A stretch of DNA of 64,000 nt, taken from contig JACQZU010000017.1 in assembly GCA_016213735.1 (NCBI GenBank), positions 62,001 to 126,000 of the forward strand, in the 5' to 3' direction. The position numbers and the translations under genes are program-made. The notes under the pieces are model-generated. The model was not told where the DNA came from. It made no database searches and saw only the letters and a program-made list of their open reading frames with translations. The stretch's first letter is position 1. Each line of letters begins with the position of its first letter. Origin of the DNA: Acidobacteriota bacterium (GTDB taxonomy: Bacteria > Acidobacteriota > Holophagae > Holophagales > Holophagaceae). Positions 1-64,000 of this stretch are shown here, piece by piece.

Positions 1-517
1 CCTCTTCAAGGTCCCGTGGCACGGTCTTGAGGCTCTGGTAGAGGCTGAAGGCCATGTTCCAGGCCTGGCAGGTGACGATGAGCAGCACCGCCGACAGCTC
101 GATGCCGACGTTGCTCCTGGGGAAGAGGCCCACCATGGCCAGCAGCACCACCGGCATGAAGGCCAGGAGGGGCACGCTCTGGAGAATGTCGAGGATGGGG
201 ATCAGAACCCGCTCCGCCAGGGTGTCCTTGGCCGCCCAGTAGGCCACACCCAGGGTGAAGGCGGCGGAGAGCGCGTAGGCCGCCCCGGCCCGCACGATGG
301 ACAGGAAGGCGTAACGGGGCAGGGCCAGGGGGGAGAGATCGATCTCCACCTTGGGTCGCTGGAGGACGGTCCACTCCCTCGCGGCGATGACCAGGCCCGC
401 GAAGAGTCCCGCGAGGGCGAGGAGCACGAGGATGTCCATCCACCGTCGCCGGCGGATGGGAGCGGTCAGCAGGTTGGTGGCCTGCCCCCACATGCTGTCG
501 AGAATCCGGTTGAGCAT
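1..517 (-). CDS. ABC transporter permease, N-terminal part (runs off the window edge)
   Basis: The frame is open without a stop from the ATG at 517 to the window edge, giving 172 residues; the C-terminus lies outside. Residues 28-46 form one membrane segment, and hydrophobic stretches near 70-95, 105-132 and 138-158 follow. The LDILQSVPLLAF stretch (109-120) and SLKTVPRDLEE (162-172) match the binding-protein-dependent permease fold, the latter being the EAA loop that contacts the ATPase. The combination resembles NitT/TauT-type permeases (nitrate, sulfonate or similar anions). The substrate cannot be told. No good ribosome site precedes the ATG, so the exact start is uncertain. The gene is divergent from the kinase gene at 744. 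Confidence 0.8.
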   Translation of the reverse strand, partial: MLNRILDSMWGQATNLLTAPIRRRRWMDILVLLALAGLFAGLVIAAREWTVLQRPKVEIDLSPLALPRYAFLSIVRAGAAYALSAAFTLGVAYWAAKDTLAERVLIPILDILQSVPLLAFMPVVLLAMVGLFPRSNVGIELSAVLLIVTCQAWNMAFSLYQSLKTVPRDLEE

Positions 518-743
518 GTCGGACCCGGAGGAATCGCGGTGGAAGTGCGGGGAACCGCAGGATTCCAGCGCGGGAGACGGAAGGGCTGCAGCCTTGCTTC
601 CGGCGTCAGCTCAGGGACGAGGGAGGTTCATCGTTCGCGCAGGGTTTGCCCAATCGAAACCTCCTTTCCGGCCCGTGGCCCAGAGGCAGGATGACCTGAG
701 GAACGGGGCGGGGTCAATGTATTCGAAGCTATAGTGTTAGCCG
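518..743. other. Divergent intergenic region with a possible leaderless promoter
   Basis: This gap separates the leftward permease from the rightward kinase gene. I see no supportable gene in it. A TATAGT hexamer at 730-735 lies only 8 bases before the kinase ATG and no Shine-Dalgarno sequence intervenes. If the hexamer is a -10 box, transcription would start at or next to the start codon. The -35 position has no good match. Confidence 0.35.
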
Positions 744-3700
744 ATGACCCCCACCGAGCCCTCCCTGCAACCCGGCGGGGACCACGATGCCCGCCTTCTG
801 GGCCTCGCCCTGCTCCATGGGTATGTGGGGGTGGACCAGCTCAAGGCCGCAGCAGACCTGGACCCCACCCCGTCCGCGATCCTGGAGGAATTGAAACGGG
901 CGGGCGTCCTCGATGCCCCAAGCATGGAAGGCCTGGAGCAGGGGCTCAAGGAAGTGTCGCCCAGCCTGAGCAGGCCCCACCGCACTGGGCACACCTCTTC
1001 CGGGCCACCGGATCCGGAAGGGGACCGCCCCACTTCCGCCCTGGGGGCCCAGGCTGATCCGCCCACCCAGTCCCTTGAGGCGGATCCCGAGGACCGCGAA
1101 GAGGCGGCAATCCTCAGGCGGCTTCGGGTTCCAAGCTGGAAGCAATACCGGAACCTGCGCTTCGTGGGCGAGGGGGGGATGGGACGGATCTTCAAGGCCC
1201 TGGATCCCAACCTGAAGCGCACAGTGGCCCTGAAATTCCTCCGCGTCCAGGACGCCGTGCAGCTTCGCCGCTTCCTGTTCGAGGCCCAGGCTCAGGCCCT
1301 GCTCGAGCATCCAAGCATCTGCAAGGTCTACGAAGTGGGGGAATGGCGGGGCCAGCACTACCTCGCCATGCAGTTCGTCAACGGCCCCACCCTGCAGCGG
1401 CTGGCCCCCCGGCTGGCCCTCGACGCCAAACTCCAGATCCTGGAGACCGTGGCCGAGGCCGTCCACGAGGCCCACCGCTCCGGGCTGATCCACCGGGACC
1501 TCAAGCCGGCCAACATCCTGGTCGAGGAACTGGAAGGCGGGGGCCACCGTGCTTTCGTGCTGGACTTCGGCCTGGCCTTCGAGATGGGGGCCCCTGGCCT
1601 CACGGGCACGGGACAGGTGATGGGCACCACCTCCTACATGGCCCCCGAGCAGGCCCGGGGCGAGTCCCACCGCATCGACCGCAGGACCGACGTGTACGGT
1701 CTCGGCGCGACCATGTACGAGGTCTTCACCGGGGCCCCGCCCCACGGGGATGCCCAGGGTCTCACCTGCATGCAGAAGATCGTGGACGAAGAGCCCAGGC
1801 CCCTCCGCAAGGCCGCCAGGGGGCTCCCCCGGGATCTCGAGATCATCGTGATGAAGTGTTTGGAGAAGGAGCCGGGGCGGCGCTATGACGATGCCCGGGC
1901 CCTGGCGGAAGACCTCCGGCGCCTCCGACTGGGGGAACCCATCCTGGCCCGGCGGGCCTCCGTGGCCTACCGGCTGGGGCGCTTTGCCCGTCGGAATCGG
2001 GCCCTGGTGGGTGTGAGCCTCCTGGCCCTCGTGGCCTTCCTGGCGCTGGGAGGAGTGGCGGCGGCCGCTCGATTCACGGCTTCCGCCCGGGAGCGCCACG
2101 CGCAGCATTTCGGCCAGGAGGCCGAACGGATCGAAGCCCTCCTCCGCTACGCCCACATCCAGCCCGCACATGACATTCAGCGTGAGATGAGGGCGATCCG
2201 GGCTCGGATGAAGGCCATGGAAGACCTGCTGGCAGGACGGCCGGGACTGGAGGAGGCTCCGGCCGCCTACGCCCTCGGCCGCGCGCACCTCGCCCTGGGA
2301 GAAACGCGGGACGCCCTCCGCCTCCTGGAGCGGGCCTGGGGCCTGGGCCTCCAGAATCCCGATGTGGCCTACACCTACGGACGTGCGCTGGGAGAGGTCT
2401 ACCAGGTCGAGCGATCGGCGGCTTCGCGGATCCGCGACGAGGGGATGAGGAGGGACCGCCTCTCCGAGCTCGAAAACACCTTCAAGCCCCGGACCCTGGC
2501 CTTCCTCCGGCAGGGCCAGGGTGCCACCCTGGAGCCCGCCGACTTCATGGAAGCGATCCTGGCCCTTCACGAGCAGCGTTTCGACGATGCCCATCGGCTG
2601 GCGGGGAAAGCCGCAGCGGAGGCACCGTGGTTCTACGAGGCCCTGGCCCTGGAGGCCCGGGTGCACCTTGCCCGGGCCCTGGCCGGGGGAAGGCCGGAAC
2701 AGGCTGGGGCCGACCTCGAGGAAGCCTGGCATTTCCTTCGGCAGGCGCGGCTTCTGGCGCCCAGCGACCCTTCCCTCTGGGATCTCGAAACCCAGGGTCG
2801 TCTGCAGGCCATCGACCTGATGGGCGAGCAGGGTCTCAAGGCCACCGGTGCGGAAGCCGAGCTTCTCTCGGGCTGCCGGGAATGGGCCCGCCTGCAACCA
2901 TCCGACCCCGGGCCTCCGGCCCGACGTGCCTCCGGCCTGGCCCTTCTGGCCCGAAGGACCCTCGGCGGCGGTGCGTCCGAACGGGAGATCCGGGCCACCA
3001 GGGCGCGGGCGGAGGCCGAGGCCGTCCTCTCGTCCCACCCGGGGCATCCCGAGGCCCTCGAGGCCCTGGCCCTGGCCTGTTTTGCGCTCGAGCACGCTGA
3101 AGAGGAGCTGGGCAAGGACGCCCGCCCCACCCTCCAGAAGATGATCCAGGCCTGTGAACAGGCCCTGCCCAGCGGGGCACCCCGCCTGGCCATGATCGAA
3201 CTCATGGCTGGAGCCACCCTCCTTCTGGTCGAGGAGGAGAAGAAGCGCGGCGGGGACGCCCAGGCCCGCTGGCGGAACACCGTCTCCTTGCTCGAACAGG
3301 AGCTGGCCCTCAGCCCGGGGAATTCAGGCCTCCATGCCAACCTGGGGAACCTCCTCCTGGAACAGGCGGATACCGACCTGCAGGAAGGGCGGGACCCGAG
3401 TCCCCTGCTCGACAAGGCCCTTCCCATGATCCAGCGGGCCCTGGACCTTGAACCCACGCGCTTCCGGTACAGGTACTACCTCGGGCAGGCTCATTATGTC
3501 CGCGCGGAACGGGATTTCCGGGCCGGGCGGGATCCCCGGGCGGACCTGGCCCGCTGCAGGGCCGCCAACGAAGAAGTGGTCCGCGTCAATCCCCGCCTGG
3601 CCCTGGGACATGCGGCGCTGGCGAATGCGGCCCTCCTGGAGGCCGAATTCATGGTTGCCCGCGGCCAGGATCCCGCGCCGCTGCTGGCCGTGGTGGAACA

Positions 3701-4049
3701 GGAACTGGCCAAGGTGGTCCAGGCCGGATCCCATCCGCGGAAGACCGCCTGGCTGCTCGGCCAGGCGCACCTCCTGCGGGCTGAATGGCTTCTCCGGTCC
3801 GCCCCGGCCCAAGCTCTGCCCTGGCTGCGCAAGGCGGAGGCCCTTTTCACCCCCCCAGGGCCACCCTCCGGGAACCCCCAGGTGCTGGTCCTGAAGGCCC
3901 GGGTCTACCGTCTGTGGTCCCACCTCCCCGGAGAAGGGTCTCGGCGGCGGGCTCTGGCGCTCCAGGCCCTGGCCCAGGCCGAAAGCCTGAACGGGAGGTG
4001 GGCGGCCATCCGGGAGGAACGGTCCAGACTCGGGGCGAGTCCCCCCTGA
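744..4049 (+). CDS. Ser/Thr protein kinase with membrane segment and TPR-like domain (paralogue 1)
   Basis: Hanks-type kinase of 1101 residues. The N-terminal 130 residues are variable. The kinase domain starts near 135 with glycine loop GEGGMG (142-147), ATP lysine K164, catalytic HRDLKP with D252, DFG D274 and APE at 300-302, so it should be active. A single hydrophobic segment lies near 420-442. The remaining ~650 residues are alanine/leucine/arginine-rich helical repeats of TPR type, predicted to lie across the membrane. Substrate is unknown; this layout is common in Acidobacteriota, Planctomycetota and Myxococcota signalling proteins. Two further copies of the architecture lie at 11001-14537 and 28589-31957. 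The ATG has no Shine-Dalgarno sequence but has a TATAGT box just upstream. Confidence 0.9.
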   Translation: MTPTEPSLQPGGDHDARLLGLALLHGYVGVDQLKAAADLDPTPSAILEELKRAGVLDAPSMEGLEQGLKEVSPSLSRPHRTGHTSSGPPDPEGDRPTSALGAQADPPTQSLEADPEDREEAAILRRLRVPSWKQYRNLRFVGEGGMGRIFKALDPNLKRTVALKFLRVQDAVQLRRFLFEAQAQALLEHPSICKVYEVGEWRGQHYLAMQFVNGPTLQRLAPRLALDAKLQILETVAEAVHEAHRSGLIHRDLKPANILVEELEGGGHRAFVLDFGLAFEMGAPGLTGTGQVMGTTSYMAPEQARGESHRIDRRTDVYGLGATMYEVFTGAPPHGDAQGLTCMQKIVDEEPRPLRKAARGLPRDLEIIVMKCLEKEPGRRYDDARALAEDLRRLRLGEPILARRASVAYRLGRFARRNRALVGVSLLALVAFLALGGVAAAARFTASARERHAQHFGQEAERIEALLRYAHIQPAHDIQREMRAIRARMKAMEDLLAGRPGLEEAPAAYALGRAHLALGETRDALRLLERAWGLGLQNPDVAYTYGRALGEVYQVERSAASRIRDEGMRRDRLSELENTFKPRTLAFLRQGQGATLEPADFMEAILALHEQRFDDAHRLAGKAAAEAPWFYEALALEARVHLARALAGGRPEQAGADLEEAWHFLRQARLLAPSDPSLWDLETQGRLQAIDLMGEQGLKATGAEAELLSGCREWARLQPSDPGPPARRASGLALLARRTLGGGASEREIRATRARAEAEAVLSSHPGHPEALEALALACFALEHAEEELGKDARPTLQKMIQACEQALPSGAPRLAMIELMAGATLLLVEEEKKRGGDAQARWRNTVSLLEQELALSPGNSGLHANLGNLLLEQADTDLQEGRDPSPLLDKALPMIQRALDLEPTRFRYRYYLGQAHYVRAERDFRAGRDPRADLARCRAANEEVVRVNPRLALGHAALANAALLEAEFMVARGQDPAPLLAVVEQELAKVVQAGSHPRKTAWLLGQAHLLRAEWLLRSAPAQALPWLRKAEALFTPPGPPSGNPQVLVLKARVYRLWSHLPGEGSRRRALALQALAQAESLNGRWAAIREERSRLGASPP

Positions 4050-4055
4050 ACGTTC

Positions 4056-4334
4056 TCAGGGCCCGGGAACGGGCGAGCAATCCATCTTGATCAACAGCGA
4101 GGGCTGTCGCCCGTTGGCGAGGGGGGCGTTCCATTTCTTCGCCACGTCCGCAGGGGAGGTGGGAAGGCCAGGATTGGCCTTGTAGAACGCGGTGAGGACT
4201 TGGGAGACGGCGTGTTCGTTCCAGAACAGGGCCCCGCCCCGGGGGCCGTCCAGGGCCGCCTGGGGGACCGTGAAGGTGCTCCCGTCCTCGAAGGTGACCA
4301 CAATGGAGGTGATTTTCAGGCGATCAACGGGCAT
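4056..4334 (-). CDS. Hypothetical small protein
   Basis: Unrecognised 92-residue protein beginning MPVDRLKITSIVVTFEDGS. The ATG at 4334 is chosen because GGGAGG lies four bases upstream; an in-frame ATG at 4424 has no such site. It has no signal peptide or membrane segment. The N-terminal half reads as beta-strands around a polar turn (FEDGSTFTVP), and the C-terminal half as helices (VLTAFYKANPG, ADVAKKWNAP). It follows the MoxR gene by 86 bases on the same strand and may be cotranscribed. Its stop lies 6 bases from the convergent kinase stop. Confidence 0.65.
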   Translation of the reverse strand: MPVDRLKITSIVVTFEDGSTFTVPQAALDGPRGGALFWNEHAVSQVLTAFYKANPGLPTSPADVAKKWNAPLANGRQPSLLIKMDCSPVPGP

Positions 4335-4420
4335 GGGGCCTCCCTTCGGGCAGAAAAAATCTACTCCGAGTATGGGAATTATCTTTCTGAAGCCCGATTC
4401 GTCAAGATCTTCATCCCCGG

Positions 4421-5371
4421 TCACGGCCTGGGGACGCTGCCCTGCAGTTCCCGGATGACATCGTCGGTCCTGACCCCGTCGGCCTCGGCCTCATAGGTGA
4501 GTAGGAGGCGGTGGCGGAGCACGTCCGGAAGCACGGCCAGCACGTCATCGGGGAGAACGTGGTCCCGCCCGGCGAGGAAGGCCAGGGCCTTGCTGGCGGA
4601 CTGCAGGGCCAGGCTCGCCCGGGGGCTTGCGCCGCAGCGCAGCAATTCCCGGCCCTTCCAGGCCTTGCCCTGGCCGGGGCGGGTGGCCTGCACGAGCTTG
4701 ACGATGTAGGCGCGGATGGCCTCGTCCATGCGGACGGCCTGGGCCTTCCGGCAGGCCTCCAGGATGGTGGGGCCGTCCATGATGGCCTCCACCGGGGCCT
4801 CGTGGCCGTCCGCGCGGCGGAGCACCTCGATCTCTTCGGGCTGCCCGGGGTAATCCACCCGCAGCTTGAAGAGGAAGCGATCCATCTGGGCCTCCGGAAG
4901 GGGGAAGGTGCCCTCCTGCTCCAGCGGATTCTGAGTGGCCAGCACCAGGAAGGGGTCCGGGAGCTTGAAACTGTCCTCCCCCAGGGTCACCTGCCGCTCC
5001 TCCATGGCCTCCAGAAGGGCGCTCTGGACCTTGCTGGGGGCCCGGTTGATCTCGTCGGCCAGCAGCAGGTTCGTGAAGATGGGCCCTTTCTTGGGCGTGA
5101 AAGTGAGTTGGCGCGGGTCGAAGATCAGGGTGCCCACCACGTCGCTCGGCAGCAGGTCGGGCGTGAACTGGATTCGGCGGAAGGCCATGAGGGTGGCCTG
5201 CCCCAGGGTCTTGATCGTGCGGGTCTTGGCCAGGCCCGGCAGGCCCTCCAGCAGGACATGCCCGCGGCAGAGCAGGGCCGCCAGGAGACGGTCCAGCAGG
5301 TAGGGCTGGCCCACGATCACCTTCTGGCACTCGTTCAGCAGCGGATGCAGGGGGGGGTGGGCCTTGGTCAT
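4421..5371 (-). CDS. MoxR-family AAA+ ATPase
   Basis: A 316-residue cytoplasmic AAA+ ATPase. Walker A reads GLPGLAKT, Walker B LLLADEINRAP, followed by the sensor segment LATQNPLEQEGTFPLPEAQMDRF, which is diagnostic of the MoxR/RavA branch. These proteins act as chaperones that insert cofactors or mature complexes, usually together with a DUF58/VWA partner. No such partner lies beside it here, which is unusual. It sits between an M48 lipoprotein gene 50 bases upstream and a small hypothetical gene downstream, all leftward, suggesting an envelope-maturation operon. The start has only a weak ribosome site. Confidence 0.9.
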   Translation of the reverse strand: MTKAHPPLHPLLNECQKVIVGQPYLLDRLLAALLCRGHVLLEGLPGLAKTRTIKTLGQATLMAFRRIQFTPDLLPSDVVGTLIFDPRQLTFTPKKGPIFTNLLLADEINRAPSKVQSALLEAMEERQVTLGEDSFKLPDPFLVLATQNPLEQEGTFPLPEAQMDRFLFKLRVDYPGQPEEIEVLRRADGHEAPVEAIMDGPTILEACRKAQAVRMDEAIRAYIVKLVQATRPGQGKAWKGRELLRCGASPRASLALQSASKALAFLAGRDHVLPDDVLAVLPDVLRHRLLLTYEAEADGVRTDDVIRELQGSVPRP

Positions 5372-5421
5372 CGGGGATCCGGGGGGAAGGCTCCAGCATG
5401 CCCGGAATTCACAGCGGGGAG

Positions 5422-6240
5422 CTAGCGCCGGAGCGCCGCCCCAAGGGTGTGGGTCCCCGGCACGCCCTTGGGAAATTGTTCCCGGATCCGGTCCTGGATG
5501 CGCTGTTCGCGGTTCTCCGGATTGGGGTGCGTGGAGAGGAACTCCGGTGGACGCCCGTCCGGCGCGGATTTCCTGAGCACCTCCATCACGCCGACCATGG
5601 CCCGGGGGTCCCAGGCGGCCTCGGACATGAAGCGCACCCCCAGGGCGTCCGCCTCCAGTTCGTCCTCCCGGCCGTAGCGGAGGTTCACCAGGCCTGCGGC
5701 GATGCTCGCGAGTTCCTGGGTCCGCTGGGCATGCTCGGGATGCTCGGGATTGGAGGCCGCGGCGCCCGCGAGCCAGACGAGAAGTCCGGAGACCTTGGCC
5801 TTGGCCATGTGCTCGGCGCCGTGCCGGGCCACCACGTGCCCCACCTCGTGTCCCAGCACCGCGGCGAGCTGGGCCTCGTTCGCCAACCGGTCCAGCAGGC
5901 AGCGGGTGATGAAGACCTGGCCCCCGGGGAGGGCGAAGGCGTTCAGCACTTTCCGGTCCCCGAGCACGTGGAATTCGTAGGGATACCCCGACTTCGCCGC
6001 CCCGCTCCGGGAGACCACGCCCTGGCCCACCCGCTTCACCAGGGCTCTCACCGCAGGGTCCGGATCCTCCCCGCCGTACTGCTTGAGGATCTCGGGCAGG
6101 GCCTTGCGGCCCAGGTCGACCTCTTCGGCCGGGGTGAGGCCGGCCACGAACTGCCGCTCCCCCGTGACGGGGTTTTCCACCTTGAGGGGTGCACAGGCCA
6201 GTGCCGTCATGAGGAGGAGGGGGACGGCTGCGGGCTTCAT
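5422..6240 (-). CDS. M48-family metalloprotease lipoprotein
   Basis: A 272-residue zinc peptidase. The N-terminus has a lipoprotein signal with lipobox ALAC, giving lipidated Cys16, so it should be anchored in the periplasm or outer membrane. HEVGH (131-135) provides two zinc histidines and the catalytic glutamate. RYGREDELEAD supplies the third ligand at E194 in the ExxAD motif. The N-terminal PGGQVFITRCLLDRL segment is typical of the BepA/LoiP (YfgC/YggG) group that handles outer-membrane protein quality. It is the first gene of the leftward group with MoxR. Confidence 0.9.
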   Translation of the reverse strand: MKPAAVPLLLMTALACAPLKVENPVTGERQFVAGLTPAEEVDLGRKALPEILKQYGGEDPDPAVRALVKRVGQGVVSRSGAAKSGYPYEFHVLGDRKVLNAFALPGGQVFITRCLLDRLANEAQLAAVLGHEVGHVVARHGAEHMAKAKVSGLLVWLAGAAASNPEHPEHAQRTQELASIAAGLVNLRYGREDELEADALGVRFMSEAAWDPRAMVGVMEVLRKSAPDGRPPEFLSTHPNPENREQRIQDRIREQFPKGVPGTHTLGAALRR

Positions 6241-6398
6241 GGCGGGACTCCTGGGGTCAGGGAACAGGGTGCCAGGATGCCGCCTCCTCAGGGGCCTCCC
6301 CTTGACCCTGGGGCATAACGGACGCTGACCTACGGTAAGCGCTGAAGCCCAGGAACGGCGATGGTAGGCTCAGGCCCACATCGCTTCCCGGAGACCCC

Positions 6399-7547
6399 AT
6401 GAAGAGCGCCGTCATCGTTGCCGCCAAGCGCACTCCCTTCGGCCGCGCCGTCAAGGGGAGCACCGCCGCCACCCGTCCCGAATTCCTGGGTCAGGTGGTG
6501 ATCGAGGCCCTCAAACCCCTCCTGAAGGACTGGTCGGTCCTGGAGGATGTGATCGTGGGCTGCGCCATGCCCGAGGGCGAGCAGGGAATGAACCTCGCCC
6601 GGCTGGTGAGCTTCCGGGCCGGGCTGCCCATCACCGCCGGGGCTGCGACGATCAACCGCTTCTGCGGCTCCAGCCAGGAGTCCGTCCTGATGGCCGTGCG
6701 GGCCATCCAGGCGGGCGCGGGCGAGGTCTTCCTGGCCGGAGGGGTGGAGAGCATGAGCAAGGTGCCCATGATGGGCTTCAATCCGAGTGTGGATCCCTGG
6801 CTCACGGAGAAGTACCCCCAGGCCTTCTGCTCCATGGGCATCACGGCGGAGAACCTGGCCAAGGAGTACGGGATCTCCCGGGCGGAGCAGGACGCGTTTG
6901 CCTTCCAGTCGCACCAGCGGGCCGCGGCGGCGTGGAAATCCGGGAAGTTCAGCACGGAGTGCGTGCCCTTCACCACCACCGACCTGGAGGGGAAGGAGGT
7001 CCGAGTGGAGAGCGACGAATGCGTGCGGGGAGACACCAGCGTGGAGAAGCTGGCCGAGCTCAAGCCCAGCTTCCTGGAGGGGGGCACGGTCACGCCCGGC
7101 AACAGCTCGCCCCTGACGGACGGGGCCTCCTTCCTTCTGGTGATGGAGGAGGGGGCCGCAAAGGCCGCCGGGCTCAAGCCCATCGCCCGGATGCTCCAGG
7201 GGGCGGTGGCGGGCGTGGAACCCGACCGAATGGGGATCGGCCCGGTCCCCGCGGTGAAGAAGGTGCTGGACCGGGTGGGCCTCAAGCTGGACCAGATCGA
7301 CGCCATGGAGCTCAACGAAGCCTTCGCGGCCCAGAGCCTGGCCGTCATCAAGGAGGGGGGCTACGACATGGCCCGGGTCAACGCCTGGGGAGGCGCCATC
7401 GCCATCGGACATCCCCTCGGCGCCACCGGGGCCCGCATCATCACCACCCTGATCCATCGCCTCCACGCGGACGGTGGCCGCTACGGCATCGCCACCATGT
7501 GCATCGGCGGGGGTCAGGGCATCGCCACCGTGATCGAGAAGCTCTAA
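6399..7547 (+). CDS. fadA: Acetyl-CoA acyltransferase (thiolase)
   Basis: A 382-residue thiolase catalysing the last step of fatty-acid beta-oxidation, cleaving 3-ketoacyl-CoA with CoA. The three catalytic residues are visible: nucleophile C89 in NRFCGSS, H338 in GHPLGATGAR and C368 in CIGGGQG. GGAGA lies just before the ATG. The gene precedes the multifunctional dehydrogenase/hydratase by 40 bases and both probably share one transcript, giving a trifunctional-type pair. A biosynthetic acetoacetyl-CoA thiolase is the alternative, but the neighbour favours degradation. No acyl-CoA dehydrogenase gene lies in the window. Confidence 0.92.
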   Translation: MKSAVIVAAKRTPFGRAVKGSTAATRPEFLGQVVIEALKPLLKDWSVLEDVIVGCAMPEGEQGMNLARLVSFRAGLPITAGAATINRFCGSSQESVLMAVRAIQAGAGEVFLAGGVESMSKVPMMGFNPSVDPWLTEKYPQAFCSMGITAENLAKEYGISRAEQDAFAFQSHQRAAAAWKSGKFSTECVPFTTTDLEGKEVRVESDECVRGDTSVEKLAELKPSFLEGGTVTPGNSSPLTDGASFLLVMEEGAAKAAGLKPIARMLQGAVAGVEPDRMGIGPVPAVKKVLDRVGLKLDQIDAMELNEAFAAQSLAVIKEGGYDMARVNAWGGAIAIGHPLGATGARIITTLIHRLHADGGRYGIATMCIGGGQGIATVIEKL

Positions 7548-7566
7548 CCGCCAAGACGCCAAGACG
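7548..7566 (+). repeat. CCGCCAAGACG-type tandem repeat unit
   Basis: The sequence CCGCCAAGACGCCAAGACG begins directly after the thiolase stop. It consists of the 8-base unit CGCCAAGA repeated. Closely related copies (CGCCAGGACGCCAAGG and its inverse) occur at 60124-60139 and 60278-60293 inside the nuo operon. This suggests a dispersed intergenic repeat family of the genome. Confidence 0.6.
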
Positions 7567-7587
7567 ACAAACTGCCGGGGGTTGGAG

Positions 7588-9948
7588 ATGAACATCAAGA
7601 AAGTCGCCGTTCTGGGATCGGGTGTGATGGGCAGCGGCATCGCGGCGCACGTCGCCTCGGCCGGGTGCCAGGTCGAACTGCTGGACATCGTCATCGACGA
7701 GGGGGCGCCGGACAAGCTGGCCGCGGGGGCGCTGGAGGCCCTGAAGAAGAGCAAGCCGGCCCTGGCCATGCACGCCTCCTTCCTGAAGAAGATCCGCCCC
7801 GGGAACCTGCGGGACCACCTGGAGCGGATCGCGGATTGCGACTGGGTGGTGGAGGTGGTGAAGGAGGACCTTGCGGTCAAGCGGACCCTCTACGACCGGG
7901 TGGAACCCCTTCTCAAGGCCGGCGCCTGGGTGAGTTCCAACACCTCCGGCATTCCCCTGAAGATGCTCACGGAGGGGAGGGGCGAGGCTTTCCGGAAGCG
8001 CTTCGTGATCACGCACTTCTTCAACCCCGTGCGCTACCTCCGGCTGCTGGAGTTCGTGAGGGGGCCCGAGGTGGACGCCGCCGAGGCGGCGGACTTCGGC
8101 GCCTGGCTCGAGGAGGTGCTGGGCAAGGAGGTGGTGCCCGCCTTCGACAGCCCCACCTTCATCGGCAACCGGATCGGCATTCATTCGATCATGACCGTCA
8201 TGCACCTCGCCCTGAGGGAGGGTGTGCCCTTCGAAGTGGTGGATTCCGTGCTGGGCGAGGCCTCCGGGCGGGCCAAGAGCGCCTCCTTCCGCACGGCGGA
8301 CCTGGCGGGGGTGGACATCCTGGCGGCCACGGCCAAGAACGTGTTCGATCTCTGTCCGAACGACGAGGACCGGGACATCTTCCGATTCCCGGACTTCCTC
8401 CAATGGATGCTGGACAGCAAACTCCTGGGCAACAAGGTCAAGGGAGGATTCTTCAAGAAGGGCGGCAAGGACGAGAAGGGCAAGCCCATCTTCCTGAGCC
8501 TCAATTCCGAGACCCGGGAGTACCGGGTCCAGGTGCGGAAGGACTGGCCCATCCTCAAGGAGTTGAAGGGGGTCGAGGACCCCGCGGAACGGGTGCGGAC
8601 CCTCCTCACCAGCGACACCGAGGCGGGCCGGCTGGCCTGGCGCTGCATCGCCCCGAACCTGGCCTACGCGGTGAACCGCCTGGGGGAGGTCACCGACGGA
8701 CCCCTCAACGTGGACCGGGCCTTGAAGAACGGTTTTGCCATGGAGATCGGCCCCTTCGAGCTCTGGGACGCCCTGGGGGTGGAGCGTGTGGTCGCCCGCC
8801 TGGAATTCGACGGGATCCCGGTTCCGGGCCTGGTCCGCCGGATGCTGGAGAAGGGACTTCCCTCCTTCTACCGCTGGGAGCACGGCCTGCCCACCGCCCA
8901 GCTCAATCCCAAGACCCTGGCCTACGACCCCATCCTCGAGGACCGGCGCGCCATCGTGCTGCGCCGGGAGGAGGCCCGGGGCAAGGTGATCGCCGAGAAC
9001 TCCAGCGCCCAGCTCCTGGACCTGGGCGACGACGTGGCCTGCCTCTCCTTCCGCACCAAGATGAACGCCCTGGACGACGGGATCATCCTGTTGATGGAAG
9101 AGGCGGTGCAGAAACACGTGCCCGGCCGTTTCAAGGGCCTCGTGGTGGGAAACCAGGGGCAGCATTTCAGCGCCGGGGCCAACCTCGTCATGGTGCTGAA
9201 CGCCGCCCGGGACAAGCGCTTCGACCTGATCCACGAGGTGGCCCGGCGCCTCCAGTACGCGGGCCGCATGCTCAGCTATGCGCCCTTCCCGACGGTGGCG
9301 GCCCCCTTCAACCTGGCTCTCGGCGGCGGCTGCGAAGTGAGCATGGCCGCCCAGCGCGTGGTGGGCCACGCCGAGCTCTACATCGGCCTGGTGGAGGTGG
9401 GGGTGGGCGTGATCCCGGCCGGGGGCGGCTCCCTCCAGATGCTCCTGCGCATGGAGGATGCCCTCGGGCAGAAGGAACGCGGCCCCATGCCCAAGGTGAA
9501 GGCCGCCTTCCAGTACATCGCCACGGCCCATGTGAACACCAGCTTCGACGAAGCCCAACGGGCGGGATTCCTCCGGCGCACCGACCGGCGGGTGATGAAC
9601 AAGGCCTTCCTCCTCCACGAGGCGAAGCAGGAGGTGCTCAGGATGGCCGCCGACTTCCAGCCCCTCCAGGAACGCACGCTCCGGCTTCCCGGACTGGGAG
9701 GCAGCGAGGCGCTCAAGCTGGCCGTGAAGGACTTCCAGCTCCAGGGCAAGGCCACCGAGTACGACGGGGTGGTCCTCGGGGCCCTGGCTGAGGTGCTCTG
9801 TGGAGGGGACGTGAGCCCCGTCCAGGAGGTGACGGAGGAGCGGATCCTGGAACTGGAGCGGGAGGCCTTCGCCCGCCTCTGTGCCAACGAAAAGACCCAG
9901 GCCCGCATGGAGCACATCCTTCAGAAGGGCAAGCCCCTGCGGAATTGA
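7588..9948 (+). CDS. Bifunctional 3-hydroxyacyl-CoA dehydrogenase / enoyl-CoA hydratase (FadN type)
   Basis: A 786-residue beta-oxidation enzyme. The NAD-binding Rossmann motif VLGSGVMGSGIAAHVA lies at the very N-terminus, followed by the dehydrogenase C-terminal domains with the conserved NRIG after a DSPTFIG stretch. A crotonase domain occupies about residues 480-640, with the oxyanion segment FSAGANL and a GGGCE turn. The order dehydrogenase then hydratase is that of Bacillus FadN/YusL, opposite to E. coli FadB. The ATG at 7588 gives the natural Rossmann start; GGGGG precedes it by six bases. It lies directly downstream of the thiolase. Confidence 0.9.
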   Translation: MNIKKVAVLGSGVMGSGIAAHVASAGCQVELLDIVIDEGAPDKLAAGALEALKKSKPALAMHASFLKKIRPGNLRDHLERIADCDWVVEVVKEDLAVKRTLYDRVEPLLKAGAWVSSNTSGIPLKMLTEGRGEAFRKRFVITHFFNPVRYLRLLEFVRGPEVDAAEAADFGAWLEEVLGKEVVPAFDSPTFIGNRIGIHSIMTVMHLALREGVPFEVVDSVLGEASGRAKSASFRTADLAGVDILAATAKNVFDLCPNDEDRDIFRFPDFLQWMLDSKLLGNKVKGGFFKKGGKDEKGKPIFLSLNSETREYRVQVRKDWPILKELKGVEDPAERVRTLLTSDTEAGRLAWRCIAPNLAYAVNRLGEVTDGPLNVDRALKNGFAMEIGPFELWDALGVERVVARLEFDGIPVPGLVRRMLEKGLPSFYRWEHGLPTAQLNPKTLAYDPILEDRRAIVLRREEARGKVIAENSSAQLLDLGDDVACLSFRTKMNALDDGIILLMEEAVQKHVPGRFKGLVVGNQGQHFSAGANLVMVLNAARDKRFDLIHEVARRLQYAGRMLSYAPFPTVAAPFNLALGGGCEVSMAAQRVVGHAELYIGLVEVGVGVIPAGGGSLQMLLRMEDALGQKERGPMPKVKAAFQYIATAHVNTSFDEAQRAGFLRRTDRRVMNKAFLLHEAKQEVLRMAADFQPLQERTLRLPGLGGSEALKLAVKDFQLQGKATEYDGVVLGALAEVLCGGDVSPVQEVTEERILELEREAFARLCANEKTQARMEHILQKGKPLRN

Positions 9949-9954
9949 TGCCCT

Positions 9955-10077
9955 GCGGGGGGCACCGCCGCACTCGGCCCCCCGCACCCCCGCGCTTGCT
10001 CGCGGCGGAGCCGCTCGTTCGCTGGTGCTCCGCGGGGGGCACCGCCGCGCCCGGCCCCCCGTGCGCTCGGCCCCCCG
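9955..10077. repeat. GC-rich hairpin repeats in the fadN-10178 gap
   Basis: Two 30-bp direct copies, at 9955-9984 and 10032-10061, differ at only two positions. Each carries CGGGGGGC and GCCCCCCG arms that form a perfect 8-bp stem. A third partial copy of the right arm lies at 10066-10077. The gap holds no other feature I can support. The hairpins might end fadN transcription without a T-run or stabilise its 3' end. Confidence 0.7.
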
Positions 10078-10177
10078 CCCGGCCCAGGGGGTCCTGGGCT
10101 TCCTTGCGCCGGGGTTCGCCCCTCGGGAGGGGCTTCCATCCCCGCACCCGGTGCCGGGGGCGCTACCATGGGGGGCC

Positions 10178-10990
10178 ATGCGGCGCGCTCCGTTCTTCCT
10201 TCTCGCGACCCTGCTTTCAGCCCAGCAGCCCCCGGACGGCTTCCCACCGGCCGGGTTGGAGGTGAAGCCGGGCTCCGGACAGTACCAACCCTTCGACCGC
10301 GACGATTTCGCCTCCCCCGGCGCGGCAGCCTCGGACTTTCAGGGTGGCCGGACCTGGCGCATGATCCTGCGCGCCGGGGATGGGCGGCCCATCGGGGTCC
10401 TGAAGCTCCTGGAACGGCTTCGGGGCGCCCTCGTGGCCCAGGGCTGGACCTGGGAGGGAAGGGAACTGGTGGTGGCCCGCCTGGCGAGCCGCACCCCCCC
10501 GCTGTTCCTGAAGGCCCAGGCCGCCGGCAGCGGAGAACTCCGGGTGGTGCTCCTCGAGAAGGGGGACGCCCGCAAGCTCGTTCTTCCTGAGCCCGGACCC
10601 AAACCCGAACTGCCGCTGGGCCAGGAAGACTTTCCCTACCTGCCGCCCTGGCCGGGTGCCAGGATTTCGGGGAGCGCGGTCAGCCGGACCCCGGTGGACG
10701 TCAAGCTTCCCGGGGGCGGTGAACGGATCGTCATGGTCAACTGGATCGACAAGGAATACGCCCTGCCGGAGCCCCTTTCCACCGCCGAGTTCCTCGCGAC
10801 CTACACCGCCGCCCTGGAACGAGCCGGCTGGGTGATCGAGGGAAGCACCCGCCTCCCCAGCGCCCAGATCCAGGCCAGCTACATCTACAAGGGAAGGGAC
10901 CTGAGGGCGACCCTGCGCCTGTCCGGGGATGCGCTGGGGATTTCCGTGGCCGACGTGGGGGCCCAATTGTTGCCTCCCCGGGTGCCCTGA
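10178..10990 (+). CDS. Hypothetical secreted protein
   Basis: A 270-residue protein of unknown function. The start ATG at 10178 follows GGGGGGCC and opens a short signal peptide (MRRAPFFLLATLLSAQQP). The mature part alternates strand-like segments (RELVVARLAS, LRVVLLEKGD, GERIVMVNWIDKEYA) with a helix near ATYTAALERAGW. It contains two similar alpha/beta halves that each read LLERLRGALVAQGW or ATYTAALERAGWVI followed by strands. This hints at an internal duplication of an OmpA/SPOR-like small fold, but I cannot name a family. It is convergent with the second kinase gene; their stops are 10 bases apart. Confidence 0.7.
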   Translation: MRRAPFFLLATLLSAQQPPDGFPPAGLEVKPGSGQYQPFDRDDFASPGAAASDFQGGRTWRMILRAGDGRPIGVLKLLERLRGALVAQGWTWEGRELVVARLASRTPPLFLKAQAAGSGELRVVLLEKGDARKLVLPEPGPKPELPLGQEDFPYLPPWPGARISGSAVSRTPVDVKLPGGGERIVMVNWIDKEYALPEPLSTAEFLATYTAALERAGWVIEGSTRLPSAQIQASYIYKGRDLRATLRLSGDALGISVADVGAQLLPPRVP

Positions 10991-11000
10991 ACCGGCACCC

Positions 11001-14000
11001 TCAGCGGCGAGTTCCCTCCCATCGGTCCAGGAGGAACTCCAACCCGGGGTCGGGGTCCCGGGGCCCGGGCCCTCGGGGCTGGAGGCCCAGGAGCCGCCTC
11101 GCGACCGGCTGCCCCGGATGAACTGCCAGGGCCGCCCTGGCCATCTCCCGGCACCGGGCCAGGGTCTCGGGGGATCCTCCCGGGGGGCCTCCGAACAGGC
11201 AGATGGAAGCTCGGAGGGCGAGGGCCTCGGCCTGGCGGGGGTTGCGCTGCAGGAGGCGCGCGAGCGGGGCCTCCGCGGGGCCCAGGCCGGCCCGGCGCCC
11301 CGCCCGCACAGCGCCCGCAGCTTCGAGCAAGGCCGAGCGGGACAGCCCCAGAAGGGTCTCAGGGTCCGCAGGGTTGATCGCCTCGGCCCGCTGGAAGGCC
11401 CGGCGGACCTCCGGGAGCCGAGGCGCCGCGCTTCCCTCGAAGCGGGTCCACTCCTGGGCGAGGAGGGCCATCCCGAGGGCCTTCCAGGCCTCCGCCTGGC
11501 GGGGAGCCTGGCGGGTGGCCCGGCGGGCCGCCTCCACCGCCAGGGTCTGCGTGGCCGCGCGGTCCTGGGCCGAGGCCCTCCACCGGCGGGCCTCCTCAAG
11601 GCGAAGTTTCGATTCCAGGACCTGGACTTCCCAGGATGCCTCGGCCCCTCCTTCCACCTGGCGGATGTCCCCCAAAGTGCGGAAACCCTGGGCCAGGGGT
11701 GCTACGACCGGATCCCCTCCCGCCGCCTGACCGCGGGAACGGAGCCATTCCGCGGCCACCAGGCCGTAGCGGGGGGCGGCCTGGCGGGGCTGAAGGGCGA
11801 GGGCCTTTCCGAAGGCCTCCTCCGCCTTGGCGAGGAAGGCCGCCTCGGACTCCCCGTGCCCCTGCGCCACCTCCGCCTGGAGGAGGGCGACCTGTCCAAG
11901 GTCGAGCCATGCCCTCGCGGCACCCGGAACCTTTCGGAGGTGGTTTTCAAGGTTCTCCCGCGAGGCCCGGAGGTGGGGGTCCGTGGGGGCCCCCCTGGAG
12001 GCGGCGTCCTCCCCGAGGCGGCGATGCACGGCGGCCAGTTGCAGGGTGGCCTCTTCGTTCCCAGGGTCGGAGGCCAGCAGGGCCACGAAGGTCTCCCGCG
12101 CCGCGGACAGGGAAGGCCCTGGATTCCGGCCATGGGCCGACTCGAAATCCGCCACCACGAGGTAGGCGAAGGCCAGTTCCAGGGATCCCAGGAAGGCCAG
12201 GCCCTCCGGGCCCCGGGATTCCGCCAAGGCCTTCTGCCATGCCTCCCGCCCCTCCTGGAGGGCAGGACCCGGATCCCGGCCTCCCTCAAGCAGGGTCCGC
12301 GCCTTGTGGAAGGCCAGGCTGCCCCGATAGGCCAAGGCGCTCGCCCGGAAGGCAGGGTCCGCCAGGGCAAGGGCGCAGGACTCCAGGGCCCGGTCCATCC
12401 AGTAGGACCCCTGGAATGGGTTCCGGACCTGGCGGAGCCCCGTCCAGAAATAGAGTTGAGCGCGGAAAAGGTGGGGCAGACCGCTTCCCGGATCCGACTG
12501 TGAGGCCCGGTCCAGGGCCTGGAGGCCCTCCCGCAGGGAGGGCTCCAGGCCCCGTCCTGGTGCGTCCAGGCGGATCCTGAGCAACCGGGATTGAGCTTCC
12601 GCCAGGTGCACCCGAGGGTCGCTTCGGGCCGTCTCCCGGAGCCAGGCCAGGAGGCGTTCGGCCTCCCCGAGCCGTGCGGCCAGCCGGGCGTCCTGGTCCT
12701 CGGGCAGTTCACGGACGTGTTGGAAGATCGCCTCCACCTCCTCCAGGCGGACTTCGTAGTTCCAGCGCTGCCGGTCGAATCCCTCCCGGGCGACGCGTTC
12801 CGCAACCTCCACCTGGCCGGTCAGGCGGGCCACGGCGGATTCCTGGCTCGGGGTCCACTCGCCCGCCAGGCGGGCCCTGGCCAGGAAGGCCTGGGCCTGC
12901 CCCCGGTACACGCGCCGGTCGTGCGCCAGGGTGGCCTCCCGGAGGCCGGGGTGCGGGATGAGGAAGGCCTGTTCTGCCCCGCGCCGGGCCAGTTCAGCCA
13001 GGGCCTCGAGCATGGCCAGGGCCACCTCGGGGGTTCGGTAGCCGGACTCCCAGGCCGCCGCCAGGGCCCCCCGGGCGGCCTCCGGCTCTCCCAGCATCAG
13101 AAGCCCCTGGCCCAGGGCGAGGTTCCCAGGCCCCACGCCCGCGGGGCCCCCCCGCTTCACCAGCTCACGGATCCGGTCGAGGCGGGAGCGAACCTCCGAC
13201 TTTTCCGGCCGGAGGTCGTGAAGGGGAAAGAGGTGGGCGTTCCGAAGCGTCCCGTCCATCTCCCGCACCTGCTGGCCGAAGCGCTGGGCCCACAGGGTGC
13301 GCTCCAGCCCCCTTCGCCAGGTCCAAAGGGCGAAGATCCCCAGGAGGAGGACCAGGAGGGTGGCCCCGCCCACCACGAGGCTGAGGGCCCTGTTCCGCTT
13401 GGCCCGGGCCCAGAGGCGCCGCAGGGTGTTCTGCCGCCGGGCCTCCACGGGTTCTCCGTCCAGGAAGCGCTGGAGGTCGTCACGCAATTCCCGGGCGCTG
13501 GGGTAGCGCAGTCCGGGGTCCTTCTCCAGGCAGCGGTGGACGACGCTCTCGAGGTCGGGGGGAATCCCCGGCGCTCGCTGGCCAAGCCTGGGCGCATCCC
13601 ACTCCATGACCCTCCGCACGGTTTCCACCGCGCTGGCGCCCCGGAAGGGAGGGGCGCCGCAGAGAACTTCGTAGAGGGTCGCGCCCAGCCCGTACACGTC
13701 GGTGCGCTCATCCACCCGCCCGCCCGAGGCCTGCTCCGGAGCCATGTAGGAGGGGCTCCCCACCGCGATGCCCTGCTGGGTGATGCCCCCTCCTTCCAGG
13801 TCCCGGGCGAGGCCGAAATCCATCACGAAGGGGCGCAGCACGCCGGCTTCGTCCTGCTCCACGAGGAGGTTGGAGGGCTTCAGGTCCCGGTGGATGAGGC
13901 CCACCCGGTGGGCCGCGTGCACCGCGTCGGCCACCTGGATGAGCAGGCGAACCCTCTGCTCGATGCCCAGGTGGTGCCGCCAGTCCGCCAGGTTGGCGCC

Positions 14001-14537
14001 CTGGATGAACTGCATGGCGATGTAGGGGCGCTTGGCGTCTTCGCCGATCTGGTAGATGCGGCACACCGCGGGGTGTTCCACCCGTGCCTGCAGCTGGGCT
14101 TCCTGGAACATCCTTTGCACGAGTTCGGGGCTCTCTCCCCGAACCAACTTGAGGGCCACCCGCCGACCCAGGCTGGGGTCCCAGGCCAGGTACACCGCCC
14201 CCATGCCTCCCTCCCCGAGCAGGGGGCCCAGGCGGTAGCCCCCCACGCGGGGCGGGCGGGGCCGCCCGGGCTGGTCCCTGGCCCAGTCGGGGATCTCCTG
14301 GAGCCGCCGTCGCCGTCCCCCAGCCGCCCGGCGACCTGGAAGGCCCTCGGGGACCGGCTGCAGGGCCGGCCCCCGTGTGAATTCGGAATCCCCGGCGAGA
14401 ATCTCGTGGGCGGTGGTCTGGTCACCGGGGACGGGCTCAGGAGGCAGGGGCCCCTGGCCGCCCCCCTCTTCCGGCTGCTCCCTCTCAGACCCGATCAAGG
14501 CATTTCCCTTCCAGATTCGACGATCGCATTCCCCCAT
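11001..14537 (-). CDS. Ser/Thr protein kinase with membrane segment and TPR-like domain (paralogue 2)
   Basis: A Hanks-type kinase of 1178 residues from the ATG at 14537, which has GGAAG six bases upstream; a GTG lies one codon earlier. Counting from that GTG, the glycine loop is GEGGMG (109-114), ATP lysine K131, HRDLKP D219, DFG D241 and APE 267-269, so catalysis is intact. A membrane segment lies near 386-407, directly after a basic RRLWARAKRNRAL stretch also found in the other two paralogues. The C-terminal ~770 residues are helical TPR-like repeats. The shared membrane-proximal stretch and repeat style show common ancestry with the kinases at 744 and 28589. Confidence 0.9.
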   Translation of the reverse strand: MGECDRRIWKGNALIGSEREQPEEGGGQGPLPPEPVPGDQTTAHEILAGDSEFTRGPALQPVPEGLPGRRAAGGRRRRLQEIPDWARDQPGRPRPPRVGGYRLGPLLGEGGMGAVYLAWDPSLGRRVALKLVRGESPELVQRMFQEAQLQARVEHPAVCRIYQIGEDAKRPYIAMQFIQGANLADWRHHLGIEQRVRLLIQVADAVHAAHRVGLIHRDLKPSNLLVEQDEAGVLRPFVMDFGLARDLEGGGITQQGIAVGSPSYMAPEQASGGRVDERTDVYGLGATLYEVLCGAPPFRGASAVETVRRVMEWDAPRLGQRAPGIPPDLESVVHRCLEKDPGLRYPSARELRDDLQRFLDGEPVEARRQNTLRRLWARAKRNRALSLVVGGATLLVLLLGIFALWTWRRGLERTLWAQRFGQQVREMDGTLRNAHLFPLHDLRPEKSEVRSRLDRIRELVKRGGPAGVGPGNLALGQGLLMLGEPEAARGALAAAWESGYRTPEVALAMLEALAELARRGAEQAFLIPHPGLREATLAHDRRVYRGQAQAFLARARLAGEWTPSQESAVARLTGQVEVAERVAREGFDRQRWNYEVRLEEVEAIFQHVRELPEDQDARLAARLGEAERLLAWLRETARSDPRVHLAEAQSRLLRIRLDAPGRGLEPSLREGLQALDRASQSDPGSGLPHLFRAQLYFWTGLRQVRNPFQGSYWMDRALESCALALADPAFRASALAYRGSLAFHKARTLLEGGRDPGPALQEGREAWQKALAESRGPEGLAFLGSLELAFAYLVVADFESAHGRNPGPSLSAARETFVALLASDPGNEEATLQLAAVHRRLGEDAASRGAPTDPHLRASRENLENHLRKVPGAARAWLDLGQVALLQAEVAQGHGESEAAFLAKAEEAFGKALALQPRQAAPRYGLVAAEWLRSRGQAAGGDPVVAPLAQGFRTLGDIRQVEGGAEASWEVQVLESKLRLEEARRWRASAQDRAATQTLAVEAARRATRQAPRQAEAWKALGMALLAQEWTRFEGSAAPRLPEVRRAFQRAEAINPADPETLLGLSRSALLEAAGAVRAGRRAGLGPAEAPLARLLQRNPRQAEALALRASICLFGGPPGGSPETLARCREMARAALAVHPGQPVARRLLGLQPRGPGPRDPDPGLEFLLDRWEGTRR

Positions 14538-14581
14538 CACATTCTTCCAGGCAGCAGGGCCTTCTGGATGCGGCTCGAATG

Positions 14582-14607
14582 AAAAATCCCGCCCCTGGTG
14601 GGGCGGG
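14582..14607 (-). terminator. Rho-independent terminator after the octaheme cytochrome gene
   Basis: The arms CCCGCCCC and GGGGCGGG (14588-14607) form an 8-bp stem with a 4-base loop. Read leftward it is followed by five Ts (14582-14586). It lies 24 bases beyond the stop of the octaheme nitrite reductase gene. Confidence 0.85.
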
Positions 14608-14631
14608 AGGTTCCGGAGTGGGCTGCGGCGA

Positions 14632-16242
14632 TCAGGGCTTGGGGGCGCTCTTGGCGTCCATGGCCTTGTTCAGGAGGTCCACGCCGTCCTTGGCGGCCTT
14701 GATGCTCAGGGTGAGGGAGTCCCGGGCCAACTCGGGGTTGTGGAAGCCGTCGGAGTTCTCGGCGGTCCAGAACTCCCAGAGCACGTGGGCCTCCTCGTGC
14801 TTCTCGCGGGCCTTGGCGAGCACGTCCTCGCCCACGCCCATGCGCTTGGCGGCGGGGTAGGTGTCAATCAGGCGCCCGATCCAGTACTCGGCCTTCCGCA
14901 TCTTGCCCTTCACGAAGTTCCGGATGCTCTCGATCTCGTACTTCTTGGCCTCCACCGAATCCTTGGGATGGCAGCCCATGCAGCTCTCTTTGACGGTGAG
15001 CAGGGGGCGGGCCACGTTGTGAGCGCTGAAGACCTTGCCGTCCTTGCCCTTGGCCTTGGGCATGTGGCACTGGTGGCATTGGACCCCGGCCTTGTCGTGG
15101 ACCGAGCCCGCGTAGGTCTCGGCCTCGGGGTGCTGCATCTTGATGAGGCGGGCGCCGGTGATGGCGTGCTTGAAGTCGTAGAAGTCGAGCTTCTTGTAGT
15201 GGGCCAGCAGCTCCTTGGCGTTCTTCAGCGGGAAGTGGTTGGTGCGCCGGTCGGCGTAGGTCACCGGCTTGTCGTCGCTCCACTGGTAGCCCGTGTTGCA
15301 GTTGTACTCCACGTGGCACTGGGCGCACATCATGCGGCTGTCGGTCTTGGACATCACGCCGATCCTTCGGAAGCCGCGGAAGTCCATCACCTTCAGGTCG
15401 GTCTTGCCGTCCTTGGCGAAGATGTTCTTGGAACCTTCGCGCTCGATGGCATCAATCAGCGCATCCCGCACGACACGAGGCTTCGTCCCGTGGGGATCGT
15501 GGCAGTGGATGCAGCCCACGGGGTTGTTCGTGGCCTTGGCCACGTCCACGATGCTGGAGGTGCGGTCGAAAATGGCGCCGCCGCCCTTGTCACCCATGTA
15601 TTTCCAGCGAAGGATGTGGTCCGAGGTCTTGCACTGGATGCAGGTGGGGTTCCCTGCCATGGCGGTCTCGGTCAGGCGGGTCTTTTCGCCCTTGTCCACC
15701 AGCAGGTCCCAGGTCTTCCCGGGCTTGTTGACGTCCTTCCAGCCGTTCTTGTGCTGGAAGCGGCCGCCCTGGAATCGGTCCACGACGAACTGGTCGATCA
15801 CCATGAAGGCGTGGGCCCGTGGCTCGTTGTGCTCGAAGGTGAATCCGTGGCCCGCGAGGAGTTTGTCCTGCATGGGGGAGCGGCCCGTGGGAATGCCCTT
15901 CTCCTTGCGGGCGCCGCCTTCCTGGGGAACGTGGTTGAAACTCTCCCACTGGGACTTGTGGCAGGACCCGCAGAGGGCGCCGTCGATCTTGGTGACGGGC
16001 TTTTCAGAACCCTCGCTCTTCACGTGCTTGGCCAGGTCGTCGTGGCAGGTGGTGCAGGCCAGCTTGGCGTGCTTGGAGCCTTCCTTCATCCCCTTGATTT
16101 CGTCGTGGCACTGGTAGCAGGTGTCCTTTCCAGGCGCGGCGAGGCTGGCCGCGGGCTTCCCGGCCAGGGCGCCCAGGAACAGCGGCAAGGTGAGCACCCC
16201 CGCGAAGCTCCAGAACAGGCGTCGGTGGAGGAAGGCTTTCAT
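14632..16242 (-). CDS. Octaheme c-type cytochrome, nitrite reductase (ONR/TvNiR type)
   Basis: A 536-residue periplasmic cytochrome with an N-terminal signal segment (residues 8-34). Eight heme sites are visible: CxxCH at 42, 63, 91, 244, 306, 389 and 421, and CxxCK at 201-205. Three extra N-terminal hemes before a five-heme NrfA-like core, with lysine ligating heme 4, is the signature of octaheme nitrite reductases, which reduce nitrite to ammonium. Active-site candidates follow the Thioalkalivibrio enzyme: R142, Y313, H371 preceded by Q370, and C315 two residues after Y313, the pair cross-linked in that enzyme. AAGGAG precedes the ATG. The electron donor is not in the window. Reduction of hydroxylamine, NO or sulfite is also possible. 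Confidence 0.9.
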   Translation of the reverse strand: MKAFLHRRLFWSFAGVLTLPLFLGALAGKPAASLAAPGKDTCYQCHDEIKGMKEGSKHAKLACTTCHDDLAKHVKSEGSEKPVTKIDGALCGSCHKSQWESFNHVPQEGGARKEKGIPTGRSPMQDKLLAGHGFTFEHNEPRAHAFMVIDQFVVDRFQGGRFQHKNGWKDVNKPGKTWDLLVDKGEKTRLTETAMAGNPTCIQCKTSDHILRWKYMGDKGGGAIFDRTSSIVDVAKATNNPVGCIHCHDPHGTKPRVVRDALIDAIEREGSKNIFAKDGKTDLKVMDFRGFRRIGVMSKTDSRMMCAQCHVEYNCNTGYQWSDDKPVTYADRRTNHFPLKNAKELLAHYKKLDFYDFKHAITGARLIKMQHPEAETYAGSVHDKAGVQCHQCHMPKAKGKDGKVFSAHNVARPLLTVKESCMGCHPKDSVEAKKYEIESIRNFVKGKMRKAEYWIGRLIDTYPAAKRMGVGEDVLAKAREKHEEAHVLWEFWTAENSDGFHNPELARDSLTLSIKAAKDGVDLLNKAMDAKSAPKP

Positions 16243-16381
16243 GGCGTCTCCTTGGTGCGTCCGGCGAGGGACAGGGAAGGGGGGATTGGGCCGGGGATCC
16301 GGGGATGCTCGCGACCCGGTGCTATTCTATGCCCGCGCACAACATTTAAGAAAGACTTATCCTAAAAAATTTGGACCCCCC

Positions 16382-16957
16382 TTGGATACCCCTTCCCGAC
16401 CCCTCCTTCCTGTGGGCCTCCTCCTTCTCACCGGGGGGGCCAGCCGCCGTTACGGGGCTCCCAAGCACCTGGAACCCCACCCCAGGGGCGGCACCTGGGG
16501 CTCGCACCTGGTGCGGGTATTCCGTGAAACCCTGGGGCCCGGACCGGAGCGGGTCCTCGGGGAGGCGCTGCCGGAGCATCCCGAGGTCGCCGTCCTGGAG
16601 GATCCCCGCGAGGGCCCGGCCGCGGCCCTGGTCCGGTGGGCTGGGGTCGAGCGAGTCCAGGCTCTGCGCTGGTGGGTGGTGCCCTGTGACCAGGTCCACT
16701 GGACGCGGGAGTTCCTGGAGGACTGGCACCGTGCCGCCGCCGCCGCCGATCCCAGGGGAGACTTCTGGGTTGCCGCTGAGACGGAACAAGGGAGGCAGGT
16801 CCTGGGAGGGTTCCTGGGCGGGCGCCTGCCCCCCGCTTTGGCCCGGCTCCGCTTCCGCAGGGTGGGAGAACTCTTCGGGGCGCTGCCGTCCCTGACGAGG
16901 CCCTGGGCCTGGGCCCCCTTCGAAGACGTGGACGAGCGGCCCCCGACCCCACCCTGA
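16382..16957 (+). CDS. mobA: MobA-like molybdenum cofactor nucleotidyltransferase
   Basis: The protein carries the nucleotidyltransferase signature LLLTGGASRRYGAPK near its start and WWVVPCDQVHW, where the aspartate would bind magnesium. This is the layout of MobA, which adds GMP to molybdopterin to make the cofactor of nitrate reductase-type enzymes. There is no ATG at the right place. A TTG at 16382 (191 residues) and a GTG at 16412 (181 residues) are the candidate starts, neither with a clear ribosome site. It is divergent from the octaheme gene. Related MocA or other sugar-nucleotide transferases cannot be excluded, and the sequence is short and divergent. Confidence 0.7.
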   Translation: MDTPSRPLLPVGLLLLTGGASRRYGAPKHLEPHPRGGTWGSHLVRVFRETLGPGPERVLGEALPEHPEVAVLEDPREGPAAALVRWAGVERVQALRWWVVPCDQVHWTREFLEDWHRAAAAADPRGDFWVAAETEQGRQVLGGFLGGRLPPALARLRFRRVGELFGALPSLTRPWAWAPFEDVDERPPTPP

Positions 16958-16972
16958 GGGGCCGGACCGGGC

Positions 16973-17404
16973 CTATTTCTTCTTGGCCTTGGCGGCCTCG
17001 TTCCGCATCCGGACCAGCTGGAGGTCCCGGATGGTGCTCTGGGTCATGCTGGAGTCCATGTGGGCCTTCACCTGGCTCCAGGCGTCATGGAGGGGACAGG
17101 GGTTCTCGCAGGTGCATTCCGGGAAGCCCATCACGCAACCGACGAACGCTTCCGGCCCCTCCATGGCCGCCACCACGTCCCCCACCGTCACCCGATGGGC
17201 CGGCCGAGCCATGCGGAATCCACCCTTGGGGCCTCGCACCGACTCCAGGATCCCGGACTGGGCCAGGGTCTGCAGGATCTTGGCGAGGTAGGGGCCCGGG
17301 AGGGTCAGGCGGTCCGAGAGGTCCTTGGCCAGGCTGAAGCTGCCGTCCTCCGGGAGTTCGGCGAGGGCTTGGAGGGCGTAGGCGGTGGCAGTGGAAAAGA
17401 GCAT
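16973..17404 (-). CDS. Rrf2-family transcriptional regulator with cysteine cluster (NsrR/IscR-like)
   Basis: A 143-residue winged-helix regulator. The N-terminus MLFSTATAYALQAL and the wing GILESVRGPKGGFRMARP are typical of Rrf2. Cys90, Cys97, Cys99 and Cys103 cluster in the dimerisation-helix region where NsrR and IscR bind an Fe-S cluster. It could therefore sense NO, redox state or Fe-S supply. The ATG at 17404 is preferred over one 14 codons upstream because it gives the family's usual start and has GAGAGG upstream. It lies between the octaheme/MobA pair and the YwiC/hemerythrin pair, so control of these is a fair guess. Confidence 0.85.
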   Translation of the reverse strand: MLFSTATAYALQALAELPEDGSFSLAKDLSDRLTLPGPYLAKILQTLAQSGILESVRGPKGGFRMARPAHRVTVGDVVAAMEGPEAFVGCVMGFPECTCENPCPLHDAWSQVKAHMDSSMTQSTIRDLQLVRMRNEAAKAKKK

Positions 17405-17479
17405 TTTCGGACTCGCCTCTCTTTGATTAATAGATTCCCACCGCATGGGCCATCCTTCAAGAACTCAATCCCTCCGAAA

Positions 17480-18259
17480 TCACAAGTGAAGGACCGCCAG
17501 GGTCAATCCGGCGGCCTCTGCCAGGATCTCCAGGACCCCGATCCGCCAGGGAGGCCCTTTCCGCAGGGGCAACAAGGCCCTTGGGTAGAGCAGAACCTGG
17601 AGGGCAAGCCAGGCCGGCCCTGCCAGGCCTCGGTGCCACATCCAGACCCCCACGCCGAGGCAGGCCCCCATCACGAGGTGCATTTCGAGCTTCCGGGGTC
17701 CGGACGCGGGGCCGGGGATGTCCCGATGGGCCTGAAGGTGGAAGCGGACTGCGGCGAACCCTGGCGCGAGGGTGAGAAAGGCCAGGAGGCCGATCCGAAG
17801 GGCGGAGGGTCCCCCCCCGCCTCCGGTCCAGACCGCCCCTCCCCCGAAGACACAGAAGAAGGCCAGGGCGCAAAGTTCCACGAGCAGGTTCCTGGAACGG
17901 CGCCGGAGGTCGGCCGCCAGCGCCACCAGGCCGAAGGGCAGGGCCAGGAGGGGCGGAATCAGGGTCGCAGGGCCCCCACGGCGGAGCAGGACGGCCGCCA
18001 GGAGAAGGATCCCGAGAACACCTGAAAAGACCAGCCATCGGGACACCCGCCGACGGACCCCTGCGTGCCACTGGCGGATCGGGACCCGAAGGAGGAAGGC
18101 CAGGAATCCCATTCCTTCCAGGGCTGCCCCCTCCCACGAGGGGCGGGCGGCCAAACCCCCGATCATGGGGAACAGGCTGATGAACCACCCCCCGGTTTCA
18201 GCCGGGACCAGGCTTCGCCACAGGTTTCGGAAATCGATGGGTTCCCGGGAAGGATTCAT
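17480..18259 (-). CDS. YwiC-like integral membrane protein
   Basis: A 259-residue protein with about seven hydrophobic segments, e.g. LVFSGVLGILLLAAVLL, LVELCALAFFCVFGGGAVW and IGLLAFLTLAPGFAAV. The layout and the N-terminal PAETGGWFISLFPMIGGL segment resemble YwiC-like proteins, which in Bacillus sit beside nar/fnr genes for anaerobic nitrate respiration. Its function is unknown. It is upstream of the Rrf2 gene on the same strand with a 75-base gap and may be cotranscribed with it. The family call rests on overall pattern and is moderate. Confidence 0.6.
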   Translation of the reverse strand: MNPSREPIDFRNLWRSLVPAETGGWFISLFPMIGGLAARPSWEGAALEGMGFLAFLLRVPIRQWHAGVRRRVSRWLVFSGVLGILLLAAVLLRRGGPATLIPPLLALPFGLVALAADLRRRSRNLLVELCALAFFCVFGGGAVWTGGGGGPSALRIGLLAFLTLAPGFAAVRFHLQAHRDIPGPASGPRKLEMHLVMGACLGVGVWMWHRGLAGPAWLALQVLLYPRALLPLRKGPPWRIGVLEILAEAAGLTLAVLHL

Positions 18260-18367
18260 CGGGCTGTCCAGGGGTCGTTTCAGGCAGGGCGGAATCAGGC
18301 CGGTTTCGGGCCCAAAGGGGGGAGATCAGACCTCTCCAAGGGCCTGGCAGGAGCAGGATCTCACAAA

Positions 18368-18412
18368 TTGAATAAAAAAGAGAAAAAACTCTGATATTAT
18401 TTTATTCGGAGG
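18368..18412 (+). promoter_or_regulatory. AT-rich promoter and ribosome site of the hemerythrin gene
   Basis: A strongly AT-rich stretch precedes the ATG at 18419. TTGAAT (18368-18373) and TGATAT (18392-18397) are separated by 18 bases and form a plausible -35/-10 pair. Between them lies the small inverted repeat AGAG-A6-CTCT, a possible operator. GGAGG ends at 18412, six bases before the start codon. Confidence 0.5.
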
Positions 18413-18418
18413 CCCCCC

Positions 18419-19234
18419 ATGAGTCACGTGATCCGAGATCTCCCCGCCGCCCTGCCTGTGCCAGATTCCGGCATCGCCTCGAGCCCCCTGCTCGACCTCC
18501 CCGGGGGTACGAAGGTGGTGCTCTTCGCCATGGACCAGGGGCAGGAGATCAGCCCCCACGCGGCCCCCTTCCCAGCGCAGATTCTCCTCCTGGAGGGCAG
18601 GCTGGAAGTCTTGATCGGTGACGCCTGGAATGGCGTGGCCCCCCACGAAGGCCTGGAGTTGCCCGCGGGGTTGCCCCACGGGGTGAAGGCCCTGGCACCC
18701 AGCCATTTCCTGCTGACCATGCTCCGGGGGGCGGGCCAGCCGGCGGACCGGCCCGCGGCTGGGGCCGCCGTCAAGCCCCCGCGCAGTGTGGCCTCCCCTG
18801 TGCTCCAGCACTGGATGGACCAGCACGACGAAGCCCTGAGGCGCCTCGACCGCATGGAGGGGGGGATCGGAAAGGAGGACTGGACCACAGTGGGAGAGGT
18901 GGCCCGCTGGCTCTACGATGAACTGAAGGCGCACAACGAGGCGGAGGAGCGCTGCCTCTTCCCCTTGATGGACCCCTTCTTCGGGGGCCAGCACGGACCC
19001 ACCGACTGCATGCGGGACGAACATCGCCTGCTCTGGGATTCCACGCTCCAGCTCCAGCAGGAACTCGAGGCCCGGCCGGGCGGCAGCCCCCGTGCCGGGA
19101 CCCTGGCCCTTTCCATCGTGGGCAACCTCCGGGCCCACATCGACAAGGAGAACCAGGTCCTCTACCCCATGGCCGAACGGATCCTCACGCCCGACCAGCT
19201 TCGCCAGCTGGAACAGGCCTACGCTGCCGGATGA
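18419..19234 (+). CDS. Cupin-hemerythrin fusion protein
   Basis: A 271-residue cytoplasmic protein. Residues ~25-100 form a cupin beta-barrel (AQILLLEGRLEVLIGD, then LPAGLPHGVKAL), with few metal ligands visible. Residues ~128-268 form a four-helix hemerythrin domain with ligand candidates H136, H172, E176, H202, H240 and E244, which would hold a diiron centre. Hemerythrin proteins of the RIC/YtfE kind repair nitrosatively damaged Fe-S clusters; others bind oxygen or NO. The cupin part may regulate the diiron site or bind a small ligand. The gene is divergent from the YwiC-like/Rrf2 pair. The fold call is strong, the role inferred. Confidence 0.85.
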   Translation: MSHVIRDLPAALPVPDSGIASSPLLDLPGGTKVVLFAMDQGQEISPHAAPFPAQILLLEGRLEVLIGDAWNGVAPHEGLELPAGLPHGVKALAPSHFLLTMLRGAGQPADRPAAGAAVKPPRSVASPVLQHWMDQHDEALRRLDRMEGGIGKEDWTTVGEVARWLYDELKAHNEAEERCLFPLMDPFFGGQHGPTDCMRDEHRLLWDSTLQLQQELEARPGGSPRAGTLALSIVGNLRAHIDKENQVLYPMAERILTPDQLRQLEQAYAAG

Positions 19235-19250
19235 CGCCCCGCGCGGGGCG
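19235..19250. terminator. GC-rich hairpin between hemerythrin gene and tRNA-Arg
   Basis: The 16-base palindrome CGCCCCGCGCGGGGCG begins right after the hemerythrin stop. It folds as a 6-bp stem with a GCGC loop. It lies between convergent transcripts and could serve both, but it has no T-run in either direction. Confidence 0.35.
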
Positions 19251-19271
19251 CATCCTGGAGCCCGTCAGGAC

Positions 19272-19348
19272 TGGTGACCCCGGCGCGATTCGAACGCACG
19301 GCCTTCTCCTTAGGAGGGAGACGCTCTATCCGGCTGAGCTACGGGGTC
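19272..19348 (-). tRNA. tRNA-Arg (anticodon CCT), CCA end encoded
   Basis: Read leftward, acceptor arm GACCCCG pairs with CGGGGTC. The D arm is GCTC/GAGC. The anticodon stem TCTCC/GGAGA encloses loop CTCCTAA, giving anticodon CCT, which reads AGG. The T arm GTGCG/CGCGC carries TTCGAAT. Discriminator A is followed by an encoded CCA (19272-19274). It lies 49 bases downstream of rimM on the same strand. Confidence 0.95.
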
Positions 19349-19397
19349 CCTAGGCAGGGTCCATTCTGGCACAGAGGGCCGGGTCCCGATGGGGGGG

Positions 19398-19952
19398 TCA
19401 TTCCTGGACGCGTCCCAGGTCGAGCAATCCTTCCGGGGGATCCAGGTCGGCGTGCCGGTTGGCGAGGTCCAGCGTCCACCAGGCCTTGATGTAGGGCACT
19501 TCCCGGAGGCCCGTGCGGCCCGGGCGGAGGTCCTTCATATGGACCATGTCGTAGCCTCCGGGGGTGGGGACCAGGCGCAGCACCTCGCCGACCTTGCGGC
19601 CGCCGACGAAAACCTCGCAGCCCACCCAGTCGTGCCGGAAACTTTCTCCCTCCTCCAGGCGGGCCTGGCTCTCGGGCATCCACAGGCCCCAGCCCTTCAG
19701 GGGTTCGGCGGCGTTCCGGTCCGAGATGCCCTCGAAGGCCACGCAGGGCCGGTCCTGGTGCCAGCGGAAGCCGCGGACCTTCACGGGACGGGCCGCCGCG
19801 GGCAGGACCCCGTCCCTTTGGAGATCCACGGAGGGCGGGGCCAGGACCAGGCCCTGGATTTCAGGCAGCCGCTCCGGGTCATCGGTCAGGGCGTGGAGGA
19901 GGTATTCGCCCTTGAGGCCCTGGACCTTGGCCAGGTGTCCCAGCAGAAGCAT
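19398..19952 (-). CDS. rimM: 16S rRNA processing protein RimM
   Basis: A 184-residue ribosome maturation factor that binds the 30S head and protein S19. The N-terminal barrel begins MLLLGHLAKVQGLKGEYLL, a standard RimM start. The C-terminal PRC-barrel carries WVGCEVFVGGRKVGEVLRL and the conserved end VPYIKAWWTLDLANRHADLDPPEGLLDL. The start codon overlaps the khpA stop as TGATG, so translation is coupled. In most bacteria trmD and rplS follow rimM; here tRNA-Arg and then a convergent gene follow instead. Confidence 0.95.
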   Translation of the reverse strand: MLLLGHLAKVQGLKGEYLLHALTDDPERLPEIQGLVLAPPSVDLQRDGVLPAAARPVKVRGFRWHQDRPCVAFEGISDRNAAEPLKGWGLWMPESQARLEEGESFRHDWVGCEVFVGGRKVGEVLRLVPTPGGYDMVHMKDLRPGRTGLREVPYIKAWWTLDLANRHADLDPPEGLLDLGRVQE

Positions 19953-20215
19953 CAGGCCTCCCGGGGGGCCCGCTCGTCCTCGTCGAAGAGCTCCAGTTCC
20001 ACCTGGATGCCGGCCTTGTCGCCCGCGGCGCGGCAGAGGGTGCGCAGGCTGGAGATCATGCGACCGCTCTTGCCGATAATCCGGCCGCGATCCGAGGGGG
20101 CGGCATGAATGAGGACATCCCTGCGGCGCCCCTCCCCCGACACTTCGATCCGCAGTTCTTCGGGATGATCCAGGGCCGGAGTCAGCACGTCCTTCAGGAA
20201 GGCTTCGAAATCCAC
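19952..20215 (-). CDS. khpA: KhpA, KH-domain RNA-binding protein
   Basis: An 87-residue single-KH protein. The GxxG loop reads RIIGKSGRM, the hallmark that contacts RNA. It pairs with KhpB in other bacteria and binds many RNAs. The GTG at 20215 is taken as start because AGGAG lies eight bases upstream and the protein then begins with the family's usual VDFEAFLKDVL helix; an ATG 11 codons upstream is less likely. It lies between rpsP and rimM as usual. Confidence 0.92.
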   Translation of the reverse strand: MDFEAFLKDVLTPALDHPEELRIEVSGEGRRRDVLIHAAPSDRGRIIGKSGRMISSLRTLCRAAGDKAGIQVELELFDEDERAPREA

Positions 20216-20236
20216 GGGAAGGCTCCTAGAACGCGG

Positions 20237-20262
20237 AAAGCCGGGCACCCCCGGCTTCCGTG
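20237..20262. other. Hairpin in the rpsP-khpA gap
   Basis: Interrupted arms GGAAaGCCGGG and CCCGGCTTCC form a stem of about 10 bp with one bulged A just ahead of the khpA ribosome site. There is no T-run. It might attenuate or mark mRNA processing between rpsP and khpA. Confidence 0.4.
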
Positions 20263-20275
20263 AGGCGGGGTGAGC

Positions 20276-20518
20276 TTACAGGATCGCGTTCTTCTTGAAC
20301 AGGTCCACCACGGTCTTGGAGGGGCGGGCACCCTTGGCAAGCCAGGATTTGGCCTTGTCGGCGTCGATGCGAAGGGTCTCACCGCTTCCGGCGATGGGGT
20401 TCAGGAAACCGATGATCTCCAGGGCCTGACCCGTGGGGATGCGGTCGTTCTCTGAAACCACGATGTGGTAGAAGGGCCGCTTCTTGGCCCCCTTGCGCGC
20501 GAGACGGATGGAAAGCAT
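20276..20518 (-). CDS. rpsP: 30S ribosomal protein S16
   Basis: An 80-residue ribosomal protein beginning MLSIRLARKGAKKRPFYHIV, which is the family signature. The middle part GQALEIIGFLNPIA and the end ARPSKTVVDLFKKNAIL agree. The ATG at 20518 has CAGGAG upstream. It is first in the rpsP-khpA-rimM order. Its usual upstream partner ffh lies 6.6 kb away, separated by the amt/glnK group. Confidence 0.97.
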   Translation of the reverse strand: MLSIRLARKGAKKRPFYHIVVSENDRIPTGQALEIIGFLNPIAGSGETLRIDADKAKSWLAKGARPSKTVVDLFKKNAIL

Positions 20519-20607
20519 GGGCACTCCTGAGCGGGTCAGTGTATCGCGGGAATCCCCGTGGCCCAAGGGGAATTTCCCTCCGGACCCCTGGCCTCGCCCG
20601 GGGGCGC

Positions 20608-22005
20608 TCACCGGAAGAAGACCAGGCTCACCACGACGAACACGGGGACCAGGACACCGAGGGACCAGGCCATGTACCCCAGGAAACTCGGCATCTTCAC
20701 GCCGGCGTGCTCCGCGATGGCCTTCACCATGAAGTTCGGCCCGTTCCCGATGTAAGTGTTGGCCCCCATCAGGACGGATCCGCAGGCCACGGCCTTGAGC
20801 AGCTCCGGGTTGGTCGAGGCCAGGGGGGCGAGGGAATGGGAGGCCAATCCCGACTTGGCGGCCGCGAGGGTGGCGAACCCCAGGTAGGTCGGAGCATTGT
20901 CCAGGAAGGAACTGAGCAGGCCGCTCGCCCAGAAGAAATGCCAGGGCTTCGCCAGGGGAAGCCGGGGGGCCAACTCCTGCAGCACGGCGAGGACCGGAAG
21001 CATGGCCGCGAAAAGGCCGAAGAACAGGAGGGCCACCTCGGCCAGGGGGACGTAGGAGAACCCGTTGTGCCGGAAGGCGGCGTTCCCTCCCGGCCGCGAC
21101 CGAAGCCAGATCGAGAGGCCCGCCAGGCCGCCCAGGACCAGGATCTGGAACCCTTGGACGGCGATGGCGGCCCGGGCCGGTTCCAGGCGCGCCGAAAGGA
21201 AGGGTTCCACCACCGCACCGCCGCCCAGGACGGTTCCCAGGATGACCAGGAGGAGGAAGGCCTGCGGCCTTCCTTCGAGGTGGATGGGTTTCTCCGCCTT
21301 ACGGAGGGCCTCCGTGAGGGCCGCCTTGGTCTCCAGTTCCTCCCGGTGGAACAAGATTTCGTCCAGGAAGTGGAACACCGTCAGAACCAACCCCTGGACC
21401 AGGGCCCACTGGGGCAGGAGCTTCAGGGTCCATGTGAACGGCACGCCCCGAAGGAACCCGAGGAACAGCGGCGGGTCTCCGAGCGGTGTGAGGAGCCCCC
21501 CGGAATTGGAGACCACAAACAGGAAGAACACCACCACGTGGACGCGATGCCCCCGTCGCCTGTTCGCGTGGAGCAGGGGTCTCAGCAGCACCATGCTGGC
21601 CCCCGTGGTGCCCATCACGTTGGCCAGGATGCCCCCCAGGGCCAGGAATGCCGTGTTCAGCCAGGGGAGCCCTGAGAAGGCCCCAGTGATGTGGATCCCA
21701 CCGCTGACCTGGTAAAGGGAGCCCAGCAGGGCGATGAAGGCCAGGTATTCGAGGAGGGTCCGGATCGTCGCGCCCGGGTCCCCGCCCGCCAGGACGAAGG
21801 AGAGGGTCCCGGCGCCGGCCGCGGCCAGCGAGAGAAGGGCCTTGCTGCCAAGGCGTTCCCACCAGGGGGCCAGGCGAGGGACCAGGGGGAGCACCGCAAT
21901 GCAGGCCAGGAGCGACGCGAAGGGGGCCACGCCCAGGACCGCTCCCGCCCCGTGGAAGGCGAGGAGGGTCCCGGGCCCGGAGGTCCCCGGGGAGAGGATC
22001 GCCAC
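20608..22005 (-). CDS. Putative sodium:proton antiporter (NhaD/ion-transporter superfamily)
   Basis: A 465-residue membrane protein with about 11-12 hydrophobic segments. Two polar re-entrant motifs are visible: FVVSNSGGLLTPLGDPPLFLGFLRG in the first half and LSSFLDNAPTYLGFATLA with GANTYIGNGPNFMVKAIAEHAG in the second. These paired motifs are typical of NhaD and related arsenite/citrate-type carriers. Export of sodium is the likeliest role, but the ion is not proven. The start appears to be GTG at 22005. The gene ends the leftward amtB-glnK-porin run, 19 bases after the porin gene. Confidence 0.8.
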   Translation of the reverse strand: MAILSPGTSGPGTLLAFHGAGAVLGVAPFASLLACIAVLPLVPRLAPWWERLGSKALLSLAAAGAGTLSFVLAGGDPGATIRTLLEYLAFIALLGSLYQVSGGIHITGAFSGLPWLNTAFLALGGILANVMGTTGASMVLLRPLLHANRRRGHRVHVVVFFLFVVSNSGGLLTPLGDPPLFLGFLRGVPFTWTLKLLPQWALVQGLVLTVFHFLDEILFHREELETKAALTEALRKAEKPIHLEGRPQAFLLLVILGTVLGGGAVVEPFLSARLEPARAAIAVQGFQILVLGGLAGLSIWLRSRPGGNAAFRHNGFSYVPLAEVALLFFGLFAAMLPVLAVLQELAPRLPLAKPWHFFWASGLLSSFLDNAPTYLGFATLAAAKSGLASHSLAPLASTNPELLKAVACGSVLMGANTYIGNGPNFMVKAIAEHAGVKMPSFLGYMAWSLGVLVPVFVVVSLVFFR

Positions 22006-22024
22006 GACCGGCCCCGGGGCGGGT

Positions 22025-22933
22025 TCAGAAGGCCTTGGAGATGGTCAGGGTCCCCCTGCCGCCGCCGAGGTTGCGGCCCATGGCGTTTTCGTAGACGGGA
22101 AGGTCATGGTCGGAGGCCCGGCCCCGGGAGTTGGCGTCGGTGTAGGCCAGGGCGAAGGTGGCTCCGGCGATCTCCTTGGAAACCCCCACCTTGTAGTCCG
22201 AGTAGCTGAACTGGCTGTTGTCCCCCGTGAGCGTCTTCCCGTTGAAGAAGAAGTCCGGGTTGGCGTTGGACGGATAGGTGGTGCGGCCTCCGTGGAGCAG
22301 CAGGGTGAAGCCGCTCCCGCCAAGAGGGATGTTCAGGGACAGGTCGATGTAGGACGTTCCCAGGGCCCGGTACACGCCCATGAAGTTCTGGCTGATGGCC
22401 CTGGAGTACTTGAGGCTCGCCCAGGAATAGGACACGCCCAGGTAGGCCTCGGTGGAATGGGGCGGGCGGAAGGCCCCCACGTTCTCGTAGTTGCCCGGGT
22501 AGAGGTAGCGGAAGAGCCCCAGGTCCAGGGTCCAATCCTTGGCGAAGCCCCATTTGTAGCCCCCCCAGAGGTCCAGCTCCAGGGCCGCGGAGTTCACCTT
22601 GCCAGGGCTGTAGAGCGGTGCACCCACCGCCCCAGGGGAACCCAGGGACACCGGCGCGCTGGCGAATCCGGCATTCTGATCGGTGTACCAGGAAATGTTG
22701 CTCAGGCCGAGGCTCAGGTAGAAGCCCGAAGGATGGGCCAGGTCCACTTCCCCCTGGATGGTGGGCTTGCCGTCGGTCTGGGTGAGGCCGCGCCAGATGT
22801 ACTGGGAGCCGAGGGTCGCGGAACCCGTGAGGGCGAAACCCAGAACGGAGGGCGGCGGAGGCGGAGGGGGCGAAGGGGGAGGCGCCTGAGCCAGGAGTGA
22901 GGAGGCCGCGGCGATGGGGAGGAATGAGCGCAT
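22025..22933 (-). CDS. TorF-family putative outer-membrane porin (Gcw_chp)
   Basis: A 302-residue exported protein: signal peptide up to about residue 16, then a proline-rich linker (PPPSPPPPPPPS), then beta-strand repeats ending in aromatic F. The segment LTGSATLGSQYIWRGLTQTDGKPTIQGEVDL is the family signature: strand, YIWRG, then the QTDGKP turn. Proteins of this family often sit beside glnK/amt genes, as here, and may let ammonium or nitrogen compounds cross the outer membrane. Its substrate is unproven. Confidence 0.85.
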   Translation of the reverse strand: MRSFLPIAAASSLLAQAPPPSPPPPPPPSVLGFALTGSATLGSQYIWRGLTQTDGKPTIQGEVDLAHPSGFYLSLGLSNISWYTDQNAGFASAPVSLGSPGAVGAPLYSPGKVNSAALELDLWGGYKWGFAKDWTLDLGLFRYLYPGNYENVGAFRPPHSTEAYLGVSYSWASLKYSRAISQNFMGVYRALGTSYIDLSLNIPLGGSGFTLLLHGGRTTYPSNANPDFFFNGKTLTGDNSQFSYSDYKVGVSKEIAGATFALAYTDANSRGRASDHDLPVYENAMGRNLGGGRGTLTISKAF

Positions 22934-22947
22934 GAGAACTCCTAGAG

Positions 22948-23160
22948 TCAGGGTCGGGGACCGGTCGGATCGAACCGGAGGCCGGCGTCCCCAGGGAATG
23001 GGGTGAGGTGGCGGTGGTCCCCCAGCCAGATCTCGGTGGGGATGCTTTCGGGAAAGGCCTGGCAGCGGCGGAGACGCGTCCAGTCATAGTGCCGGCAATC
23101 CATGCACGCGGAATCCAGGCCTTGAAGGGAATCGAGAAACCTTGGGGAATAGGGTCCCAC
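22948..23160 (-). CDS. Small CxxC protein of unknown function
   Basis: About 70 residues in the gap between glnK and the porin gene. The C-terminal 50 residues read CMDCRHYDWTRLRRCQAFPE, then SIPTEIWLGDHRHLTPFPGD and AGLRFDP. I associate this pattern, with a CxxC, a third cysteine before AFP, and a GD-x-G-x-x-F ending, with a widespread small uncharacterised family; it may bind a metal. The start is uncertain: a GTG at 23160 is in frame, but no clear ribosome site is seen. The frame is also open further into glnK. It sits in the same leftward run as glnK and the porin gene. Confidence 0.55.
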   Translation of the reverse strand: MGPYSPRFLDSLQGLDSACMDCRHYDWTRLRRCQAFPESIPTEIWLGDHRHLTPFPGDAGLRFDPTGPRP

Positions 23161-23200
23161 GTCTGGATCCAGGGAGTGCGTGCGGCCGAAGGCGGGCCGC

Positions 23201-23572
23201 CTAGTGGGGAAGGTGGAGGCGGACGGGGTCGGGCGTAAGGGCATCCACGTCCTGCTCGCCCGTCCGGATCCGTATGACCCTTTCCAGGGGCCGGACGAAG
23301 ATCTTTCCGTCCCCCACCTCTCCCGTTCGCGCGCTGGCGAGGATCGCATTGATCGTGATGTCCACGAAGGGTTCGGACACAGCGATGTCCAATTGGATCT
23401 TCTCGTGGAACTCGTAGACCATGGGCGCGCCGCGGTAGGTTTCCAGCGCGACCTTCTCCCCTCCGTGGCCTGCCACCTTGAGAAGGGTCAATCCCTCGAC
23501 TTCTGCGGCGAAGAGGGATGATTTGACCTCCTCGAGCTTCTCAGGCCGGATGATGGCGGTGATGAGTTTCAT
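23201..23572 (-). CDS. glnK: PII nitrogen regulatory protein GlnK/GlnB, variant T-loop
   Basis: A 123-residue PII trimer subunit that gates AmtB according to ATP/ADP and 2-oxoglutarate. The end TGEVGDGKIFVRPLERVIRIRTGE is fully conserved, and K58 and G37 are present. The T-loop differs: aligned to E. coli GlnK, Y46 is kept but the uridylylated Y51 is methionine, with a tyrosine at 53, and Q39 (2-oxoglutarate/Mg site) is glutamate. It lies 8 bases after amtB, so control of that transporter is very likely. The C-terminal tail of about 10 residues is longer than usual. Confidence 0.93.
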   Translation of the reverse strand: MKLITAIIRPEKLEEVKSSLFAAEVEGLTLLKVAGHGGEKVALETYRGAPMVYEFHEKIQLDIAVSEPFVDITINAILASARTGEVGDGKIFVRPLERVIRIRTGEQDVDALTPDPVRLHLPH

Positions 23573-23580
23573 GGGGCACC

Positions 23581-25245
23581 TCAGGCGTGGGCTGCCGGGC
23601 GGGCCGGGCTGGGTTTCAGGGGCTTGGGAGACACGATCACCGGGGTGTTCACCGCCGAGCCGTCACCGGGATAGGCCGGAGCGGAGACTTCGTGCAAGTC
23701 CAGACCCTGCACCTCCTGTTCGGGGCGGACGCGCATGCCCAGGGTCTTGTCGAGCACCTTGAACAGGACGAAGCTGGCGCCACCGACCCAAAGCACGTTC
23801 GCCCCGATACCGATCAGCTGGGCCAGCAGCTGCTTGGGATTGCCGTGGAGCAGGCCGGTCACCCCCGAGGCCGGGCCGCCGTTTAGACCCTGACCGTAGG
23901 TGCCGTCGGCGAAGAGTCCGAGGGCGATGAGTCCCCACGCTCCATTGACCCCGTGCACGGCGATGGCCCCCACGGGGTCGTCGATCTTCAGGGTGTTCTC
24001 GATGAAGAGCGCCGCCACGACCACCAGGACGCCCGCCAGGGCCCCGATGAGGACGGCCACGGGAGCGCTGACGAAGGCGCACGGGGCCGTGATGGCCACC
24101 AGGCCTGCGAGCATGCCGTTCACGGCCATGGAGAGGTCCGGCCGAGCGAACTTGGCCCAGGTGTACAGGTAGGCCAGCAGGGCCCCGGAAGCGGAGGCCA
24201 GCATGGTGTTCGTGGCGACCACCGAGATTCTCAAATCGGTCCCGGCCAGCGTGGATCCCGCGTTGAAGCCGAACCACCCGAAGGCGAGGATGAAGCAGCC
24301 CAGGACGGCCATGGGGATGTTGTGGCCCGGGATCGCCTGGGCCTTCCCGTTGAGGAACTTCCCGATGCGAGGTCCCAGCACCACCGCCCCCGTCAGGGCC
24401 ATGACCCCGCCCGTGAGGTGGACCACCCCCGAACCCGCGAAATCCACGTACCCGTGTCCCAGCCCGGCGTACTTGCCCAGGGTCGAGAGCCAGCCGCCCC
24501 CCCAGGCCCAGTTCCCGAAGACCGGGTAGATGAGGCCGGAAGCGACCAAGGCATACACGATGAACGCGGACAGCTTCCAGCGCTCCGCCATGGCGCCCGT
24601 GGGGATGGTGAGGGCGGTGTCCATGAACACCATCTGGAACAGGAAAATGGCGAAAGCCGCGACGTCGTAGGCCGCACCCGTCAGGAAGAAGCCCTTGGCC
24701 CCGAAGAGCCCCCAGACATTCCCCCCGATGGTGGGCCCGACCAGCCGGGCCATGCCTTCGGGCGCGCTCAGGGCGGCTCCCATCGCCGCACCGGAGCCCC
24801 CCATCTGGAGGGCGAAGCCCACGGCCCAGAACCCCAGGATCCCCAGGGCATAGACCATGAAGTTCATCATCATGGTGTGGGCGGCGTTCTTGGCCCGGGT
24901 GAAGCCGGTCTCCGCCAGGGCGAAGCCCGCCTGCATGAACATCACCAGGAATCCGGCCATCAAGGTCCACACGAAGTTGAGGGCCACGCGGGTCTGGCCG
25001 ACGGCCGCCCCGATTTCCTGGAGGGTCGGATTGCCGGGCGCCTGCGCCGGGACGTTCTGGATCCCCCCCGTGGCCCCGCCGTTGGGGTCGGCGGCGAGAA
25101 GAATGCCGGCGAGGGTGGAGAGGACCGCCGCCACCACCACGGCTCTTCCCAGGGTGGATCGACGCTGCCACGCACGCTGGAGGAATCCCCCGATCCTGCC
25201 GGTTCCTGTGATCCCCGTGCCGGGGCTTTGCATCCTCGTGCCCAT
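23581..25245 (-). CDS. amtB: Ammonium transporter AmtB
   Basis: A 554-residue ammonium channel, longer than the usual ~400-430 because of an ~85-residue N-terminal extension containing a signal-like segment (GRAVVVAAVLSTLAGILLA) and a glycine/proline linker. The pore histidine pair is H276 (HLTGG) and H431 (HGVNGAWG), and D268 sits in YVDFAGSG. AETGFTRAKNAAHTMMMNF is the family signature. A cytoplasmic C-tail ends ETRLxx-like in others; here it is QEVQGLDLHEVSAPAYPGDG, the usual GlnK-contact region. It is the first gene of the run amtB-glnK-CxxC-porin-antiporter and has a sigma-54-type promoter upstream. Confidence 0.95.
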   Translation of the reverse strand: MGTRMQSPGTGITGTGRIGGFLQRAWQRRSTLGRAVVVAAVLSTLAGILLAADPNGGATGGIQNVPAQAPGNPTLQEIGAAVGQTRVALNFVWTLMAGFLVMFMQAGFALAETGFTRAKNAAHTMMMNFMVYALGILGFWAVGFALQMGGSGAAMGAALSAPEGMARLVGPTIGGNVWGLFGAKGFFLTGAAYDVAAFAIFLFQMVFMDTALTIPTGAMAERWKLSAFIVYALVASGLIYPVFGNWAWGGGWLSTLGKYAGLGHGYVDFAGSGVVHLTGGVMALTGAVVLGPRIGKFLNGKAQAIPGHNIPMAVLGCFILAFGWFGFNAGSTLAGTDLRISVVATNTMLASASGALLAYLYTWAKFARPDLSMAVNGMLAGLVAITAPCAFVSAPVAVLIGALAGVLVVVAALFIENTLKIDDPVGAIAVHGVNGAWGLIALGLFADGTYGQGLNGGPASGVTGLLHGNPKQLLAQLIGIGANVLWVGGASFVLFKVLDKTLGMRVRPEQEVQGLDLHEVSAPAYPGDGSAVNTPVIVSPKPLKPSPARPAAHA

Positions 25246-25299
25246 GTGGACCTCCCTGCTGGCCCGGCCTGGGAGTAGACCGGGTCTTGGGGTCCCATT

Positions 25300-25315
25300 C
25301 GCAGGTCCTGTGCCG
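25300..25315 (-). promoter_or_regulatory. Putative sigma-54 promoter of amtB
   Basis: Read leftward, CGGCACAGGACCTGCG has the obligatory GG and GC doublets exactly ten bases apart, with GGCAC and TGC matching the -24/-12 consensus. Predicted transcription start is near 25289, about 44 bases before the amtB ATG at 25245. A NifA-type sigma-54 activator gene lies directly upstream. Confidence 0.65.
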
Positions 25316-25432
25316 ATCTCGCCATGCGCCCGGCAAATCCGCGAGTCAAGGATAAGTGTTAAAATAAAACAAGATAAAAAAAAATGAAAAAATTATGTAA
25401 ATTTCAAAAATGAAATATTAAATTTTAAATCT

Positions 25433-25444
25433 TACAAATTTGTA
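25433..25444. promoter_or_regulatory. Palindrome TACAAATTTGTA upstream of amtB
   Basis: A perfect 12-base palindrome lies in an AT-rich stretch (about 25350-25448), roughly 120 bases upstream of the putative sigma-54 promoter, where enhancer sites are usual. A longer inverted repeat with the same TACAAA/TTTGTA ends lies ahead of the activator gene at 27032-27055. Confidence 0.45.
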
Positions 25445-25448
25445 TGAA

Positions 25449-26990
25449 TTATCCAGATCCACCCCCTCGGAATCGCTCGGGCTCCAGCCCATGCTTCTGC
25501 ACCTTGTAGTTGAGGATCCGTTCGGTGGTCTGGAGAAAGCGCGCGGCCCGGGCCCGGTTGCCCCGGGCGGACTTGAGGGCGTCCTGGAGCAGGTCCTTCT
25601 CGAAGGCGGCCATCGCCTCGGCGAGAGAGGTGGCTGAAGCCGTGCCGGACAGCTCCGCGGTCTGGAGGGTGGGGGGCAGATGGTGGGCGTGGATCACGCC
25701 TCCCTCGCAGACCAGGACGGCCCTTTCCATGCAGTTCTCCAGCTCCCGGACGTTTCCAGGCCAGTGGTAGGCCACCATCATGTCGATGGCGGAAGTGCTG
25801 ATCCGGCGAACGTCCTTCCCGTGGGAGCCGGCGTACTTTTCCACGAAGTGGTCCGCCAGGAGGAGGATGTCGGCCTGCCGCTCCCGAAGGGGAGGCAGGA
25901 AGATCTCGAAGACGTTCAGGCGGTAGAAGAGATCCTCCCGGAAGCGTCCTTCCTGCACCGCGCTCTCGAGGTTGCGGTTGGTGGCCGCGATGAGCCGGAC
26001 GTCCACCTTCACGGGCGTCACCCCCCCCAGGCGCTCGAATTCCCGTTCCTGGAGCACCCGGAGCAGCTTCACCTGGGTGGCCGGGGAGAGCTCCCCCACT
26101 TCGTCGAGGAAGAGGGTGCCTCCGTGGGCCAGCTCGAAGCGCCCCTGCTTCTGGCGGCGGGCGTCGGTGAAAGCGCCAGGCTCGTAGCCGAAGAGTTCCG
26201 ACTCGATGAGGTTTTCCGGCAGGGCCCCGCAGCTCACCTTGATGAAGGGCCGTTCGGCGCGGGGGGAATTGTAGTGGATGGCGTGGGCCACCAGTTCCTT
26301 GCCCGTTCCGGATTCCCCGAGGATGAGCACCGTGGTGTTGGCAGGCGCCGCCTGGGCCACCAGTTCATAGACCCGCTGCATGGGATGGCTGTTGCCCACG
26401 AGGTTGCGCAGCTCGTAGCGTTCCCGAAGCTCCAGGCGGAGCTGGCGGTTCTCGTCCAGCAGGCGCTCCCTGTCCGAGGCCACGAGGCGCGCCACCTTGA
26501 CGGAAAGCCCCAGCATGCTCGCGGCGATCTGCAGGAGCTTGGTGTCCCCGTCGAAATCCCGGTCCGCGCGGTAGGGAACGGCCAGGGAGAGGCTGCCCTC
26601 CGCCCGGCCGTCCAGGAAAATGGGGACGCAGAAGAAAGAGAGCTCGGCGCGTTTCCGCTGCTGGCGCAGGATTCCGGTCCGGTCGAGGAACAGGGGCTCC
26701 TGGCTCACCCGGGGTACCACCACCGCCTTTCCCGACTTGACCACCCGGCCCGTGATGCCCTCTCCGGCCTTGTAGCGGGCCCGCTCCACCACCTGGCGGC
26801 TGAGTCCCAGGGAGGCCACGATGCGCTGGCTGCCCTGCTCCTCCTCCGCCAGGGTGATCGCTCCGCTGAGGGCCTCGAAGGAGACCCCGAGGATCTGGAG
26901 GGCTTTGGGGAAGGAACTCCGACTCTCTCCCGCAGCCAGGGCATGGCCCACTTCGACGAGGCAGGTCAGGACGGGGGATTCCTGGGCCAC
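25449..26990 (-). CDS. NifA-type sigma-54-dependent activator (GAF-AAA+-HTH)
   Basis: A 513-residue enhancer-binding protein. Residues ~15-170 form a GAF domain, ~190-430 the AAA+ domain with Walker A GESGTGKE (225-232) and Walker B FLDE (D296, E297), and the last ~45 residues a Fis-type helix-turn-helix ([22 protein letters not shown]). This layout is that of NifA. The sigma-54 contact loop reads GAFTDA (272-277) rather than GAFTGA. No nif structural genes are in the window; its neighbour amtB with a sigma-54 promoter is the likeliest target. The start is GTG at 26990 with AGGAG upstream. Confidence 0.9.
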
Positions 26991-27031
26991 GGCAACTCCT
27001 GGATTCAGGGTATAACAAAAATGTCTATTAA

Positions 27032-27055
27032 TACAAAATTAATTACATTTTTGTA
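27032..27055. promoter_or_regulatory. Inverted repeat upstream of the NifA-type gene
   Basis: TACAAAA and TTTTGTA are separated by ten bases in an AT-rich island 42-65 bases ahead of the activator start. The ends match the palindrome ahead of amtB (25433-25444), so autoregulation by the same protein is possible. The 11-mer ATGTCTATTAA directly beside it (27021-27031) recurs at 37561-37571. Confidence 0.4.
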
Positions 27056-27137
27056 AATAAATTAGAAAAAACAGACATCTGCATTCGCCCCGACCATCGG
27101 CAGAAGGGGGGGGAATCACGGCACCGGCGGGACGCCT

Positions 27138-28517
27138 TCAGAAAGGCAGCTTGAGGCCTCCGCCCAGCTTGGCCATGCGCTGCATGCGGGCCATCGCTTT
27201 GGGATCGTTCATCTGGCCCATCATCTTCTTCATCTCGAGGTACTGCTTGAGGAGCTGGTTCACCTCGTGGACCGGACGCCCCGCCCCCTGGGCGATGCGG
27301 CGTTTGCGCTTTCCGTCCAGGAGGTTGTGGTTTGAGCGCTCCGCCGGGGTCATGGAGTTCAGGATCGCCTCCAGGTGCTTCACGCGCTTGTCGGTGGCCA
27401 CGGTGGCCAACTGCTCCTTGATCTGGCCCATGCCGGGCAGCATCCCCAGGATCTTCTGCATGCTCCCGAGCTTCTGCATCTGCTGCATCTGGCTCCGCAT
27501 GTCCTCCAGGGTGAACTGGTTCTTCACGAAGCGCTGGGCCGCGCGCTCCGCCTCCTTCTCGTCGAGCTTCTCCTTGGCGTGCTCGATGAGGCTGAGCACG
27601 TCGCCCATGCCCAGGATGCGCTGGGCCATGCGGTCCGGGTGGAAACGCTCGAAGTCATCCAGCTTCTCTCCCGAGCCGACGAACTTGATGGGCCTCCCCG
27701 TGGCCTGCTTGACGCTGAAGGCCGCGCCGCCCCGGGTGTCGCCGTCGGCCTTGGTGAGGATCACCCCGGTGATCCCAAGCCTTTCGTGAAAGGCGCCGGC
27801 GGAGCGAACGGCATCCTGTCCGGTCATGGCGTCCGCCACGAAAAGGATCTCCCCGGGCTGGCAAGCCTCCTTGATCCTCCCCAATTCGTCCATGAGGGTG
27901 TCGTCCAGGTGGAGCCGGCCGGCGGTGTCCAGGATCACCGTGTCCCAACCCTTGAGGCGGGCCTCCTCCAGGGAGACGGCACAGATCCGGACCGGGTCCA
28001 CCTCGCCGGTGCGGAAGGAAGGAACCCCAGCGTCCCGGGCCACCACGTGGAGCTGTTCGATGGCGGCGGGGCGGTACACGTCCGCCGGCACCAGGAGGGG
28101 CGAGCGACCGAGTTTCCGCAGGTAGCGGGCCAGCTTGCCGGCGCTGGTGGTCTTGCCGCTGCCTTGCAGCCCCACCATCATCACCACGGTCGGCGGCCTG
28201 GGGGCAAAGTGGATGGGGTGCTCCTCCGCCTGTCCCCCCATGATTTCCGTGAGTTCCTTGTAGACGATGTCCACGAAAGCCTGGGCGGGATCCAAGCCGT
28301 CCAGCACCGGGACTCCCTTCCCGTCTGGACCCGCCGCCAGGGCCTTCTCCTTCACCCGCTGGAGGAAGGTGCGGGCCACCTGGACGTTGACGTCCGCCTC
28401 CAGCAGGGCCATCCGGACCTCCCGGAGCACCTCCTCGATGTTCTTCTCGGTGAGGCGGGCCTGGCCTCGGATGCTTTTCATGGCCCGGCTGAGCTTGGCG
28501 GTGAGGGAATCGAACAT
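27138..28517 (-). CDS. ffh: Signal recognition particle protein Ffh
   Basis: A 459-residue GTPase that targets nascent membrane proteins with SRP RNA. The N-domain begins MFDSLTAKLSRAMKSIRG. The G-domain shows GLQGSGKTTSAGKLARYL, DTAGRLHLDDTLM and TKADGDTRGGAAFS. The C-terminal M-domain is methionine-rich (MRSQMQQMQKLGSMQKILGMLPGMGQ), binds signal sequences and carries the RNA-binding segment SNHNLLDGKRKRRIAQGAG. The ATG at 28517 has CGGAG upstream. Normally ffh is beside rpsP; here nine kilobase-scale neighbours of nitrogen metabolism intervene. Confidence 0.96.
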   Translation of the reverse strand: MFDSLTAKLSRAMKSIRGQARLTEKNIEEVLREVRMALLEADVNVQVARTFLQRVKEKALAAGPDGKGVPVLDGLDPAQAFVDIVYKELTEIMGGQAEEHPIHFAPRPPTVVMMVGLQGSGKTTSAGKLARYLRKLGRSPLLVPADVYRPAAIEQLHVVARDAGVPSFRTGEVDPVRICAVSLEEARLKGWDTVILDTAGRLHLDDTLMDELGRIKEACQPGEILFVADAMTGQDAVRSAGAFHERLGITGVILTKADGDTRGGAAFSVKQATGRPIKFVGSGEKLDDFERFHPDRMAQRILGMGDVLSLIEHAKEKLDEKEAERAAQRFVKNQFTLEDMRSQMQQMQKLGSMQKILGMLPGMGQIKEQLATVATDKRVKHLEAILNSMTPAERSNHNLLDGKRKRRIAQGAGRPVHEVNQLLKQYLEMKKMMGQMNDPKAMARMQRMAKLGGGLKLPF

Positions 28518-28588
28518 GGGACTCCGGAATGGGGCCGAACCGTTCATTTTACGCCTGACCGGCCCCACCCGGACCTTCCGATGGCATC

Positions 28589-31500
28589 ATGGTCGCCACC
28601 CCCATGCCGCTCGATCCGGAAAACCCCGGCCCCTCCGACCCCCCTACGCCGGCGGGCCGCGGAGGGCGTCCCACCCGGGCCTGGCGGGCGGGACCGGAGT
28701 CCGAGGACGATTCCCTGAGGCCCACCCTGGCCGAACGGGATCCGGAGGACGGCCTCGATCTCCTGGAAGAGAGCTTCGACGGGTGGGACCGCTACGACGT
28801 CCTCGGGTTCATCGCGGAAGGGGGCATGGGCCGTGTGTACAAGGCCCGCGACCGGCAGCTCGGCCGCCTGGTGGCTCTCAAATTCATCGCCGGGGGCCAC
28901 CGCCTCGCGGTCCAGCGCTTCGCCCAGGAGGCCCAGGCCCAGGCGCGGGTGGACCACCCCTGCGTCTGCAGGATCTACGAGGTGGGCGAGCACCGGGGCA
29001 ACCCCTACATTGCGCTCCAGTACATCCAGGGCCGGCCCCTTTCCGAGTGCCTGGGCGAACTCGTTCTGGAAGAGAAGGTGGGCCTTGTCCGGGACGTGGC
29101 CGAGGGCCTGCACGCCGCCCACCGGCTGGGCCTCATCCACCGGGACGTGAAGACGGGCAACATCATGGTGGAGCAGGGCGCTGACGGAATCCGGCGGCCC
29201 TACATCATGGACTTCGGACTCGCCCGGCCCCAGGGAAGCCCCAACCTCACCCAGACCGGACTCATCGTCGGGACGCCAGCCTTCATGTCCCCCGAACAGG
29301 CGCGGGGGGACCCCTCCCGGGTCGACCGGCGGAGCGACATCTACGCCCTGGGGGTCACCCTCTACGAGGTCCTGACGGGGCGGCTTCCTTTCCAGGCCAA
29401 GTCCTCCGTCGACCTGCTGGTGGCGGTGCTCACGGAGGATCCCCTCCCGCTCCGCCAGGTCCTCCCCCAGGTGCCCGCCGACCTGGAGAGCATCACGCTC
29501 AAGTGCCTGGAGAAGGACCCCTCCCGCCGCTATGAGAGCGCCCACGCCCTCGCCGAGGACCTGGGACGGTTCCTGGACGGCGAGCCGGTCCGGGCGAGGC
29601 AGATCGGCTTCCTCCGGCGCCTGGAGCGGCGCATCCGGCGCCATCCCGTGGCCGCCTCGGTGGCCGGAATCTCCCTGATCCTCGCCGCCGGGCTTGGGGG
29701 CTGGGGGCTTCTCAGCGCCTGGCGGGCCCGGGAACAGACCGTGCTGGCCCAGCGGTTCGGCCAGGAGGTGGGCCAGCTGGACGCCCTCCTGAGGTTCGCC
29801 CACCTCCTGCCCCTGCACGAACTGCAGACCGAGAAAGCCCTCATCCGGGAAGGGATGAACCGCATCCGGGCCGACATGGCGCGGCAGGGGGCCCCTGCCC
29901 AGGGTCCGGGGCGGGCCGCCCTGGGCCGGTGTCTCCTGGCCCTGCAGGAGTGGGCCCAGGCCCGGTCGGAGCTCGAAGCCGCCTGGAAGCTGGGGACCCG
30001 TTCCCCCGAAGTGGCCCAATCCCTGGGACGCACCTTGGCCACCCTCTACCAGCAGGAGTTGGCCGAGGCCCGCAGGATCCCTGACTCCGACGCCAAGGAG
30101 CGTCGGAAACAAGTCCTCGCCGCCTCCCTTCGGGATCCCGCCCTGGGATTCCTGAGGATGGGCCCGGGTCGTGGCGGCGAGGCGGCCCTCACGGAGGGGA
30201 TCGTGGCCCTGCAGGAGGAACGGTACGAGGACGGCCTGCGCAGGGCCCGGGAAGCCTTGGCACAGTATCCCTGGCTCTACGAGGCCATGCTCCTCGAAGG
30301 AGACCTCTGGCGGGCCAGGGCTTCCGCCCACTTCGAACGGGGGGAGTCCCGGCAGGCCCTGGAGGCCAGCGAGCGCGCCCTGGAAGCCTTCCGGCAGGCA
30401 GGCACCATCGCCCGCAGCGACCCCCAGGTGCCCCTGGGGATGGCCAGGGCCTACCACATCCAGCTGCTTCTCAGGGTGCAGCAGGGACAGCCGGCGGAGG
30501 ATCTGTTCAAGGCCGGAATGGCGGCCATCGAAGAGAGCCGGAAGGCCGACCCCCTGCCCGAATCCTTCCAGTTGGAATCCCGGCTGCAATGGCAACGGGC
30601 CAGCGATGCCTTCTACCGGGGCGGGGACGGGAGGCCTGCCCTCCAGGCCGCCATCCGCGCTGGAAAACGGGCGATCGAGCTGGATCCGCGGCAGGTCTCC
30701 CACTACGAGATCGTGGCGACGGCCTGCTGGTTCCTGAGCCAGCAGGAGAGCAGCCGGGGCGGGGACGGGGAGCCGGCCCTGGCGGAGGCGGAGCAGGTGT
30801 TGAAGGCCGCGGCGAAGGTGGATCCCGAGAGCACCGTGGTTCAGAGAAACCTGGGCGTCGTGGAGGGCATCCGGGCGGAACTCTGCTTCCGGGACGGCCG
30901 GGATCCTCTGCCCCACCTCGAGCGCAGCGCCGGTCATTTCCGGCGGGCGATCCGCTCGGATTCCCGATACCTCCAGGCCTTCAAGAACCTGGGGAACACC
31001 CTCTACCTCACCGCCCAGGCCCTGGGGGAGCGGGGCCGGGACCCCATGGGGGCCGTCCAGGAGGGCGAGGAGGTCCTGGAAAAGGCCCTGGCGCTGAATC
31101 CCAGGCAGCCTGAGGCCTTGGACGAACTGGGTTCCTTGCGCGCCTTGGCGGCGAGGCACCGCTTTCGGGGAGGCCAGGACCCCGGAGGCGAACTCGACCG
31201 GGCCCTGGCGTATTTCGCGAGGGCCCTGGGGGAGAACCCCGCCATGCCCCAGGCCCTGGTCCATCGGGCCGAGGCGCTCCTGCTCAGGGCCGAGCACCTG
31301 GTTGCCGAAGGGAAACCCTGGGATGCCATCCTCGCGGAGGCCCTCTCGTCCTGCCGGAAGGCACGGGAAATCGCCGGGGACCACGCGGAAATCATCGCTT
31401 CCCTCGCCGATCTGCTCCTGTTCCGCGCCCGCCTGGAACAGGCCTCCGGCCGGTCCCCGGCCGCGTACCTGCGCGAGGCCAGGATCGTGCTCGAGGCGGG

Positions 31501-31957
31501 GCTGAAACGGGATCCGAAATCTCCCCAGCTCTGGGAACGGATGGCCGGGACCTGGCTGCCCCTGGCGCCTGCGGCCCCCCGGCCCGAGTCGGACCTCGCG
31601 GCCGCCCAGCGCGCCCTTGGCAAGGTCCGGACCCTCAGTGCCGAGGGTCCGGCCAGCTGGATCCTGGAACTTCGACTGGCCCGCGCCCGGGCCGGCCGGC
31701 GGCCCGATCCGGCCTCCCTTCGGCAGGGCCATGAGGCCGCCGCCACCCTGCTGCGCTTCGACCCCTCCCACGCCGAGGCCAGGGCTTGGCAAGGCTCCCT
31801 CCTGCTGCTGGAAGCCAAGGCCGCCTCGGGGCCTGAACGCGCCCGGCTGGCGGGGGCCGCCCTTCGGGCCTTCTCCGAGGCTCTGGCCGCCAACCGCTTC
31901 CTGGTCCGGGTTTGGGCGGGGGAGCTGGATTCGGCCCGCGCCATTCCCGGCGGGTAG
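28589..31957 (+). CDS. Ser/Thr protein kinase with membrane segment and TPR-like domain (paralogue 3)
   Basis: A 1122-residue Hanks-type kinase. A disordered proline/glutamate-rich N-terminus (1-65) precedes the kinase domain with loop AEGGMG (76-81), ATP lysine K98, HRDVKTGN with D186, DFG D208 and SPE near 234. HRDVKTGN replaces the usual HRDLKPEN but keeps catalytic residues. A membrane segment lies at 357-376 after a basic stretch (RRLERRIRRHP). The remaining ~740 residues are TPR-like helices. It is divergent from ffh and 42 bases ahead of the DUF255 gene, which may share the transcript. Confidence 0.9.
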   Translation: MVATPMPLDPENPGPSDPPTPAGRGGRPTRAWRAGPESEDDSLRPTLAERDPEDGLDLLEESFDGWDRYDVLGFIAEGGMGRVYKARDRQLGRLVALKFIAGGHRLAVQRFAQEAQAQARVDHPCVCRIYEVGEHRGNPYIALQYIQGRPLSECLGELVLEEKVGLVRDVAEGLHAAHRLGLIHRDVKTGNIMVEQGADGIRRPYIMDFGLARPQGSPNLTQTGLIVGTPAFMSPEQARGDPSRVDRRSDIYALGVTLYEVLTGRLPFQAKSSVDLLVAVLTEDPLPLRQVLPQVPADLESITLKCLEKDPSRRYESAHALAEDLGRFLDGEPVRARQIGFLRRLERRIRRHPVAASVAGISLILAAGLGGWGLLSAWRAREQTVLAQRFGQEVGQLDALLRFAHLLPLHELQTEKALIREGMNRIRADMARQGAPAQGPGRAALGRCLLALQEWAQARSELEAAWKLGTRSPEVAQSLGRTLATLYQQELAEARRIPDSDAKERRKQVLAASLRDPALGFLRMGPGRGGEAALTEGIVALQEERYEDGLRRAREALAQYPWLYEAMLLEGDLWRARASAHFERGESRQALEASERALEAFRQAGTIARSDPQVPLGMARAYHIQLLLRVQQGQPAEDLFKAGMAAIEESRKADPLPESFQLESRLQWQRASDAFYRGGDGRPALQAAIRAGKRAIELDPRQVSHYEIVATACWFLSQQESSRGGDGEPALAEAEQVLKAAAKVDPESTVVQRNLGVVEGIRAELCFRDGRDPLPHLERSAGHFRRAIRSDSRYLQAFKNLGNTLYLTAQALGERGRDPMGAVQEGEEVLEKALALNPRQPEALDELGSLRALAARHRFRGGQDPGGELDRALAYFARALGENPAMPQALVHRAEALLLRAEHLVAEGKPWDAILAEALSSCRKAREIAGDHAEIIASLADLLLFRARLEQASGRSPAAYLREARIVLEAGLKRDPKSPQLWERMAGTWLPLAPAAPRPESDLAAAQRALGKVRTLSAEGPASWILELRLARARAGRRPDPASLRQGHEAAATLLRFDPSHAEARAWQGSLLLLEAKAASGPERARLAGAALRAFSEALAANRFLVRVWAGELDSARAIPGG

Positions 31958-31999
31958 TCCCGAGAACCGGGCCTGTCAGGATGGCCCCTGGAGGCTCCC

Positions 32000-34039
32000 G
32001 TGCCCAATCGACTCCAGCACAGCCTGAGCCCCTACCTCCGGCAGCATGCCGGCAACCCGGTGGACTGGTTCCCCTGGGGGGAAGAAGCCCTGGGCAAGGC
32101 CAGGAAGGAGCGCAAACCCATCTTCCTCTCCATCGGTTACAGCGCGTGCCACTGGTGCCACGTGATGGAGCGGGAGAGCTTCGAGGACCCCGACATCGCC
32201 GCCCTCCTCAACGAGGCCTTCGTCCCCGTCAAGGTCGATCGGGAGGAACGGCCCGATCTGGACGATCTGTACATGGATGCTGTGCAGACCCTCACGGGAC
32301 GGGGTGGATGGCCCATGAGCGTCTGGCTCACACCGGAACTTGAACCCTTCTTCGGAGGGACCTACTTCCCTCCCCGGGAAGCCAGGGGAATGCCGGGATT
32401 CCTGGCCCTCCTGCAGCGCATCGCCCAGCTCTGGGCGGAACGGCGGGAAGACCTGCTCGAACAGGCCTCGGAGCTCACGGACGCCCTGCGGCGCCAGACG
32501 TCCCTTCGGCCCGGCCCAAGTCTTCCCAAGGCCGAGGTGTTCCAGAAGGCCCTCGCCGACCTGAGGGCCAGCTTCGATCCTCGCTGGGGTGGTTTCGGAG
32601 GGGCCCCCAAGTTCCCCCAGCAGATGGCCGTCGAGCTGATCCTCCGGCGGGGGGCTCCGGAAGACCAGGCCATGGTGGAACGCACCCTGATGGGCATGTG
32701 GGAGGGGGGGATCTTCGACCACCTGGGCGGGGGCTTCTCCAGGTACAGCGTGGACCACCAGTGGCTCATCCCCCACTTCGAGAAGATGCTCTACGACAAT
32801 GCCCAGCTCGCCCAGGTGTACCTGCTGGCCCACCAGGCCACCGGGGAGCCGCGGTATGCGGCCGTCGCGAGGGAGACCCTGGCCTACCTGCTCCGGGACC
32901 TCCGGGACGGGGCGGGAGGCTTCCACAGTTCGGAGGACGCCGACAGCGAAGGGGTGGAGGGCAAGTTCTACGTGTTCACCCCCATCGAGGTGTCCAAAGT
33001 GCTTGGCGAAGGCGACGGCGCCTTCTTCTGCGAGGCCTTCGGCATCACCGCGGAAGGGAATTTCGAGAAGGGGGAGAGCGTGCCCCAGCGCTTCTCCAGG
33101 CCCCTGCACCGCGGCGAATGGACGGGGCGCATGGACAAGCTCGAAGAACTCCGCCGGAAGATGTTTCAGTACCGAGCCCGCCGCACCCGTCCAGGAAAGG
33201 ACGACAAGATCCTGGCGGGATGGAACGGCCTGGCCCTCAGTGCCCTGGCCCGGGGATACCAGGTCCTCGGGGACCCCCAGCTTCTGGAGGCCGCGGAAGC
33301 CTGCGCCTCCTTTCTTCGCCGGGACCTGTGGGACGGGAGGCGGCTCTACCGCTCCTGGCGCGGCGAACGGGCCCCCATCGAGGGTTTCCTGGAGGACTAC
33401 GCCGCGGTGGCCAACGGGGCCGTGGACCTCTACGAGGCCGGCTTCGACCTGGGTTGGCTGCTCTGGGCCGAAGAGCTCTCTGAGAGGATGCTGGCGACCT
33501 TCCAGGACCCTCGGGAGGGCGGCTTCTTCATCGCTCCGGAGGGATCCGGGGACCTGCTGTTCCGCCAGAAGCCCGGCTTCGACAACGCCATCCCCAGCGG
33601 AAACACCCTGGCCGCCGGGTCCCTGCTCCGCCTCGGGGCGCACCTGGGGAGGGAGGACTTCCGGGAAGCGGGAACAAGGGTTCTCACCCTCTTCTCGGAG
33701 CTCATGGGCCGGGCCCCCCGGGGGTTTTTGGGGATGCTGTGCGTCCTGGACGCGCTGCATGCGGATCCCCTCGAAATCGTCGTGGCCGGCGATCCCCGGG
33801 AGGCCGCCGCCCGTGAGCTTCTGCAGGAGGTGCACCGGCACTGCCTTCCCAACCGGATCCTCGTGGCAGGAAACGCGGCGGGGCACCCGCTGCTGGAAGG
33901 CCGGGCCCCCGGTTCGGGAGGGGCGGTGGCCTACCTCTGCCGGGGGAGGGTCTGCGAGGCGCCGGTCGGGTCCCCCGCCGACCTCCGGGCGCGGTTGTCG
34001 AGCCTGGTCCCCGGGGAGGGGCGAAAAATAATCCCTTGA
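32000..34039 (+). CDS. DUF255 thioredoxin-fold protein (YyaL/SPATA20 family)
   Basis: A 679-residue protein of a family found from bacteria to animals. The N-terminal thioredoxin-like domain shows [20 protein letters not shown] and [18 protein letters not shown], with CHWC as the possible redox pair. The C-terminal part resembles an alpha/alpha barrel of the six-hairpin glycosidase fold ([27 protein letters not shown]). The molecular function is not settled. The start is GTG at 32000 with GGAGG five bases upstream. Confidence 0.93.
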
Positions 34040-34348
34040 GTCCGGCGCCGGGGTGCCGATGCTTGGGGCAGGGAAGACAGCACCACGCTTCTCACACCCA
34101 GGGGCGACCCTATCCTGCCGCCCCGCCGGCTGTCGAGGATCCTAGGCCCCCGCCAGACCGCGCCAACTCACAGGGCACCCCAGGGTGCCCTTTTTCTTGG
34201 GCCGCCCAGGGATGAGAGAAAGCCTCCCTGCGCCCTCGGTTTGGATCCGCCTCCGGGGCGCCGCCGATTCCACTGCCCTGCCTGGGATCCTGGGACTGCC
34301 TTCAAATCGCAGGGTCTGCTCCCGGGTTTCCGAAAGGGAAGGCAGGGG
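34040..34348. other. Intergenic region with a foldable stretch and terminator
   Basis: Between the DUF255 gene and the convergent Ig-like protein gene I find no coding frame of note. The first 150 bases are GC-rich and can fold: GGTGC pairs with GCACC near 34055-34090, and GGGGCAGG can pair with CCTGCCGCCCC. The stretch ends in the strong terminator at 34173. It could be a long trailer or a small RNA; no known RNA family was recognised. Confidence 0.4.
34173..34198 (+). terminator. Rho-independent terminator
   Basis: The arms GGGCACC and GGTGCCC form a perfect 7-bp stem with loop CCAG, followed by TTTTTCTT. It faces rightward and lies about 135 bases after the DUF255 stop. Confidence 0.85.
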
Positions 34349-37300
34349 CTAGGGAGTGCCGCAGGGAGGATTGCCGTCGGGGTTCCGGTCCACCAGGGAC
34401 GCCATCAGGGTGGGGATCCCATTCGCGGCCACCTTGAGGAGGGTGAAGGAGGCCTTGTGGGTGACCCGGTCCAGGCTGCCGCGGAGCTGGTACCCCTCTC
34501 CAGCAGGCGTCACCGTGAGGACCTGCCAGCCGCTCAGCCGGGAAGTCCCGCGGTAGACCACCGCGCCGAGTCTCCCCCGGGTTTCCCAGCGCCAATTCCC
34601 CGTCCGGGTGTCCAGGCAGAGCCGGTGGGTGCCCAGGGCGTCCTTGAAGCTGGTGTCGAAGAGGGTGGGGAGGCTGAGGACCACCTGCTTCAGCGGCCCG
34701 GAGGTGCTTTCGAAATGGGAGGCGTCCCCCGAGTAGCGCGCGGTGATCAGATGGTTCCCCGGGCTCATGGGGCCCGCGGTCAAGGTGGCCTGGCCTGCGT
34801 CCAAGGGCGCAGGGCCCCCCAGGGGAGTCCCGCCGTCGTAGAATTGCACCGTTCCGGTGGGGGCCACGCCGGTCACGGTGGCGGTGAGGGTGAAGGACAG
34901 GTCCTCGGCGACGGGGTTTGCGCTGGAGGCAAGTGCCACGCTCGAGAGCCTCCGGACGCCCAGGGTGTACTGCCTGGATGCCGTGCAGCCGTTGGGATCC
35001 GTGGCGGTGACCGTGAAGACACTGGTCCCCACGACGCTTGGGGTGCCCGCGAGGGTGCCTTCGGGGGTCAGGGTCAGCCAGGCCGGCGGGGTGCCTCCGG
35101 TGACCTGGAAGGTGAAGGGCCCCGGGCCTCCGGAGGCCGTGAGGATCTGGCTGTAGGCGACCCCCAAGGTGCCTTCGGGGAGGGTGGCCGGCGAAAGGCC
35201 GAGGACGGGGCAGATGCGGAAGCTGTAGTCCCTGGTCCCGGTGCATCCAATGGCATCGGTGGAGGTGACGGTGATCGAGAAATGTCCGGCTGCGGCAGGG
35301 ATTCCCGAAAGGGTCCCAGTGCTGTCGTTGAAAGACATCCCGGATGGGAGGGTGCCCGAGGAACTCCAGGACACGGTGCCGAGGCCCCCGGACTGGGAGA
35401 AGACCACGGGCCCGTAAGGCACGCCGGGGGTCCCGTCGGGGAGGCTGGCGGGGGAGATCGAGATCGACGGGCAGGAGATCACCAGCACATAGACGCTGCC
35501 GGTGCTCCCGCAGGCGGCGTTGGAGGCGACGGTGACGGTGATGGGAAAGGTCCCCCTTTCCATCGGGGTTCCAGAAAGGGTCCCGGTGCTGCTCAGGGAG
35601 AGCCCCGCGGGGAGGGTGCTCGCGGTGGAGTAGGTGACGGGAGAACTTCCCCCCTGGTGCAGGAAGGTCTGGCTGAAGGGCGTGTTCACCGTACCCGTCG
35701 AGACGGACGGGTTGATGACCGTGGGAACGCCCCAGCTGCCCGAGGGCGGGGCTGGATCCTGGATGTCGAGGCACCCGCCCACGTCGCTGACCTTGCAGTT
35801 GTAGGCGAAGGTGCCGCTGGTGGCCTTGGTGGCGGAATAGGTGGGGCCGTTCGCACCGGGAATGTCTGCGCCGTCCTCCGTCCACTGGTAGGAGAAGGGG
35901 GGCGTGCCTCCCGTCGTTTGGGCCGTGAATGGGATCGGGTCCCCAGGACAGGCGGTGCCGGTGCCGTCGGGCTGGACCTGCACTGAAAGGGGGGCGAGGC
36001 AGGCCCCCAGGATCGCGCCGATGTTCATTTTGTAGGGCAGGTTGGGAGCCAGGCTCAGGTCGGAGAAGGCGCCGCCGTTGCGGGAAATGAAGAATGCGCC
36101 CGGACGGAGGGGCCTTTCGTTGTCGCAGCTCAGCGTCATGTTGGAGTCACCGGTCTGCCGCGCGCCCACGAAGAAGAACCCCGGGCCCACAGGGACCGCT
36201 GAGGGCAGCCGGATGGTCACCGCTCCAGCAGCCTCGACGAACCGGTCCTCCGAATCCTGGTAGAGGATGCTCCCCGGAGCCCCGCTGCCATTGTCCTGCC
36301 GCACGGAGACCCGGTAGGTGGCGGCGGGCGTGAGGGCCTTCGCGAACTCCAGGATCACGGCATCCACCTGCGAGGCTTCGCCCAGGTTGAACCTCGCGAG
36401 CAGCTCCGCGGTGGCATTGCTGGCCCCGATGCCTTGGGTGATGGGAGTCCCCGGATATTTGAAGGAGGCGCGGTTCGGTGTGACCTCCAGGGAGTGGCTC
36501 AGGCTGTTGTTGGCCGCCTCGCCATCCCCTTCCGGAACAGAAACCTGGACCTGGTACATCCCTGGGGTCACGGGGTTGAAGGGGGAGAAGGTGACCGTGG
36601 TGCTGGTGCAAGGCGCCAGGGAGCTGATGTATTTCGTGTCGGTGAATGTGTTCGCTCCGCTGATCGTCAGATTCACGGGCAGGTTGGTCAGGGTGGCGCT
36701 GCCGTTGTTGGTGATGTGGGCCTGGAGGGTTTGGACGACCCCCACCTGGGTCGGGAGGGACCCCATGGAGTAGAGCGCCGCCACCCCCGCATCCGGGGAG
36801 TCGAGGCCCACCAGGAGGCGAGTCGCGGGGCGATCGCTGAGGACGCCCACCCCATCCAGCGTCGCCGGCGGGGCGTCATTGCTCTGCTCACGCATCATCC
36901 CCCCGGCAACGGACAGCGGGGTTGTCACCGGGGCCGTGTCCAACGACCCCTGGGTCTCCCAGTCGAAGGCCACATACAGTCCGCCCGAGGTGTAGGTGAA
37001 GGCGGAGGCGATCGAGAAGGGGATGTCGACAGGGCCTGGGACGTTGGGGATCGTGGTCGTGGCGTCATGCACGCGGGTCATTCCTGCGATGGCCTCCGTC
37101 CAGGTCGGGGACTTCGAAAGAACCGTGTCCTCCGTGTTCTGGAGGTAAACGACCAGGCGACCCTGGCCCAGCCGGTCCGGGGGGGTGGAATAGGTCCACC
37201 CGATGCCCCGAAGGAAGGAGGCGGGGACCACCCCGCTTCCCGCCATCTCCGAGCGGGTGATCAGGTAGACCCCCCGGGCGTACCTGATGTTGGGCATGGG

Positions 37301-37441
37301 GACCCTGGCGAGTTGGGAATAGATGTCTTCGACCACCGGCAGGACTGGAACCGGGCAGGTGCCCCAGAGGCCGCTCGCAATGAACATCCCCATCGCCAGC
37401 AGAAGACGACGGACCCAGGTGCCTTGCCCTTTGCGTTCCAT
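34349..37441 (-). CDS. Large secreted Ig-like repeat protein
   Basis: A 1030-residue exported protein of unknown role. The ATG at 37441 with GGGGA upstream opens a signal peptide (VRRLLLAMGMFIASGLWG). The middle holds a CARDB-like strand domain (VVQTLQAHITNNGSATLTNLPV). Later come three putative-Ig (He_PIG-like) repeats, each with LPxG, then GTLSGTP or GTLAGTP, near LSSTGTLSGTP, DSTGTLSGIP and PEGTLAGTP. A final Ig-like domain reads PTGTVQFYDGGTPLGG. Cysteines are paired across the repeats. No anchor or sorting signal is visible at the C-terminus. It is probably a surface or extracellular adhesive or structural protein. Confidence 0.85.
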   Translation of the reverse strand: MERKGQGTWVRRLLLAMGMFIASGLWGTCPVPVLPVVEDIYSQLARVPMPNIRYARGVYLITRSEMAGSGVVPASFLRGIGWTYSTPPDRLGQGRLVVYLQNTEDTVLSKSPTWTEAIAGMTRVHDATTTIPNVPGPVDIPFSIASAFTYTSGGLYVAFDWETQGSLDTAPVTTPLSVAGGMMREQSNDAPPATLDGVGVLSDRPATRLLVGLDSPDAGVAALYSMGSLPTQVGVVQTLQAHITNNGSATLTNLPVNLTISGANTFTDTKYISSLAPCTSTTVTFSPFNPVTPGMYQVQVSVPEGDGEAANNSLSHSLEVTPNRASFKYPGTPITQGIGASNATAELLARFNLGEASQVDAVILEFAKALTPAATYRVSVRQDNGSGAPGSILYQDSEDRFVEAAGAVTIRLPSAVPVGPGFFFVGARQTGDSNMTLSCDNERPLRPGAFFISRNGGAFSDLSLAPNLPYKMNIGAILGACLAPLSVQVQPDGTGTACPGDPIPFTAQTTGGTPPFSYQWTEDGADIPGANGPTYSATKATSGTFAYNCKVSDVGGCLDIQDPAPPSGSWGVPTVINPSVSTGTVNTPFSQTFLHQGGSSPVTYSTASTLPAGLSLSSTGTLSGTPMERGTFPITVTVASNAACGSTGSVYVLVISCPSISISPASLPDGTPGVPYGPVVFSQSGGLGTVSWSSSGTLPSGMSFNDSTGTLSGIPAAAGHFSITVTSTDAIGCTGTRDYSFRICPVLGLSPATLPEGTLGVAYSQILTASGGPGPFTFQVTGGTPPAWLTLTPEGTLAGTPSVVGTSVFTVTATDPNGCTASRQYTLGVRRLSSVALASSANPVAEDLSFTLTATVTGVAPTGTVQFYDGGTPLGGPAPLDAGQATLTAGPMSPGNHLITARYSGDASHFESTSGPLKQVVLSLPTLFDTSFKDALGTHRLCLDTRTGNWRWETRGRLGAVVYRGTSRLSGWQVLTVTPAGEGYQLRGSLDRVTHKASFTLLKVAANGIPTLMASLVDRNPDGNPPCGTP

Positions 37442-37828
37442 GTGAAGTCCCCGAAAAAAAGTGCTTGCCTCTAGGCCAAACGACAAAACCCGGGTGAAGT
37501 GATGACCCATGGAGGGAAGCCGGTCTCAACCGGCCAGGGGTTCATACAAAAATTACCCATATGTCTATTAAGGCCGTACGGAGAATTCGTCAAGTACTTG
37601 TTTTTTTATTATTTAGACTCGTTTGCAATGAAATTTCAGAACAGGGTTCCCCCGGTTCGGGCCCCATTCACCCCGTGCGGTCCGGCGAATGTGGACCAGT
37701 GCCCTGAGGAATTGGATGCCCACATTCCAGGCATGTCCGGCGGGATTTTTCCCTTTAAGCGTTCTCCTCCCGGATGCTGGGCTGGCCGGGAAAGGAACCT
37801 GGGCGGAGGGGCTTGGCCCTCCCGGGCT
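37442..37828. other. Intergenic region with AT-rich promoter island
   Basis: This 387-base gap lies ahead of the secreted Ig-like protein and behind ruvC. The part from 37545 to 37640 is AT-rich and holds a promoter candidate, a perfect CAAGTACTTG palindrome (37591-37600) and the 11-mer ATGTCTATTAA shared with the activator gene's upstream region. The rest, 37640-37828, shows no feature I can support. Confidence 0.45.
37566..37593 (-). promoter_or_regulatory. Candidate promoter of the secreted Ig-like protein
   Basis: Read leftward, TTGACG (37593-37588) and TTAATA (37571-37566) are spaced by 16 bases. The palindrome CAAGTACTTG overlaps the -35 box and could be an operator. The predicted start lies about 115 bases before the ATG at 37441, a long leader. 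Confidence 0.5.
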
Positions 37829-38317
37829 TCAAACTCGCCGAGTGGCCAGCAGGTGTCCGATGGCCACGGCGGCCGCGTCCGCGGCGTCAGCAGGGAGCGG
37901 CTCCCTCAGGTTGAGGAGCACCATGACCATCTTCCCAACCTGCTCCTTGGCAGCCCACCCATAGCCGCTCACGGCCTTCTTCACCTGCATGGGGTTGTAG
38001 TCGCCCACGGGCAGCCCGTGGAGGGCCGCGGTGAGGAGGACACCCCCACGGATCTGGCCCAGCTTGAGGGCCGTGGCGGCGTTCTTCTCCACAAAGGGGG
38101 ACTCCACCGCCATGAAGTCGGGGTGGTGGGTCTCGATGACCTCGTGAAGTCGGGCGTGGATCCGCAGGCAGCGCTGGTCGAAGTCGGCGCCCCTGGGACT
38201 CCGGACCACGCCGGCCTCCAGGAGCTCCATGCGGGAACCCCGCCGGGACACCACCGCGAAACCGCAGGCCAGGGATCCGGGGTCCACCCCCAGGCAAACG
38301 GACGCGGGAACATTCAT
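37829..38317 (-). CDS. ruvC: Holliday junction resolvase RuvC
   Basis: A 162-residue endonuclease that cuts Holliday junctions after RuvAB branch migration. Acidic active-site residues are visible in CLGVDPGS (D12), AVESPFV (E71) and the C-terminal DAADAAAVAIGH. The loop QVKKAVSGYGWAAKEQVGKMV is the family signature. Its ATG overlaps the rnr stop as ATGA, so the two are translationally coupled. ruvA and ruvB are not in the window. Confidence 0.95.
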   Translation of the reverse strand: MNVPASVCLGVDPGSLACGFAVVSRRGSRMELLEAGVVRSPRGADFDQRCLRIHARLHEVIETHHPDFMAVESPFVEKNAATALKLGQIRGGVLLTAALHGLPVGDYNPMQVKKAVSGYGWAAKEQVGKMVMVLLNLREPLPADAADAAAVAIGHLLATRRV

Positions 38318-40575
38318 CGGCCGCCCCGCCGTTTCGGCCCCTGGGTCTTCCGAGGACCCTTTTTTGATCGCCCGGTCGGTCCCTGAGGCGACGGGCGGAC
38401 GGAGGCTCCCGACCTGGCAGGGCGGGGGGGGCGCCCCTTCGGTCCCCGCCCGGCCCGGTCAGGCTCCTCGGATCGCCCGCGCTTGGCCTGGACGAAGTCT
38501 CCCTCCCGCAGGGTGGCCGGGGCCGAAAGGGTCGGCACGAAGGCGATGCGCTTGCCCTTGGCGTCCGAGGCCTGGGCCTCCACCACCCAGGCGCTCACGC
38601 GGCGAAGGTCCTCGTCCACCGCCGTCACCTCCACCTTCACGCTGTCGCCGATGGAAAGCACGACCTGGCCGCCGCGACCCGTGGCCCGGGTGCGGAACTC
38701 GTCCACCTCGAAGGCCCCCCCGAGGGCTCCCAGGGGGACCCCCACCTCCACGAAAGGAGCCCTGAGCTTCACGAAACAGACCCGTGGACTGAATCCCTGG
38801 ACCACCCCCTCGAAGCGCTGGCCGATCCTGGGTTTCATCAGCAGGCAGGTCTTCCAGCGGTCGTTCTCGCGTTCCGCCTCGGTGGCGGCCTGCTCGGCGT
38901 CGCTGCATTGTTTCGCCAGGATGGCAAGGTGGCCGTGGAGGCCTTCCGGAAGAGGCTGTTGCCGCAGAACCCTTCGCAGGAGCCGGTGGACGATCAGGTC
39001 CGGGTAGCGGCGGATGGGGCTCGTGAAATGGAGGTAGTCCTGCAGGGCAAGGCCGGAGTGGCCGATGTTGTCGGCGCTGTACTCGGCCCGTTTGAGACTC
39101 CGGAGGAGAAGGGTGTTGAGCATGGCCTCCAGCGGGCCGCCCCGGATTCGCTCCAGGAGCGCGTTCAGCAGTTCGGGGGTGGGGCTCTCGAAGGGCTTCA
39201 TGAGTCCCAGCGAGAGCGCCACCTGCTGGAAGATTTCCAGTTTCAAGGGATCTGGCTCGTCGTGGACGCGGTAGAGGGTGGGCAGCTTGCGCCGCGTGAA
39301 GTGCCGCGCCACGGCCTCGTTGGCCAGAAGCATGAACTCCTCGATCATGCGGTGGGCGTCGTGGCGGGCATACTTCCGGGCGTCCACCGGCCGGCCCTCG
39401 GAATCGAAGAGAAATTCGGTCTCTTCCGTGTCCAGGTTGAGGGCGCCCCTCCCGAGGCGCCGGGCCGTGAGGGAACGCGAGACCCGAAGGGCTTCGTCCA
39501 GCATGGCGCAGAGGTCCCCCCCGAGGGCCTTCCGCTTGGCCTGACTCCCGTCCAGGCAGGCCTCCTTCACCTCGTCGTAGCTGAGGCGCTTCCTGCTGCG
39601 GATCACGCTCTCGGAAAAGCGCGTCTCCAGCACCTCGAGGTCCGGGGCAAGGGTGATCCAGGCGCTCAGGGTGAGGCGGTCCACCCCTTCCCGGAGGCTG
39701 CAGAGTTCCCCAGAGAGGCGCTCCGGGAGCATGGGTATGCACTCATCGGGAAAGTAGACGCTGGTGCCCCGAAGGCGAGCCTCCTGATCCAGGGGCCCCC
39801 CCTCCTCGACATGGTGGCTGACGTCGGCGATGTGCACTCCCAGGATCCATCCGCCCCCTTCCCCCTCCCCCAGGGGCTCCAGGCTGATGGCGTCGTCGAA
39901 ATCCTGCGCGGTGGGGGGATCGATGGTGCAGGTCAATCCTTCCCTGAGGTCCTCCCGGCCCCGGAGCCAGGCCTCGGGAATCCTGGTGGGGAAGGGGGCC
40001 AGCTCGTCCATCACCGCCTTCGGGAATTCCGTGCGGAGGTTGAAGAGTGCGGCTGTGAGCCGGTTCTCGATCTTGAGATCCGTGGGGCGGCCCAGGCGTG
40101 CCACGACCGCGCCCCGCAGCTGCTGCACCTCGGGGTCCGGATCCAGCTGGACGCTCACGAGATCACCGTCTTCCGCAAGATCGGTCGGGGGAACGGCCAC
40201 CACCTGCTGAAGCCGGGGTTCCAGGGGAATGGCCCGCCATCCCCACGCCTGCTTCTGGAGGTGGGCGGGGATGGGGTGTTCACCGCGAGCGAGAACCTTC
40301 ACCACCCGCCCGCGAAGCCGCCCGTCCCAGGTCTCTCCGGCCACCTCGGCCTGGACCCGGTCCCCGTGGATCGCGCCCCGGGCATCCCGCCAGTCCACCA
40401 GGAGGTCCATGCCCGCTGATTTCTGGAATCCCGCCGGCCGGAGAAAGCCGCCGCTGCCTTCCGGATGGCCCAGGAATAGCGCCTCGAAGGATTCGCCCGG
40501 CCGTCCACCGGCTTGTTGGGGGCGGGGGCTTCGCTTCGAGCTGGGGGGCTTCTCGGGCTGGAATCGTCGTGGCAT
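38314..40575 (-). CDS. rnr: Ribonuclease R family exoribonuclease
   Basis: A 753-residue RNB-family 3'-5' exonuclease. The catalytic segment TCTIDPPTAQDFDDAISLE supplies the metal-binding aspartates. DYLHFTSPIRRYPDLIVHRLL is the second family motif. An S1 domain follows (IGQRFEGVVQGFSPRVCFVKL) and the tail is basic and disordered (GRGPKGRPPRPARSG), as in RNase R. The N-terminus also starts with a basic low-complexity stretch. It degrades structured RNA and takes part in rRNA quality control. It is the first gene of the pair with ruvC. Confidence 0.94.
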   Translation of the reverse strand: MPRRFQPEKPPSSKRSPRPQQAGGRPGESFEALFLGHPEGSGGFLRPAGFQKSAGMDLLVDWRDARGAIHGDRVQAEVAGETWDGRLRGRVVKVLARGEHPIPAHLQKQAWGWRAIPLEPRLQQVVAVPPTDLAEDGDLVSVQLDPDPEVQQLRGAVVARLGRPTDLKIENRLTAALFNLRTEFPKAVMDELAPFPTRIPEAWLRGREDLREGLTCTIDPPTAQDFDDAISLEPLGEGEGGGWILGVHIADVSHHVEEGGPLDQEARLRGTSVYFPDECIPMLPERLSGELCSLREGVDRLTLSAWITLAPDLEVLETRFSESVIRSRKRLSYDEVKEACLDGSQAKRKALGGDLCAMLDEALRVSRSLTARRLGRGALNLDTEETEFLFDSEGRPVDARKYARHDAHRMIEEFMLLANEAVARHFTRRKLPTLYRVHDEPDPLKLEIFQQVALSLGLMKPFESPTPELLNALLERIRGGPLEAMLNTLLLRSLKRAEYSADNIGHSGLALQDYLHFTSPIRRYPDLIVHRLLRRVLRQQPLPEGLHGHLAILAKQCSDAEQAATEAERENDRWKTCLLMKPRIGQRFEGVVQGFSPRVCFVKLRAPFVEVGVPLGALGGAFEVDEFRTRATGRGGQVVLSIGDSVKVEVTAVDEDLRRVSAWVVEAQASDAKGKRIAFVPTLSAPATLREGDFVQAKRGRSEEPDRAGRGPKGRPPRPARSGASVRPSPQGPTGRSKKGPRKTQGPKRRGGR

Positions 40576-40710
40576 CCCCCGAGGCTAGTTGCTTTCCCGG
40601 AGCTTGGCACCCTCCCGGGGAGCAGAGACCGGATTGCTGGGGTTCTGGGGGTCCGCTAGAGTAAGGCTTCACCGGGCGGTCCCGGGACCGGAAATGGGTG
40701 GAGCGGCTCG

Positions 40711-41919
40711 GTGAAATCCCAGGTCAACAGGTTCATGGCCTACTGGGCGTGCGTGGGGGCCGTGGTCCTTATGGCCAACCTCAATGCACTCATGGATTTG
40801 GTCCTCCATCCTTCCGAACCCTATCTCGACGTGGAACACCTGGTGGTCGGAGGATCCTCGGCCGCGGTGACCGCCGCGCTCTGCCTGGTCCTCAAAGTCC
40901 AGGCCCGATTGCGTAGCCAGAACCTGGAACTCCAGAACAAGGACCTCAGCGCCCGGCTGGACAGCGAGGCGGAAGGGCTTCGTGCCGCGAACGAGCGTCT
41001 GGCCTCCGAGATCCGGGAACGGGCCGCTTCCCAGCGGGCCGTGGCGGACAGCGAGGAGAAGTACCGATCCCTCGTCGAGAGCACGGACGACTCCATCTAC
41101 GTGGTGGACAGCGGATACCGCTACCTCTTCGCCAACGCCAGGCACGCCGTCAGGCTTGGGCACCCCGATGGTGTGGCCGGCCACCCCTACGGGGACTTCC
41201 ACACGGAGGAAGAGACGCTCAACTTCACCGCCCTGGTGGACCGCGTCCTGGCCAGCGGCGAATCCATCCAGCACGAGCAGAAGAGCCGGAGGGATGGCCG
41301 GACCTTCCTCTGGACCCTCAGCCCGGTGCGGGGTCCCGAAGGAACGGCTGCTGCGGTGACCGTCGTCTCCAAGGACATCACCGAGAAGAAACAGATGGAG
41401 GAAGCCTTCCGGGAGCAGTCCATCACGGACGAGCTGACGGGTCTCCACAACCGCCGCGGGTTCCTGGCGCTGGCTGAACAGGGATTCAAGATGGCGCGGC
41501 GAATGGGGAAGGGGGTGTCCCTGTTCTACGCGGACCTGGACGACCTGAAGAAGATCAACGACAGCCTGGGCCACTCGGAAGGGGACCGGGCCCTCCAGGC
41601 CGCCGCCCGGGCCCTTCGGGCCTGTTGCCGCGATTCCGACATCCTGGCGCGAATCGGGGGAGACGAGTTCGTGGTCCTCCAGTTCGAGGATTCCGAGGCG
41701 GGGCCGGACCTGCTGGCCGCCCGTTTGAAGGACCGGCTGGCCCACCAGGACCCTGCCGACGCCGTGGAGGGACTCTCCTTCAGCACGGGCTGGGCTTCCT
41801 GCAGCCCCCAGGTGTTCTGCCGGAAACCGGGCTGCCCGGAGGACCCTTGCACCGTGGCGCAGCTACTGGTCCGTGCCGACCAGGCCATGTACGAGCAGAA
41901 GCGCGCCCGCAAGGCCTGA
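40711..41919 (+). CDS. PAS-GGDEF diguanylate cyclase with cysteine insert
   Basis: A 402-residue c-di-GMP synthase. Two membrane segments (about 8-28 and 45-65) are followed by a coiled coil, a PAS domain (~115-230) and a GGDEF domain (~240-400). The active site reads RIGGDEFV and the inhibitory RxxD (RDSD) lies five residues before it, so product feedback is expected. Near the end, Cys364, 370, 375 and 380 are clustered in a short insert before ADQAMY, which is unusual for GGDEF domains. The start is GTG at 40711 with GGAG seven bases upstream. It is divergent from rnr. Confidence 0.92.
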   Translation: MKSQVNRFMAYWACVGAVVLMANLNALMDLVLHPSEPYLDVEHLVVGGSSAAVTAALCLVLKVQARLRSQNLELQNKDLSARLDSEAEGLRAANERLASEIRERAASQRAVADSEEKYRSLVESTDDSIYVVDSGYRYLFANARHAVRLGHPDGVAGHPYGDFHTEEETLNFTALVDRVLASGESIQHEQKSRRDGRTFLWTLSPVRGPEGTAAAVTVVSKDITEKKQMEEAFREQSITDELTGLHNRRGFLALAEQGFKMARRMGKGVSLFYADLDDLKKINDSLGHSEGDRALQAAARALRACCRDSDILARIGGDEFVVLQFEDSEAGPDLLAARLKDRLAHQDPADAVEGLSFSTGWASCSPQVFCRKPGCPEDPCTVAQLLVRADQAMYEQKRARKA

Positions 41920-41931
41920 GGGGAAGAGGCC

Positions 41932-42816
41932 TCAGCGGCCCTTCTTCCCTTTCGCGGGTTTCTTCTCGGGGGCGGGGGCGGCGTTCCCCAGAAGGACGTC
42001 GATCTGGTGGTGGACCTTCTTGTTCTCGGGGTCCAGCACCGCCAGGCGGTAGAGGAAGGCGATCCGATCCTTCTTCTCCGTCAGGGCCTCCATCGTCTTC
42101 GGATTGGCCATGATGGCCTCCACCCATCGGCCCTTGTCTCCTTTGCCGGCCTTGTAATCGGCGATCCGTTCCTCCTGGTCCTTGATCCGCCTTTCCTCGG
42201 TTTCGATGAACGGATCGTATCTCTCCGCGTCCTGTTTGGCCGCGTCGATGTAGGAGAGGAACACCTTGGACCACTTTTCGTTTTCGACAACGAGCTTCTC
42301 CTCCTTGGCCACCAGCTCAAGCTGCTGCTTGTCCGATTCGTCAGGATTGGCCTTGGCCCTGATGCCCTTGATGTATTCCGCGTTCTCCTGGAGCATCCCT
42401 TTTCCCCGCTGGGCCTGGTTCTTGTAGTACTCGGACAGCTTGGTGAAGGGTTCCTTCACGGTTTCGTGGTTCTCCGTCGCCACCTGCTTGGCACGTCGGA
42501 TGTGCTCCAGGGCCTTTTCCCACTGCCCGGCGGCGTCCGCCGCCTTGAAGGCCAAATAGTAGGCCTGGCTCAGTTCGAGGTACTTCACGTAGCTGGCGAC
42601 CAGGGCCTGGTTGTCGGCCTTGTTGAAGGCCGGCACCTGGGGCGGCAGCAGGGCCTCGGCGCGGGCCTGGGCCTCCCGGGACTTCAGTTCCGAGATCAGA
42701 CGCTCCACCTCCGGCCGTTCAGTGCGGAGGCGCTGGCCCAGGGAAGCCTCTCCGCCCGGAGCCTGGGCGGAAACGATTGCGGGGATGAGGAGAACAGGGA
42801 GGGCAAGGAAGCGCAT
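41932..42816 (-). CDS. Secreted coiled-coil protein, unknown function
   Basis: A 294-residue protein. The ATG at 42816 has CGGAG upstream and starts a clear signal peptide (MRFLALPVLLIPAIVSAQA). The mature part is almost entirely charged helix: LISELKSREAQARAEALL, LEKALEHIRRAKQV and TEERRIKDQEERIADYKAGK. The tail is lysine-rich (PEKKPAKGKKGR). The helical repeats resemble TPR or coiled-coil scaffolds; no catalytic motif is seen. It is convergent with the diguanylate cyclase gene, 12 bases apart. Confidence 0.75.
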   Translation of the reverse strand: MRFLALPVLLIPAIVSAQAPGGEASLGQRLRTERPEVERLISELKSREAQARAEALLPPQVPAFNKADNQALVASYVKYLELSQAYYLAFKAADAAGQWEKALEHIRRAKQVATENHETVKEPFTKLSEYYKNQAQRGKGMLQENAEYIKGIRAKANPDESDKQQLELVAKEEKLVVENEKWSKVFLSYIDAAKQDAERYDPFIETEERRIKDQEERIADYKAGKGDKGRWVEAIMANPKTMEALTEKKDRIAFLYRLAVLDPENKKVHHQIDVLLGNAAPAPEKKPAKGKKGR

Positions 42817-42927
42817 GCAGGCTCCGGATCGAGAACCCTTGATTGTGGCCCAAAGGTCGCCAGGGGGAAATGGCCATGGAGGATGGGATTCCACGGATGG
42901 GCTCGGGGCCGGGGATTCGAAGGGGCC

Positions 42928-43776
42928 TTACAGATCCCGGATGCGGGCCAGATCCCCTGGCTCGTCCAACCCTGCTCCGCGAATCTCCTGCTTGATCCGC
43001 TCCATGTCCTCTCTGGTGATTTTCCTGGCCGGGACCCCTCCCCAGGTTTCCCCCGGGCCGACCCGGCTACCGGGAAGAACGACGCTCTCAGGCAAGATCA
43101 CGGCGTCATCCCCGATCTCCACGTCCCCCATCACGCAGCAGGCCAGGCCCAGGGTGGCCCGGTCTCCGATCTTGACGGGTGCGATGACCAGGTTCCCCCC
43201 TCCCCCGTAATGGGCGAAGATTCGGACGGAGCCTCCGAGGGCGGCGTCCTTGCCCACGCTGATGAGGCTCGGATCGCTGATGAACTCCGTGTTGATGAAG
43301 GCGTGTCGTCCCACCTTCATGCCCATGGCCTTGAGGAACCAAATGCCGAAGGGGGTCAGGGTGACGAAGGGGAGGAAGGTGAAGCGGACCAGGTAGAAGA
43401 GCCCGTTGTGGAGGAACCAGGGCACCGCGTGGATCGTGTAGTAGCCTCCCTTGAAGGGCTTGACGCGGGTGGGGAGAAGGAAGTTGTAGACCGGGATCAC
43501 CACCAGGAGGCAGAGGCCGAAGATGAACCATCCGCCCGCCACCGCGAAGCCCTTGAGGGCCCAGTGGAGGACTGGATGGAGCCCTTCTGCGAAGGCGAAA
43601 AGTTTGGCGGCAGTCCAGAGGGCCGGGGCCGCGGCGATCCCCAGGGCTGTGGAGGCCACCGCATAGAGGACCAGCACCGCGATGAGGTAGGAGGCCCGGG
43701 CGAAACGCCGGATGAGCCGCTCAAAGGCGTGCCTGGGCGGTGGATTCTTCGACTGATCCTGGGCGTAGAGGGTCAT
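42928..43776 (-). CDS. Membrane-attached left-handed beta-helix acyltransferase
   Basis: A 282-residue protein. Three to four hydrophobic segments occupy residues ~28-135 (YLIAVLVLYAVASTALGIA, WFIFGLCLLVVIPVYNFLL). Then hexapeptide repeats form a left-handed beta-helix (TEFISDPSLISVGKDAALGGSVRI, VKIGDRATLGLACCVMGDVEIGDDAVI) ending GETWGGVPARKI. This fits an acetyl/acyltransferase such as those modifying surface polysaccharides, or the C-terminal domain of Pls-type NRPS proteins. The acceptor is unknown. The next gene rightward encodes a glycosyltransferase, but it is divergent. Confidence 0.8.
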   Translation of the reverse strand: MTLYAQDQSKNPPPRHAFERLIRRFARASYLIAVLVLYAVASTALGIAAAPALWTAAKLFAFAEGLHPVLHWALKGFAVAGGWFIFGLCLLVVIPVYNFLLPTRVKPFKGGYYTIHAVPWFLHNGLFYLVRFTFLPFVTLTPFGIWFLKAMGMKVGRHAFINTEFISDPSLISVGKDAALGGSVRIFAHYGGGGNLVIAPVKIGDRATLGLACCVMGDVEIGDDAVILPESVVLPGSRVGPGETWGGVPARKITREDMERIKQEIRGAGLDEPGDLARIRDL

Positions 43777-44095
43777 TCCTACCAGCCTAGTGCAGGGGAC
43801 CCGAATTCGGGGATCCTTGCGCGGCTAAGCGGGAGTCCCGGGGCGGGGCCCCCTGGGGGATTCCGCCGCCCCGGAAGCGGGAGCGGGAGGCCGTCCCGGG
43901 GTCCTCCGGGCGACCCAGTGTTCCCCCAGTGGGTGACGGGCCACGGGGTCCCTGCCTCGGTTGGAGTCCCCGGGGTGATGCCTCCATGGAGGGTCACCCC
44001 GCCTCCAGCATCGCCCAGCCCCGGTGGTCCTGGCCTGGCTCACCCGGGACCCCGTCCAGGGGAGACCGAGGGCATGCCGATGCTAGGGTGGATCC
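43777..44095. other. Divergent intergenic region, nothing recognised
   Basis: This 319-base gap lies between the acyltransferase (leftward) and the GT9 gene (rightward). It is GC-rich with short C-runs and local inverted bits such as GGGCCACGGGG but no clear promoter, repeat or conserved RNA. A ribosome site GGTGGA lies just before 44096. Confidence 0.4.
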
Positions 44096-45079
44096 ATGCG
44101 CCTGGCCCTCCTCCGGCTCTCTGCCCTCGGGGACATCCTCAGGGTCCTTCCAGCCTGGAGCAACCTTCGCAGGGCCTTCCCCGAGGCCCGGCTCCAAGCC
44201 GTGGTGGAGGACCGCCATGCGGTCCTGCTCGAACCCTTCCCATGGCTGGAGACCGTCACGCTGGACCGGGGGGCCCTATCCAATCCCTTCCGCGCCTGGG
44301 GAGAATGGCGGCGGGTGGCCTCCCGGCTGCAAGGGGCCGAAGCCAGCCTGGACTTCCACGGGATCCTCAAGGCCGCCCTGATCCCCCGCCTGGCGGGGAT
44401 CCCGGAGCGGTGGGGAGACGGCGTCACCAAGGAGGGCTCGGAGTGGCTCCAGACCCATCCCTTGCCCTTCAGATACCAGACCCGCTACGACCAGGCCCTG
44501 GGACTCGCGGAAGCTTTCGGGCGGTCCCGGGGGATCCCGGGGCTGGGGCGATTCCATCCTGCCCTGGCGAGCCTGCCCCTGCCTGACCCCGGGCCCCTTT
44601 GGGGCCGCCAAGCGGGGCCTCGCGTGGTCCTCGTTCCAGGAGCCTCCCGTCGGGGGGCGGTGAAACGCTGGCCCCTTCGCCACTGGATGGCGCTTTCCCG
44701 AATGCTGGGAAGCTCTTGCGACCTGCGCTGGTCCCTGGGGCCCGAGGAGGCGGGGCTGAGGGAGTGGCTGCCGGCGGAGAGCGGGGTGGAGGCCCTCCCT
44801 TCCATGGGGTGGTGGGAGCTGGCCGGGGCCATCCGCCAGGCCCATGTCGTGGTGGCGCCGGACACGGGACTCCTCCACTTGGCCGTGGCCCTGGGGGTGC
44901 CCGTGGTGGCCCTCCTGGGTCCCTCGGATCCGGTGGTGGCCGGAATTCCTCCGGGCACCGGACAGGTCTTGCGGACGGGGATCCCCTGCTCTCCGTGTCG
45001 TGAACGGAGGTGCCAGCGGCGCCAGTGCCTCGAGGACCTCCACCCGGCCCAGGTGGCCCTGGCGGTATCGGGCACTTGA
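44096..45079 (+). CDS. Glycosyltransferase family 9 (heptosyltransferase-like)
   Basis: A 327-residue cytoplasmic glycosyltransferase that adds heptose or a related sugar to lipopolysaccharide core. The N-terminus MRLALLRLSALGDILRVLPAWSNLRRAFP is diagnostic of the WaaC/WaaF family. The C-terminal half carries VPGASRRGAVKRWPLRHWMAL and VVAPDTGLLHLAVALGVPVVALLGPSDP, the donor-binding part. The end is cysteine-rich (IPCSPCRERRCQRRQC), which some GT9 members share. GGTGGA precedes the ATG. It indicates a Gram-negative envelope. Confidence 0.92.
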   Translation: MRLALLRLSALGDILRVLPAWSNLRRAFPEARLQAVVEDRHAVLLEPFPWLETVTLDRGALSNPFRAWGEWRRVASRLQGAEASLDFHGILKAALIPRLAGIPERWGDGVTKEGSEWLQTHPLPFRYQTRYDQALGLAEAFGRSRGIPGLGRFHPALASLPLPDPGPLWGRQAGPRVVLVPGASRRGAVKRWPLRHWMALSRMLGSSCDLRWSLGPEEAGLREWLPAESGVEALPSMGWWELAGAIRQAHVVVAPDTGLLHLAVALGVPVVALLGPSDPVVAGIPPGTGQVLRTGIPCSPCRERRCQRRQCLEDLHPAQVALAVSGT

Positions 45080-45129
45080 TGCCCTAGGGGAATTGCGGGA
45101 TGGTCTAGCGCGGACACCCAGGGGGACCC

Positions 45130-45525
45130 ATGTCATTCAAGGACGAATTCAAGGCCTTCATCATGAAGGGGAATGTGGTGGATCTGGCGGTGGCCGTGGT
45201 CATCGGCGGGGCCTTCGGGAAGATCGTGAGCGCCTTCGTCGAGGGGCTGGTGATGCCGCTGGTGAGCTATGTGCTGCCCAAGGGCGAGTGGCAGGGATTC
45301 ATGTTGGGCAAATTCGCTGTCGGGAAGGTGCTCGGAGCCACGGTGGATTTCATGATCATCGCCCTGGTGATCTTCCTGGTTCTCGTGAAGGGCCTGGGGG
45401 CCCTCGCCAGGAAGCAGGAGGAAGAGACCCCTGCCCCCCCGGCCACCAAGGAATGCCCCGCCTGCCTCGAAGCCGTGCCCGCGGCCGCCCGTCGCTGCAA
45501 GCACTGCACCAGCGAGCTTGCCTGA
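45130..45525 (+). CDS. mscL: Large-conductance mechanosensitive channel MscL with zinc-ribbon tail
   Basis: A 131-residue osmotic safety valve. The start MSFKDEFKAFIMKGNVVDLAVAVVIGGAFGKIV is the family signature with the first pore helix. The second helix follows (TVDFMIIALVIFLVLVKGLGAL). The tail carries CPAC and CKHC pairs (ECPACLEAVPAAARRCKHC) that look like a zinc ribbon, seen in a subset of MscL proteins. GGGGGACCC precedes the ATG. Confidence 0.95.
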   Translation: MSFKDEFKAFIMKGNVVDLAVAVVIGGAFGKIVSAFVEGLVMPLVSYVLPKGEWQGFMLGKFAVGKVLGATVDFMIIALVIFLVLVKGLGALARKQEEETPAPPATKECPACLEAVPAAARRCKHCTSELA

Positions 45526-45576
45526 CGGGCCACCCGCGCTGCGGGCATCGGGCCCGATGGGCCCTGATTTCGTGGG

Positions 45577-46038
45577 TCAGTGGCGGTCGGCCACATCCTT
45601 GATCTGAGCAAAAAAGGTCCGGGCCTCCGCGGGAGTGGGCAGGCCTTCCTTCTTGGTGTTCTGAAGTTCGAGGGCCTTGTTCAGGTCCTCCACATCCTTC
45701 TCGGTCAACTGGGTTCCGACCTTCACCAGCTTTTCGAGGACGGCCGAGTGTCCGGCCTGTTCCTCCTTGGGGAGGACCATGAGCAGGGTCGCGCCGTACA
45801 TGGACACGCCGGCAGCCACCATCTGGCCGCCGAAGGCCATGACTCCGCCCTTGGCGCCCTCCTTCCCGGCCCGTTCCAGCATGGCCTGGCCCACGGGATT
45901 GGATTTCAGCTCGGCGGCGGCCTGGTCGAATTTCTTCTTCCCGAAATAGGCGAGGCCCCCGCAGGTCGCGATCACCACCAGAAGCACGACCCCGCAGCCC
46001 GCGCCCACCCAGATGAGGACCTTTTTCGTGTCGGCCAT
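45577..46038 (-). CDS. Hypothetical single-span membrane protein
   Basis: A 153-residue protein with one N-terminal membrane segment (VLIWVGAGCGVVLLVVIATCGGLAYF) and a helical soluble part (AELKSNPVGQAMLERAGKEGAKGGVM, then LEKLVKVGTQLTEKDVEDLNKALELQ). No family recognised. A strong GGAGGAG lies upstream of the ATG. It is convergent with mscL and lies upstream of nothing on its strand. Confidence 0.75.
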   Translation of the reverse strand: MADTKKVLIWVGAGCGVVLLVVIATCGGLAYFGKKKFDQAAAELKSNPVGQAMLERAGKEGAKGGVMAFGGQMVAAGVSMYGATLLMVLPKEEQAGHSAVLEKLVKVGTQLTEKDVEDLNKALELQNTKKEGLPTPAEARTFFAQIKDVADRH

Positions 46039-46096
46039 GGTTGCTCCTCCGGGGAACGAGAAGATCAGGATGCCAGGAAAGAGCCCTGAGGGGGAT

Positions 46097-47536
46097 TCAG
46101 GCGCGGTGCCAAGCCGTGCTCCCGTCCTTTCGGTCCTCCAGGATGATGCCGCGAGCCCTGAGCTGCTCCCGGATCCGGTCAGCTTCAGCCCAGTTCCGGG
46201 CCCCCTTGGCGGCCCGGCGGGACTCCACGAGGGCCGCGACTTCCAGGTCCTCCACGGAAGCGTCCGCCGGCCAGCAGGCGAAGACCCCGTCGGCCTCCTC
46301 GAGGAAGGCCAGGACCCGGTCCCGCTCCTCCCGCGTGAGGGGCAGGCGGTCGTCCTGGGCGTTCAGGTCGGTGACCAGGGTGAACAGGGAGGCCAGGGCC
46401 TCCGGAGTGTTCAGATCGTCGGCCAGGGCGTCCCAGAAAGCCTGCCGGGCTTGCGCAAGGCGCCCCAGGGGGTCCAGGGCCTCCTTCCAGGCCCCGTCTC
46501 CCGACGATTCTCCATTCCCTTCCATCCGCCGCCTGAAGGCGCGGATCCGGTCCAGGGCCGCCTTGGCCCCCCTGAGGCCCTCCATGCTGAAATTCAACAG
46601 TTTCCGGTAGTGGTTGCTCAGGATGGCGTAACGGAAGGCCAGGGGATCGTGGCCCCGCTCCACCAGGTCCCGAAGCGTGAAGAAATTCCCGAGGGACTTG
46701 GACATCTTCTGGCCTTCGACCAGCAGGAACTCCCCGTGGACCCAGCAGCGGACCCAGGGATGCCCGATGCAGCCCTCGCTCTGGGCGATCTCGTTCTCGT
46801 GGTGGGGGAAGACCAGGTCCACGCCCCCGCTGTGGATGTCGATCCGTTCGCCCAGCAGCTCGAGGCCCATGGCGGAGCATTCGATGTGCCAACCGGGGCG
46901 CCCCGCACCCCAGGGGCTTTCCCACCAGGGCTCCCCCGGTCGGGCGGCCTTCCAGAGAACGAAATCCTGCACGGAGTCCCGATCGTATTCGTCGGCATCC
47001 ACAGAGGCGCCGGCCAGCATGCCTTCCCGGTCCAGCCGGGCCAGGCGGCCATACTCGGGGAAGCCCTGGATGCGAAAATAGACGCTTCCTTCCCGGGCAT
47101 AGGCGAGGCCCCTCGCCTCCAGCCGCTGGATGAGGGACACCATCTGGGGGATGTAGGCCGTGGCCCGGGGAAGGAAGGTGAAACCTTCCCGGGGGATGGC
47201 CACGGATTCGAGGTCCTCGAAAAACGCTGCGGTGTACCGGGCCGTGAGCGCCTCCATGGCCGCATGCCGGGCCGGGTTGTCCGCGTCCGGGGGAAGCCCC
47301 TGCTGGCTGTCCCGGATGATCTTGTCTTCCACGTCCGTGATGTTCATGCAGTGGCGGACCCGGTAGCCCAGGCCCTGCAGGGTCCGTTTGAGGAGGTCCT
47401 GGAACAGGAAAGTCCTGAGGTTGCCGATGTGGGCGTAGTTGTAGACGGTGGGGCCGCAGGTGTAAAGCGAGACCTCCCCGGGTAGGATGGGGTCCACCCG
47501 CTCCACTTCCCGGGTGAGCGTGTTGTAAAGCGCCAT
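46097..47536 (-). CDS. cysS: Cysteine-tRNA ligase
   Basis: A 479-residue class I aminoacyl-tRNA synthetase. The HIGH motif reads YAHIGNLRTF and the KMSKS motif GQKMSKSLGNF. The first zinc cysteine lies in YTCGPTVYNY; the zinc site is completed by the cysteine in WHIECSAM and the histidine and glutamate of HHENEIAQSEG. The ATG at 47536 gives the usual start MALYNTLTREVERVDP; other in-frame ATGs lie 6 and 10 codons upstream. The C-terminal helical part is short, as usual in bacteria. Confidence 0.95.
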   Translation of the reverse strand: MALYNTLTREVERVDPILPGEVSLYTCGPTVYNYAHIGNLRTFLFQDLLKRTLQGLGYRVRHCMNITDVEDKIIRDSQQGLPPDADNPARHAAMEALTARYTAAFFEDLESVAIPREGFTFLPRATAYIPQMVSLIQRLEARGLAYAREGSVYFRIQGFPEYGRLARLDREGMLAGASVDADEYDRDSVQDFVLWKAARPGEPWWESPWGAGRPGWHIECSAMGLELLGERIDIHSGGVDLVFPHHENEIAQSEGCIGHPWVRCWVHGEFLLVEGQKMSKSLGNFFTLRDLVERGHDPLAFRYAILSNHYRKLLNFSMEGLRGAKAALDRIRAFRRRMEGNGESSGDGAWKEALDPLGRLAQARQAFWDALADDLNTPEALASLFTLVTDLNAQDDRLPLTREERDRVLAFLEEADGVFACWPADASVEDLEVAALVESRRAAKGARNWAEADRIREQLRARGIILEDRKDGSTAWHRA

Positions 47537-47601
47537 GGGCTTCGTACCGATCATCCTTCCAGTCAAGCACCATTCCGGGGTGCTCCCAAGGGGCCGGTGA
47601 G

Positions 47602-48231
47602 ATGGCTTGGTTCAGACGGGACGACAAGCAGGAGAAGGAGGTCCTGGAACTCCTGCAGACCGTGGGGCGTTTGAACCAGGAGAACCAGACCCTCAAGGGC
47701 GAACTGGAGGAACTCCGGGAACTCGTGGGCCACCAGGACTCGGACCTGGCCCTCCTGATCCAGGCCGCCTCCCGGTTCCGGCGCAGGACCCCCCCCAAGG
47801 AGCTGGCCGAGGGCCTCCTGGACCTGTCCTTCCGGCCCTTCGACCTGGCCTCTTTTTATGTCGCCCTCGTGGATTTGAAGGAGGACTCCCTGAAGTTCCT
47901 GCTCTACCACGAGGGGGGTCGCGCACGGAACCATCCCCCCCGGCGGTATTCCGATATGCCTGGCCTGACCGGGCGGGCGATCCAGTCGGGGGCCCCGCTG
48001 TACATCCGAACAACCCAGGAGGGCCAGGAGCACGGGGCCATCTTCACCGAGGCCGAGAAGCTCAGCGGCCTCGTCCCCTCAACCTGGTACGGCATCCCCT
48101 TCGGTCTGGACGGGGGCCCCTTGGGCCTGGTCAGTTTCCAGAGCTTCCATGAGGACGCCTTCGGACCGTCCCGGCGCAAGATCATGGATGCCTTGGTTGC
48201 GCTGTTCCACCTGGCCCTGGAACTCAGGTAG
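47602..48231 (+). CDS. Coiled-coil GAF-domain protein
   Basis: A 209-residue cytoplasmic protein. Residues ~10-45 form a coiled coil (LLQTVGRLNQENQTLKGELEELRELV). Residues ~55-205 fit a GAF domain (FDLASFYVALVDLKEDSLKFLLYHEGG, then PGLTGRAIQSGAPLYIRT and IPFGLDGGPLGLVSFQSFHEDAF). No output domain is attached, so it would work through partners. The ligand is unknown. It is divergent from cysS; its last 8 bases overlap the convergent thioesterase gene. Confidence 0.8.
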   Translation: MAWFRRDDKQEKEVLELLQTVGRLNQENQTLKGELEELRELVGHQDSDLALLIQAASRFRRRTPPKELAEGLLDLSFRPFDLASFYVALVDLKEDSLKFLLYHEGGRARNHPPRRYSDMPGLTGRAIQSGAPLYIRTTQEGQEHGAIFTEAEKLSGLVPSTWYGIPFGLDGGPLGLVSFQSFHEDAFGPSRRKIMDALVALFHLALELR

Positions 48232-48637
48232 GCTCCGGTCCGGGCAGGGCGCGCCGGACCAAGGCGAGCAGGGAGTCGGGCAGCACCCGGGCCCGGCCAT
48301 CGGCGCCGGCCACCAGGTGCAGGGTTTCTCCTTCCGCGAGGCGGGTCTCCCCCCGGTGGACCACATACCCGAATCGGATCCGCCTCCGTCCCGCCTCGAG
48401 CACCCTCGTCCGTACCTGGATCAGTTCGTCGTAGCGGGCCGGGGCGCGGAATCGAACCCACAGGTCGGCCACGGTGATCCGGACGCCCTGGTCCTCCCAA
48501 TCGGCATACCCTTGCCCCAGTTCCCGGAGAAGGTCCGATCTTCCGAGCTCCATCCACACGGGGTACACCGCGTGATGGACGATCCCCATGGCGTCGGTTT
48601 CGGCGTAGCGCACCCGGATCTCGGTGACGGATTCCAT
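48224..48637 (-). CDS. Acyl-CoA thioesterase, 4HBT/YbgC family
   Basis: A 137-residue hot-dog-fold thioesterase. RVRYAETDAMGIVHHAVYPVWMELGR holds the catalytic aspartate and the conserved GIVHHAVY segment of the YbgC/4-hydroxybenzoyl-CoA thioesterase group. The substrate may be short acyl-CoA. An ATG one codon earlier (48640) is also possible. Its 3' end overlaps the GAF gene by eight bases on the other strand. Confidence 0.9.
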   Translation of the reverse strand: MESVTEIRVRYAETDAMGIVHHAVYPVWMELGRSDLLRELGQGYADWEDQGVRITVADLWVRFRAPARYDELIQVRTRVLEAGRRRIRFGYVVHRGETRLAEGETLHLVAGADGRARVLPDSLLALVRRALPGPEPT

Positions 48638-48732
48638 CAAGCGATTGTGGAGGGGGGAGCGGCAGGGCGCAATCCAGGCCTCCGCCTCGCCCCGTCGCGA
48701 CTCGGCCGACCACCCCGCAGCATCAGGGGATG

Positions 48733-48761
48733 AAAAAGGGAGGGCGCCCTGAGGCGCCCTC
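48733..48761 (-). terminator. Rho-independent terminator after the 48803-49174 gene
   Basis: Arms GAGGGCGCC and GGCGCCCTC form a 9-bp stem with loop CTGA. Read leftward, CC then TTTTT (48733-48737) follows. It lies 41 bases past the stop of the small secreted protein gene. Confidence 0.85.
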
Positions 48762-48802
48762 CTCGTGTGCCGCGCCCCCTCGGGAGCCGCGGAGCTCGGG
48801 GG

Positions 48803-49174
48803 TTACTCCACCACGATCCGGACGTGGTCGCCCTTGTCGGTGGTGACCTCCAGAAGCATGTCCCCGGCCTTGCAGGACTCCAGGAGCTTCACAAGTTGGT
48901 CCACCTTGAGCCTCTGGGTCTTGTGGACCTTGCGGGCCTTGCCACCCTCGTCCACGGTGCCGTCGATGGAGAATTCCTGATCGGAGACGGTTTCCAGGAC
49001 GCCCTTGGCGAGGTTCAAGGGCAGGCGGATGTGGACCTGATTGGGCCCATCATTCCCGTGCCGGTGCTTCAAGGACTTGGAGACAATGTCCACCTTGATG
49101 AATCGCGGCGCCTGGGCGGCCAGGGGCAGGGCCAGGGGGGCCAGAAGGGCGCAGGACAGGAACAGGGCACGCAT
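48803..49174 (-). CDS. Small secreted hypothetical protein
   Basis: A 123-residue exported protein with a signal peptide (MRALFLSCALLAPLALPLAAQA). The mature part is beta-rich and lysine-rich: FIKVDIVSKSLKHRHGNDGP, HIRLPLNLAKGVLETV and MLLEVTTDKGDHVRIVVE. The pattern with HIRLPLNLAKG and a final ligand-like GDHVRI strand suggests a small folding domain of unknown function. It has its own terminator and is divergent from the thioredoxin gene. Confidence 0.75.
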   Translation of the reverse strand: MRALFLSCALLAPLALPLAAQAPRFIKVDIVSKSLKHRHGNDGPNQVHIRLPLNLAKGVLETVSDQEFSIDGTVDEGGKARKVHKTQRLKVDQLVKLLESCKAGDMLLEVTTDKGDHVRIVVE

Positions 49175-49303
49175 GGGGCCTCCTCGTTGGGAACCGCAAC
49201 CTCGGTTCGGAGAAAGCTACGGCACAGGGAGGGGTGGGATTAGCGCTTCCCCATGGAACGAGGACGCCTTCAGGGGCATCCTATGAATTCCGATGGAGCC
49301 CGA

Positions 49304-49711
49304 ATGAAACCCCTTGCCGCCCTCCTCCTCGCCGCCGCACCCCTGGCCGCGCAGGTGACCCCTTCCTGGGAGCACGATCTGGACCGGGCCCTGGCCCGGG
49401 CGAGGACCGAGAAGAAGGCGGTCTTCGTGGACATCTGGGCGGAATGGTGCGGGCCCTGCCAGTTCCTCAAACAGAAGGTCTTCCCCACCCCCGAAGCCGT
49501 GGGGGCGCTGGCCAAGGTGGTTCCGGCCTCCCTGCTGGTTCAGACCAAGGACGGAAAGGACCTGCCCGGCGGACGGGAATTGACGAAACGGTTCAAAGTC
49601 AACGCCTTCCCCACCTTGCTCATCCTCGACGCCGAGGGCCGGGAGGTGAAGCGCCATGTCGGGGCCTTCCGAACGGGGCAGGACCTCGCGGTCTGGATCG
49701 AGGGGAAGTAG
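49304..49711 (+). CDS. Exported thioredoxin-family protein
   Basis: A 135-residue periplasmic thioredoxin. The ATG at 49304 has GGAG six bases upstream and starts a signal peptide (MKPLAALLLAAAPLAAQV). The redox motif is WCGPC (C49, C52), with cis-proline segment VNAFPTLLILDAEGREV. It could reduce periplasmic disulfides or serve cytochrome maturation. The GC-rich upstream area contains two other in-frame ATGs (49253, 49283), less likely because they remove the signal-peptide start. Confidence 0.88.
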   Translation: MKPLAALLLAAAPLAAQVTPSWEHDLDRALARARTEKKAVFVDIWAEWCGPCQFLKQKVFPTPEAVGALAKVVPASLLVQTKDGKDLPGGRELTKRFKVNAFPTLLILDAEGREVKRHVGAFRTGQDLAVWIEGK

Positions 49712-49857
49712 GACCGGCCGCAGGCCGGATGCCGTTCGGCCCAAAAATTCGCTCTTGAACGGGCCGCCGCTCCGGCATGACCACAGGCCTGGTCGGAGGG
49801 AAGCCCGCCGGACGGCAATACCTTCCCCAGGCCCTTGGTCCGGTCACCCGGCGGTGG

Positions 49858-50349
49858 CTACCGAGGGCGGGAACTGGACCGGGCCTTCCTGGGGCGCGAG
49901 GACTTCAGCCCGGCTTCATAGAAGGAAATGAAGGTCTCGGGGGAGACCCTGCGGAGCGCCTCCGCGAGGACCTCGAGGGCCAGGTCCTCGGCCTTCTTGA
50001 AGCGGATGCAGACCTTCCCCATGTCCAGCTTTTTCCCGGTCCGGGCCCAGGCCTCGCGGAACCACTGCTGGAACTCCCCCTCCGCGTAGAAGCACATGAG
50101 GTAGAGGGACAGGTGGTTCTTCTGGGCCGCCAGGCCCGCGTAGGGCAGGGGCTGGCGGGGATCGCAGTGGTACCCCGGCGGATAGACCGAGTGCGGCACG
50201 GCGTAGCCGATCATTCCGTACTGCATCCCCTCCACGATGCGGGGGTCGAGGTGGGCCTTGAACACGGCCCGCACCGCCTCCAGGGCGGCCCGCCGCTCCG
50301 GGGGGAGCTCCGCCAGATACGCGTCCACGGTGTGGGCCCTGCTCTGCAT
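49858..50349 (-). CDS. DUF1801 domain protein
   Basis: A 163-residue cytoplasmic protein of the DUF1801/YdhG-like family. The hallmark parts are YLAELPPERRAALEAVRAVF at the N-terminus, GMQYGMIGYAVP in the middle and KVCIRFKKAEDLALEVLAEALRRV near the end. The function is unknown; some relatives are tied to metal or stress response. The ATG at 50349 has no good ribosome site. The last 15 residues are basic. Confidence 0.85.
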   Translation of the reverse strand: MQSRAHTVDAYLAELPPERRAALEAVRAVFKAHLDPRIVEGMQYGMIGYAVPHSVYPPGYHCDPRQPLPYAGLAAQKNHLSLYLMCFYAEGEFQQWFREAWARTGKKLDMGKVCIRFKKAEDLALEVLAEALRRVSPETFISFYEAGLKSSRPRKARSSSRPR

Positions 50350-50684
50350 AAGGAAATAATAGACGGTGATGGGTTCCGGATTTGGTTTTTCCCCAGTTCC
50401 GGCGCGAAGGGGGTCCCCGGAAATCGAGGGAAAAGGGGGGCAGTCCACCCAAAGGCCTGTGGACGGGTCCAGGTCGGCCGGCGACCCTCCGGCGACTCCC
50501 TGGCGGGAGAAGCGGGGACAGGGATCCTTCCCTGTCCATTCCCCAGCATCGGACCCTCCGGAGGGAATGGCCCCGAAAGGAAAAACCTCGGAAAGGCGTG
50601 CACACGGCTGAGGAACCACCCATGCGGATCCCCCTCGGAAGGTCACGGGATCCCTGGCGGTGTCCGGCTGATCCTTCCGGGGAC
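50350..50684. other. Intergenic region, nothing recognised
   Basis: This 335-base gap lies between the DUF1801 gene and bcp, both leftward. It is less GC-rich around 50350-50400 (ATAATAGACGG), which may hold the DUF1801 promoter. I see no coding frame, repeat or terminator that I can support. Confidence 0.4.
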
Positions 50685-51149
50685 CTACATAAGATCTTTC
50701 AGCTTTTCCAGGACTTCCTCCACGTGTCCCCGGACGCTCACCTTGGGCCAGGCGTGGCGGACGATTCCCTTCGGGTCCACGAGGTAGGTGCTGCGGATGA
50801 TCCCTTCCATCTCGCGGCCATACATGACCTTTCTCCCGAAGGCTCCCAGGGCCTTCAGAAGGGAAGCCTCCGGGTCGGAAAGCAGGCGGAAGGGCAGGGA
50901 GTGCTTGGCGATGAATCCCTGGTGACTCTTCACGGAGTCCCTGGAAAGGCCGTAGACCTGCGCGCCCAGGGCCTGGACCCGGGACCAGTGGTCCCGGAAG
51001 TCGCAGGCCTCCGTGGTGCAACCCGGCGTGTTGTCCTTGGGATAGGCATAGATCACGGTCCACCCTCCCCGGAGCGTGGCGGGAGTGACGCGGTTGCCCA
51101 GGTCATCCTCCAGGTCGAAATCAGGAAGAGCTTTTCCGACCAGCGTCAT
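50685..51149 (-). CDS. bcp: Peroxiredoxin, BCP/PrxQ family
   Basis: A 154-residue thiol peroxidase that detoxifies hydroperoxides. The peroxidatic cysteine is C44 in TPGCTTEACDF and the resolving cysteine C49, the spacing typical of BCP. The segment YGREMEGIIRSTYLVDPKG follows the usual fold. Its ATG overlaps the upstream permease stop as ATGA, so it is the last gene of the SBP-permease-permease operon, an unusual partnership. Confidence 0.95.
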   Translation of the reverse strand: MTLVGKALPDFDLEDDLGNRVTPATLRGGWTVIYAYPKDNTPGCTTEACDFRDHWSRVQALGAQVYGLSRDSVKSHQGFIAKHSLPFRLLSDPEASLLKALGAFGRKVMYGREMEGIIRSTYLVDPKGIVRHAWPKVSVRGHVEEVLEKLKDLM

Positions 51150-51856
51150 GGAGCCTCCTTCGTCGTGGCCCCCCATGCTAGCGCCAGGACCACTCCAAGC
51201 GATGCCCAGCCCAGGGGCGTAGGATCGGTGGCCAGGCGGGGGAGCTGTTCCTGGAGGATTCTCCCGAGGCCATCCCGTTCGGGACCGGGGCCCAGGCCCA
51301 GGGCGGAGAGGGTCAATTCTCCCCAGAGGGCACCCACCCAGGCCCCGGGCAGGAGCGCAGCCCCTTGATCCCGGAAGAAGGGAAGCCAGGACCTCCACTG
51401 GTGGAGGGGGCCTGCCCCCAGGCAGCGCCCTGAGGCCCAAGCCGGACCGGCCAGGAAGGGGTCAAGGCGCGCCCGCAGCGGGGGCTCGAGGTGGAGGGCC
51501 CCCAGCAGGGCCAGCAGGGGAAGGAGGAGGGCCCATCCCAGCCCCCCCGTGACCCCGGCCAATGGGATCAGGAAGAGCAAGGGCGGGGCGCTGCGCAGGG
51601 CGCTCCGGGCCGCATCCCCCCGCGCCCGGGAGGCCGCCAGGATCAGGGCCGTCCCCACGGCCAGGAGGGCTGCGGTGGCTGCGAAAGCGGCGCTCCGGGT
51701 GCTGGCCAGGACCAGACGGGCCAGGGCGTCCCGGCCCAGGTCGTCCCGTCCCAGGGGATGGACCAGCATCGGTGGAAGGGGTCCAAGGAAGGGCCGAATC
51801 GGAAGGTCGGGCAGCAGCAGGGCCCCGGGCAGGAACAGGAAGGCCAGCTTCTTCAT
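51146..51856 (-). CDS. ABC transporter permease, DppC/OppC-like
   Basis: A 236-residue membrane protein with about five hydrophobic segments. The N-terminal stretch HPLGRDDLGRDALARLVLASTRSAAFA is the usual DppC/OppC motif (HPLGTDxLGRDxLSRLxxG). The C-terminal inner-membrane helices carry GELTLSALGLGPGPERDGLG, resembling the conserved loop of these permeases. Peptide or nickel uptake is the standard role. It overlaps both neighbours by four bases. No ATPase gene lies in this operon. Confidence 0.82.
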   Translation of the reverse strand: MKKLAFLFLPGALLLPDLPIRPFLGPLPPMLVHPLGRDDLGRDALARLVLASTRSAAFAATAALLAVGTALILAASRARGDAARSALRSAPPLLFLIPLAGVTGGLGWALLLPLLALLGALHLEPPLRARLDPFLAGPAWASGRCLGAGPLHQWRSWLPFFRDQGAALLPGAWVGALWGELTLSALGLGPGPERDGLGRILQEQLPRLATDPTPLGWASLGVVLALAWGATTKEAP

Positions 51857-52488
51857 CGCGGCCCCTCCCCCCGCCGAAGCAGGGACCAGAGCCCGGCCAG
51901 GAAGGCGATCCACAAGGCCATGCCCAGGTGGTCCCGGCGAGCCACCCGCTCCATCCAGTCCGAGCCCAGGCCCGGGAGGCCCAAGATCCGCTCCAGCACC
52001 AGGGTGGCGGTGATCCACACCGGCAGCCTCGCCGCGAGCCACCGGGGCGCCAGGGCCGCGAGGGCCCCCCTTCGGGCCCGGAGGACCACCCTCCGGCCCC
52101 AGGCCTTCGGGAAGGGTGCTTCCACGGGCAGGGCCTGGCCCAACCACCTCACCTCCCCCGGAAGGGCCGCCAGGAGAAAGGCAGCGCCGAGCCCCGCCCA
52201 GCCCGGGGCCTCCCACCCCCGGGGCCACAGGGCCAGCACCAGGGCGCCCCACAGAAACTCCGGCACGGCGTCCAGGATGGTCAGGCTGCCGGACCGGCTG
52301 AGGCCGGGACCCAGGACCCATGCGGCGCCCAGGGAGGCCAGGCCCAGCATTCCGAGGATGACCATGGAGCCGAGAAGACCCGCCCAGGGGAGCTGAGGCG
52401 CCGGTGCGTGTTTCCAGGGGCCCCCGGGAAGGAGCAGCGCACCGGCCAGCGCCACCCCCCACACCACCCAGCCGGGCCAGGATTTCAT
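51853..52488 (-). CDS. ABC transporter permease, short DppB/OppB-like
   Basis: A 211-residue protein with about six hydrophobic segments, shorter than the ~300 of typical DppB. LTILDAVPEFLWGALVLALW resembles the DppB TM3 region, and LPVWITATLVLERILGLPGLGSDWMERVARRDH matches the C-terminal DppB signature (VIVExIFSxPGLGxxxxxAxxxRD). The N-terminal part appears reduced. It overlaps the SBP gene and the next permease by four bases on each side, so all are translationally coupled. Confidence 0.78.
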   Translation of the reverse strand: MKSWPGWVVWGVALAGALLLPGGPWKHAPAPQLPWAGLLGSMVILGMLGLASLGAAWVLGPGLSRSGSLTILDAVPEFLWGALVLALWPRGWEAPGWAGLGAAFLLAALPGEVRWLGQALPVEAPFPKAWGRRVVLRARRGALAALAPRWLAARLPVWITATLVLERILGLPGLGSDWMERVARRDHLGMALWIAFLAGLWSLLRRGEGPR

Positions 52489-53822
52489 TCGATCCAGGTC
52501 CATCCCGCCGCACCGGGGGTGGCCAGGTACATCCCGAAGGGGCAGGGCTCCACCTTCAGGCGGCGGTCCACCCAGGTCACGGAATGGAAGTCCAGGAGGG
52601 GGAGGGCCGCGGCGCTCCGGGACCAGAGGCGTTGCAGGTCCGCCCAGGCGGGATCGCCGGGCCGGCGGAGGCGGGGCACCAGGGAGGCGGAGGCGGGGTC
52701 GGACCAGCCCGTGAAGTTCATGGGCCCCCCTGGCACCAGGTATTCCAGCACGGCCCAGGGGTGGGGCTCGAAGACCACGATGGCGCAGGCCCACTGGAAG
52801 TCCCCGCGCTGCAACCGGGCGTGGTGGATGCCCGCCTCCGCCGGTCGGAGCCGGAGGTCCACGCCGTCCACGCGGGCGCGTTCCCGCAGGGCCAGCAGCA
52901 GTTTCTCCACGAAGGGGTCCCCGGCCACGTGCAGCAATTCCAGGCTCTGTCCTGACAGGGGCGGGGAGAAGGTCAGGTGCATGGCTGGGAAGCCCAGGCT
53001 TTCGGGCCAGAGTCCGCGGCTAGGGCTGGCCTGGGCTCCCAGCAAGTGTGCCGGGAAGGCCTCTCCCCGCCAGCGTTCAAGCCAGGCCAGGGTCCGAGGC
53101 TGCCGGGACCACATCACGAGCTGGGCGTGCATGGGCTGCCGCAGTTCCCGGTGGGTGGGCGGCGGGACGAGGCCCGAGCGGGCCGGAGGCACCCCCAGGC
53201 TCAGCCAACCCTTCTGGAGCTGCTGGAGCACGCTCTCGGCCTCGGGGACAAGGCGGAAGCGGAAGCGGGCGATGCGGGGCCGCAGGAAGTGCTCCCGGGC
53301 GCGGAAGACCCAGGCCCCTTCCTCCCGGGCCAGATGGTAGGGCCCCGTGGCGAGCTCCGGGTTCCCTTCCTTCACGATGGGGACCAGGGCCAGGTCCCGC
53401 AGCAGACGCTCCAGAGGCCGGGAGGAACGAATGGAAACGGCGCCGTCGGAAGCCACCCGGACCTCGAGCCCTTCCAGGGCGGCCCGCTTCGTGGGGCTGG
53501 CGTCGGCCCTGCGCTGGATCTCGCCGTAGGTCCAGGCGAGGTCCGCGGGCCGGAGGAGGCTCCCATCTTGAAACCGGGCAGGCCGGAGGCGGAAGCGGCA
53601 CCATCCGCCCTCCATCCGCCAGTCCAGGGCCAGCCGGGGCACGGGTTTCCCGCTCGAATCCAGCCCCACCAGGGCATCCCCGGTCATGGCCTGGAGGATG
53701 GCCTGCTCGAAGCCTTCGCCCCGGATGAAGTCCAGGGGACCGGGATCCCGGGCGAAACAGTCTTCCACGCTCTGCGCGCCGAGGCGCAGGACGGCCAAGA
53801 GAAACAAGGCATAGAGGCGCAT
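52485..53822 (-). CDS. Extracellular solute-binding protein, family 5
   Basis: A 445-residue exported binding protein for oligopeptides or related solutes. The signal peptide is MRLYALFLLAVLRLGAQS; no lipobox cysteine follows, so it may be soluble in the periplasm. The body shows DFIRGEGFEQAILQAMTGDALVGLD and FRLRPARFQDGSLLRPADLAWTY, which match the SBP_bac_5 pattern (LRxxxFxDGxPLTAxDVxxT). It is first in the operon with two permeases and bcp, and divergent from an ABC exporter gene. Confidence 0.85.
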   Translation of the reverse strand: MRLYALFLLAVLRLGAQSVEDCFARDPGPLDFIRGEGFEQAILQAMTGDALVGLDSSGKPVPRLALDWRMEGGWCRFRLRPARFQDGSLLRPADLAWTYGEIQRRADASPTKRAALEGLEVRVASDGAVSIRSSRPLERLLRDLALVPIVKEGNPELATGPYHLAREEGAWVFRAREHFLRPRIARFRFRLVPEAESVLQQLQKGWLSLGVPPARSGLVPPPTHRELRQPMHAQLVMWSRQPRTLAWLERWRGEAFPAHLLGAQASPSRGLWPESLGFPAMHLTFSPPLSGQSLELLHVAGDPFVEKLLLALRERARVDGVDLRLRPAEAGIHHARLQRGDFQWACAIVVFEPHPWAVLEYLVPGGPMNFTGWSDPASASLVPRLRRPGDPAWADLQRLWSRSAAALPLLDFHSVTWVDRRLKVEPCPFGMYLATPGAAGWTWIE

Positions 53823-53973
53823 GGGGTCGGGGGAGCCCTCCCAGGATCCGCCAGGGGCCTCCCCTTGCCAAGTCTTTGCCTACCCCAGGGCCAGGAAGAG
53901 AACCCCCGGCTGGCCCCGGGGGCGGCGGAGGAGGCACACTGGAGCCGGAGGGCGCTTGCCGCACCCGGGTGGA

Positions 53974-55785
53974 TTGACAGGGCACTGGCTTTGGAAGCTC
54001 TTGAAGCCCCACAAGGGGCGCCTTGCCTCGGGCTTGGGAGCCACCGTCCTGTGCAGCGCGGCAGCCTCCTGGGTGCCCCACTGGTCGGGGAGGGCGGTGC
54101 ACGCCCTCGAAGGCGGGGACTTCGCCCTTTCCCGAAGGATGCTCCTATGGATGCTGGGCTTCACCGTGGTGGCCGGGGTGGGGCGCTACTTCATGCGGAA
54201 CACCCTCATCGGCCTCAGCCGTGAGGTGGAACGCCTCCAGCGGCAGGAGCTCTACGACCACCTCCTGAGCCGCCCCTTCGCGTTCTACGAGCGGCAGCGC
54301 ACCGGGGACCTCATGAGCCGCATCGGGGACGATGTGAACACCGTCCGGATGGCCACGGGGCCGGGTCTCATGAGCATGCTACAGGTTCTCTCCATCCTTC
54401 CCGTCACCCTCGGGCTCATGATCCACACCAATCCCAGGCTCACCCTGGCGGTGATGCTTCCTTTCTCCTTCCTGGCCCTCGGTTTCTACGTGGTCGGGAA
54501 GTGGAGCCACGCGACCCAGCAGAAGCTCCAGCTCGTGACGTCAGCCCTGACCACCTTCAGCCACGAGACCATCAGCGGAGAAAAGGTCGTCCAGGCCTTC
54601 GGCCTGGAAGGGCGGAGGGTGGAGGCCTTCGGGGATCTGAGCCGCCGGCAGGCCCGCCTGAGCATCCTCCAGACGGCGTTTTTCGGGGCCTATGGTCCGC
54701 TGGCCATCTTCTTCAGCGGGGTCGCGGCGCTGGTGCTGGTGGCCTACGGGGGGCAGCTGGTTTTGCGCAAGGAATTGAACCTGGGAGACCTCACGGCCTT
54801 CACGGGCTACCTGGTGGCCCTGGCCTGGCCGGTGATGAGCCTGGGCTGGGCCCTGAACCTGTTCCAGCGGGGCCGGGCCGGGCAGGACCGCATCGAACAA
54901 GTGCTGCACGGGGGGGAAGAGGACCTTCCGGAAAACCCCGGAAGCCTCGTCCTTCCCGAGGGGCCGGCGGCCCTCACCCTGGCGGGGGCCGTCCACCGCT
55001 TCGAATCGGGGAGGGGCCTGGGTCCCCTGGACCTCGACCTTCCGGCCGGGGGAAGCCTGGCCGTGGTGGGGGGCATCGGGAGCGGAAAGACCCTCCTCCT
55101 GCAGATGTTGGCGGGCCTGCGGGAACTTCACGAGGGGACCTGCCGGGTGGATGGATGGCCCCTGGACCGCCGGAACCTCCGCCAACACTGGGCCGGCCTG
55201 GGGTGGGTGCCCCAGGAGGCCTTCCTCTTCTCGGGATCCCTCCGGGAGAACCTGACGATGGGGCGCCCCGGGGCGACGGAGTCCCAGATCCAGGAAGTGG
55301 TGGAGGTGGTCACCCTGGACGACCTCATCCGGCGCCTGCCCCAGGGCCTGGACACGGTGGTCGGAGAGCGCGGGGTGATCCTCTCCGGTGGGGAGCGGCA
55401 GCGGGCGGCCCTGGCCCGGGCCCTGCTCCGGCGCCCCAGGCTGCTGCTGATGGACGACAGCCTCTCGGCGGTGGACGCCGAGACCGAGAGCCGGATCCTG
55501 GACCGCCTTCGTTCGTTCCTCGGCCGGAGCACCCTGGTCCTGGCCACCCACCGGATCTTCGTGGCCGAACTCTGCGAACAGGTCCTGGTCCTCCAGGAGG
55601 GACGGGTCCTCCAGGCGGGCCGGCCCGCGGACCTCGGGGAAAGCCCCGGGCTCTACGCCCGCCTGAAGAGGCTCCAGAGCCTGGAGCGGGAAAGTTCAAG
55701 GACCTCCTCCGGGCCCCGGGATCCGCTCGAGACGCGGACCCATCCTTCAGGCGCCGCCGGCTCACCGGGGGTTGACCCCCCCTAG
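53974..55785 (+). CDS. ABC exporter half-transporter (MdlB-like)
   Basis: A ~603-residue protein with six membrane segments then an ATPase. Walker A is GGIGSGKT, signature LSGGERQR, and Walker B LLLMDDSLSAVD, where the catalytic glutamate is aspartate, as in MdlB-type heterodimer halves. The TMD resembles lipid or drug exporters. No clear ATG: 53821 would overlap the divergent SBP start, and the first 50 codons from there look like noise. A TTG at 53974 is taken as the start, low certainty. A partner half is not in the window. It shares a CTAG stop with the SET gene. Confidence 0.85.
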   Translation: MTGHWLWKLLKPHKGRLASGLGATVLCSAAASWVPHWSGRAVHALEGGDFALSRRMLLWMLGFTVVAGVGRYFMRNTLIGLSREVERLQRQELYDHLLSRPFAFYERQRTGDLMSRIGDDVNTVRMATGPGLMSMLQVLSILPVTLGLMIHTNPRLTLAVMLPFSFLALGFYVVGKWSHATQQKLQLVTSALTTFSHETISGEKVVQAFGLEGRRVEAFGDLSRRQARLSILQTAFFGAYGPLAIFFSGVAALVLVAYGGQLVLRKELNLGDLTAFTGYLVALAWPVMSLGWALNLFQRGRAGQDRIEQVLHGGEEDLPENPGSLVLPEGPAALTLAGAVHRFESGRGLGPLDLDLPAGGSLAVVGGIGSGKTLLLQMLAGLRELHEGTCRVDGWPLDRRNLRQHWAGLGWVPQEAFLFSGSLRENLTMGRPGATESQIQEVVEVVTLDDLIRRLPQGLDTVVGERGVILSGGERQRAALARALLRRPRLLLMDDSLSAVDAETESRILDRLRSFLGRSTLVLATHRIFVAELCEQVLVLQEGRVLQAGRPADLGESPGLYARLKRLQSLERESSRTSSGPRDPLETRTHPSGAAGSPGVDPP

Positions 55786-56312
55786 GCCGTCGTCCTCACG
55801 GAATCCGGGCTCCCCCCAGCCTCGCCCAGGTCCAGCATCCAAGGGGCGACCCAGGGGCGCAGACGGCGGCGGTGGGCCCGGTCCAGGTGGACAAAACCCC
55901 GGATGAGCCCCCGGCAGCGCCGGCTCCCGCAGCGGCAGGGGAAGGGTTCCGCCATGTCCCACTCGGTGCAGTCGTAGTCGAAACTCACCTCGTCCCAGGG
56001 CCTCAGGCGCCGGAGGGCCACCACCTCCCGGTCCCGGATGAAGGCCGAGGGCCGGCAGCTGTGGTTCAGGAAGCGCCAGAAATAGCGGTCCAGGATCAGC
56101 TCCAGGGATGCCTCCGGCGGGACCTCCAGGTGAAGGTCCGGACCCACCTGGAGGGTGTGGCGGTCCGGTCGCCGGGTGAGCTCCCCCTCGATGCGCATGA
56201 TCACCTCTCCCGCCTGGACGGGCCTGGTGGCGAGCACGTGGAAGTTGCCTCCAAGGCGAATGGCGGCGGCCTTCGCATCGGTGGGGACGGACTCCAGCTT
56301 GAGGATGGCCAT
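55782..56312 (-). CDS. SET-domain protein (putative protein lysine methyltransferase)
   Basis: A 176-residue SET-domain protein. RFLNHSCRPSAFIRD is the SET knot NHS[CF] motif; EVSFDYDCTEWDMAEPFPCRCGSRRCRGLI gives the second knot tyrosine and a post-SET CxC-x4-C zinc module. SAM and lysine-channel residues thus look complete. Such proteins are scattered in bacteria and methylate either bacterial proteins or host histones; some are lineage-specific. The ATG at 56312 has AAGGAA five bases upstream. The gene is between PilB and the ABC exporter, convergent with the latter. Confidence 0.9.
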   Translation of the reverse strand: MAILKLESVPTDAKAAAIRLGGNFHVLATRPVQAGEVIMRIEGELTRRPDRHTLQVGPDLHLEVPPEASLELILDRYFWRFLNHSCRPSAFIRDREVVALRRLRPWDEVSFDYDCTEWDMAEPFPCRCGSRRCRGLIRGFVHLDRAHRRRLRPWVAPWMLDLGEAGGSPDSVRTTA

Positions 56313-56509
56313 GCCGGTTCCTTGGGGGGGCAGGGGGATGACGCCGCCAGGGGGATTGGCAGATGAGATCCCGGTCGGGGGTGAATGGTTGAGGCCATTC
56401 TGCAGGAGGGGAAGAATCGTGAAAAGGGCAGCGATGCGCCCCCCAGGCCCATCCGGACGGGGGGAGGCGGCCTTCCCCGCCCCGGGCCGCCCCGGGGGAA
56501 CCCTGACCC

Positions 56510-58183
56510 TCAGCTCCCTTCCCGGAAGGTCACCTTGTTGATCTCGGCGAAGCTGGTGAGGCCCAGGCGGACCTTCTCCAGGGCGCTCTCCCGGAGGCTC
56601 TGCATCCCGTGGCGGCGGGCGGCGGCCTTGATGTCCCGGAGGCTGGCCCGGTTGGAGATGAGGTCGCGGATCTCGTCGTTCATTCCCATGAACTCGACGA
56701 TGGCCTGGCGGCCACGGTAGCCGGTTCCATTGCAGTCCACGCAGCCCCCCTTCTCGAAGAAGGCCGCGGTCTCGCCCCAGGCGGGATCCACCCCGTTGTC
56801 CACGAGCTCCTGGGCCGGGGGCATGGGGAGCGGCCGCTTGCACTTGGGGCAGAGGGTGCGCACCAGGCGCTGGGCCAGGATGCAGTTGAGCGCCGAGACG
56901 AAGTTGTAGACCTCCACCCCCATGTGCTGGAAGCGGTAGATCACGTCCAGGGTGTTGTTGGCGTGGACCGTGGTGAAGACCAGGTGGCCCGTGAGGGCGG
57001 ACTGGATGGCGATCTGGGCGGTCTCGGGATCGCGGATCTCCCCCACGAGGATCTTGTCGGGATCATGGCGCAGGATGGACCGGAGGCCCACCGCGAAGGT
57101 GAGGCCCTTCTTCTCGTTCACCGGGATCTGGGTGACACCCTCGAGCTGGTACTCGACGGGGTCCTCGATGGTGATCAGTTTCTCTTCGGGGCTGCGGATC
57201 TCGCTGAGGATGGCATAGAGGGTGGTCGTCTTGCCCGATCCGGTGGGTCCCGTGACCAGGAACATCCCGTAGGGCTCCTTGGCGAAGCGTCTGATCTTCA
57301 GCAGCTCCCGCGGGGAGAAACCGAGGATGTCCAGGGTGAGGCTCTTGAATTCCTCGCTGAGGTTCTCCTTGTCCAGGATGCGGATGACGCCGTCCTCGCC
57401 GTGGATGGTGGGCATGATGCTCACGCGGAAATCGATGGCCCTCCCCCGGACCTTCAGCTTGAATCGGCCGTCCTGGGGCTTGCGCTTCTCCGCGATGTCC
57501 AACTCGGACATGACCTTGATGCGGCTGATGATGGGGGATGCGAAGCGCCGGTCGATGGGGTCCGCCGCGGGGTAGAGGCTGCCGTCGATGCGGTACTTGA
57601 TCTGGAAGCCCGCGGCGGTGGTCTCCATGTGGATGTCCGAGGCCCGCCGCTGGAGGGCGTTGAAGATGGTGGTGTCCACCAGGCGCACGATGGGTGCTTC
57701 GTCCTTGTCGGTGAGGCGCTCGAGGTCCAGGACCTCGTCATCCACGTCCTTCTCGGTGAGCACCTGGATCCTCAGGGCCTCCCCGGCGTCGTCCATCACC
57801 TTCTGGCCGCTCTCGGATTTCTTCAGCACCTCCTGGATCTGCGCCATGGGAGCCCCCGCGAAGCGCAGGGGCCGCTTGAGCTGGGTGCGGAGCACGTCCT
57901 GGACCACCACGTCCAGGGGGTCCGCCATGGCCAGAAGGAGCGCCCCGTCCTTTTCATGGACGGGCACGAAATGGTGCTTGAGCATCAGGTCGAGGGAGAC
58001 CGCCTGGAACAGGGCGAAGTCAACCGGTTCCTTGGTCAGGTCCAGGTTCGGATAGAGGCCTGGACGAAGTTCGGTCTTGGTGAGGTCGGCGGAATCCAAG
58101 CCCGATTGAAGTTCCCCGCCTGAAAGGATGTGGGTGAGTTCGTCGGTGGTCGGCCCGGTGGAGGCATGCTTCGGCGTGTTCAT
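56510..58183 (-). CDS. PilB/GspE-family type IV pilus or type II secretion ATPase
   Basis: A 557-residue hexameric motor ATPase. The N-terminal T2SSE_N domain (~40-150) precedes the ATPase domain with arginine-rich linker. Walker A is GPTGSGKT (312-319), the Asp box region ITIEDPVEYQ follows, and Walker B includes ILVGEIRD (E382). A tetracysteine zinc site is formed by C445xxC448 and C481xxC484, as in GspE/PilB. It is alone here: no gspF, pilT or pilin genes are beside it, so pilus or secretion cannot be decided. The gene is divergent from nuoA. Confidence 0.93.
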   Translation of the reverse strand: MNTPKHASTGPTTDELTHILSGGELQSGLDSADLTKTELRPGLYPNLDLTKEPVDFALFQAVSLDLMLKHHFVPVHEKDGALLLAMADPLDVVVQDVLRTQLKRPLRFAGAPMAQIQEVLKKSESGQKVMDDAGEALRIQVLTEKDVDDEVLDLERLTDKDEAPIVRLVDTTIFNALQRRASDIHMETTAAGFQIKYRIDGSLYPAADPIDRRFASPIISRIKVMSELDIAEKRKPQDGRFKLKVRGRAIDFRVSIMPTIHGEDGVIRILDKENLSEEFKSLTLDILGFSPRELLKIRRFAKEPYGMFLVTGPTGSGKTTTLYAILSEIRSPEEKLITIEDPVEYQLEGVTQIPVNEKKGLTFAVGLRSILRHDPDKILVGEIRDPETAQIAIQSALTGHLVFTTVHANNTLDVIYRFQHMGVEVYNFVSALNCILAQRLVRTLCPKCKRPLPMPPAQELVDNGVDPAWGETAAFFEKGGCVDCNGTGYRGRQAIVEFMGMNDEIRDLISNRASLRDIKAAARRHGMQSLRESALEKVRLGLTSFAEINKVTFREGS

Positions 58184-58343
58184 GATTCATCTTAGTGCGG
58201 CGGCAAGGTGAAAGGTTGCTGACAGATCCAGGATCCCGGGCCTGGGCGGGGTGTGCCGGTGGTCAATACGGGGGCCCGGGCGAGAATCCAGCGTTGACCA
58301 TCCCCGAAGGCGCCCCGCACAATGATCGGAATCGGGAGGGCCC

Positions 58344-58697
58344 ATGCGAGCCTACGCAGCCATCCTTCTGCTCGCCCTGGTCGCCGCGTGCATTCCAGTG
58401 GCGGTGTGGACTTTGGCCTATTTCGTGGCCCCCAAATTCCCCAACCCGACCAAGGCGACCAACTACGAGTGCGGCATCACCAGCCCGGGGGAGGCCCGCG
58501 AGAAGTTCCACGTCCGGTACTACCTGATCGCCGTGATGTTCCTGGTCTTCGACGTGGAGTCCGTCTTCCTCTTCCCCTTTGCCGTCCAATTCAAGGAACT
58601 GGCCCTCTTCGGCATCATCGAGATCGGGATCTTCCTGTTCCTTCTCCTGTTCGGGTACTTCTACATCTGGAAGAAGGGCGCCCTGAACTGGGAATGA
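58344..58697 (+). CDS. nuoA: NADH-quinone oxidoreductase subunit A
   Basis: A 117-residue membrane subunit with three helices. NYECGITSPGEAREKFHVRYYLIAVMFLVFDVESVFLFPFAV is the family signature, including the acidic FDVE segment near the quinone site. GGGAGGGCCC precedes the ATG. It is the first gene of the cluster, divergent from the PilB/GspE gene. Confidence 0.97.
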   Translation: MRAYAAILLLALVAACIPVAVWTLAYFVAPKFPNPTKATNYECGITSPGEAREKFHVRYYLIAVMFLVFDVESVFLFPFAVQFKELALFGIIEIGIFLFLLLFGYFYIWKKGALNWE

Positions 58698-58727
58698 ACA
58701 GGCACCCCTAGGCCACGGAGGCAGCAC

Positions 58728-59234
<507 letters not shown>

Positions 59235-59237
59235 ACC

Positions 59238-60113
59238 ATGGATACCCCCGAGAACGGCACTCCCACCCCCGAAGCCCCCGCCGCGGGCCCCTACGTGTAC
59301 GACCTTGCGGCCAGCCCCCAGCGTCAGGTCGTCCTTCCCAAGACGGCACCCCTCCCCAGCCTGAAGGCCTACCGGGCCGAAGTCGCCGCGGCCCAGGCCG
59401 CCGACGAGGCCAAGTGGCAGAAGATGCTCGCGGACTTTGAGACCGCGAAGGCCAAGGCCGCGGAGGAGGGCAAGCCCGAACCCAAGGCCCCGGTGCGTCC
59501 CGTTCCAAGGAAGGACGACAACGACGTGAAGACCCCCTTCCCGACGGAAGCGGCGGATCCCGACCTCCATCGCCTGGTGGAACTCCTGGCGGACAAGGTC
59601 GAGGAAGTCTTCGAGCAGGCCGGCGAGCTGGTCTGCCAGGTCCGGAAGGAGTGCGTCCTGGAGACCCTGCTGCTCTGCCGGGACGACGAGCAGCTCAAGT
59701 ACGACCTCCTGGCCGACGAGACCGCGACCCACTTCCCCGCCGCCCGGGACTTCGCCTTCTCGGTGGTCTACCAGCTCACCAGCATCTCCCGCCGGAAGAA
59801 GCTCCGGATCCGCATCCTGATTCCCGAGGGCTTCGAGCCCGACAGCGCCTTCCCCGCCTACCCCACCGCTAACTGGCTGGAGCGGGAGATCTACGACATG
59901 CTTGGGATCCGCTTCCGCCAGCATCCCGACATGACCCGCATTCTCTGCCCGGAGGGCTGGGAAGGCTGGCCCCTCCGCAAGGAGTACCCGGTCGTGGGCC
60001 TCGGCCAGCGGGACATCGACTTCCGGGAGGACCGCTCCGGCGTCCTCATGCGCATGGCGATGGAGAAGGCCGGGCAGATGGGCATCAACCTGAAGGTGCC
60101 GAAGGCCGACTGA
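59238..60113 (+). CDS. nuoC: NADH-quinone oxidoreductase subunit C, with long N-terminal extension
   Basis: A 291-residue subunit. The canonical NuoC fold starts near residue 105 and ends with ERIEDMLG-like REIYDMLGIRFRQHPDMTRILCPEGWEGWPLRKEYP, the 30-kDa family motif. The first ~100 residues are rich in Ala, Pro, Glu and Lys (e.g. KAKAAEEGKPEPKAPVRP) and have no counterpart in usual NuoC; they may be disordered. The start follows nuoB by three bases with a weak ribosome site, so translation is coupled. Confidence 0.95.
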   Translation: MDTPENGTPTPEAPAAGPYVYDLAASPQRQVVLPKTAPLPSLKAYRAEVAAAQAADEAKWQKMLADFETAKAKAAEEGKPEPKAPVRPVPRKDDNDVKTPFPTEAADPDLHRLVELLADKVEEVFEQAGELVCQVRKECVLETLLLCRDDEQLKYDLLADETATHFPAARDFAFSVVYQLTSISRRKKLRIRILIPEGFEPDSAFPAYPTANWLEREIYDMLGIRFRQHPDMTRILCPEGWEGWPLRKEYPVVGLGQRDIDFREDRSGVLMRMAMEKAGQMGINLKVPKAD

Positions 60114-60320
60114 AGACACCCCTCGCCAGGACGCCAAGGAATGCAGACCAGCCAAAGGAATTCATGAAGACGCGCGCGGCACACACCTGTTTCGGGGAGC
60201 CCCCGAGGGCAGTTCTGAAATCGAGGACCTGGCGTCCTCTCGGTATCGCCGCAGGCGATTGGCAAGACAGACTGAAACCTGGCGTCCTGGCGGTGGATGT
60301 TCGTTTTTCTGGAGTTCCTT
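60114..60320. repeat. Inverted-repeat element between nuoC and nuoD
   Basis: The left end CGCCAGGACGCCAAGG (60124-60139) and the right end CCTGGCGTCCTGGCGG (60278-60293) are inverted relatives, 139 bp apart. A third partial copy CCTGGCGTCCT sits at 60228-60238 inside the hairpin GAGGAC-CTGGC-GTCCTC (60223-60239). The outer ends can pair over the whole 170 bp. The unit is related to the repeat at 7548-7566. It breaks an otherwise tight operon; no promoter or terminator was found in it. Confidence 0.65.
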
Positions 60321-61421
60321 GTGTTTAAGACCGAGGAAATGGAGATCAACCTGGGGCCCCAGCACCCCAGCACCCACGGCGTTCTCAGGGTGAAACTGCG
60401 GCTGGACGGCGAGACGGTGGTCCAGTGCACGCCCATCATCGGCTACCTGCACCGAGGCGTGGAGAAGATCTGCGAGAACAAGACCTGGTTCCAGGGCCAG
60501 GTCTGGACCGACCGCATGGACTACGTGGCGGCGGTCACCAACAACCTGGGCTGGGCCGAAGGGGTGGAGAAACTCTTCGGGATCCAGGTGCCCCGTCGCG
60601 CCCACTATGTGCGCACCCTGCTGGCCGAGTTGAACCGCATCGCCTCCCACCAGCTCTGGCTCGCCACCCACGCCCTCGACATCGGGGCCATGACGGTCTT
60701 CCTCTACTGCTTCCGGGACCGCGAAGCCATTCTGGACATCTTCGAGGCCTTCTGCGGCGCCCGCCTCACCACCACCGCCTTCCGGATCGGCGGGCTCAGG
60801 GAGGACGTCCCCCCGGGGATGGACCGGATGGTCCGCAATTTCCTCAAGGCATTCTCCACGGGCATCGAGGAGTACGAGACGCTCCTTTCCGAGAACCGCA
60901 TCTGGAAGAAACGCACGGTGGGGGTGGCCAAACTCCAGGCCAAGGACGCCGTGGCCCTCGGCATCACCGGCCCGGTCCTCCGGGCCGCGGGGGTGCCCTA
61001 TGACGTGCGGAAGGCCTTCCCGAGCGCAGCCTACGCGGAGATGGACTTCCAGATCGCGACCCGCCCGGAGGCCGACACCTACGCCCGCTACCTGGTGCGT
61101 CTCGAGGAGATGCGCCAGAGCGCGAGGATCGTCCAGCAGTGCCTCGACGGGCTGCCGGAGGGGCCCGTGATGGCGAAGATCCCCAAGATCCTCAAGTCGG
61201 AAGTGTGCGAGGTGTACCACAGCATCGAGGCCCCCAAGGGGGAGCTGGGCTACTACTTCGTCGGCGAGAAAGGCGGGGCCAATCCCTACCGGATGCACGT
61301 CCGGGCCCCCAGCTTCGTGAACCTCCAGGCCCTCCCCAAGATGACCGAGGGGAACCTCCTGGCGGACGTGATCGCCGCCATCGGGACCCTGGATGTGGTG
61401 CTCGGCGAGATCGACCGGTGA
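60321..61421 (+). CDS. nuoD: NADH-quinone oxidoreductase subunit D
   Basis: A 366-residue 49-kDa subunit lining the quinone cavity. The N-terminus EEMEINLGPQHPSTHGVLRVKL and HRGVEKICENKTWFQG are family signatures, and the end GNLLADVIAAIGTLDVVLGEIDR is complete. The GTG at 60321 has GGAG six bases upstream and keeps the usual TEEM lead; an ATG eight codons earlier and another at 60339 are alternatives. It is followed directly by nuoH, not by nuoE/F/G. Confidence 0.96.
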   Translation: MFKTEEMEINLGPQHPSTHGVLRVKLRLDGETVVQCTPIIGYLHRGVEKICENKTWFQGQVWTDRMDYVAAVTNNLGWAEGVEKLFGIQVPRRAHYVRTLLAELNRIASHQLWLATHALDIGAMTVFLYCFRDREAILDIFEAFCGARLTTTAFRIGGLREDVPPGMDRMVRNFLKAFSTGIEEYETLLSENRIWKKRTVGVAKLQAKDAVALGITGPVLRAAGVPYDVRKAFPSAAYAEMDFQIATRPEADTYARYLVRLEEMRQSARIVQQCLDGLPEGPVMAKIPKILKSEVCEVYHSIEAPKGELGYYFVGEKGGANPYRMHVRAPSFVNLQALPKMTEGNLLADVIAAIGTLDVVLGEIDR

Positions 61422-61431
61422 CGAGGAACGG

Positions 61432-62613
61432 ATGACTGCCATGACCCTGACGCAAAGCTTCGTGACGGCCCTGCTCCAGATCGTGGTGCTGGCCCTTTTC
61501 GTGTTCGTGGCGGTGCCCGTCATCGTGTTCGCCGAGCGTAAGGTGATCGGCTACGTCCAGCTCCGCCTGGGCTACACCCGCATCGCCGGGGGCCTCCACG
61601 GGGTCACCGGGGGATTGAATCGCCTCATGTGGTGGATGGGAAAGCTTCCCTTCTTCTCGATCCTCCGGGGCTTCCCCAGCTTCATCGCGGACGGCATCAA
61701 GCTCTTCACGAAAGAAGACATCGTCCCTGAGAAGGCCGACTGGTGGGTCTTCCACTTCGCCCCGGCCATCTCGGTGGTCGCCGCCTTCACCGTGCTGGGC
61801 ATCGTCAGCTTCTCGCCCGCCCCCTTGTGGACCTGGCCGGCGGCCGTGCCCATCGTGGGCGGCCTGCCCTTCGCCGGGGTGATCAGCGACGTGAATGTGG
61901 GTCTCCTGATGCTGGTGGGCGTCGCCAGCGTGGGCGTGTACGGCATCGTTCTCGGCGGTTGGGCCTCGAACTCCAAGTACCCCCTCCTGGGAGGGCTCCG
62001 CAGCGCGGCCCAGATCGTAAGCTACGAGGTCCCTCTCACCTTCAGCCTGCTGGTGCCGGTGGTGCTTTCCGGGACCCTGAACTTCACCCAGATGTCCCAG
62101 TACCTTTCCGGGGCCCCCATCCAGACCTCAGCGGGACCGGCCCAGATGCCCGCCCTCGCCATCCTGCCCCTCTTCATCGGCTTCTTCATCTACCTCACCT
62201 GCGGCTTCGCGGAGACCAACCGCGTGCCCTTCGACCTTCCCGAGGCGGAGACGGAACTGGTGGCGGGCTTCCACACCGAGTACACGGGCATGAAGTTCGG
62301 CCTCTTCTACCTGGCCGAATACGCCAACATGATCATCGTCGCCGCGGTGGCCGCGGCCTTCTTCCTGGGGGGGCACCACTTTCTTCCCTTCGGTCTCCAA
62401 CGCTTCATCCCCCCCTCCGTCCCGGTCGTCGGGGGCGCCAGCTTCGGCTGGTTCCTGCTCTGGATGGCCCTGATCCTCTTCTCCTACCTCTGGGTGCGGG
62501 CAACCCTGCCGCGGTACCGCTACGACCAGCTCATGCACGTGGGCTGGAAGTGGCTGATACCGCTCTCACTCGCCAACCTGTGCCTTGCGGCCCTCGTCCG
62601 CTATTTCGCGTAG
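61432..62613 (+). CDS. nuoH: NADH-quinone oxidoreductase subunit H
   Basis: A 393-residue membrane subunit with about eight helices that joins the quinone site to the proton modules. VIVFAERKVIGYVQLRLG and the segment GFAETNRVPFDLPEAETELVAGFHTEYTGMKFGLFYLAEY are family signatures. The ATG at 61432 has GAGGAA upstream. It is 10 bases after nuoD. Confidence 0.97.
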   Translation: MTAMTLTQSFVTALLQIVVLALFVFVAVPVIVFAERKVIGYVQLRLGYTRIAGGLHGVTGGLNRLMWWMGKLPFFSILRGFPSFIADGIKLFTKEDIVPEKADWWVFHFAPAISVVAAFTVLGIVSFSPAPLWTWPAAVPIVGGLPFAGVISDVNVGLLMLVGVASVGVYGIVLGGWASNSKYPLLGGLRSAAQIVSYEVPLTFSLLVPVVLSGTLNFTQMSQYLSGAPIQTSAGPAQMPALAILPLFIGFFIYLTCGFAETNRVPFDLPEAETELVAGFHTEYTGMKFGLFYLAEYANMIIVAAVAAAFFLGGHHFLPFGLQRFIPPSVPVVGGASFGWFLLWMALILFSYLWVRATLPRYRYDQLMHVGWKWLIPLSLANLCLAALVRYFA

Positions 62614-62622
62614 GGGGACACG

Positions 62623-63135
62623 ATGGCCTCGTTCCTTCGCACCCTGATCCCCCTGGACATCTACGGGGGCATGAAGCTCACGGGCAAGTACTTCGGCAAA
62701 GTCCTGCGCGAGGCCAACCGGGCCCGGATCCGGACCCACGTGGTCTGCGAGTACCCCGAGGTCCCCGTGAAGCTTCAGCCCCGCTTCCGGGGGCGCCTCA
62801 CCCTCCTCAAGGACGAGCAGGGGGAGATCAAGTGCATCTGCTGCCTCGCCTGCGAGAAGATCTGCCCCACCCAGGTCATCACCATCGAGAAGGGCAAGAA
62901 GGAGGGCCGCAAGCTGCCCTACCCGGTGCGCTACGACTTCGAGATGGAACGCTGCATCTTCTGCGAGTTCTGCGTGGAAAGCTGCGGCTTCGACAGCATC
63001 ATCCTGAACCACCAGTTCGAGCTGGCGGCCTACAACCGGGAGGACTTCTCCATCGGGATGGAGGGGCGATTCCAGAACATGTTCGAGCTGTCCCCGGTCG
63101 CCCGGTACTCGGTGGCCGAGGAGGCGCAGAGGTAG
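62623..63135 (+). CDS. nuoI: NADH-quinone oxidoreductase subunit I
   Basis: A 170-residue ferredoxin-like subunit with two [4Fe-4S] clusters (N6a, N6b). The cysteine patterns are CICCLACEKICP and CIFCEFCVESCG, both C-x2-C-x2-C-x3-C; the proline after the last cysteine of the second set is glycine. It passes electrons towards NuoB. It starts 10 bases after nuoH. Confidence 0.96.
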   Translation: MASFLRTLIPLDIYGGMKLTGKYFGKVLREANRARIRTHVVCEYPEVPVKLQPRFRGRLTLLKDEQGEIKCICCLACEKICPTQVITIEKGKKEGRKLPYPVRYDFEMERCIFCEFCVESCGFDSIILNHQFELAAYNREDFSIGMEGRFQNMFELSPVARYSVAEEAQR

Positions 63136-63137
63136 CC

Positions 63138-63692
63138 ATGGAAAACGCCCTCGCCTTCATCGGCCGCAACTTCTTCCTCATCTTCGGCCTGATGGCCGTA
63201 GGGGCGGCGGTGGCCATGGTGTTCTCCAAGAGCGCCGTCCACAGCGTCCTGAGCTTCCTCTTCGCCATGCTCAGCATCGCGGGCTGCTACCTGAGCCTCC
63301 AGGCGGAGTTCGTCGGGGTGGCCCAGATCCTCGTCTACGCCGGGGGCATCGTGGTGCTCTTTCTCTTCGTGGTGATGCTGGTGGAGCTCACCCGCTTCAA
63401 GGAGGCCGGCGGGATCTTCCACGTGCAGACGCCCTGGGCCGTCGTGGCGGTGCTCGGGGCCTGCGCGGTCTTCATCTACGTCTTCCGGGGCCTGATCTTC
63501 GATCCCGCCTCCAAGGACGCCCTGGTGCTGAAGCCGGAGCTGGCGCAGGGCCTGGACGTGGCGAGCCAGAACGCCCAGGCGGTGAGCCGGGGGCTCTTCG
63601 CCGAGTACCTGCTCCCCTTCGAGATCCTCTCGGTGATCCTCCTGGTCGCCCTGGTGGCGGCGGTGGCCATCGCCAAGCAGGAAAGGGCCTGA
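63138..63692 (+). CDS. nuoJ: NADH-quinone oxidoreductase subunit J
   Basis: A 184-residue membrane subunit with five helices. LQAEFVGVAQILVYAGGIVVLFLFVVML is the signature TM3 segment that carries the pi-bulge of complex I. The ATG at 63138 starts 3 bases after the nuoI stop, so the genes are coupled. The frame also runs open upstream within nuoH/I in a different reading frame, which I ignore. Confidence 0.95.
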   Translation: MENALAFIGRNFFLIFGLMAVGAAVAMVFSKSAVHSVLSFLFAMLSIAGCYLSLQAEFVGVAQILVYAGGIVVLFLFVVMLVELTRFKEAGGIFHVQTPWAVVAVLGACAVFIYVFRGLIFDPASKDALVLKPELAQGLDVASQNAQAVSRGLFAEYLLPFEILSVILLVALVAAVAIAKQERA

Positions 63693-63693
63693 A

Positions 63694-63996
63694 ATGGTTT
63701 CCATGAACGGCGTCCTCCTCATCTCGTTCCTGCTCCTGGCGGTGGGCATCGCCGGCGTCCTCATCCGCCGGAACGCCCTGGTGATCCTCATGTGCGTGGA
63801 GCTCATGCTGAACGCGGCCAACCTGAACTTCGTGGCCGCCGCCCGGCACTCCGGCACCGTGAACGGGCAGGCCTTCGCCCTCCTGGTGATGGGTTTCGCA
63901 GCCGCCGAGGTGGCCGTGGGATTGGCCCTGGTGGTGGCCCTCTACCGCCGCAGGGACACCGTGAGCGTGGACAAGATCGACCTCCTGAAGGGCTGA
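63694..63996 (+). CDS. nuoK: NADH-quinone oxidoreductase subunit K
   Basis: A 100-residue membrane subunit with three helices. NALVILMCVELMLNAANLNFVA carries the conserved glutamate of the E-channel and FALLVMGFAAAEVAVGLALVVALY the second. It follows nuoJ at once. The window ends a few bases later; nuoL, M and N would be expected next. Confidence 0.97.
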   Translation: MVSMNGVLLISFLLLAVGIAGVLIRRNALVILMCVELMLNAANLNFVAAARHSGTVNGQAFALLVMGFAAAEVAVGLALVVALYRRRDTVSVDKIDLLKG

Positions 63997-64000
63997 CGGG

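Follow-up and report, generated by a model that had tools for sequence, protein, structure and literature searches.

An octaheme nitrite reductase with the active-site residues of its family in a Holophagaceae genome, and a Tyr-x-Cys pair in pentaheme NrfA of Acidobacteriota

The window analyzed here, a stretch of 64,000 nucleotides from one contig of an Acidobacteriota genome (Holophagaceae, the family of Geothrix), carries on its minus strand an open reading frame for a protein of 536 amino acids (Table 1). Eight heme motifs follow one another in the order three CXXCH, one CIQCK and four CXXCH, at residues 42 (CYQCH), 63 (CTTCH), 91 (CGSCH), 201 (CIQCK), 244 (CIHCH), 306 (CAQCH), 389 (CHQCH) and 421 (CMGCH), whereas no more than 3 motifs (mean 0.08) turned up in any of 5000 shuffled versions of the protein. 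The motif VEYNC stands directly after heme 6 and supplies Y313 and C315, and the spacing of 58 residues from Y313 to H371 is the same as that from 303 to 361 in TvNiR, the octaheme nitrite reductase (ONR) of Thioalkalivibrio nitratireducens (2ot4, 3d1i). Alignment to TvNiR matched the pocket one for one, pairing R156 with Arg131, K205 with Lys188, Y313 with Tyr303, C315 with Cys305, K368 with Lys358, Q370 with Gln360 and H371 with His361. A sequence-only reading of this DNA had listed the same eight heme sites, with CXXCK at 201-205 and seven CXXCH, and had placed VEYNC after heme 6 and Q370-H371 at the TvNiR spacing; all of these are in the sequence, and the TvNiR numbering that it gave agrees with the PDB chain (Y303, C305, Q360, H361 and K188).

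Table 1. Coordinates of the features discussed; positions without a locus label are those of the window.
Feature	Position	Strand	Basis or remark
Octaheme nitrite reductase (ONR), 536 aa	14632..16242	-	ORF, sequence matches, alignment, fold
Putative N-terminal export signal, about residues 1-36	16135..16242	-	Predicted from sequence; 8rv0/3d1i alignments start at residue 38
R156 (TvNiR Arg131)	15775..15777	-	Alignment; R in 85/85 ONRs
Heme 4 CIQCK, residues 201-205; K205 as catalytic-heme lysine ligand (TvNiR Lys188)	15628..15642	-	Alignment; K in 85/85 ONRs
Y313-N314-C315 (TvNiR Tyr303-x-Cys305 pair)	15298..15306	-	Alignment; Y and C in 85/85 ONRs
Q370-H371 (TvNiR Gln360-His361)	15130..15135	-	Alignment; H in 85/85, Q in 84/85 ONRs
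Hairpin resembling an intrinsic terminator, immediately past the ONR stop; 9 pairs, 8 of them G-C, and a T5 tail	14587..14608	-	Sequence scan
Rrf2-family regulator, cysteines 104, 111, 113 and 117	16973..17446	-	Neighbour of ONR
Hemerythrin-domain protein with cupin-like N-terminal part, distantly YtfE-like	18419..19234	+	Weak YtfE likeness
Pentaheme all-CXXCH NrfA, VEYYC or VEYFC	L122 3511-5085	-	Tyr-x-Cys in ONR register
47 other distinct Acidobacteriota Tyr-x-Cys NrfA loci	e.g. L089-L112, L166-L174, L176-L181, L198-L204

Comparisons of sequence and of fold both placed the protein with ONRs, in agreement with the earlier assignment. The best solved match was the ONR of Trichlorobacter ammonificans (TaNiR, 8rv0, solved with nitrite) at E 6e-244, with the Thioalkalivibrio ONRs at 4e-157 to 1e-147 versus 3e-33 for the best pentaheme NrfA; over the mature chain, the window ONR is 69% identical to TaNiR and 50% to TvNiR. 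An AlphaFold2 model (mean pLDDT 79, 47 sequences, without heme or cross-link), in which residues 1-34 had low pLDDT, matched 8rv0 with Z 41.7 and an rmsd of 2.6 over 487 residues, and the Thioalkalivibrio ONRs, NrfA and hydroxylamine oxidoreductase (HAO) with Z of about 38, 26 and 8.6, respectively. The comparison of a predicted structure with the Thioalkalivibrio enzyme had been proposed as a check, and the two folds agree; a better match to NrfA or HAO, which had been named as counting against the assignment, did not appear. A pentaheme NrfA was rejected on the eight heme sites and on the far better ONR matches, and HAO on the CIQCK of heme 4 and its low fold score. In HAO all eight sites are CXXCH, and heme 4 is a His-ligated, Tyr-linked P460.

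As defined in print, the ONR family combines seven CXXCH motifs and one CXXCK (PMC5433712, PMC10716430) with an active-site tyrosine, arginine and cysteine (PMC5433712). The 536-residue protein shows this heme order, has Y313, R156 and C315 as the three residues, and bears H371 between the sixth and seventh heme sites (306 and 389), as is characteristic of ONRs; judged by sequence and modelled fold, it is a true member of the family. Further marks of ONRs are the Tyr-Cys thioether, the six-electron reduction of nitrite to ammonium and assembly into trimers or hexamers. TaNiR shares with it the eight hemes, the CXXCK heme 4, VEYNC, the pocket residues and the fold. TvNiR differs in its haloalkaliphilic host and in that its cross-link has been demonstrated, whereas here the link is expected from homology. 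The pentaheme NrfA of Holophagaceae has a homologous catalytic domain and a Tyr-x-Cys pair of its own (VEYYC), but it has five hemes, all CXXCH, an adjoining NrfH gene and about 28% identity to the ONR.

We compared 85 ONRs, comprising the query, the two solved enzymes and loci from genome searches, and found K368 to be invariant along with the tyrosine, the cysteine, K205, R156 and H371, Q370 being replaced in a single member. The sequence-only reading had put forward that an Acidobacteriota-type genome may carry the full modified active site and not just a relative of NrfA; every residue of the set does align, and this is unsurprising because tyrosine, arginine and cysteine already define the family (PMC5433712), which is on record in 14 bacterial phyla (PMC10716430). 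Given that definition and the invariance of the pair in all 85 ONRs, the window ONR is, by its sequence, an ordinary, well-formed family member. The residue between tyrosine and cysteine varies (N, A, M or F), and L206, a 575-aa minus-strand frame, is an ONR with VEYFC in place of VEYNC or VEYAC.

Downstream, the hairpin and its T tail directly after the ONR stop suggest that the gene is probably transcribed alone, as a one-gene transcript; terminator-like sites numbered 3 versus 2.7 expected in shuffles, so that the hairpin is weak on its own, and a promoter scan of 14500-17500 found none. Upstream, an NTP-transferase-like gene separates the ONR from the Rrf2 gene, and the hemerythrin-domain gene lies about 1 kb beyond the latter, both regulator and hemerythrin-domain gene being within 3 kb of the ONR. 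In G424, the gene immediately before nrfHA encodes a homologue 67% identical to this Rrf2 protein, and G308 and G332 have more distantly related Rrf2 genes ahead of nrfHA; because of these homologues in relatives, it is plausible that the window Rrf2 protein, a candidate on sequence grounds, responds to nitrite or NO. A conserved ONR operon was rejected, as the ONR loci of other genomes carry no homologues of the window neighbours (a kinase was left out of the scoring). The ONR of G198 adjoins a DUF480 protein, common to G405 and G414, and a lactate permease, and a ribonuclease-domain (PF00545) gene (L120 6604-7026, plus strand) lies shortly upstream of it.

Among 77 Holophagaceae genomes, 4 carry an ONR, 48 a pentaheme NrfA and none both, an absence of overlap whose chance at these margins is 0.018 if genomes are taken as independent, which they are not; two of the four ONR carriers were scored as lacking NrfA from assemblies that are 71 and 84% complete. 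The ONR carriers have no NrfH-type match, every tested NrfA carrier has one adjoining nrfA, and the single PF02335 match in the window genome is the ONR itself. On a tree of 84 ONRs (SH-aLRT support from a quick search, no bootstrap), the query and three other Holophagaceae ONRs grouped together (99%), nested within a larger clade (99%) that also contains Geobacteraceae ONRs. This nesting suggests that the gene was transferred from a Geobacteraceae-type donor, the direction being read from the tree, and transfer from Geobacterales with replacement of NrfHA is the simplest reading. A search of plasmid records for ONR returned none, its 18 matches all being below 60% identity and the annotated ones listed being NrfA. 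Another Acidobacteriota family (f34) has an ONR of about 50% identity (L084 / L128 6668-8521, minus strand), which branches apart from the Geobacter-type ONRs in the tree and probably represents a separate arrival of ONR in Acidobacteriota.

The Rrf2 genes beside nrfHA in G424, G308 and G332 hint that the ONR took over the very place of nrfHA; this can be offered only as a suggestion, because the NTP-transferase-like gene intervenes between ONR and Rrf2 and because the NrfA genomes G115, G027 and G097 have no Rrf2 gene beside nrfHA. Some Holophagaceae (L122 5699-9603, L121 and L123) have an Rrf2 gene immediately before nrfHA; the L122 region continues with genes for a Crp-like regulator and a prismane (hybrid-cluster-like) protein and is likely to be a nitrosative-stress cluster. 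G332 also holds, directly downstream of its normal nrfHA, a second pair comprising a divergent NrfA-like protein with CAQCHSTYAF and an NrfH-like protein (L123 3613-4725 and 4692-5162, both minus strand).

The window genome encodes a NarG above the curated cut-off, with narH adjoining, on a contig other than that of the ONR. T. ammonificans, a Geobacterales host, pairs its ONR with Nap, whereas no NapA above the cut-off was found here. A two-heme-site cytochrome c gene directly before narG (L130 510-1436, plus strand) possibly encodes an electron-transfer partner of the nitrate reductase. In the mechanism that we propose, NarGH would reduce nitrate to nitrite, and the ONR, presumably exported and carrying eight c-type hemes, would bind nitrite at heme 4, the one with a lysine ligand (K205), where R156, Y313 and H371 form the pocket, and reduce it with six electrons to ammonium. 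The expected Y313-C315 thioether is thought to improve the tyrosine as a donor of protons and electrons; in a myoglobin model, a mimic of the Tyr-Cys link raised hydroxylamine reduction 4-fold (PMC11273360). The enzyme would most likely remove or respire the nitrite made by NarGH, the gene having come from a Geobacteraceae-type donor to serve in place of NrfHA. Taken as a whole, the account of a genuine, exported, nitrite-to-ammonium ONR of Geobacteraceae-type origin that replaces NrfHA is one that we hold with high confidence.

The nearest ONRs outside Holophagaceae being those of Geobacteraceae, the gene might be thought a Geobacter contaminant of the assembly; yet it lies on a 228 kb contig, its neighbouring Rrf2 gene has the 67% homologue in another Holophagaceae genome, a sister ONR of 78% identity occurs in a family member whose 3.7 Mb genome is assembled as one contig, and the reported contamination is 0.03%, which leaves this explanation a negligible chance. 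The thioether between Y313 and C315 is expected by homology with the Thioalkalivibrio enzyme. Its formation could be incomplete, and the two residues could then be present with no thioether between them, a case for which nothing direct speaks; we think it improbable, as the pair is invariant in the 85 ONRs and C315 is the sole non-heme cysteine of the protein, so that a disulfide partner within the chain is lacking. A single non-heme cysteine was likewise counted in 90 of 91 ONR reading frames, some of them from repeated loci.

For the physiological role, another reading is that the ONR mainly detoxifies nitrite, NO or hydroxylamine, or reduces sulfite, rather than serving respiratory ammonification. 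The Rrf2 regulator and the YtfE-like hemerythrin-domain protein close by, the failure to find Hcp in the genome, the apparently monocistronic gene with narG on another contig, and the activity of TvNiR on hydroxylamine and sulfite, in addition to nitrite and peroxide (PMC5433712), are all in keeping with it. However, NarGH is present and would supply nitrite, the ONRs of T. ammonificans and T. lovleyi are coupled to nitrate reduction (PMC11972089), and any action of Rrf2 on the ONR is only conjectural. We therefore regard detoxification as the unlikelier role, although a serious contender, and keep to reduction of NarGH-derived nitrite to ammonium.

The Tyr-x-Cys pair was also found outside ONRs. 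In all 26 Holophagaceae pentaheme NrfAs that were examined first, heme 1 is CXXCH and the sequence CGQCHVEYYC is present, while the solved NrfAs compared have Phe two residues after the catalytic tyrosine, or Ile in the two Geobacter NrfAs. Of the 94 distinct NrfAs compared across Acidobacteriota genomes, 48 have Tyr-x-Cys (45 VEYYC and one each of TEYYC, AEYFC and VEYFC) and 46 have Tyr-x-Phe. On an NrfA tree built without the Tyr+2 residue, the trait requires 3 changes versus 28 in shuffles, and an AU test did not reject a single origin of Y-x-C in NrfA (p 0.31). A search of 395 genomes from the phylum of Geobacter argillaceus with the DNA pattern for NrfA-type VEY[YF]C returned two matches, the ONR L206 and L205, a pentaheme NrfA with VEYYC (479-aa frame, minus strand); the latter groups among Acidobacteriota NrfAs on the tree and reflects either a transfer or a misplaced contig. 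A brief search of the open-access literature found no report of Tyr-x-Cys in pentaheme NrfA, which is not evidence of absence.

Since the pair occupies the same register as in ONR, a thioether could form in these enzymes. In some Cys-bearing NrfAs the cysteine of the pair is the sole non-heme one, and the majority of Phe-bearing NrfAs lack non-heme cysteines altogether; most Cys-bearing NrfAs of Holophagaceae have one extra cysteine (FEAxCK), 92 residues earlier, so that a disulfide is conceivable in them. A thioether in the VEYYC enzymes is accordingly put forward as a guess from the sequence pattern, and we see slightly less than an even chance that the cross-linked Tyr-Cys site exists also in this pentaheme, all-CXXCH lineage of Acidobacteriota NrfA, formed independently of ONR.

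In summary, the window supplies a further ONR from a family in which the enzyme is rare. The genome is also a clear instance of ONR substituting for NrfHA, a situation that probably followed transfer from Geobacterales. The VEYYC NrfA, a by-product of the analysis, outweighs this addition in importance. A 2025 review lists the Tyr-Cys link as one of the features separating ONR from NrfA (PMC12285233), a line that the VEYYC lineage would blur. The VEYYC NrfA would offer a pentaheme enzyme for testing how the link affects nitrite reduction, with its VEYYF relatives as natural controls.
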